Source: a virus
Strand: one strand, 5' to 3'
Virus record (IMG/VR): IMGVR_UViG_3300021962_000492
Coordinates: 1 to 28,625 of that record
Length of the DNA: 28,625 nucleotides
Part shown: positions 1 through 28,625 of the stretch, one piece after another
How the letters are laid out: the number at the start of each line of letters is the position of its first letter
Position numbering within the stretch: position 1 is the first letter of the stretch
Position numbers and translations under genes: made by a program
The notes under the pieces: generated by a model
Told to the model about the DNA's origin: nothing
Databases searched by the model: none
What the model saw: the letters and a program-made list of their open reading frames with translations, nothing else

Positions 1-561
1 ATCACGTTCTACTTGATTCCAAAAATTTGCGTCAATGCCTTTCATTAAGTATTGAGCACCAATTGAATTTAACTCATTAGCTTTAACTAATTCAGGATCA
101 ATATTAGAGATGCGACACATGTCTTCTAAGATGCCATGACCTTTAGAAGCAATATAGTCATGTCCTATGTACCACCTACAATCACTTCCATACCACTTGT
201 CATCATTAAGATATTGATCCCAATCTATTTGCTTTGTAAAAACAATATCGCAATCGTGGTAGAAAATGGCTTCATCCTTTAGGTACTGATGAGCTTCAAA
301 GTGTTGCTTTAATATGTTTGGACGTATTGAAGAAATATAATGCTTTGTTTCTCTTTGATCGTCATAAAAAAAGAAACGGACCATATTGTATTTGTTACAC
401 AACATGCTCCATTCCTCAGGAATTTCTCCGTTTTGTTTAGCACATACGATGTCCATCATATTAGGGTTGATACCCATGGACATAAAATTTTTAATTAAAA
501 TTTCAACCTGCCATGTATAATATTTTATAGCAGGTTGAGCGCAGATAAATCTTAATTTCAT
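1..561 (-). CDS. Glycosyltransferase-like protein, GT-A type (C-terminus cut by window edge)
   Basis: The first 187 codons are visible and the reading frame is still open at the left edge. Around residues 99-106 a hydrophobic strand runs into Asp-Cys-Asp (residues 103-105), the DxD pattern that binds metal and nucleotide sugar in GT-A enzymes. A Gly-Ala-Gln-Tyr segment follows near residue 168. The ATG shares one base with the TAA stop of the 762-residue gene upstream (TAATG), so it is probably translationally coupled to the tail genes and made late. The likely role is transfer of a sugar to a virion protein or a host glycan, but donor and acceptor are unknown. The GT-A call rests on one motif and general pattern. 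Confidence 0.6.
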   Translation of the reverse strand, partial: MKLRFICAQPAIKYYTWQVEILIKNFMSMGINPNMMDIVCAKQNGEIPEEWSMLCNKYNMVRFFFYDDQRETKHYISSIRPNILKQHFEAHQYLKDEAIFYHDCDIVFTKQIDWDQYLNDDKWYGSDCRWYIGHDYIASKGHGILEDMCRISNIDPELVKANELNSIGAQYLMKGIDANFWNQVERD

Positions 562-2849
562 TATAAATTTTTAAGTCTAATTACTGTAGTGAAATTACCC
601 CAACAATCTACAGTAAATTGATAATTGTTTTTTGCAGGTAATCTATACGTAAAGGTACTCTTTGTATAGCTATTTCCAAAACCATTGTAAATTAATACTA
701 AAGCTTCAGTGCCATCTGCTGATAATTTATATCTAGCAAGTGGTCTAGCCATATTATATAATGAAACAGGATAGTTTGCTGTGCCTGTTGTCCATGCTCC
801 ACCACCAATTGACAAGTCAGGAACTAACCATTGTGTATTAGCTGAAATGATATCATCATTTTGCTTTGCATGAAAATATCCAACGTAAGCCCAGTCTAAT
901 GAACTCTTACCAACCCAGTTACATTCGCCATATATAAAACCCCACCGTGTATTTCCTGCTTCTCTAGTTGCTCTTGCTGCTCCATTCTCTTCACCAACGG
1001 TACCAAACCACCACATAAATAATCCATCAGCATAAGCCATAGACCAAATACCAAAATTGTACATTTGAGATGGACAAACTTCAAGTCTATTTGAATCTGT
1101 AAAATATAAATTACCGTTAGTATTAATTTCGTGGCGTGAGTAAACAAAATCGGCACCAGCAATAGGTTCTTGTTTATACCAAAAATATGCACAAACTAAT
1201 CTATCATGGCCAACGCCCATAATTTGATCAATTGCTTTTCTTGAAATATCAGTATTATGAACTAATGAATACATTTGAAATTCATCATTCATTTTTAATT
1301 GATAGTTTGTTACATATTGATATTTAAAATTCTGCATACTACCTTTAAACCAAGCTTTATACCAAGCTGTCTGTTCATAGGTAATTGTCCCATTTATGTA
1401 GTAATCATTGTAATCAGAATACAGTCTTGTATTTGTAATTGTGTTTCCTGGTTCCATAGACTCCCATCCATATCCTGGAGCACCTACATAACGTGACTGA
1501 TAAATACCATTTCCATATGCTGAGAATTGAGGGTTTACTGAACCCACATAAGGAACAATACCATCTGCACGTAAATTATCAGCTACTCTTTTTGCATCAT
1601 TTAGTGTTTTATTCCATGCAACTCCTGCGGCTTCTGAATCAAAACTTGATGCTAAATATTCAAAATCATATTCATGATGTATTGCGTTAATATTTGCAGA
1701 TGTATCCCAATAACCTAAAAATTGAGAAGCAAGCCCAAACTCATACAATCCCGTACCAGAACCCCATTGCCAAGTCCATGAATAAGGATTTACCTCAGAA
1801 TAAGACCAGTTGAATCCATTTCTAATATATCTCCAAGTAGCTCTATCAGCCTCAGGTACATTATGTGCTTCCACTAATGCTGTTACTCTATTTTGCCATA
1901 AATCAGACATATCAACATCAAAGAAACTTACATTCCATGCTTTTGCAACAGAAGTACGAAATGCATTATCTCCATCAAAAAATAATCGTTTATTTCTAGG
2001 AATTACCTGAGTATAACCATAGTCTGTTGAAACATCTTCTGACTGAGTAATACCTTTTAACAATCTTGTAGATTGTCTTACCGTATGTGATACTGCATTA
2101 ATTATATCTTGCAATGGCACAGCCATATCAATCCACATTTTTTCTGCACCATTACTCTGTAAAATTGGATCAATAGTTGGCATCCTTCTATAAAAAGAAG
2201 GTTGATTATATGTTCTTGTAGGAATCCAATAATCAGGACGGAAGAAATACTTCATATTACCAATAACACTAACTCTATTAGGATCTGGTGCTAAGTGAAT
2301 AATTGCAGAAGTTGTATTTACAAAACTGTCATTTGCAACAAATTGATTATTAACATACTCGCCTGTAATTAAACGCAAATCATAACCCTTCATGTCTGAT
2401 AGGTCAATGTTTGTAATTGGACTAGTTGATATTGTACCAACGTCAATAATCCAAGCTTTAGGTCCTGGATAAGGTCTTGTTGTCCAAGCGTTATCAGTTA
2501 GTAACATTCCATTTAAAACCAAAGATGTACCACCCTGACTAATCCAGTTAGATATGTTTGCATCTCCATTTTTTATTAAATCATCAACCCAATTGGTATC
2601 TGTTCCCTGCATTAATTCTTGAGCAGCTCCAGTCATCATACCATTACCACCTATTGTTACATAATAAGTTTTATAGTTTGTAGCTACTACATAATTACCT
2701 GCAGGAGCAAGTACGGTTCTAGCAGTGTTAGTATAAAAAGTTGTACCAGTATCTAGATTATTACTATTACCATATAGAATGGTAGATCCATTATTTACTA
2801 AAGGATTTGTTACACTTTCTCTAGCTTGGGTTAGCGAGGTATATGGCAT
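561..2849 (-). CDS. Large unrecognised tail-region protein, possible receptor-binding or hydrolase protein
   Basis: This 762-residue protein is rich in Trp, Tyr and Asn and has no signal peptide or membrane segment. I do not recognise its family. The middle (about residues 290-620) has an alternating pattern with acidic and His clusters, for example His-His-Glu-Tyr-Asp near residue 391 and Trp-Glu-Ser-Met-Glu near 470. This is reminiscent of a TIM-barrel glycoside hydrolase, but no catalytic pair can be assigned. The last 80 residues look like a small beta domain, as often capping a hydrolase barrel. It starts 7 bases after the 1384-residue tail gene and ends in a TAATG overlap with a glycosyltransferase gene. 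Its position suggests a distal tail protein that binds or cuts surface glycan. This is inference from position. Confidence 0.6.
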   Translation of the reverse strand: MPYTSLTQARESVTNPLVNNGSTILYGNSNNLDTGTTFYTNTARTVLAPAGNYVVATNYKTYYVTIGGNGMMTGAAQELMQGTDTNWVDDLIKNGDANISNWISQGGTSLVLNGMLLTDNAWTTRPYPGPKAWIIDVGTISTSPITNIDLSDMKGYDLRLITGEYVNNQFVANDSFVNTTSAIIHLAPDPNRVSVIGNMKYFFRPDYWIPTRTYNQPSFYRRMPTIDPILQSNGAEKMWIDMAVPLQDIINAVSHTVRQSTRLLKGITQSEDVSTDYGYTQVIPRNKRLFFDGDNAFRTSVAKAWNVSFFDVDMSDLWQNRVTALVEAHNVPEADRATWRYIRNGFNWSYSEVNPYSWTWQWGSGTGLYEFGLASQFLGYWDTSANINAIHHEYDFEYLASSFDSEAAGVAWNKTLNDAKRVADNLRADGIVPYVGSVNPQFSAYGNGIYQSRYVGAPGYGWESMEPGNTITNTRLYSDYNDYYINGTITYEQTAWYKAWFKGSMQNFKYQYVTNYQLKMNDEFQMYSLVHNTDISRKAIDQIMGVGHDRLVCAYFWYKQEPIAGADFVYSRHEINTNGNLYFTDSNRLEVCPSQMYNFGIWSMAYADGLFMWWFGTVGEENGAARATREAGNTRWGFIYGECNWVGKSSLDWAYVGYFHAKQNDDIISANTQWLVPDLSIGGGAWTTGTANYPVSLYNMARPLARYKLSADGTEALVLIYNGFGNSYTKSTFTYRLPAKNNYQFTVDCWGNFTTVIRLKNL

Positions 2850-2855
2850 TGTTTT

Positions 2856-5800
2856 TTAATTTAACGTGTAGAATGTTCTATTTTCAACTGTAGGACCTGG
2901 CTCTATATATTGTGTTGTGGTCGTCGTAGTCGGAGCCAATGTTGTGGTCGTCGTAGTCGGAGCTACAGTAGTAGTAGTTGTCGGAGCCGCAGTCGTCGTA
3001 GTCGTCGTAGGAGCCGCAGTCGTCGTAGTCGTCGTACTTGTAGTAGTTGGAGCTATGGTCGTCGTACTTGTAGTAGTTGGAGCTATGGTTGTTGTAGTCG
3101 TAGGACCAAATGTTGTTGTAGTGGTTGTTCCAAAACAAGCATTCGAGCAAGATGTATATGGAGTAGTATCTAATAGTTCAGCATATTCATCATAACTAGC
3201 ATTACCTGTAACAAGATAATTATATCCTGTTCGGTAACTTATATAATGTCTGTTTCCTATTATTGTTGATCCTTGAGGGAATATGACTACTACATCATAT
3301 TCTAAAGGAGTACCACAATCTATACAGTCGTATACAGTAGCATAATAGTAATCAAAAATAGTAGGACCTGCTGTTGTAGTAGAAGTTGTACTAGTCGAAG
3401 TAGTACTTGTACTAGTTGAAGTAGTACTTGTACTAGTTGATGTAGTGCTCGTCGTAGTAGATGCTTGTATATTTTGTAATATAACTAATCTATCTGTATT
3501 TTGACATCCATTAATTAATAATGTAACACTTCTTGGCTGTGTACTAGCCGTAACAGTTACATCAATAATTAAATTACCTTCTCCAAATCTTGTACTTAAC
3601 GTAACCCAATCAACACCAACTGGATTAATATACCATTCGTTATTTGATACAATTTGGAATGATTGAGTAGATGCAGTTGATCCAAACTGCAAATATTCTT
3701 TTGAAACATTCATGTAGCATGGATTGGCAATTTCATTGTTATTTACAGCTAAAGTATAGTGCTCATAAAAAGGATCAAAAGAACCTAGTTTAACATTGTT
3801 TGTAGTTAAGCTATTTTTAAACCATGCTTTCATCCCATTGGATGAAATTTCATTTATACCATTAAATCCTAAACTAAGAATTGACCCATGTCTTGAATCA
3901 GCAAAATATAAATCATTACCCCACTTGGCAAAACTTTCAGGATTAAAGGCGATTCCAAATTCACCAACATAGGCAATTTGAGTACCAAGTACCTCAGGGA
4001 TAGAAGCAATTGTTCCACCTCCTACAGAGTCACTTAATAAGTTTTTACCATATAATACTTTAGATACTTTGTCTTCTTGGAATACAACTAAATCAGTATC
4101 TCTAGCATGAAGCTTTTGAATTGATCCGAATGATAAATCTAAATATTTAAAGTTACCATTGCCAAGGTTAAATTCATTTAATCCATTCAATGCTGTATTT
4201 TGTACGTATACACCACTGTATGTTAATCCTTGAGATATAACTTGTTGGCCATAATTCTCTATTACAGCATTAGCACGTGGGCTAAACTGCATAGTAGGTG
4301 CATTCCATGCATCCCTAATTCTATCACTTTCTAATCCATTACCAAATGAGAACGCATTAAAATCTCTATTAGGATATGCAACAAAAGATTTATTTAAATC
4401 AATAATAGCATTAGTGCTATTTAATACTTGATTTTGCTCATTACCCTGATGTGCTCCATTTACAATAGGGAACGTATTAGTTAATTCATAGTATATATCT
4501 TGTGACGTAAGACTTGGTTCTGTTTCAAATAATGTAGCTATTTCTTGTTGAGCAACGGTCAAAGAAACATTAAAGTACGTACTAGATGAATCCACATATT
4601 CTCTGCCTATTATCATGGCAACAGGTTGAATAAGTGATGAACTAGAAATAGAACCTCCTTGACTAGCAGTAGGATTTAATACGTTAACAGGGAATGCAGT
4701 TACTCTTCTAAATGTTACATACTTAGTACCTTCACCTAAAAAGTCTGCCGATGTCCAAGCTCCATCTTCAATAAACCATTCTTCTATATTGGCATAAGTT
4801 CCACTAGATATAAATTGCTTTGATATCTCAGTTCCTGTAGCTGAATACTTTGCAGTAAATTTAAGAATAGCACCAGGATAAATTGGCCTATCACTGTTAT
4901 TTAATGAATTTACATTCCATCCTGGAAGTGTTGCATAAGCAGTACCTCCACTTGTAAAACCAAAAGTTCCTCCAAAAATGTTAACAATAATAGGAACGTT
5001 GTTAGGGTTTGAATCTGCTCTACAATTGACAACCCAATAGTCTCCAACTTTATGACCTGTTGCTGTAGCAAATCTTATCTTACATGATAAAGTAACATTA
5101 TATGAAGAAAAAGTAGAGTTTAATATTGTGCCACTATACGTTAATGTAATATCTACATTAGGTGCAATTGGTATAGGTATATTAGATATCTTAATCTTAC
5201 CCTTTCCGTCAACCATTACATAATACTGAAAAGTATCTGTTGCACCAGTCGAATCTATTTCTACATAAAATCTAGCATCTACACTAGGACGAGCGGCAAT
5301 AGATGTTGTAACTGAATACAAATTATTATTACCTGTAGACATATTATTTAAACCTGTACCATAAAATATAGCATTTTCGGCAACTGAATAATAGCTAGTT
5401 AAAACGTTACTAACAGTAGTTCTTGTAGAATTTCCAGTGTAAGTAAATACACTAGGTAAAATAGAACTTGATACTTTTATTTTAAAGTAAACTCCAGCAG
5501 GCTGGTAGTTTGAATCATTTAAAAAGTTTGCACTTTTAGATTCAATATCTAATACCTTGAATTGTGTATCTAACGCAGGGTTTGTTGAGTTCTTTAAATA
5601 CAAATAAGAACCAACAGATATCTTATCTTGGTCAGCTTGATTAATTAAGAACCATTTAAAATTCCCTTCTGAGAAATAAGTTAATGGGAATACGTTATAA
5701 TAGTTTTGCTTATTTTGTTTTAACACAAAACGATATGCTGTAGCAAAACAAGGTGGCGCAAAAGACTTATCGATTGTAACACGAATGTTATTAGACTTTG

Positions 5801-7010
5801 TAGCATTTGCAGCAGGAATAAATATAGTGTTTGTAGTGCTAACAATTGTTGTCGAAAGCCTACCATATTCATCTAAATATTCAATTCCTACCTCATATCC
5901 TCTATTACTTTTAAATGTAGGTTGAGGATTAGAAGGAACAACATCTGTTGTTATAACTGATAACGAATACACTGGATTAATAGGAGACGTACTACAGTCT
6001 ACTAAATCAAAAAATTGTGTATAGTTACCATATATAAGTCTATTTCCTACTAAGTCTTGAGCTTTTGCTTTTAATGGAACGTTGTCAAATAATCTATTAA
6101 TTTGATCAGCATCTAAAACAGTATAGACTTTGTCGTTTTTAAATGTATAAGTTTGAGTTTGTGATGAAGATAATGAACTTCGCTTGATAGTATCAACGAT
6201 GTAAGCATTAATGCTTGACGAATCACGATATATTAATTGAATCTCTTTAACATTTGCACCTCCCTTATCATAAGTTATTGTAGCTGTATTGAACAAATTA
6301 GTCATAGACTTGTTCTCAGAAACACCATAATCAAAGTTGTATGGTCTTGCTCCAAAAGCAACAGGAGAGAATGGAGCAATCGCACTGTACTCGTTATCTG
6401 CGTATTTATATCTATAAGAAAAATATAAAAACTTATCCTCTAAAAAGTTAGAAACACCTGCTGTATTGCTTAATGAAACAGAAGGTGCTTTTAATGGTGG
6501 CTTTACAATAAGGTTAATATCCTCTTCGGTAAATCCATTTACACTATAGTTCTTAGCAGTGTTAACATTTATTTTTCTAGGAGGGTTTAAGTTATCTGTC
6601 CAGAATAACATTCCGTTCAAATAGTTAACGCCTGTAATTAAATAATCTTTGCTAAAATTTAATGTTGTCTTTGCGGTAGGAGATGCTTTGGTTGCTTTTA
6701 ATACAACAAACGTAAGATCTTCCTCAGAATTATATTCATATACGGCATCAGCAAAGTCAGATGCAACAAACCAATAAATCAAATTTCTTGAATCAACAGA
6801 AATCGCTCCAATGCATCGTGCATTCACTAAATTAATATTTGCATTAACTAGTGAATTCCCTAAATAGTTATGGGCTACTCCAACATGAGATAAGTCAGAA
6901 TCACCTACTGCTATATTTGAAGCATAAACGTACTGTCCATCAGGTAAAAAATGAGGATCTAAATCCGTGTTCATTATTCCCTGCAAGAAATTTCTTTGTA
7001 ATTCTGCCAT
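2856..7010 (-). CDS. Giant tail stabilisation / muzzle-like protein with BACON domain and Thr-rich C-terminus
   Basis: This 1384-residue protein opens with a segment typical of phage tail stabilisation proteins (Asn-Phe-Leu-Gln-Gly-Ile-Met, then a Leu-Pro-Asp-Gly-Gln-Tyr-Val motif). A long beta-rich body follows. Residues about 1100-1182 read as a BACON domain: a strand ending Ser-Phe-Gln-Ile-Val-Ser-Asn-Asn-Glu-Trp, then Trp-Val-Thr-Leu, a glycine turn, Arg-Ser-Val-Thr-Leu and a closing Val-Ile-Leu-Gln. Residues about 1184-1213 and 1292-1368 are almost pure Thr/Ser and Thr/Ala/Pro. They flank a small module with four Cys (about 1214-1289). Gene order after the neck proteins matches the muzzle or stabilisation protein of crAss-like phages. 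BACON domains are thought to bind glycans or mucin. The Thr tracts look like flexible stalks and are plausible O-glycosylation targets. Confidence 0.75.
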   Translation of the reverse strand: MAELQRNFLQGIMNTDLDPHFLPDGQYVYASNIAVGDSDLSHVGVAHNYLGNSLVNANINLVNARCIGAISVDSRNLIYWFVASDFADAVYEYNSEEDLTFVVLKATKASPTAKTTLNFSKDYLITGVNYLNGMLFWTDNLNPPRKINVNTAKNYSVNGFTEEDINLIVKPPLKAPSVSLSNTAGVSNFLEDKFLYFSYRYKYADNEYSAIAPFSPVAFGARPYNFDYGVSENKSMTNLFNTATITYDKGGANVKEIQLIYRDSSSINAYIVDTIKRSSLSSSQTQTYTFKNDKVYTVLDADQINRLFDNVPLKAKAQDLVGNRLIYGNYTQFFDLVDCSTSPINPVYSLSVITTDVVPSNPQPTFKSNRGYEVGIEYLDEYGRLSTTIVSTTNTIFIPAANATKSNNIRVTIDKSFAPPCFATAYRFVLKQNKQNYYNVFPLTYFSEGNFKWFLINQADQDKISVGSYLYLKNSTNPALDTQFKVLDIESKSANFLNDSNYQPAGVYFKIKVSSSILPSVFTYTGNSTRTTVSNVLTSYYSVAENAIFYGTGLNNMSTGNNNLYSVTTSIAARPSVDARFYVEIDSTGATDTFQYYVMVDGKGKIKISNIPIPIAPNVDITLTYSGTILNSTFSSYNVTLSCKIRFATATGHKVGDYWVVNCRADSNPNNVPIIVNIFGGTFGFTSGGTAYATLPGWNVNSLNNSDRPIYPGAILKFTAKYSATGTEISKQFISSGTYANIEEWFIEDGAWTSADFLGEGTKYVTFRRVTAFPVNVLNPTASQGGSISSSSLIQPVAMIIGREYVDSSSTYFNVSLTVAQQEIATLFETEPSLTSQDIYYELTNTFPIVNGAHQGNEQNQVLNSTNAIIDLNKSFVAYPNRDFNAFSFGNGLESDRIRDAWNAPTMQFSPRANAVIENYGQQVISQGLTYSGVYVQNTALNGLNEFNLGNGNFKYLDLSFGSIQKLHARDTDLVVFQEDKVSKVLYGKNLLSDSVGGGTIASIPEVLGTQIAYVGEFGIAFNPESFAKWGNDLYFADSRHGSILSLGFNGINEISSNGMKAWFKNSLTTNNVKLGSFDPFYEHYTLAVNNNEIANPCYMNVSKEYLQFGSTASTQSFQIVSNNEWYINPVGVDWVTLSTRFGEGNLIIDVTVTASTQPRSVTLLINGCQNTDRLVILQNIQASTTTSTTSTSTSTTSTSTSTTSTSTTSTTTAGPTIFDYYYATVYDCIDCGTPLEYDVVVIFPQGSTIIGNRHYISYRTGYNYLVTGNASYDEYAELLDTTPYTSCSNACFGTTTTTTFGPTTTTTIAPTTTSTTTIAPTTTSTTTTTTAAPTTTTTTAAPTTTTTVAPTTTTTTLAPTTTTTTQYIEPGPTVENRTFYTLN
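2910..3115 (-). repeat. Thr/Ala/Pro-coding tandem repeat, distal block
   Basis: Short imperfect direct repeats built from ACG/ACT/ACA Thr codons interrupted by Ala-Pro or Ile-Ala-Pro encode the low-complexity end of the 1384-residue tail protein. Unit lengths vary between roughly 18 and 27 bases. All changes preserve frame, which fits copy-number change by slippage or recombination under coding constraint. Confidence 0.85.
3370..3462 (-). repeat. Thr/Ser-coding tandem repeat, proximal block
   Basis: A shorter Thr/Ser-only repeat lies between the BACON domain and the Cys-containing module of the same protein. It is made of short Thr-Ser-Thr-Ser-Thr-Thr units and lacks the Ala-Pro spacers of the distal block. 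Confidence 0.8.
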
Positions 7011-7907
7011 TTATTTTATCCACTTAGATTGGCCTCTCATATTCATTAAGAGTCTGCCAGGATGTAAATTACTTAATCTAATTTTAGCATTTCTCCAATT
7101 GGAGACTTTTTCTTTACGTGCTCTATTAATAACGTACTCAGGCTGATTAGCCTTTGTATTTAAAATTGCCCACTTAATGTAAGAATAAATATATTCTTCA
7201 GCTAATTTTGGAACAGGAATTTGTTCATCTGATAATCCATATAATCCGTCAGATATATACTCTAATACTACTGATTGACGATGTACTCCTGTACTAAAGT
7301 TAATTACACCTTCTGTTTTATTAATAGTAAATGTAGGATTAGCTGTAGCAGCTTCAGTATTTAGACCGTAGTATTGACCAAGTCCATAATTAAAATACCA
7401 CAATCCATCTACATACCATCCCCACTGATCATTGTATTCGCAATAACACTGATTTAAACCAATAAGTCGAGACTCATCTAATTTAGATGTACCAATTAAA
7501 GCCTCTCCGTCTTCATCAAAAAGAATATTATAATATTGGTCTTGCAAGAATTCTGTAGCAGAATTAGCTTGCAAGTTCTCATGCATAGGGTATAATACCC
7601 CTCCGCAGAATAATGAGATGCGAACCCAGTTTACATAGTCAGGAGGCAATACAAATTTTAAATTATCACCAACCTCAAGTTGCAAAGTATTTACAACTCT
7701 GTTGCCATCATATTGTAATTCTTGTATCGCACGCTTTGCATGAAATAAAATCTTGTAACGATTTATATTATTTAATAAATCTCCGTCATCTACATACATT
7801 AATTGGAAGTTATTAACAACTTCCTTTAATGTTACGTTTTGGTATGTACCCCAGTTAGCATCTGTAGGCGTAACCCCGTCATTGGTATAATATTCTTCTT
7901 GAGTCAT
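7011..7907 (-). CDS. Neck / ring protein (crAss-like conserved tail connector)
   Basis: This 298-residue protein ends in a basic segment (Arg-Ala-Arg-Lys-Glu-Lys ... Asn-Ala-Lys-Ile-Arg-Leu ... Arg-Gly-Gln-Ser-Lys-Trp-Ile-Lys). I associate this pattern with a conserved connector protein of crAss-like phages. The middle is beta-rich with many Tyr and Trp. It sits between another neck protein and the giant tail protein, with TAATG at its start and TAA directly followed by ATG at its end. The role is probably a ring below the portal joining the head to the tail. Exact ring identity cannot be settled without structure comparison. Confidence 0.65.
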   Translation of the reverse strand: MTQEEYYTNDGVTPTDANWGTYQNVTLKEVVNNFQLMYVDDGDLLNNINRYKILFHAKRAIQELQYDGNRVVNTLQLEVGDNLKFVLPPDYVNWVRISLFCGGVLYPMHENLQANSATEFLQDQYYNILFDEDGEALIGTSKLDESRLIGLNQCYCEYNDQWGWYVDGLWYFNYGLGQYYGLNTEAATANPTFTINKTEGVINFSTGVHRQSVVLEYISDGLYGLSDEQIPVPKLAEEYIYSYIKWAILNTKANQPEYVINRARKEKVSNWRNAKIRLSNLHPGRLLMNMRGQSKWIK

Positions 7908-8599
7908 TATTGTGCCATTTGATCCATGTACATCTCTTCTTGTTTAGCATTTGCTACTACCTCTTGCTCTCTGATACTTGTGCCAGCGTATTCGCAAATT
8001 TTAACAACTAATTTTGGAAAGTCTGAAGTTGTTAATTCAAAATCTTGATAGTCATTAGCCGACTGATTAAATAACGGGCTACCATTAACTACTGTATATG
8101 TCCATTTTGGATCGTAAGGAAATCTAACATAATACGTTTCAACACCACTTGTAATTGTTAATGGATATACTGTTAAGCTATCTCCTTGCATAACATATGC
8201 AGGATACAATGTATTTGGTGCTGTTAAGTTAGATTGTAACAATTTATAGACGTTTCTTTGGTCTACATGTTCAATCTCTTTTTGATTATAATATAACGCA
8301 TTAAGTAAAAACCATCCAGTAGGCATGGCAAATGTTTGCGATGTTGAATTATAAACTAGGTTTACATTCCTAGAAAAATAATCAATCGTCTGATCCATCT
8401 GTTTTGTGATATCTGAATATCCAGAAGACTCCATTCCTTTAAAATCTTCTAGCTTAGAGTTTTTAAAGTCAATGAAGTATTGATTGAAGATTTCTAACTG
8501 AGCTTGCTTTGCAAACGAGTTAAATTCCTCAGGAGTTATATATCCATTATTATCCTTGTTAAGAATGGACATTACAGTATTTCTAACCGAATTTATCAT
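7907..8599 (-). CDS. Neck protein with EF-hand-like N-terminal loop
   Basis: This 230-residue protein starts with a helical region holding Asn-Lys-Asp-Asn-Asn-Gly-Tyr-Ile-Thr-Pro-Glu-Glu at about residues 14-25. That fits the EF-hand calcium loop spacing (ligand positions 1, 3, 5, then Gly 6, hydrophobic 8, Glu 12), except that position 1 is Asn. A helix rich in Gln and Glu follows (Gln-Ala-Gln-Leu-Glu-Ile-Phe). Size and place between capsid genes and the 298-residue ring protein suggest a head-tail connector. It starts right after a strong terminator and a TATCTTTG motif, so it may open a new transcription unit. Whether the loop binds calcium is untested. Confidence 0.6.
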   Translation of the reverse strand: MINSVRNTVMSILNKDNNGYITPEEFNSFAKQAQLEIFNQYFIDFKNSKLEDFKGMESSGYSDITKQMDQTIDYFSRNVNLVYNSTSQTFAMPTGWFLLNALYYNQKEIEHVDQRNVYKLLQSNLTAPNTLYPAYVMQGDSLTVYPLTITSGVETYYVRFPYDPKWTYTVVNGSPLFNQSANDYQDFELTTSDFPKLVVKICEYAGTSIREQEVVANAKQEEMYMDQMAQ

Positions 8600-8604
8600 G
8601 ATGA

Positions 8605-8612
8605 CAAAGATA
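8605..8612 (-). promoter_or_regulatory. Candidate Bacteroidota -7 element TATCTTTG
   Basis: The motif fits TAnnTTTG exactly and lies 5 bases before the start codon of the 230-residue neck gene, just after a terminator. If used, the transcript would be nearly leaderless. No convincing TTTG -33 element lies about 20 bases upstream, where the terminator stem sits. Confidence 0.35.
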
Positions 8613-8613
8613 T

Positions 8614-8640
8614 AAAAAAAGGAGGACTTTTGTCCTCCCT
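8614..8640 (-). terminator. Rho-independent terminator
   Basis: On the minus strand GGAGGAC and GTCCTCC form a perfect 7-bp stem with a four-base AAAA loop, followed by a run of seven T. It lies just after the stop of the 247-residue gene and before the neck genes. Confidence 0.85.
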
Positions 8641-8645
8641 TAGTA

Positions 8646-9389
8646 TTACTTCAATTTTTTCTCGATCATCTTATACAATTCAAGACCATCATCACTTTGT
8701 AGATAAGCCATAAGTAATTTAACTGGGTCTTCACCAAATGGGATACCCATTAATTTTTTCTTATTTTCTGTAAAGTTAAAGTAGATATCTCTATTGTTGT
8801 TTTTAAGTAAAAACAATCCTTCTTGTAAAGCTTTAGCAGCAATATTACGTAAACGTAATTCAGGATCATCTAAGATGTCTAAGAATTCTTGTGCATTGTT
8901 ACGAGCATACAATAAGATATCTCTATTTAATTCTTCGCTAGATAATTTATCTACACGAGAACCAAGTAGAATACGACCGATAGCTTCTTTAGTAGCTAAG
9001 TCTAAGTTACGAGCTGCATTCAATGCATCCATCTGAACGTAAATCCAATCGATTTGCTCAGATGCATCTTTCTTAGTATCTATTTCTTCAAATATCACGC
9101 CATTACCTGGGTGAAATGATAAGAATTTTTGTAATACTTGATTAGTTTTTGGTACAGTAAGTAGACCGTCTTCAAAGATAATTGGTTCTAAGATAGCGTG
9201 GCCATCTTGTTCATCTTCAAATGGTGACTTCTGATTTGTTGCGTAACGCAATGGACGATTCTGTCCTGTTTGTTCATCAAACCATAATAATGGCTTACGA
9301 GCAGAATTTCTCGAAGCCAACATTAATGACATTGGGAATGTTTTTCTTTTAAGGACATACATCTTGTCCTCGATAGTTACTTTTGACAT
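8646..9389 (-). CDS. Conserved capsid-adjacent protein of unknown function
   Basis: This 247-residue soluble protein has no signal peptide or membrane segment. The N-terminal half is beta-like and contains a conserved-looking stretch around residues 35-60 (Leu-Trp-Phe-Asp-Glu, Arg-Pro-Leu-Arg-Tyr, Pro-Phe-Glu-Asp-Glu-Gln), then His-Pro-Gly-Asn-Gly near residue 93. The C-terminal half is helical and charged. It directly follows the capsid gene and is bracketed by a terminator on each side, so it seems to be expressed separately from both neighbours. A head completion, auxiliary capsid or assembly role is possible from position alone. I do not recognise a named family. Confidence 0.65.
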   Translation of the reverse strand: MSKVTIEDKMYVLKRKTFPMSLMLASRNSARKPLLWFDEQTGQNRPLRYATNQKSPFEDEQDGHAILEPIIFEDGLLTVPKTNQVLQKFLSFHPGNGVIFEEIDTKKDASEQIDWIYVQMDALNAARNLDLATKEAIGRILLGSRVDKLSSEELNRDILLYARNNAQEFLDILDDPELRLRNIAAKALQEGLFLLKNNNRDIYFNFTENKKKLMGIPFGEDPVKLLMAYLQSDDGLELYKMIEKKLK

Positions 9390-9411
9390 TTGATTATAAT
9401 TTAAGTTTTAA

Positions 9412-9442
9412 AAATAAATAAGGGGAGGATTGCTCCTCCCCA
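9412..9442 (-). terminator. Rho-independent terminator after the major capsid gene
   Basis: On the minus strand GGGGAGGA and TCCTCCCC form a perfect 8-bp stem closed by a GCAA tetraloop of the stable GNRA class, followed by a T-rich stretch (TTATTTATTTTT). It begins about 9 bases past the capsid stop codon. Confidence 0.85.
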
Positions 9443-9450
9443 ATATTTTA

Positions 9451-10866
9451 CTATGCTTCGAACAAGAAGAAGTTGTTCGCACCAAGTGTACATAATGCAC
9501 GCTCAGATAAGAAGTTAACCTCCATTGCATCTAGGTCGCTAGTTTGAGCACCACCAGCAGAACCTGTGATCCAAGTCTTGTAACGACGATCTTCAGTCTC
9601 AGAAGCACGGTAACGAACGTGTAAGAACGGACGTTTAGCGTTTTTACCTAAGATTTGATCGTAAACTGTAGTAGAACCTGCAGGTACCAAGATACCGTTG
9701 ATAGCTCCACCTACGATTCCACCACGAAGAGTTGCATCGTTCAAGTATTTCCAGTCAGTCTTGTAGAAGTCATAACCACGCTTGAATCCTTTGAAACCTA
9801 AGTTCAAAGCCATGTTCTCATCGTTATCGAACAAACCGTAAGAAGTACCGTTTGTACCGTAAGAGTTTTGAGAAGCTAACATATCATCGATATCGAATGA
9901 GAAGTTACGGTTCAAGAAAATTACGTTTTCTTGGATAGAACCTTGCTTGTCAAGACGTTGGATGATTGAATCGAAATCCGCTAAAGTAGTTGGGTTACCA
10001 CCTGCCCATACGTTACCACGAGTAGCAACAGCATCAAATAAACCTTCAGTACCAGCAGCACCAGGTTGTACTTGAGAAGCAGCAACTGTTAAGTAAGTTA
10101 AAGCACCTGAACCAGCTTCTGCAGGAACACCTTCAACCATTGACATCTCTAAGTAGTCTTCGAAACGTAAACGAGTCTCGTGCTCAGATTTGATGTACCA
10201 TAAGTATCCAGTAGCACCGTTCTCAGAAGTTACTTCAACCCAACCGATTTGAGCCATGTCAGAACCAGATACAGTGTACTTGTCCTTGATGATGATAGGC
10301 TTGTTCTCGAAAAATACATCTTCAGATTCCAAAGAACCAATCATACCTGTAGAACCCTTAGTGAATTCAGAACCGTAAACGAATGCCGTAGAAACAGCAT
10401 TAGCCGCAATAGTTTGACCACCACCTGCGTAGTAAGCTACAGTGAAAGTGTCGTTAGTAGAGTTAACTGCAGTGATAACAGCTTTGTCAGAAGCAGAACC
10501 AGAGTTAGCTGACAAGAAAACTGTTTGGTTAACACGGAAGTTAACAGTTACGTTAGAGTCATTCACAGTCCATGTTGCAGTATCAGATCCAGCTACAGCT
10601 GTAGTTGTTACGTTAACATATTTTGTGTGTAAACGTCCTTGCTCTGCCCATTTGATTAAGTCAGAGTTAGACGGCATCTCAGCTCCTACTAAACGTAAGA
10701 AAGATGCAATAGAGCGATTACCATAACGCTCGAATTCCTTCTCATAAGTATCTGGAAGATACTGATTCATGAAGTCGAAGTTAGTGATGTAGTTTGTAGG
10801 CAATGTAGCTTTTACCGCTGACGGTTGTAAAGCAAAGCCTGGGGTACTTTGAACTGATCCAGCCAT
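9451..10866 (-). CDS. Major capsid protein (HK97-fold, crAss-like)
   Basis: This 471-residue protein carries a block at about residues 30-80 (Asn-Gln-Tyr-Leu-Pro-Asp, Tyr-Glu-Lys-Glu-Phe-Glu-Arg-Tyr-Gly-Asn, Phe-Leu-Arg-Leu-Val-Gly-Ala-Glu-Met-Pro) that I recognise from crAss-like major capsid proteins. The length also fits that family. Residues about 84-165 are a Thr/Val/Asn-rich beta segment that could be a small surface domain inserted near the N-arm. It forms the icosahedral shell. It follows the scaffold-like gene by 18 bases and is followed at once by a strong terminator, as expected for the most abundant late product. Base composition is more GC-rich than nearby genes, suggesting codon selection for high expression. 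Confidence 0.88.
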   Translation of the reverse strand: MAGSVQSTPGFALQPSAVKATLPTNYITNFDFMNQYLPDTYEKEFERYGNRSIASFLRLVGAEMPSNSDLIKWAEQGRLHTKYVNVTTTAVAGSDTATWTVNDSNVTVNFRVNQTVFLSANSGSASDKAVITAVNSTNDTFTVAYYAGGGQTIAANAVSTAFVYGSEFTKGSTGMIGSLESEDVFFENKPIIIKDKYTVSGSDMAQIGWVEVTSENGATGYLWYIKSEHETRLRFEDYLEMSMVEGVPAEAGSGALTYLTVAASQVQPGAAGTEGLFDAVATRGNVWAGGNPTTLADFDSIIQRLDKQGSIQENVIFLNRNFSFDIDDMLASQNSYGTNGTSYGLFDNDENMALNLGFKGFKRGYDFYKTDWKYLNDATLRGGIVGGAINGILVPAGSTTVYDQILGKNAKRPFLHVRYRASETEDRRYKTWITGSAGGAQTSDLDAMEVNFLSERALCTLGANNFFLFEA

Positions 10867-10884
10867 TTTTTTTGTTTTTGTTTT

Positions 10885-12018
10885 TTAAAGTTTTCTAATT
10901 TTTAATCTATTGCCGTGATCGCTGTCCAATGATGTTACTTTAAATCCTCCTTTATCTAGTGGTTGCCCTGTTGTACGAACGCTACCCATATCAATATTTT
11001 TGCTCTGCTTTGCAGATTCATCTATTGCATCAGATTTGCCTTGTTCGTAAAAGAACTTTGCAAAAGAGTCAGGGTTCATAGCAACTGCCATTGTCTTGTG
11101 ATACGACTTAGCATCTTTGATATATCCTTTTTCATCAATAAAATTATTGAAGAATTTAGATATGTCTAGTTGCTTGTTTTTTAAGTCTTCTGGATTACTA
11201 GGTTTCCAAGACAAATCCTTATCACCAATACCGAACTTGAAACCTTCAAATTCATTGTTGAATAATTCATTAGTCTTCTGAACAAAGTATTCAGATTTCT
11301 TAGCCTGCTCCTGCTGTTGTGCAGTTGCTTGGCTTACGTATTGCTTATAAGACTCCAAAGCTTGCTGATCTTCTTGAGAGATAGACGATGTGCCAATCGA
11401 CTCGAGTGGCGTTCTATACTTCTCTTTCTGTTCATCAAAATACTTCGATGCCTTAGTTAGCTCTTTTTTAAATGCAAGTTTTTTCTTCTTGATATCACGC
11501 TCGTCATCCATCTCCTCATCATAGCCAAATCTATCAGCCATTTCATATTGGATATCTTCATCGTCTAACTCAGGATTCATCTCTTTTAAATACGTAGCTA
11601 ATAAACGCTCCGGTTTCTCATTTGAAAAATCTTGATTAACACGATAGAAGTCTTCTAACCCACGACCTGTTTCTTTCTTGAACTTTAAAAAAGCTGATAC
11701 ATCTTCAGGTAATAATTCCTGAGGTGCCTCAACTGGTTTAAACAAGTCGTCGATAGTATCAACTTCTTTATTATACTTGCTTCTAATATATGAAAGAACG
11801 TCTTCGTCATCAAATGATGGCGCAGGTGGAGTCGATTGCTCTTCTCCTTTGAAATCATTTGCTGTGTCGGGTTCAGCAGGGATTTCTACTTTTAAGGTTT
11901 CTTGCTCCTCAATTTGAGGGATACCTGTTTTTTCCTCATGTACTTTAAGTAGATTTTCTTCTACTTCTTGGACAGACTTCTCTTCAAAGTCTACCAGTTT
12001 TACTTGAAAATTTTCCAT
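10885..12018 (-). CDS. Acidic scaffold-like capsid assembly protein
   Basis: This 377-residue protein is highly charged and mostly helical. Residues 1-80 are acidic with Pro and Glu. Residues 100-210 alternate Glu/Asp/Lys with coiled-coil potential, including acidic clusters near 165-175. The C-terminus is basic (Arg-Leu-Lys-Ile-Arg-Lys-Leu). It has no enzyme motif that I can see, in particular no clear protease catalytic set. Position between the portal and the major capsid gene, with this composition, is classic for a scaffolding protein that guides procapsid assembly. Scaffolds diverge fast, so the call is by position and composition. A candidate promoter lies in the gap before it. Confidence 0.65.
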   Translation of the reverse strand: MENFQVKLVDFEEKSVQEVEENLLKVHEEKTGIPQIEEQETLKVEIPAEPDTANDFKGEEQSTPPAPSFDDEDVLSYIRSKYNKEVDTIDDLFKPVEAPQELLPEDVSAFLKFKKETGRGLEDFYRVNQDFSNEKPERLLATYLKEMNPELDDEDIQYEMADRFGYDEEMDDERDIKKKKLAFKKELTKASKYFDEQKEKYRTPLESIGTSSISQEDQQALESYKQYVSQATAQQQEQAKKSEYFVQKTNELFNNEFEGFKFGIGDKDLSWKPSNPEDLKNKQLDISKFFNNFIDEKGYIKDAKSYHKTMAVAMNPDSFAKFFYEQGKSDAIDESAKQSKNIDMGSVRTTGQPLDKGGFKVTSLDSDHGNRLKIRKL

Positions 12019-12039
12019 TATTATTTAATTTAATTTGCA

Positions 12040-12072
12040 CAAAAGTAATAAATAAATTTATCTTGGATTAAA
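12040..12072 (-). promoter_or_regulatory. Candidate Bacteroidota-type promoter for the scaffold and capsid genes
   Basis: On the minus strand TACTTTTG (12040-12047) fits the TAnnTTTG -7 element. A TTTA (12069-12072) lies about 21 bases upstream, close to the TTTG -33 element and its usual spacing. The start codon is 21 bases downstream of the -7 element. It lies in the 39-base gap between the portal and scaffold genes, where extra transcription into the capsid gene would be useful. Confidence 0.45.
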
Positions 12073-14487
12073 CTCCTCTAAACTGAAGCCATCAAGCGAA
12101 TCTTCATCAGACTCAAAGTTCATGGCAGGTAAGTCTTTTTGACGTTGTTCAATCAATTTTGACTGCTGTGTGGCTTGTAGTTTTGTTCTGTTATCCTTAG
12201 CCTTTTCCTTATCCATGTCAAGTTGTTTTATCCTCTCGACCTCCATTCCTTTGAGTTGCATATTGAATTCAAACTCTTTCTGCATCAACTGCTCTTTGAT
12301 TTGAGCCTCAGCTTGCATGCGTTGAATATCAAACTGCATTTGTGCTTGAGCAAGTTGTGCTTTAGCACCAGCCTCAGCTTGAACTTTTTGTAATGCTGCT
12401 TGTGCAGATGCTTGAGATGACTGGATGTTACCTTGAGTTTGCATTTCAATTTTAGCCTGCTCTTGCTCCATGTCTTGCTTCTGCTTCTGCTTACGCTTAA
12501 ACTTAAGCAACTCATTAGCAAGTTTAAGATTCTTCATCTGACGAATATCAATCGCATCCTCTAGACTAATCTGATCACGCTGTAAAGCCATCTGAATGTT
12601 AGCCTCAAGTTGTGCTTTCTGATCCTCGTCTGGAGATACCTCAATAAATACACCAAAGTCATACATGTATAATTCTTTGATTTCATCAAGAATACCTACA
12701 GCAAACTTACCAATCTGTAAAGTAAATTGTTCTTTAAAATCAGAATACTCTAAGATGTCAGCCACACGACATGACAAAGCCTCAGATAAGCGACGAGTAA
12801 TAAATAAACTTCCTTCTAAGATATGACGTGTCGCTGTGTTAGAGTTTAACGCAGCAAGTTTTTGTACGCCAACTAATGCATCAGGATTTGGAGAGGAAGC
12901 ATCTCTAGCTTCGTTCAATCCTGTTACATCTCTAATCATTGACAAGTATTGATTGTATGCATTAATCAACGCAGTAATCTTAGCTTGTCCACTATTGGTA
13001 TTAAGTTCTTGGATAGGTATCTTACCATGGTTAAATTCACCATCGACAGTTGAACTACGTCCAATAACACTACCCGTTTGGAAATATAATCTTAATGCAT
13101 CCTCTGGATTGTATGCTGCTCCTGTACCCAAGTCAACCTCGTTGATACCATCAGCATCAATGTAAACACCATCAGGTACAACACGTTGTAATACTTGTTG
13201 TAATTTTAAGTGAGTTAATTGAATCAAGTCAGCAAACGGAATCATACGACGAGTCAATGACTCAATAACTCCTTTGTACATACGTGGTGCAACAGCAATA
13301 TACTGAGGCAAAGCATACTGAGATGCAGACTTAGGGCGAACCATATTCTTAGCAAGCTCCCATTTTAATAGGTAACTTGATCCCATAACCATAACACCTT
13401 CGTACCAAACATCAATACGTTTTTCAATACGCTCGAAACGCTCTTCCATTCCTTCTGGAACTTGGAAGTTTTCATCTTTCTCAATTACTCTTGTTCCTCC
13501 GTTTTCCGTGTATTTCTTTTTGTAGACATACGTTTTATCAGTCTTATAATTGAAATACAATAAAGTAACAACGTCTCTGTTAAACAGGTCGCTACGATAA
13601 GGGCGAAGTACGCCATAGTAATTATACCAAGCTGTACCAAGCTGCTGAATTTCCGCAAGCTCTTCATTAGTAATGTCAGGTTTGATTTTAATAAGTTCAG
13701 TAATAGGTACTTGCTTAACTTCGCCAAAATAGAAACAGTCGTCAAAAGTTGGTGACTCCGTGTAACTATATACCATATTTGCAGGGTCCACATATTCTAC
13801 TTTTACTCCAGTTCCAGGTACAAATGAATGCTTAACCATACCGATACCAATTGTAGTGATATCGTAGTCAACCATTTTCCTAACATCATTATAATGATTT
13901 AAATCTAAAATTGTATTAATGGCTTCCTCTTCTGCAATCTCAATAGCAGGCTTATATTTGAGTTGCATGTATAAGCTCAACTCTTCTTCATTAGCCGGTA
14001 ACTCATCAGGATTAACATCAAAAGTATCTACTCCGAACTGCTCTTTGATTTGCATCAGAACATCTTTTGATAGCATATTTGCCTCAACCATTTCCTGATG
14101 CTTGCTCTTTTTTTCGATAGACATTGCATCTTGCGCATATGCCTTAACCTCAAAAAGACGGTCATTCATCCCATTAACAACGATATCAACAAACTTAGGG
14201 ATGATGGGAACAGGAGTCCAGTCTAGGTTGATATGTGACATATCCCCATCTACTTGGAATTGATCTTTGTATTTTGCTATTGGTTGTTCTCCACGAGCAT
14301 ATAATCTAATGCGATGAAAATCAATCCATTGAGAATAGTATCGACAGTTATTACCTGTCTTGGCAAACCATTCCCACATGATACTTTGTCCTACTTTTAA
14401 TCCGAATTCTTTAGAAGCTTTTTCTGCATCTGTCGCCAACTGTGTCGGAAAGTTGGTCGGATTAATCATTATTAAAGGGTCGTTCAT
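12058..14487 (-). CDS. Portal protein
   Basis: This 809-residue protein has the size and gene position of the crAss-like portal. It follows TerL with an ATGA overlap and precedes the scaffold and capsid genes. The first 600 residues are a mixed alpha/beta body with motifs typical of portals, including a long helix-rich stem region and Arg-Asp-Val-Thr-Gly-Leu-Asn-Glu-Ala near residue 527. Residues about 650-790 are a long Gln/Glu/Lys/Ala/Met coiled coil, likely the barrel or an internal extension. Twelve copies would form the ring at one vertex through which DNA enters and to which the neck proteins dock. No frameshift or truncation is visible. Confidence 0.85.
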   Translation of the reverse strand: MNDPLIMINPTNFPTQLATDAEKASKEFGLKVGQSIMWEWFAKTGNNCRYYSQWIDFHRIRLYARGEQPIAKYKDQFQVDGDMSHINLDWTPVPIIPKFVDIVVNGMNDRLFEVKAYAQDAMSIEKKSKHQEMVEANMLSKDVLMQIKEQFGVDTFDVNPDELPANEEELSLYMQLKYKPAIEIAEEEAINTILDLNHYNDVRKMVDYDITTIGIGMVKHSFVPGTGVKVEYVDPANMVYSYTESPTFDDCFYFGEVKQVPITELIKIKPDITNEELAEIQQLGTAWYNYYGVLRPYRSDLFNRDVVTLLYFNYKTDKTYVYKKKYTENGGTRVIEKDENFQVPEGMEERFERIEKRIDVWYEGVMVMGSSYLLKWELAKNMVRPKSASQYALPQYIAVAPRMYKGVIESLTRRMIPFADLIQLTHLKLQQVLQRVVPDGVYIDADGINEVDLGTGAAYNPEDALRLYFQTGSVIGRSSTVDGEFNHGKIPIQELNTNSGQAKITALINAYNQYLSMIRDVTGLNEARDASSPNPDALVGVQKLAALNSNTATRHILEGSLFITRRLSEALSCRVADILEYSDFKEQFTLQIGKFAVGILDEIKELYMYDFGVFIEVSPDEDQKAQLEANIQMALQRDQISLEDAIDIRQMKNLKLANELLKFKRKQKQKQDMEQEQAKIEMQTQGNIQSSQASAQAALQKVQAEAGAKAQLAQAQMQFDIQRMQAEAQIKEQLMQKEFEFNMQLKGMEVERIKQLDMDKEKAKDNRTKLQATQQSKLIEQRQKDLPAMNFESDEDSLDGFSLEEFNPR

Positions 14488-16697
14488 ATTATTTTCAGTC
14501 TACTCGCTGAACCGCTGTTATCGTATCTTGCAAATTTAATGCTTATTTTTGACTCTTTTTTTATCGGCATATAAATATGCTTTTGGTTTGCCATAATCGC
14601 TAAACCAGAACTAATCGAAGCATCATACTTCGTTCTATCGTTCACGTTAAATTTAGACCAATCTAAAAGAGTTCTATTGAATGGCATATTACCTATCTCA
14701 TCTGGGTTTCGGTATGTACCTTCTAAATCGTATCCTACATATTTCTCAATGTAAGTTCCGATACCTGCTGCGTGCGCTTGCTTCATGTCTTCACTTGAAG
14801 ACGGTATTCCACCAATCTCAAGTTCAGTGAAAGACAATTTTGCTTTATGCTTATCGGGTCTATTCATAGAAAAACCACGATAGCCTCTATTCTTAAAGTG
14901 ATAGAGTAGACGTGCTTTGTTATTCTCTGCAAGTATGGGCATGCCATAGAATACACAAGCCATAAGTACCTCTTCAAAGAATATCTCTGCAGTCTGTGGA
15001 CGAGCAACGTACTCTAAGAAGAACGCATTTGACGGAGCATTCTCCATATTAAACTTAGTGAGACCATGAAGAGCACCATTCGACCCACCAAAAGTAGCAC
15101 CCGAAATATCATAAGGGTCACATCCAAAAGCACCAACGTGTTCATTGAGAGGATATTTGATTCCATTTTTAGTTATATAGTTATTACGCATTGCAATATC
15201 TGGAATCCAGGACACGATAAACCGACCGCTCTTGTCGGGTGTCCAAATAACCTCTGTATCCTTCTCACCATTTTTCCAGTGAAAAAATCCTCTCGTTAGT
15301 ACACGATCAGCTATCATGCCATCGTTGTAATCTATCTGCTGATATATTTTGGTTAAGTTATAAATAGATGAATTAGTCACATCACGAAAAGCGTGAGACT
15401 CTGTCCTAGGGAACTGTCTATAGAATTCATTAAGCGCATCAGGATTTGACTTTAATGATGCAACCTCATTGTTCCAATACTCAATAACACCTTGGGTAAT
15501 CCATGTTCCTTCAGCTGAACGAACTGGCTTCTCAGGAGTATCTAGTACAGCGTGGCCGTACTCATCAATATATCCCTCAAAATTATACTCCATCGGTATA
15601 AATAAAGCATACAGACCCGAAAGAGTCTGCCCGTTCTTATTGCGTTTCCTAACATTAGAATCTTCATATAATCTTTTATAATTTTCTCCACCTTTATCTA
15701 GTGCATTGGATGTTGATCCCATCATACACTTACCAATAATCCTTGCTCCTAGTCGAAGACAAGTCTTACGAATACGCCACCCATTCTCGATGTTCATTGG
15801 TTTCTCTAACTTGGCAGCCTCGTCCTCAATTAAGAATCTAAGCTTCTCACCATCGTACGAGTTGTCTGCTGTGTTACGCCAGTCAATCGATGTATCTAGT
15901 CCGTCTATTTCTTCATCTTGCTCTTGGTCCATGTTCTTACGTGTAATCTTAGAAGCAGGTACACGGAAGGCAAGTTCAGTCTTTGGTGTGGTCATACCAT
16001 CACGTACGGGCTGAAAGAAGAATGGGTAGTTGTTGGCAATTGGAACAACCTTATCAGTAAACATTTTCTTAGCATCTGGTCCTGTCTTAGAGACCATACC
16101 AATACGTGCATCCTTTGCAAGAGTAGCAATATCAACTGATACCGAGGAGGCCATAAACGAAAATCCAGAACGACGGTTCTTTAGGTAACACATCCCAAAA
16201 CATCTTGGATCTGCACGACATGCTTCCCAAAACAGAAAGAATATTCTATTCGACTCACGGAAGTCAGGATGGCCTACGTCAGTCTTGCTCCATTGTAGGT
16301 ACATGTAATGGTGACCTGTAATGTAAGTTTTTACCTTATTGTTGATGAACCAATAGCCAAGTTCACGTCGATCAAATTCTTGCTCGATAAAGTCAACCCA
16401 TTGATTCTTAAAAGAATTATCACGTCGGTTCCAATCAAAGATTGTCTTGATGCGAGATAGTTCTTTAGGCAATTCAGTATACTCCCACTTGTTGCCTTTG
16501 TAGTCAACTTTATTAGGAGTCTGTGGAAGAGCAACTTTCAAGCCTTGTATCTCATAGATGTCTCCAACGGTACCGTCTTTAGATATAATAACAATATCAT
16601 ATTCAGGATCCCATCCATACTCCCACTGATTCTTAGCGTTCTTTTTATCAAGAACTTTCTGTGGTATAACATCAACAAGAAGTTTGTGTAAACTCAT
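14484..16697 (-). CDS. terL: Terminase large subunit
   Basis: This 737-residue packaging motor has an N-terminal ATPase and a C-terminal nuclease. The Walker A is the non-classical Lys-Asn-Arg-Arg-Ser-Gly-Phe-Ser-Phe at about 173-181. Walker B is Leu-Arg-Phe-Leu-Ile-Glu-Asp-Glu at about 286-293. A Met-Gly-Ser-Thr coupling motif lies near 326-329. Phe-Tyr-Arg-Gln-Phe-Pro-Arg-Thr-Glu near 425-433 is a typical terminase linker motif. The RNase H-like nuclease begins near 520, with Gly-Cys-Asp-Pro-Tyr-Asp giving a first metal-binding Asp at 527. It pumps DNA into the procapsid through the portal encoded next to it. The start is in a TAATG overlap with the upstream oxygenase gene. Confidence 0.92.
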   Translation of the reverse strand: MSLHKLLVDVIPQKVLDKKNAKNQWEYGWDPEYDIVIISKDGTVGDIYEIQGLKVALPQTPNKVDYKGNKWEYTELPKELSRIKTIFDWNRRDNSFKNQWVDFIEQEFDRRELGYWFINNKVKTYITGHHYMYLQWSKTDVGHPDFRESNRIFFLFWEACRADPRCFGMCYLKNRRSGFSFMASSVSVDIATLAKDARIGMVSKTGPDAKKMFTDKVVPIANNYPFFFQPVRDGMTTPKTELAFRVPASKITRKNMDQEQDEEIDGLDTSIDWRNTADNSYDGEKLRFLIEDEAAKLEKPMNIENGWRIRKTCLRLGARIIGKCMMGSTSNALDKGGENYKRLYEDSNVRKRNKNGQTLSGLYALFIPMEYNFEGYIDEYGHAVLDTPEKPVRSAEGTWITQGVIEYWNNEVASLKSNPDALNEFYRQFPRTESHAFRDVTNSSIYNLTKIYQQIDYNDGMIADRVLTRGFFHWKNGEKDTEVIWTPDKSGRFIVSWIPDIAMRNNYITKNGIKYPLNEHVGAFGCDPYDISGATFGGSNGALHGLTKFNMENAPSNAFFLEYVARPQTAEIFFEEVLMACVFYGMPILAENNKARLLYHFKNRGYRGFSMNRPDKHKAKLSFTELEIGGIPSSSEDMKQAHAAGIGTYIEKYVGYDLEGTYRNPDEIGNMPFNRTLLDWSKFNVNDRTKYDASISSGLAIMANQKHIYMPIKKESKISIKFARYDNSGSASRLKII

Positions 16698-17167
16698 TAT
16701 TTCTTTTTCATGAAAATAACCTGAATTAATCTTGACTCATCTCCGCTTCCAAAGTTCTCGTATATATTTCTAGCGTGCGGAACTTCAGCATCAAATACAA
16801 ATAATCTATTGTATTTAGCATTAACTATTAATATTGGATTATTATCATTGTCATACAATGTAGTTCCGTCAAGTTTATTTTCTTTTTTATTTAAATACAA
16901 TATTGCTGTCTTATCTCCCATCATATCATCTGTATGAATAAAGTTAGGTTCTATTTGACCTTTAGGAGATTGTCTAATAAAATTATATGTTATCTGATAA
17001 TCAGGGAATTTATCATTTATTATGGATGCTAAAGAATCAAATTCTCTTGGTTGTATACCTTTAAAAATACTATCCCCTGCAACCACGTCTATAAATTGAC
17101 CTGATAAAATTTCAGAAACATAAGAATCTATATCATTAATTGTATTGTCAACAACAAAGACTTCCAT
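16697..17167 (-). CDS. 2OG-Fe(II) oxygenase-like protein
   Basis: This 156-residue protein has the facial triad of a 2-oxoglutarate/Fe(II) dioxygenase: His78-Thr-Asp80, distal His131 in Pro-His-Ala-Arg-Asn, and Arg146 in Ser-Arg-Leu-Ile-Gln for binding 2-oxoglutarate. The strand Thr-Ala-Ile-Leu-Tyr-Leu-Asn lies between them, as expected for the jelly-roll core. It is short but complete for this fold. It is wedged between a small protein gene and TerL, sharing one base with the TerL start. The substrate is unknown: a virion protein, a nucleotide base or a host metabolite are all possible. It differs clearly from the second oxygenase at 21772-22356. Confidence 0.75.
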   Translation of the reverse strand: MEVFVVDNTINDIDSYVSEILSGQFIDVVAGDSIFKGIQPREFDSLASIINDKFPDYQITYNFIRQSPKGQIEPNFIHTDDMMGDKTAILYLNKKENKLDGTTLYDNDNNPILIVNAKYNRLFVFDAEVPHARNIYENFGSGDESRLIQVIFMKKK

Positions 17168-17169
17168 AA

Positions 17170-17451
17170 TTATTTGCTTTTAGCTCTAGATTCTGCAAAC
17201 CCTCTGTTTGTATTGACTTGGTTATTAACTACGCCTTCAATGATATTATTCTCTTCTTCTACACGCTTAAGAATCTCGAACGCATCCATGATGGCGAGCT
17301 TCTTTGCTTGAGCGGCATTCTTTAACTTATCAGCACTAAGGTCATCCTCAGCATGCGTTACAATCTTTTCTTCTGCAACCTTAATTAATTCTTCAACGGC
17401 TTTATACCCAGAATCAATTATGCGTTTCTTTAAGTCCGTTATCTTGTTCAT
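17170..17451 (-). CDS. Small helical protein, possible terminase small subunit
   Basis: This 93-residue protein is charged and nearly all helical, with Ala/Lys/Glu-rich heptads through residues 15-70. It lies two genes upstream of TerL, where a small terminase subunit that recognises DNA might be expected. I see no clear helix-turn-helix and do not recognise the family, so the terminase idea is positional. Its start overlaps the end of the 194-residue gene by 38 bases in another frame; an internal start would shorten an otherwise regular N-terminal helix. Confidence 0.55.
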   Translation of the reverse strand: MNKITDLKKRIIDSGYKAVEELIKVAEEKIVTHAEDDLSADKLKNAAQAKKLAIMDAFEILKRVEEENNIIEGVVNNQVNTNRGFAESRAKSK

Positions 17452-17998
17452 TTAATTTGATTGTTATATTCTTGGTATACATTCGATAAACTTTCTCTCC
17501 GTCCACATAAAAAGGATACTCTGATTCAGGCTCAAATATGACCGTGTCGCCCTCGTTTATGCCTAGGCTAAGTACTTCTTCATTTGCAAACTTAATCGTG
17601 CCTACAAGAGGCTTTTCCGTGTCAACAGTGGTAATGCCAGTGTAGTCGTTCTCAACAGGAGAAACAAATACATATCTGCCAATTCCTTTCCATGTGCCAT
17701 CTGTTTTTTTGTAAGCATATGGGTCATCAATAAAAAACAAGTCATCCATAAAGTAATTCCATGATGACTTTTCTCTACCACGCATGTCGTAGTAAATACG
17801 GAAAGTGTTGTGATGAACAAGCACCATATCGCCTGGCTCTATCGGACCTTCATATCCAATAGGAGTAGAGATGACAACAGCCTCACGCATTGTTGCTAGG
17901 TGGTCCTCTTTAGAAGTAGAAATGATAATTCCGTTACGCTCATTGTCGTAGCGTTTGCCGTCTCTTGATTTGACGACAAAATAAAAAGGAGACTTCAT
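17414..17998 (-). CDS. GroES-like (co-chaperonin fold) protein, possibly duplicated domain
   Basis: This 194-residue protein seems to contain two GroES-like beta units. The second, about residues 108-184, is clearer: Arg-Tyr-Val-Phe-Val-Ser-Pro, then Val-Gly-Thr-Ile-Lys-Phe, then Glu-Gly-Asp-Thr-Val-Ile-Phe, then Val-Asp-Gly-Glu-Lys-Val-Tyr-Arg-Met and Ile-Thr-Ile. This order resembles GroES (DRVLVK ... GxV ... GDxVLF ... DGxEY ... DILAV). The first (about 22-70) repeats the pattern with Ala-Val-Val-Ile-Ser, Pro-Gly-Asp-Met-Val-Leu-Val. A phage co-chaperonin would help the host chaperonin fold the capsid protein, as T4 gp31 does. The family call is by pattern only. It overlaps the next gene by 38 bases. 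Confidence 0.5.
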   Translation of the reverse strand: MKSPFYFVVKSRDGKRYDNERNGIIISTSKEDHLATMREAVVISTPIGYEGPIEPGDMVLVHHNTFRIYYDMRGREKSSWNYFMDDLFFIDDPYAYKKTDGTWKGIGRYVFVSPVENDYTGITTVDTEKPLVGTIKFANEEVLSLGINEGDTVIFEPESEYPFYVDGEKVYRMYTKNITIKLNEQDNGLKETHN

Positions 17999-18002
17999 TT
18001 TA

Positions 18003-18221
18003 TTAGAATTCTATGTTGTACTCTACCGATACTGGAACTGTGCTACCTATCTCTTTCCATAGAACAATTTCTTTATCTTGTTCAATAAAAATCTGATAGG
18101 AGCCAGCATCCGTTATCTTAATTAAGTGAATAACATAATTGCCGTTCAGAACTGACTGACCGGTAATATAATTCATTGATGACTTGTAGTCAACGCCAAC
18201 AGATAATTTACGAATTATCAT
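18003..18221 (-). CDS. Small hypothetical protein
   Basis: This 72-residue protein is predicted as mainly beta strands (alternating Val/Ile/Tyr), with no signal peptide or membrane segment. I do not recognise it. It overlaps the end of the 85-residue gene by 14 bases and is followed 4 bases later by the GroES-like gene, so it belongs to the same transcription unit leading to TerL. Confidence 0.55.
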   Translation of the reverse strand: MIIRKLSVGVDYKSSMNYITGQSVLNGNYVIHLIKITDAGSYQIFIEQDKEIVLWKEIGSTVPVSVEYNIEF

Positions 18222-18465
18222 GGTTATCTTCTTTTATCTCTCCTGTCTGAGTATCAATTAATACGTTACCGTATTTTGCTTGAAGCTCACCTTGGATGTT
18301 ATTTAACTCCTCAGCTGCTTGTTCTGCATTAAATAGAACTGATTTCTTTTTTGATTCTAAACGATATAATGAGATTTCTATATCAGCAATCATTGTACGT
18401 GCATCACGCAATGATTTTGTTGCATTATTTAAACGCTCTAATTCTTCTTCTTCTAATTTGTTCAT
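18208..18465 (-). CDS. Small coiled-coil protein
   Basis: This 85-residue acidic protein is a single long helix by heptad pattern through about residue 65 (Leu, Ile and Ala spaced 3-4 apart among Glu/Lys/Asn). A short tail with Thr-Gly-Glu-Ile-Lys follows. No family recognised. Such proteins near packaging genes can be head-assembly or regulatory factors, but nothing here decides the role. Confidence 0.55.
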   Translation of the reverse strand: MNKLEEEELERLNNATKSLRDARTMIADIEISLYRLESKKKSVLFNAEQAAEELNNIQGELQAKYGNVLIDTQTGEIKEDNHDNS

Positions 18466-18510
18466 TTTTATTTTATTTATTTATTCCGTAAAATTAACAA
18501 TTTTCTTTTA

Positions 18511-18879
18511 CTAATATCCTTGATAATGTTTTTCTTCAATTATATTAGAATTGTATTTTAAATTAATTTGCTTTTTAAGATCCGCACGCTCGTCGTTTCT
18601 GTGGTACACAGCACGTGCTAGTCTAATAAAATTTAAATTAAAGTCTCCGTGTTTCTCACAAACTCTGATCTCATCCTCAATCTCCCATAGTCTTCTATTA
18701 ACAAACTTAAGTTTATCATATAGCTCATCTTGAAGCATATCTTCTTCAACTAAATCAAGAATCATGTAGTATTCTTTTGATACATTCTCTAACTTAGCTT
18801 CATCCTTTATCTTTTCCATTTTAATTCCTAGGATAGATAACTTATCTAATGCTTCTCCAATACTAACTTCTATGTTCAT
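18511..18879 (-). CDS. DUF6165-like helical protein
   Basis: This 122-residue protein opens with Ile-Glu-Val-Ser-Ile-Gly-Glu-Ala-Leu-Asp-Lys-Leu-Ser-Ile-Leu-Gly-Ile-Lys, then Lys-Ile-Lys-Asp-Glu. I associate this pattern with DUF6165, small helical proteins often encoded beside glycosyltransferases in surface-glycan clusters. Here too it is divergent from a glycosyltransferase gene across a 40-base gap, which supports a link with glycosylation. Molecular function is unknown. The family call is from memory of the motif and would be settled by a profile search. Confidence 0.6.
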   Translation of the reverse strand: MNIEVSIGEALDKLSILGIKMEKIKDEAKLENVSKEYYMILDLVEEDMLQDELYDKLKFVNRRLWEIEDEIRVCEKHGDFNLNFIRLARAVYHRNDERADLKKQINLKYNSNIIEEKHYQGY

Positions 18880-18884
18880 TTAGA

Positions 18885-18915
18885 TTGTGTTTTGATACAA
18901 TATTAATTAAATTTG
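18885..18915 (+). promoter_or_regulatory. Candidate promoter for the glycosyltransferase gene
   Basis: TAAATTTG (18908-18915) fits the TAnnTTTG -7 element. TTG (18885-18887) lies 20 bases upstream, near the expected -33 position. The start codon follows 4 bases after the -7 element, so the mRNA would be almost leaderless. The 40-base divergent gap must hold signals for both directions. Confidence 0.4.
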
Positions 18916-18919
18916 GATT

Positions 18920-21781
18920 ATGAAGCAAGCATATGTATTATACGCAACTGAATCATACGCAGAAACAATAGAAGCATGCGTAGAATCATTAAACTACCAT
19001 ACTAGCATTCCAACGCTAGTATATATGCTAAACTCGGATAGGCAGATTAAGAATGCAACCTTTACTATCAGATGGGATTGCGATGCTATAAATCCAGATC
19101 AAAAAGAATACATAGACCGTACAAGTCTAGACATTTATAAAATTTTAATTCAAAGACCACTTGTAGTTGCTGATGCTTTAAAGTATGCAGAAACAGTTGC
19201 CTATGTAGACTCTGATTCAGTTGCAACTAAATATGCATCAACTATTTTTAATATGTTCAATGAGTCATCACCTATCCCCTACTTTGTGGAGGGTATCTAT
19301 GATTACTTGCATGTGGGCGACAGGGGAGGGGCTGAAAGTAAAGATGACCTGAGTACAACACTTGAGCATCCTGCATGCGAGTTATTTGGTGTCAATCAAT
19401 ACGTTCGAGAACGATACAGACAAACAGGATACTTTGTTGCAAATAGAAACTGCATAGACTTCCTTAAAGAGTGGTACGACATGTGTACGCATCCACAGAT
19501 ACTTGAAAACAACGACTACTATGCTGCGTATAATGAGGAGACAATATTAAACGTATTACTTTGGAAGTATAACTTTCATGATGGGTTGCCATATATCTAT
19601 GTGAATGGTAAGAAGGACATGGTAGACAGAGTAAACAGCATGGACATATTCACAGGGTCAGACTACATGATGGCTAGTTGGGTTCGGATACCTGCATACA
19701 AAGAACGACTACTCTTCTACCACGGAGAAAAGAAATACAATAAAATGATAGATATGATTAATCCAATTAAAGTAATGTATTTAGTACCACACCTTTCAAC
19801 GGGGGGTATGCCTGCATTTGTACTTAAGACATTAGAAGCTTTAGATGGAAAGATTATACCATATGTTGTTGAATATCAATGTTACAGTTTAGACTATGTC
19901 GTTCAGCGTAATAAGATAAAAGAAATTGTAGGCAAGAACTTTACTACTCTATTCGAGGATAATACATTGCTGTTCAAAGCGATAAGTGACTTCAAGCCTG
20001 ATATTATTCATTTGCATGAGCCTGCTGAACGATTTGACCATAGCATCATGGCTAAGTTGTATAGTAATAACAGAGACTATAGAATAGTAGAGACTTGTCA
20101 TGACATTGCATTTGATCCTATCAAAGAGACATTGTTCCATCCTGACTCTTATGCATTCTGCACGCCATATCATTACAAGACTTTTGAGAGTTTACCATCT
20201 TACAAGCAAGTCATTAATTATCCAATTGATAGTAAAGAAAGAACTATTCTACCAACGGGAAAAAACGTGTTAAATGTTGGACTATGGACACCAGGCAAGA
20301 ACCAAGCAGAAGGTATCGAGATAGCTAGAAAGTATCCTGATTTTACGTTTCACTTTGTTGGCAATCAAGCAGGTAACTTTCAGCACTATTGGGAGCCTTT
20401 AATGAAAGACTTACCAAAGAATGTAATTGTGCATGGAGAAAGAGAGGATGTATCAAACTTTATGTTTGGTGCTGACATCTTTATGTTTAATTCTACATGG
20501 GAATGCAATCCACTTGTGCTGAGAGAAGCGATTAGTTATGGCTTACCAATCATTGCTCACAACTTGCCACAATACTGCGGTATGTACGATAAGTATATAC
20601 AGCCTATTGACACGGACCTTAGAACAATAAAGGCAAACTACGAGAAACCAAAATACGAGACAACAGAGATATTTGGCATTGAATATTTAGGCTTCTACAA
20701 GCATACATTGAATAATAAGAAAGAGGACCAAGATGTGACATTAATACAAAACTTTATTGATGGTCCATACTTAGAACTTAAGTCGCCTGTAGAATTTGAT
20801 TTTAAAGTTCAGTTTTTTGATGAGAAAGGAAAATGCCACTACGAGAATACAATTAAGTCCAACTCTTGGGTTAAGTTAAATCGGAAATATTTTACCGAAT
20901 GGACAACTAAAGTATTTGAGAATGATGATCTCGTGTACGAGAGCACGCTGTCATACAAAGACAAGAAGGTATTAATATCATTTGAATCGTCGTCACTTGG
21001 AGACACACTTGCATGGATACCTTATGTATTAGCATTTAAAGAAAAACACGAATGCCATGTGGTAATTTCAACATTCTGGAATAAGTTATTCAACTACCCT
21101 GAGTTAGAATTTGTTGAACCAGGTACTGTTGTTGATGGGATATATGGCCAATATAATATAGGCTGGTTTTATGATTCCAATAAAGAGCCTTTAATGCCTA
21201 ACACAGTAAGACTGCAAGAAACGATTACTAATATATTAGGTTTAGATTTTGAAGAACTAAAGCCACGGATAAAGTTTAAGAAGCGTAAAAATACTTATGG
21301 AAAGTATGTTACGATTGCAACAAACTCAACATCAGGATGCAAGTTTTGGACTAGAGAAGCTTGGCAAGAAACAATAAATTATTTACACGCATGTGGATAC
21401 AAGGTGATTAATGTATCTAAGGAAGATAACCCATTTGATAATTGCGAGAAGATTGACAACGTTAGCATTGAAAATACAATGAGCGTTATTTATAATAGTG
21501 AATTTTTTATTGGTTTATCAAGTGGACTTAGTTGGCTTGCATGGGCATTAGACAAGCAAGTTGTAATGATAAGTAATTTTACTAAAGATGATCACGAGTT
21601 TGATTGCATTAGAATTACTAACAAAAAAGTTTGCCACGGATGTTGGAATAGCAATGAATATAAATTCGACAAAGGAGACTGGGATTGGTGCCCTGTAAAC
21701 AAAAATACTCCTAAGCATTTTGAGTGCCAAAGGAGTATTACTGCTATTGATATTATATCTGCTATTAAGTATTATTTATAA
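18920..21781 (+). CDS. Three-module glycosyltransferase: GT-A + GT-B (GT4-like) + TibC-type O-heptosyltransferase
   Basis: This 953-residue enzyme is the only plus-strand gene. Residues 1-280 are a GT-A module with Tyr-Val-Asp97-Ser-Asp99. Residues about 282-570 are a GT-B module: Leu-Val-Pro-His-Leu-Ser-Thr-Gly-Gly near 288, and Glu528...Glu536 in the GT4-style EX7E donor motif. Residues about 606-953 resemble autotransporter O-heptosyltransferases: Leu-Gly-Asp-Thr-Leu-Ala-Trp-Ile-Pro-Tyr near 693, Gly-Leu-Ser-Ser-Gly-Leu-Ser-Trp-Leu-Ala-Trp near 865, and four Cys at 905, 908, 924 and 936 as in the TibC metal finger. TibC-family enzymes add heptose to Ser/Thr of surface proteins. The likely acceptors here are the phage's own Ser/Thr-rich fibres. 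The gene converges with the oxygenase gene, overlapping by 10 bases. Confidence 0.82.
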   Translation: MKQAYVLYATESYAETIEACVESLNYHTSIPTLVYMLNSDRQIKNATFTIRWDCDAINPDQKEYIDRTSLDIYKILIQRPLVVADALKYAETVAYVDSDSVATKYASTIFNMFNESSPIPYFVEGIYDYLHVGDRGGAESKDDLSTTLEHPACELFGVNQYVRERYRQTGYFVANRNCIDFLKEWYDMCTHPQILENNDYYAAYNEETILNVLLWKYNFHDGLPYIYVNGKKDMVDRVNSMDIFTGSDYMMASWVRIPAYKERLLFYHGEKKYNKMIDMINPIKVMYLVPHLSTGGMPAFVLKTLEALDGKIIPYVVEYQCYSLDYVVQRNKIKEIVGKNFTTLFEDNTLLFKAISDFKPDIIHLHEPAERFDHSIMAKLYSNNRDYRIVETCHDIAFDPIKETLFHPDSYAFCTPYHYKTFESLPSYKQVINYPIDSKERTILPTGKNVLNVGLWTPGKNQAEGIEIARKYPDFTFHFVGNQAGNFQHYWEPLMKDLPKNVIVHGEREDVSNFMFGADIFMFNSTWECNPLVLREAISYGLPIIAHNLPQYCGMYDKYIQPIDTDLRTIKANYEKPKYETTEIFGIEYLGFYKHTLNNKKEDQDVTLIQNFIDGPYLELKSPVEFDFKVQFFDEKGKCHYENTIKSNSWVKLNRKYFTEWTTKVFENDDLVYESTLSYKDKKVLISFESSSLGDTLAWIPYVLAFKEKHECHVVISTFWNKLFNYPELEFVEPGTVVDGIYGQYNIGWFYDSNKEPLMPNTVRLQETITNILGLDFEELKPRIKFKKRKNTYGKYVTIATNSTSGCKFWTREAWQETINYLHACGYKVINVSKEDNPFDNCEKIDNVSIENTMSVIYNSEFFIGLSSGLSWLAWALDKQVVMISNFTKDDHEFDCIRITNKKVCHGCWNSNEYKFDKGDWDWCPVNKNTPKHFECQRSITAIDIISAIKYYL

Positions 21782-22356
21782 CTTCCTCCACCAATCCACA
21801 ATACTAAACTTTTTCTAGTTCCCTTTTCCATTGGTGTTACCTTATGCATCAGAAAGGATGGGAATATCATAACATTTCCAATACCTTTAGGAGCTAAAAC
21901 AGGAGTTTGTCCATTCCATAAAACCAACTCTCCTCCTTCATAACTATCTGCTTCCGACAATTGAACAACCATAGATATTTTTCTATGATTTATTGGAGCT
22001 GGGCCTATATCGATATGCCAATCATAATGACCTCCATTTTCTTCATATTCAGTAAATTGAATTGAATCAATTACTCCATGTAAGTTAAATTTCCAAAGGG
22101 CATTATTTGCTTCTTCACACATTTTAATTAGCTTCTCATAAAGCCAATGTGATTTTATGTCGTGATGAATCCATTTAACTCTTGATTTTCTAATTGAATC
22201 ATCAGAATTTCCTACTGTTTCAGCATTGTGGTAATCATACAAATTTGCAAGATTCTGAACCCACTCTATTTCTTCATTAGAAAATGCATTAGTAAAAGTA
22301 TAATAATTGGTTTGATCTATATTAGATTCAGCTTCAAATAGTAGAGTTTTGATCAT
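21772..22356 (-). CDS. Prolyl 4-hydroxylase-like 2OG-Fe(II) dioxygenase
   Basis: This 194-residue protein has Gly-Gly-His-Tyr-Asp-Trp-His114-Ile-Asp116, then Arg-Lys-Ile-Ser-Met-Val-Val-Gln-Leu-Ser, Tyr-Glu-Gly-Gly-Glu-Leu, and Pro-Ser-Phe-Leu-Met-His171-Lys-Val-Thr-Pro followed by Arg181-Lys-Ser. These are the iron and 2-oxoglutarate ligands in the order and spacing of the P4H/PKHD class. It lies downstream of the collagen-like tail fibre, with one small gene between, on the same strand. It is therefore a candidate modifier of Pro or another residue in that fibre. Nucleic-acid or host-protein substrates cannot be excluded. It overlaps the upstream gene by 23 bases. Confidence 0.82.
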   Translation of the reverse strand: MIKTLLFEAESNIDQTNYYTFTNAFSNEEIEWVQNLANLYDYHNAETVGNSDDSIRKSRVKWIHHDIKSHWLYEKLIKMCEEANNALWKFNLHGVIDSIQFTEYEENGGHYDWHIDIGPAPINHRKISMVVQLSEADSYEGGELVLWNGQTPVLAPKGIGNVMIFPSFLMHKVTPMEKGTRKSLVLWIGGGSYK

Positions 22357-22768
22357 TTTTATACATTAAGTATTCTAATTCATTTTTAAATGTAGGAATA
22401 TTTTCTTGAATAACAACATCATAATTTAACCAAGGTGACTTTATCTCAGATTTAATTATTTTTTTATTTTTTCTTTCCTCTAATTCAGCAAGCATACTGT
22501 TCTTCATATACTCAACATTTGAAGTGCCACAAGTATTTATAATAAAATTGACAAAATCAGAATGTTTTAGCTGATTGAATGGTATAAAATGTTCCTCGGT
22601 TGGATTTGGCAGAAAAACATCTTTCATAATAAATGTTGTTTCATCTCCTTGTGACTCTACGTCATATGTAATGATAGCAAATTTTATTCTTTTAATTGTA
22701 TCTGGGAATGCAGCATCAGCACTATTCACTTCCGTTTCTAAGATGTCCCATTGAAAAATGTAAGCCAT
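22334..22768 (-). CDS. Small phage protein, DUF7936-like, near tail fibre
   Basis: This 144-residue protein begins Met-Ala-Tyr-Ile-Phe-Gln-Trp-Asp-Ile. It continues with a strand Ile-Lys-Arg-Ile-Lys-Phe-Ala-Ile-Ile, then Phe-Ile-Pro-Phe-Asn-Gln-Leu near residue 62 and a helical end. This resembles a family seen in many environmental phages (DUF7936 by my recollection), often close to fibre genes. Function unknown; a fibre accessory or chaperone would fit the place, 12 bases after the collagen-like fibre and coupled to the hydroxylase-like gene. Confidence 0.55.
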   Translation of the reverse strand: MAYIFQWDILETEVNSADAAFPDTIKRIKFAIITYDVESQGDETTFIMKDVFLPNPTEEHFIPFNQLKHSDFVNFIINTCGTSNVEYMKNSMLAELEERKNKKIIKSEIKSPWLNYDVVIQENIPTFKNELEYLMYKNDQNSTI

Positions 22769-22780
22769 AATTTTATTTGT

Positions 22781-25700
22781 TTAAAATATTCTTCTACAAG
22801 TAATATATAAAGTTCCTCCTTTGTCAGTCAATTGATAACCCATTGCTAATCTAATACCTGATGATGCTCCACCATTTGATTCAGATATAAAACGTATCCA
22901 ATCAAAAGATGTACTTGCGCCTGAAAATAAACCTGAATACTCCCAACCAGCTGTTCCCCATCCATATGTAGTAGCAAAAGGGCAGAACATAAATGAAACA
23001 GATACACCCCAGTTACCATTGTTAGTTGCAAAATAAACAGTACAAACATAAGTACCTCCTCCTTGTAAATCACCTTGGTAAATAGCAACTTGTCCTGCTC
23101 CAGACCAACTAGTATTTATATTATGAGCACGAGAAACTGTATGTGTAGACGAACCACCTGAAGGACCCGTAGGACCTGTAGGACCTGTAGGTCCAGTAGC
23201 TCCTGTAGGACCTGTAGGACCTGGGCCACCTGAAGGACCTGTAGGACCTGGAGAACCTGTTGGTCCTGTGTTACCTGTATTACCTCTTGGGATTGTAAAG
23301 TTAAATACTGCCGCTGAACTTGTGCCACTATTTGTAACAGAAGCGTTAGTTCCTGCTGCTCCTGTAGTAGTAGTTCCAACTGCAATAGTTGCAGCTGCTC
23401 CTGTTGGACCTGTTGGACCTGAAGCTCCATTTGTTCCTGAAGTACCAGAACTTCCACTTGTTCCTGTTGTACCTGACGTACCTGAAGTAGCAGATGAACC
23501 GGATGTACCACTTGTACCCGATGATCCGTCACCTCCACTAGCACCGTCTAAGTTAATTATCCAAGATGTATATGTTCCAGATCCAACTGTTCTAAATGGT
23601 GCTGAAAATTGTAATGAACCTGTTAAAGGATTATAAGCAACAACCTCGCATTCCTGGAAGTTATTAGCATCATAAACAACGATAATAGACTGAGCAACGG
23701 TATATGACAAACCAACACCAACTGTAATTGTTCCTGCACTACCTAATGTAAATGCTGTAACAGATGTAGTAGCGTATCTGTCTCCTGAGTTTCCTGATGT
23801 ACCTGATGTACCAGTTGTACCTGACGTACCTGAAGTACCCGATGTAGACGAAGTACCACTTGTACCTGATGTTGCAGACGTACCTGATGTTCCTGTAGTT
23901 CCGCTAGTACCTGATGTAGAAGCTACTGATACACCAACTTGCTTAATATTTGTAATAATAGATGGTGCAGCAGGAATAGCAACAGGAGTAGTCTGTGCAG
24001 GTACAGCTGTTATTTGAACATGCTCACTATCTGAATAAAATATAATCTCTAAATAATCATTTGTCGCTAAATCAGTAATTACAGATACGTATGGAAGCGA
24101 TGTTGATGAGTTAGATACAATACCTAAAATAGAATCTGTTCTTAAAATATCAGATCCATTTTTTCTCAACCAAATATCTACCTCAGAGTTAGTACCCTGA
24201 GTTTTTTCTATTTGCAATGAGTATCCTATCTCATAAACACCTGCATGCTGAACCTGTATTTGTGATCCACTTGCTGTAATACCATTAGATATCTCTACAG
24301 TATTATATGTTATAGGAGTTGGTATATTTGCTCCAGCAACAATTTGAGTTTGTGAGCTAGAGAATGATGCATACCAGTTAGACACAGCCGCTCCAGATGA
24401 TCCGTCAATACCATTACGCCCTGATGTACCTGCAGAACCAGATGTTCCTGATGTGCCACTTGTGCCCGAAGTACCTGATGTTCCATCAACTCCTGATGTT
24501 CCTGAAGTACCATCTACAGCAGATGTTCCCGAAGAACCACTCGTTGCAGATGTTCCTGAAGAACCACTAGTACCTGTAGTACCTGATGTTCCTGTAGTAC
24601 CTGAAGAACCGCTAGTACCTGCTGTTGCAGATGTACCGCTAGTTCCTGATGTACCTGTCGTACCTGCTGTACCGCTAGTTCCTGATGTACCTGATGTACC
24701 AAAAGTTCCATCTATACCTGAAGAACCTGAAGATCCTGATGATCCCGAAGTACCTGTAGTACCTGATGTTCCTGATGTTGATGAAGTACCTGAAGTACCT
24801 GAAGTACCTGAAGATCCGTCACCACCACTAGCTCCATCTAGATTGACTATCCATTGTGAATATGTTCCGCCACCAACAGTACGTGTAGGTGCTGCAAATT
24901 GTAAAGATCCAGTCGATCCATTATAAGAAATAACCTCACATTCTTGGAAATTACTTGAATTATAAACTACAATAATAGATTGTGCAGGAGTATAAGATAA
25001 ACCTAATCCAACTGTAATTGTACCTGCACTTCCAAGAGTAAACGTTGAAGTAGAAGTGGTATAGTATTTATCTCCCGTAAAACCGGATGTTCCTGACGTT
25101 CCTGTCGTACCGGACGTTCCACTAGTTCCAGATGTTGCAGAAGTACCTGACGTTCCACCTGTACCATTGGTTCCTGACGTTCCCGAAGTTCCACTAGTTC
25201 CTGACGTTCCCGAGGTAGCTGATGTACCACTAGTCCCAGAAGTACCTGAAGTTCCTGTTGTACCACTAGTTCCTGACGTTCCAGAAGTACCTGTGGTTCC
25301 TGAAGTCCCTGAAGTACCTGTGGTTCCTGAAGTTCCCGATGTACCTCTTGTTCCTGAAGTTCCACTAGAACCTGATGAACCAGAAACTCCTGAGAATAAA
25401 CCAAAACTCAATGATGCATTTGCGTTAATATTGGAAGATACTCCTTGTATTAAATACAAATTCAATAAATAATAATTACCATCTTGAGTAACACTGTCAA
25501 CACGATAAAGAGCATAGATGCTTGGCTGTCCAGGGCTATGAACTAATATAATTTTATTAACCCATTGTTGTTGGATATAAGTACCAGGTACAGTTCCTGC
25601 TAATGTTAGATAAGATACACTAATTGTACCACCTAAATTATTAATATTAATTGTGTTTGCACCATATCCAACCTTTGCAAATGTTTTAGATGATTGGATT

Positions 25701-25891
25701 TGTGTGCTAGAGTATGGAGTATAGTTCCACGCAAATTGACCAGTATCAATTAAAGATACATTGTTTAAATAAGCAGCAACAGCATCGGCTGTAAAGTTTT
25801 TGGTTATTTTATCGTTTTCCCAATCCGTTCCAATCCACCGGTCTAAACCTGTTACATTGGTATCTAAACTGTATGTACTTATACGTGCCAT
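22781..25891 (-). CDS. Collagen-like tail fibre with C1q-like domain and duplicated beta module
   Basis: This 1036-residue fibre has a conserved-looking phage N-terminus (Met-Ala-Arg-Ile-Ser-Thr-Tyr ... Lys-Asn-Phe-Thr-Ala-Asp-Ala-Val) that probably attaches to the virion. Long Gly-Thr-Ser/Gly-Thr-Thr triplet blocks alternate with globular modules: a beta module at about 268-355, a C1q/TNF-like jelly roll at about 500-652 (Ala-Gly-Val-Tyr-Glu-Ile-Gly-Tyr ... Leu-Arg-Lys-Asn-Gly), a second copy of the beta module at about 699-785, and a small domain at about 830-870. Gly-Pro-Thr triplets fill about 872-911. A distinct Trp/Gly-rich tip (912-1036) is the likely receptor-binding end. It is probably a trimer. 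Confidence 0.85.
23159..23280 (-). repeat. Gly-Pro-Thr collagen-like coding repeat
   Basis: Nine-base units encoding Gly-Pro-Thr (some Gly-Pro-Ser, Gly-Ala-Thr) lie just before the fibre tip. It is the only proline-rich collagen block in the protein and resembles the GPT tracts of BclA spore fibres. Confidence 0.85.
23421..23540 (-). repeat. Gly-Thr-Ser triplet coding repeat, block 4
   Basis: Imperfect nine-base repeats encode Gly-Ser/Thr-Ser triplets after the second copy of the duplicated beta module. Ala and Asn appear at some X positions. Confidence 0.8.
23537..23795 (-). repeat. Duplicated fibre module, second copy
   Basis: This stretch encodes about 87 residues that match 24826-25088 closely. 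Shared features include [12 protein letters not shown], Gln-Ser-Ile-Ile-Val-Val-Tyr, Phe-Gln-Glu-Cys-Glu-Val and Leu-Asp-Gly-Ala-Ser-Gly-Gly-Asp-Gly. Synonymous and conservative differences show the duplication is not recent. Confidence 0.9.
23795..23925 (-). repeat. Gly-Thr-Ser triplet coding repeat, block 3
   Basis: Nine-base units encode Gly-Thr-Ser/Gly-Thr-Thr/Ala-Thr-Ser triplets between the C1q-like domain and the second beta module. Confidence 0.8.
24405..24830 (-). repeat. Gly-Thr-Ser triplet coding repeat, block 2 (longest)
   Basis: More than 40 Gly-X-Y triplets with mostly Thr and Ser at X and Y lie between the first beta module and the C1q-like domain. Isolated Ala, Asp, Val and Phe break the pattern. 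Proline is essentially absent. Confidence 0.85.
24826..25088 (-). repeat. Duplicated fibre module, first copy
   Basis: This is the N-terminal copy of the beta module also found at 23537-23795. Each copy starts with Gly-Asp-Lys/Arg-Tyr after a triplet block and ends with Gly-Ala-Ser-Gly-Gly-Asp-Gly running into the next triplet block. Confidence 0.9.
25080..25390 (-). repeat. Gly-Thr-Ser triplet coding repeat, block 1
   Basis: About 33 Gly-X-Y triplets follow the fibre's N-terminal attachment domain. Thr at X and Ser at Y dominate. Nine-base unit repetition is clear at DNA level. Confidence 0.85.
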
Positions 25892-25908
25892 CTATTATCT
25901 TTTGGTAG

Positions 25909-26361
25909 TTATTTTACAAAAATACTAACTTTCTCTCTAATATATAAAAAAGACAAAATACCACTTATAGCCATAAACCAAATGACCCATTTAGGTATTT
26001 CATTTTTTGTTACAATTTTTGCAGAATTTGTAACATTAGATAATTGTTTATTACGATACTTTTCACGGTATACTGACTCAATCGAATCAATATCTACTGT
26101 GGCCTGAATCTTGCCCTGTACTGAACGAACTACTACCTTACCTTGTGGTATTCTAATTCGACTATAAAAGTTCGTTAAAATGCCAGAAGAATCGCACGGA
26201 TTTTCAATAGTTAGCGTGTCATGTACTGCGTTAAATTTTGTAATTACTTTGTAATCACGTATCGTATCAATTCGAACAATTTCTTTTGTAACCGTTGCAT
26301 TTTGTAACGGTTTGCAAGATACAATTAATAAAATCGACAATATGAATATTAGATTTTTCAT
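25909..26361 (-). CDS. Unimolecular spanin (u-spanin) candidate
   Basis: This 150-residue protein has a lipoprotein signal: Lys2, a hydrophobic stretch and the lipobox Ile-Val-Ser-Cys16. A periplasmic region follows. Near the end is one membrane segment (about residues 125-141, Trp-Val-Ile-Trp-Phe-Met-Ala-Ile-Ser-Gly-Ile-Leu) and a basic tail. A lipid-anchored N-terminus in the outer membrane plus a C-terminal inner-membrane helix is the topology of a one-protein spanin, which fuses the two membranes in the last lysis step. Its start overlaps the endolysin stop (ATGA), as expected in a lysis cassette. The call is from topology and context, since spanins share little sequence. Confidence 0.72.
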   Translation of the reverse strand: MKNLIFILSILLIVSCKPLQNATVTKEIVRIDTIRDYKVITKFNAVHDTLTIENPCDSSGILTNFYSRIRIPQGKVVVRSVQGKIQATVDIDSIESVYREKYRNKQLSNVTNSAKIVTKNEIPKWVIWFMAISGILSFLYIREKVSIFVK

Positions 26362-26804
26362 TTATGTGTAATATATCTAGTTATCTTTCCTTCTTTGATA
26401 GCATCTAATACTTGCTTGGCTTGCTTGCCACTTGTGTTATAAGACACGTGTATCCAGTCATAACCAAACTCGTTGATGAGCTGATCAAACTCTAAATTAT
26501 TTTTGATGAAATCAAAAATCTCCATATTCTCCTTTCTATTCCCCTGGTCGATATCCAACGCCTCACCTTTCATGTGCTGAGAATTCTTAGCTCCACCAAT
26601 AGCTGTGTTTAATGCTTTGCATCTATAACCACTTGATATATAAATTGGCTTGTTAAAATGTTTCCTAATTGGCTCAAATATCTTTTGAGCCAATTCGATT
26701 AAATTTTCAGTATGCTCTGCATTAGGCATATTATTAATACCATTTCTTTTAGCATACTCAGACCTCGTTACTTCTGCTAGACTCAGGTGTTCTGATAGTT
26801 TCAT
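26358..26804 (-). CDS. Endolysin, peptidase family M15 (VanY / L,D- or D,D-carboxypeptidase-like)
   Basis: This 148-residue zinc peptidase is complete for the small phage M15 fold. It has Ser-Gly-Tyr-Arg61-Cys, then Ser-Gln-His77 with Asp84 (spacing H-x6-D) in Gly-Glu-Ala-Leu-Asp, and Trp-Ile-His119-Val-Ser-Tyr. His77, Asp84 and His119 would bind zinc. The N-terminus Leu-Ser-Glu-His-Leu-Ser-Leu-Ala-Glu-Val-Thr-Arg-Ser is typical of this family and supports the start, even though the gene then overlaps the upstream membrane protein gene by 47 bases. It cuts peptide cross-links in peptidoglycan at lysis. It has no signal peptide, so it needs a holin for access. Confidence 0.88.
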   Translation of the reverse strand: MKLSEHLSLAEVTRSEYAKRNGINNMPNAEHTENLIELAQKIFEPIRKHFNKPIYISSGYRCKALNTAIGGAKNSQHMKGEALDIDQGNRKENMEIFDFIKNNLEFDQLINEFGYDWIHVSYNTSGKQAKQVLDAIKEGKITRYITHK

Positions 26805-27000
26805 TTTTAGAAAATTTAGATGCTGTTGCGTTAATTAAAGAACCCGAGATAATAATGGCCATTAAATCTTGCAAACCATTATTAGATGGGTTATATAGGA
26901 AAGCCCCAAAAACAACAAAAGACCCAATTATAGAAATGAGTCTCGTGTGTGAATATTCGCCTTTAGATTTTAAGAAATCACTTATCTTCGATTGGTTCAT
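26758..27000 (-). CDS. Small membrane protein, holin candidate
   Basis: This 80-residue protein has two hydrophobic stretches, about residues 21-37 (Leu-Ile-Ser-Ile-Ile-Gly-Ser-Phe-Val-Val-Phe-Gly-Ala-Phe) and 46-58 (Leu-Met-Ala-Ile-Ile-Ile-Ser-Gly). A charged N-terminus and a polar C-terminal tail flank them. Small size, two helices and direct overlap with the endolysin gene fit a holin. The tail sequence lies in the 47 bases shared with the endolysin start. It might also be an antiholin partner of the 57-residue protein just upstream. Confidence 0.62.
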   Translation of the reverse strand: MNQSKISDFLKSKGEYSHTRLISIIGSFVVFGAFLYNPSNNGLQDLMAIIISGSLINATASKFSKNETIRTPESSRSNEV

Positions 27001-27151
27001 TTTTCTTTTTTAGCAACATTACCCACTTTGTAATTGTGTAGCCTATGGTCACACCAAGTAAGATAACCTTGAACCAAGACTCAAGATTAGAAAATGACAT
27101 TGCAAATGCCACAAGATTAATTACTCCTAATTTCAAATCTGATTCGTTCAT
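26978..27151 (-). CDS. Very small membrane protein, second holin/antiholin candidate
   Basis: Reading the minus strand gives 57 codons from ATG at 27151 to TGA at 26978. Residues about 10-22 and 29-47 are hydrophobic (Val-Ile-Asn-Leu-Val-Ala-Phe-Ala-Met, then Val-Ile-Leu-Leu-Gly-Val-Thr-Ile-Gly-Tyr), followed by Leu-Leu-Lys-Lys-Lys. The start directly follows the TAA of the 86-residue gene, and the end overlaps the next membrane-protein gene by 23 bases. Two small membrane proteins ahead of an endolysin suggest a holin/antiholin pair. Which is which cannot be told. Confidence 0.6.
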   Translation of the reverse strand: MNESDLKLGVINLVAFAMSFSNLESWFKVILLGVTIGYTITKWVMLLKKKNEPIEDK

Positions 27152-27412
27152 TTACCAAAGAGCGACAATTCCTGTTGCAGTTGTTACTTCTGCGTAAACA
27201 CGCAAAACTTTTACCTGTAAAATCTGTCCAGCAGGAACAGCATTGAATGTAACGATGTCGCCACCAATTGTCATCAATTTAATAATCCCACCTGATCCAG
27301 TGTAAAGAGTACATCCTGTGTTCTCTCCTCCTGATACGCTAGGAATATTATCTGTGTTAGACGGGGTAACGGCAGCGGCACGCCCTGCTTGTGTGTAGTT
27401 TAAAACTCCCAT
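27152..27412 (-). CDS. Spike-base / small virion protein-like
   Basis: This 86-residue protein has the pattern Gly-Gly-Glu-Asn-Thr-Gly ... Leu-Tyr-Thr-Gly-Ser-Gly-Gly ... Thr-Ile-Gly-Gly-Asp-Ile-Val-Thr-Phe-Asn-Ala-Val-Pro-Ala-Gly ... Val-Lys-Val-Leu-Arg-Val-Tyr-Ala ... Thr-Ala-Thr-Gly-Ile-Val-Ala-Leu-Trp. I recognise this from small beta-sheet proteins of many environmental phages, annotated in some as spike-base protein (Rcc01079-type). The structure is probably a small beta sandwich on the virion surface. Its place just before the lysis genes is common for such minor structural genes. Confidence 0.6.
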   Translation of the reverse strand: MGVLNYTQAGRAAAVTPSNTDNIPSVSGGENTGCTLYTGSGGIIKLMTIGGDIVTFNAVPAGQILQVKVLRVYAEVTTATGIVALW

Positions 27413-27413
27413 G

Positions 27414-27548
27414 TTATTTCTTTTTCTTCATTTGGTTTTTCATAGCAGCTTGTGCATTTTCTGCATAGTGCTTACGAGCTCCAGGCTTAAGCTTTTGGTT
27501 GCTTGCCTCTTTGATATCAAACGCTGTCTTTTTAGTTACCTTTTTCAT
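27414..27548 (-). CDS. Small Lys-rich protein (44 aa)
   Basis: Reading the minus strand gives 44 codons, ATG at 27548 to TAA at 27414, just before the 86-residue gene. The protein is strongly basic and ends with Met-Lys-Lys-Lys-Lys. Two neighbours also end in Lys runs. A TATCTTTG promoter-like motif lies upstream. Coding status is supported by tight packing and composition but not by any family. Confidence 0.5.
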   Translation of the reverse strand: MKKVTKKTAFDIKEASNQKLKPGARKHYAENAQAAMKNQMKKKK

Positions 27549-27565
27549 ATTTATTATTTATGTTA

Positions 27566-27573
27566 CAAAGATA
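27566..27573 (-). promoter_or_regulatory. Candidate Bacteroidota -7 element TATCTTTG
   Basis: This is the same eight bases as the motif before the neck gene at 8599. It lies 17 bases before the 44-residue gene and just after the stop of the 45-residue gene, so it could start a transcript covering the spike-base and lysis genes. No clear -33 element seen. Confidence 0.35.
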
Positions 27574-27711
27574 TTACTTTTTTTTCTCTTGCTTTTTAAT
27601 CTTCTTCTCTTGCTTTAACATTTCTTTTGTAGGCTTTTTGCCTGAGCCTTTACTTGCTCTGATGTTATTCCACAAAGAGTTTTCTACTCCTAATTTATTT
27701 AGCTTTTTCAT
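27574..27711 (-). CDS. Small Lys-rich protein (45 aa)
   Basis: Reading the minus strand gives 45 codons, ATG at 27711 to TAA at 27574. It begins Met-Lys-Lys-Leu-Asn-Lys-Leu-Gly-Val-Glu and becomes almost entirely Lys, Glu and Gln toward the end (Lys-Gln-Glu-Lys-Lys). It may bind DNA or RNA or be packaged with DNA, but no family is recognised. Confidence 0.5.
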   Translation of the reverse strand: MKKLNKLGVENSLWNNIRASKGSGKKPTKEMLKQEKKIKKQEKKK

Positions 27712-27830
27712 ATTAAGAACCTTTTACCTATTTTTTAGATGCAGATGCAGTATTTTACTGACTACACTTAATTTTATTTGCCCAATAAACAGCCTACAAT
27801 TTGCACAATGCAATGTTTTTAGCATGACCA
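27711..27830 (-). pseudogene. Decayed tandem copy of the 3' end of the 101-residue gene
   Basis: This segment lines up with 27831-27950 at an offset of exactly 120 bases, about 70-75% identical by eye without gaps. The match covers the stop codon position (TTA at 27713-27715 against 27833-27835) and a shared 13-base block with the Ala-Lys-Asn-Ile-coding bases. In the parental frame the copy reaches a TAG within about a dozen codons and carries small indels, so it no longer encodes the same peptide. It looks like an old tandem duplication now decaying. Confidence 0.65.
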
Positions 27831-27832
27831 AA

Positions 27833-28138
27833 TTAGGATCCTTTTACCCATTTTTTAGATGGCGATGCAGTTTTACTCGGTGACCACTTAACTTTATCTG
27901 CCCAATATGCAGCAGACATTTTACCTTTAGCAATGTTTTTAGCATGACGAGATTTAAAAGCTTCACGTTGACCAGCTGTCTGGTTAGTTTTAACACCTGC
28001 TTGACCAAAGCGAATTAACTTAACTTGGTCACCTTCTTTAGCTAGGACAACATGTGACTTACCACCTGTTGTTTGGCGTTTAGGTTTATTAACACCGGCT
28101 AGTCCATATCGGTCCAACATGTTCTTAATATCTGCCAT
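27833..28138 (-). CDS. Conserved small basic phage protein
   Basis: This 101-residue protein has Val-Lys-Leu-Ile-Arg-Phe-Gly-Gln-Ala-Gly-Val near residue 40 and Lys-Ser-Arg-His-Ala-Lys-Asn-Ile-Ala-Lys-Gly-Lys-Met-Ser-Ala-Ala-Tyr-Trp near residues 63-80. I know this combination from many environmental tailed phages as a conserved small protein without settled function. The strong positive charge suggests nucleic-acid contact or packaging in the head, which is inference. The start shares one base with the upstream stop (TAATG). The last 40 codons are the source of the decayed copy downstream. Confidence 0.7.
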   Translation of the reverse strand: MADIKNMLDRYGLAGVNKPKRQTTGGKSHVVLAKEGDQVKLIRFGQAGVKTNQTAGQREAFKSRHAKNIAKGKMSAAYWADKVKWSPSKTASPSKKWVKGS

Positions 28139-28596
28139 TACTTTTTCTTTTTATTTAATCTAGATGCTGCAGCTTTTTGTGTTGCTTGATTTTTATATCC
28201 ATTAGCCGCAAAATCTTTTGCAATTTTAGAATTTTTAAATGGACCATACAATTCTCCACGTGCTTGAGCAGTATCAGCAAATGCCCATCCCTTTTTAGGG
28301 GCTTCATACCAATCTTTTGGATTACGAGACTTAGTACCTTTTCTATCTTTTGGATAAACTGTTGGAGCTGCGTAATGCTTACCATCTGCTTCAAAACTAG
28401 CCATCTTATGTGTACTAGTTGAGCCATCAGGATTTTGTCTATACTCTCCATCAGCCCAACGCTTAACAACAATTTTTGTTGGATCAGCAGGCATAAAAGC
28501 TGTATATGTTTGTTTAACACGAGTAGCATCTGGCTCAAACTGAGTTTCAGCCAACGGGATACTTGAGTTTCTAACAAATGGTTTTTGTTTGGCCAT
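28138..28596 (-). CDS. Conserved phage protein with virion-associated small domain
   Basis: This 152-residue basic protein holds His-Lys-Met-Ala-Ser-Phe-Glu-Ala-Asp-Gly-Lys-His-Tyr-Ala-Ala-Pro-Thr near residue 63. Ala-Arg-Gly-Glu-Leu-Tyr-Gly-Pro-Phe and Ala-Lys-Asp-Phe-Ala follow near residues 112-129. The order matches a small domain seen across phage proteins (Met-Ala-Ser-x-Glu-x-Asp-Gly-Lys-Tyr-Tyr ... Pro-Thr ... Tyr-x-Phe ... Ala-x-x-Phe-Ala), function unsettled. It ends in four Lys. Both ends are TAATG junctions, so it is coupled to both neighbours. Confidence 0.65.
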   Translation of the reverse strand: MAKQKPFVRNSSIPLAETQFEPDATRVKQTYTAFMPADPTKIVVKRWADGEYRQNPDGSTSTHKMASFEADGKHYAAPTVYPKDRKGTKSRNPKDWYEAPKKGWAFADTAQARGELYGPFKNSKIAKDFAANGYKNQATQKAAASRLNKKKK

Positions 28597-28625
28597 TATT
28601 TTTTCTTTTTAGTTCCTCGAGCACG
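28596..28625 (-). CDS. C-terminal end of an upstream gene (partial)
   Basis: Only the last nine codons and TAA are inside the window, encoding Arg-Ala-Arg-Gly-Thr-Lys-Lys-Lys-Lys. The stop shares its final A with the ATG of the 152-residue gene, the same TAATG junction used elsewhere in this genome. The Lys-rich tail matches the neighbours. The rest lies beyond the window edge. Confidence 0.45.
   Translation of the reverse strand, partial: RARGTKKKK

What the first reader, a model, noticed from the sequence alone, without database searches (positions are those of the whole stretch)
18920..21781. Phage-encoded TibC-like protein O-heptosyltransferase fused to two other glycosyltransferases
The C-terminal third carries the whole pattern of autotransporter O-heptosyltransferases, including four Cys in CxxC...C...C order. 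An enzyme class best known from bacterial adhesin glycosylation appears here in a phage structural region, joined to GT-A and GT-B modules. One polypeptide could build a chain of two or three sugars on a protein. It is the only plus-strand gene and may be a mobile moron.
Basis: partly seen in the sequence, partly recalled or inferred. Interest (0 to 1): 0.82.

Follow-up and report, generated by a model that had tools for sequence, protein, structure and literature searches.

The report
Phage sugar-adding enzyme for collagen-like fibres
A phage carries a three-part sugar-attaching enzyme related to one that decorates bacterial adhesins, and in many different phages this enzyme gene sits beside a gene for a serine/threonine-rich collagen-like fibre, so these phages probably coat their own fibres with sugars.

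Summary
ORF 18920-21781 (+, 953 aa) is a GT-A domain, a GT4-type GT-B domain and a complete TibC-like (BAHT, TIGR04414) domain: 256 bits against a cut-off of 200, TibC fold TM 0.82, catalytic Asp and four iron-finger Cys kept. The catalytic motifs of all three domains are invariant in 26 aligned sequences. The pairing is general: 26 of 33 fused-enzyme clusters and all 28 longest loci of independent single-domain phage BAHTs have a collagen-like gene nearby; (Gly-Thr-Ser)n records carry BAHTs in 13/50, Gly-Pro collagen records in 0/50, random records in 1/40. Best reading: phage-encoded O-glycosylation of Ser/Thr-rich virion fibres. 'Heptosyl' is not established: TibC Arg286, which contacts the adenine of ADP-heptose, is Thr in the fused lineage (31/33) but kept in single-domain phage BAHTs (76/80). 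Related loci add methyltransferases, APS kinase and sulfotransferase. No experiment shows the product.

The parts
18920..21781 (+). trimodular glycosyltransferase, 953 aa
18920..19765 (+). GT-A domain (residues 1-282), invariant D97xD99, GT6-like fold
   Evidence: AF2 + Foldseek; alignments
19766..20719 (+). GT-B domain of GT4 type (residues 283-600), EX7E motif E528/E536
   Evidence: Pfam; Foldseek; alignment
20735..21781 (+). TibC-like (BAHT) domain, residues 606-953: beta-barrel, catalytic D695, iron-finger C905/C908/C924/C936; the TibC Arg286 position is T853
   Evidence: TIGR04414; 4rap; residue mapping
22781..25891 (-). collagen-like tail fibre, 1036 aa, 35% Ser+Thr; likely acceptor
   Evidence: Pfam Collagen 4e-45 and PHROG tail fibre; composition
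23158..25390 (-). span of the Gly-X-Y tracts of the fibre: 99 triplets, 47 GTS, 10 GTT, 9 GSS; X = Thr 62, Y = Ser 61; mixed synonymous codons
21772..22356 (-). 2OG-Fe(II) oxygenase (resembles PKHD-type hydroxylases) between enzyme and fibre
   Evidence: Pfam PF13640 7.6e-16; NCBIfam; PHROG
22334..22768 (-). DUF7936 protein between oxygenase and fibre, function unknown
18511..18879 (-). DUF6165 protein, divergent neighbour of the enzyme; a homologous domain is fused to the enzyme's C-terminus in L073
2856..3470 (-). Ser/Thr-rich mucin-like C-terminal tail of the 1384-aa virion protein 2856-7010; second candidate acceptor (limits approximate)

Best explanation
The protein is a phage-encoded protein O-glycosyltransferase. 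Its TibC-like domain most likely puts the first sugar on Ser/Thr side chains of the phage's own Gly-Thr-Ser collagen-like tail fibre (perhaps also of the Thr-rich tail of a virion protein) in the infected cell before assembly; the fused GT4 and GT-A domains extend it to a short glycan. Shown: the domains, their conserved catalytic residues, and the repeated genomic pairing with Ser/Thr-rich collagen-like genes. Inferred: that the fibre is the acceptor, the order of the three steps, and the purpose. A plausible purpose is that glycans do for a proline-poor Gly-Thr-Ser chain what proline/hydroxyproline does in ordinary collagen (stiffen or hydrate the rod) and shield it from proteases. The sugar is unknown; in this lineage heptose is possible but not established.
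For: Family; residues. Acceptor-rich neighbour in the window. Pairing: 26 of 33 clusters (80% identity) have a Ser/Thr-rich collagen-like ORF (at least 40% S/T in the tracts), median gap 876 nt, 22 of 26 downstream and convergent; six of the seven exceptions have under 4 kb downstream flank. Terminase loci: 19 of 25 BAHT+ have the fibre, 0 of 55 BAHT-. Reverse test: TIGR04414 in 13/50 records holding (GT[ST])n repeats, 0/50 Gly-Pro collagen records, 1/40 random records over 15 kb (Fisher p 1e-4 and 2.5e-3); the fibre was then found 70 bases from the BAHT in that random record. Independent single-domain phage BAHTs: all 28 longest loci have a collagen-like ORF 1.5-7.3 kb away; random viral loci 2 of 118. 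Ser/Thr-rich tracts (40 aa, 60% S/T): 24/33 enzyme loci, 0/55 BAHT- terminase loci, 1/120 Gly-Pro loci. Mixed Thr and Ser codons in the tracts, so the repeat is kept as protein.
Against: No product, acceptor site or virion glycan has been measured. 37 of 50 (GT[ST])n records have no BAHT (many are short fragments; 20 of 21 below 20 kb lack it), so the fibre may not always need it or other enzymes serve. TibC was found to modify Ser, not Thr, of a beta-helix, not a collagen (PMC4358343). L058 has the enzyme and 10 kb of downstream flank without a collagen-like gene; two huge phages have BAHTs with no collagen nearby. BAHT+ and BAHT- terminase loci fall largely into different clades and the BAHT- loci are shorter (mean 10.0 against 15.6 kb), so that contrast holds few independent events.
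Confidence: 0.75

Rival explanations
1. The enzyme glycosylates other virion proteins (mucin-like Thr-rich tails, capsid or tail proteins) and the collagen fibre is a bystander in the same late region.
For: Window virion protein 2856-7010 has a long Ser/Thr-rich tail; T5+ proteins occur in 17/33 enzyme loci against 4/120 Gly-Pro loci; one BAHT locus (L540) has a TPTPTET repeat protein and no collagen in the stretch read.
Against: Collagen-like genes are the more constant partner. Whether the tail follows the enzyme could not be tested well because most related loci end before the C-terminus.
Confidence: 0.13
2. It remodels the host surface (LPS, capsule or another glycan) to block superinfection, like seroconverting glycosyltransferases.
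For: Weak similarity of the GT4 and BAHT domains to LPS enzymes; phage glycosyltransferases can modify host serotype (PMC12619734).
Against: The TibC domain passes a curated protein-glycosylation model and keeps the TibC iron-finger Cys; the constant partner genes are virion genes.
Confidence: 0.07
3. It glycosylates hydroxylated bases in phage DNA; the nearby 2OG oxygenase makes the hydroxyl group.
For: Phage glycosyltransferases can modify DNA (PMC12619734); a 2OG-Fe(II) oxygenase is adjacent.
Against: The oxygenase resembles PKHD-type hydroxylases and this family is seen in few of the other loci; the enzyme sits with fibre genes.
Confidence: 0.03

Closest known systems
TibC/Aah bacterial autotransporter heptosyltransferases (BAHT, TIGR04414; PDB 4rap, 4rb4)
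   Same: Whole domain incl. beta-barrel and iron-finger Cys, catalytic Asp, Thr/Lys/Trp donor residues; gene next to a Ser/Thr-rich repetitive surface protein.
   Different: Phage-borne, C-terminal part of a three-enzyme fusion; Arg286 is Thr and Pro300 is Ser; the neighbour is a collagen-like fibre, not an autotransporter.
Mimivirus L230 collagen hydroxylase-glucosyltransferase
   Same: Virus-encoded modification of the virus's own collagen-like protein; hydroxylase plus glycosyltransferase (PMC4691112).
   Different: L230 acts on hydroxylysine; here the tracts are Thr/Ser-rich with almost no Lys; the TibC-like transferase is of another kind; bacteriophage.
BclA spore collagen-like glycoproteins of Bacillus and Clostridioides
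   Same: Prokaryotic collagen-like protein that is glycosylated, thought to help the hydration network (PMC8968730).
   Different: Bacterial collagens have Pro as commonest X and Thr as commonest Y residue; here Gly-Thr-Ser; other enzymes.
Glycosylated mycobacteriophage virions
   Same: Glycans on phage virion proteins (cited in PMC12619734).
   Different: Capsid and tail-tube C-termini; no collagen-like fibre reported there.
Collagen-like tail fibres of E. coli prophages (EPclA)
   Same: Collagen-like phage tail fibre.
   Different: Pro in close to half of X positions; recombinant EPclA not glycosylated (PMC3368898).

Membership tests
BAHT / TIGR04414 | Score above the curated family cut-off over the full profile | tested here: met
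   256.2 bits vs 200, positions 18-372/374; all 26 aligned sequences match the family
BAHT / TIGR04414 | TibC fold with N-terminal beta-barrel | tested here: met
   Foldseek to 4rap TM 0.82 on target length; seven predicted strands at 607-677
BAHT / TIGR04414 | Catalytic Asp110, Thr226, Lys230, Trp305 | tested here: met
   D695, T804, K808, W872; invariant in 33/33 clusters
BAHT / TIGR04414 | Four iron-finger Cys | tested here: met
   C905, C908, C924, C936
BAHT / TIGR04414 | Arg286 contacting adenine of ADP-heptose, needed for activity in TibC | tested here: not met
   T853; Thr in 31/33 fused clusters, Arg in 76/80 single-domain phage BAHTs (PMC4358343)
BAHT / TIGR04414 | Gene paired with an autotransporter | tested here: not met
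   No autotransporter found among the window proteins scanned; the Ser/Thr-rich neighbour is a collagen-like tail fibre
BAHT / TIGR04414 | Heptosyltransferase activity, iron binding and dodecamer | not testable with these tools
   needs protein
GT4 glycosyltransferases (middle domain) | Pfam Glycos_transf_1 above cut-off and EX7E motif | tested here: met
   44.8 bits vs 26.4; E528/E536 invariant
GT6-type GT-A (N-terminal domain) | GT-A fold with DxD metal motif | tested here: met
   D97xD99 invariant; Foldseek E 2e-8
GT6-type GT-A (N-terminal domain) | Sequence-level membership of GT6 | tested here: inconclusive
   10-13% identity, TM about 0.5, no Pfam match

The most novel reading that the evidence does not exclude
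Phages carry a modular, phage-encoded assembly line that O-glycosylates Gly-Thr-Ser collagen and mucin-like virion fibres, with optional hydroxylation, methylation and sulfation, so that proline-poor collagen rods are stabilised by glycans; the fused lineage has changed its donor nucleotide from ADP to another.
Probability: 0.4. Interest if true: 0.88.

Novelty: new variant of a known kind. Interest (0 to 1): 0.78.

Why it matters
It predicts glycoprotein tail fibres, which would bear on receptor binding, protease resistance and recognition of phages, and offers a natural system in which glycans may replace proline in a collagen-like rod. It also separates two phage BAHT classes by one donor-site residue, a direct test of donor choice.

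Tried and rejected
Autotransporter passenger (strand-loop-strand) repeats in neighbours: none found by NCBIfam. Cellular origin of the fusion: one genome-contig hit only, a fragment at the edge of a Bacteroidetes MAG contig that looks like a misjoin; only two peptide patterns were scanned, so this is weak. 296 Bacteroidota genomes: no TIGR04414 match over the cut-off; the host phylum itself is inferred only from terminase relatives (Flavobacterium and Cellulophaga phages). Promoter/terminator scan around the gene: no more promoter-like sites than shuffles and no terminator. Literature searches found no paper describing phage BAHTs or this pairing; the library lacks most subscription journals and preprints.

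Full report
Observation. The window is a 28.6-kb virus record (IMG/VR class). Its terminase is closest to MW202828 (67%) and to Flavobacterium elemo phages (44%) and Cellulophaga phages, and the gene order terminase, portal, structural proteins is that of those podoviruses. The + strand ORF 18920-21781 encodes 953 aa. The C-terminal third is a full TibC-type domain by curated HMM, by sequence to the solved TibC, and by predicted fold. The middle is GT4-type GT-B. The N-terminus has no Pfam match but a confident model with a GT-A fold and an invariant DxD. In an alignment of 26 sequences the DxD, EX7E, catalytic Asp, donor Thr/Lys/Trp and four Cys are all invariant, so three active sites are expected.

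Relatives. One scan gave 79 loci, nearly all with the same protein, in contigs from 7 to 321 kb; 33 clusters at 80% identity of the BAHT domain, counting Mel-JY01. The architecture varies: an extra N-terminal SAM-methyltransferase (L008), an FkbM methyltransferase (L044) or a GT25 domain (L053); and in L073 a 1581-aa chain GT4 - GT-A - GT25 - BAHT - FkbM - DUF6165. The last one ties DUF6165, a separate neighbouring gene in the window, to the same function. In Microcystis phage Mel-JY01 and L080 the parts are arranged differently or split.

The partner. Directly beyond the enzyme lie a 2OG-Fe(II) oxygenase, a DUF7936 protein and a 1036-aa collagen-like tail fibre. Its Gly-X-Y tracts (99 triplets) are 47 GTS, 10 GTT, 9 GSS, with 11 Pro in X near the C-terminal end; pooled over fibres linked to the enzyme, X is Thr 0.67 / Ser 0.21 and Y is Ser 0.75 / Thr 0.10 with practically no proline, whereas Gly-Pro control fibres have Pro 0.56 in X by design of the search. 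Known bacterial and phage collagens are proline-rich in X (PMC8968730; PMC3368898). Thr and Ser codons in the tracts are mixed, so the repeat is kept at the protein level.

Is the pairing real? Four tests. (1) Among the 33 clusters, 26 have a Ser/Thr-rich collagen-like ORF; of the other seven, six have under 4 kb of sequence downstream. (2) In loci fetched by terminase, independent of the enzyme, 19 of 25 loci with a BAHT have the fibre and none of 55 without it; these are few evolutionary events, and the loci without are shorter. (3) Reverse: records picked by a (GT[ST])n DNA pattern carry TIGR04414 in 13 of 50, against 0 of 50 for a Gly-Pro pattern and 1 of 40 random records. The rate rises with record length, 8 of 10 above 60 kb (this split was made after seeing the data). 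The one positive random record proved to have a 1033-aa Ser/Thr-rich collagen ORF 70 bases from its BAHT. (4) Single-domain phage BAHTs found with an alignment of other BAHTs (80 kept of 591): every one of the 28 longest loci has a collagen-like ORF 1.5-7.3 kb away, 26 of them with 38-67% Ser/Thr in the tracts (L611 0.37, L597 0.08). Random viral loci: 2 of 118 with any such ORF, one of them Ser/Thr-rich.

Second candidate acceptor. The 1384-aa virion protein 2856-7010 ends in STTTSTTSTSTS... and PTTTTTT repeats. Ser/Thr-rich tracts occur in 24 of 33 enzyme loci (collagen-like ORFs included) and 0 of 55 terminase loci without a BAHT.

Tailoring genes. Near the enzyme in other loci are APS kinase, a nucleotidyltransferase of the CTP_transf_like fold, sulfotransferases, FkbM methyltransferases and GT9-like proteins: APS kinase in 21, sulfotransferase in 19 and DUF6165 in 25 of the 79 loci, none in 120 Gly-Pro collagen loci. 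This suggests that the glycan can be methylated or sulfated; that these genes act on this glycan is inference. The window itself has none of the sulfation genes among the proteins scanned.

Donor. TibC uses Arg286 to contact adenine N1, and R286A abolishes or largely diminishes activity (PMC4358343). The alignment between this position and W305 has no gap. The fused lineage has Thr there in 31 of 33 clusters; single-domain phage BAHTs have Arg in 76 of 80. Pro300, the stereoselectivity residue, is Ser in most of the fused lineage, as in Aah (Ser-294). So the fused enzyme may use another nucleotide sugar; it should be called a TibC-like O-glycosyltransferase, not yet a heptosyltransferase.

Mechanism. 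Most likely the TibC-like domain glycosylates Ser/Thr of the fibre chain, and the GT4 and GT-A domains extend the sugar. Fusion would keep the intermediates at one site. The order of steps and the role of the 2OG oxygenase (it could hydroxylate the few prolines, or another protein) are not shown. The N-terminal domain's GT6-like fold is a fold-level hint only.

Verdict. Membership in the BAHT/TIGR04414 family is well supported by sequence and fold; two features of the bacterial enzymes, the adenine-contacting Arg and an autotransporter partner, are not met. I rate the fibre-glycosylation reading at 0.75, and the finding as a new variant of a known kind, with high interest because the pairing is wide, testable and, in the papers that could be searched, undescribed.

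Noticed in passing
2856-3470 (C-terminus of 2856-7010, -): Mucin-like Ser/Thr-rich tail on a virion structural protein; the elemo phage and MW202828 proteins share only its N-terminal 350 residues and show no such tail at their ends.
   Followed up: partly
L012, L021, L026, L032, L034, L055: Sulfation-type cassette (APS kinase, in most of them also a nucleotidyltransferase and a sulfotransferase) beside the enzyme.
   Followed up: partly
L073-L077: 1460-1600 aa chains; in L073 GT4, GT-A, GT25, BAHT, FkbM methyltransferase and DUF6165 lie in one polypeptide.
   Followed up: partly
L036, L040, L041, L071: A second collagen-like gene with only 20-23% Ser/Thr lies between the enzyme and the Ser/Thr-rich fibre.
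   Followed up: no
L058: Enzyme locus without a collagen-like gene in 10 kb downstream, but with two 2OG oxygenases, a radical-SAM-like protein and a carbamoyltransferase-like protein (by eye); perhaps another acceptor.
   Followed up: no
L543, L544 (735-kb and 636-kb uncultured phages): Huge phages with BAHT domains and no collagen-like gene within 12 kb.
   Followed up: no
17414-17998 (-): GroES-like co-chaperonin beside the terminase, as in elemo phages.
   Followed up: no
L545:2-658: Fragment of the enzyme at the end of a Bacteroidetes MAG contig, running into host genes; probable assembly misjoin.
   Followed up: partly
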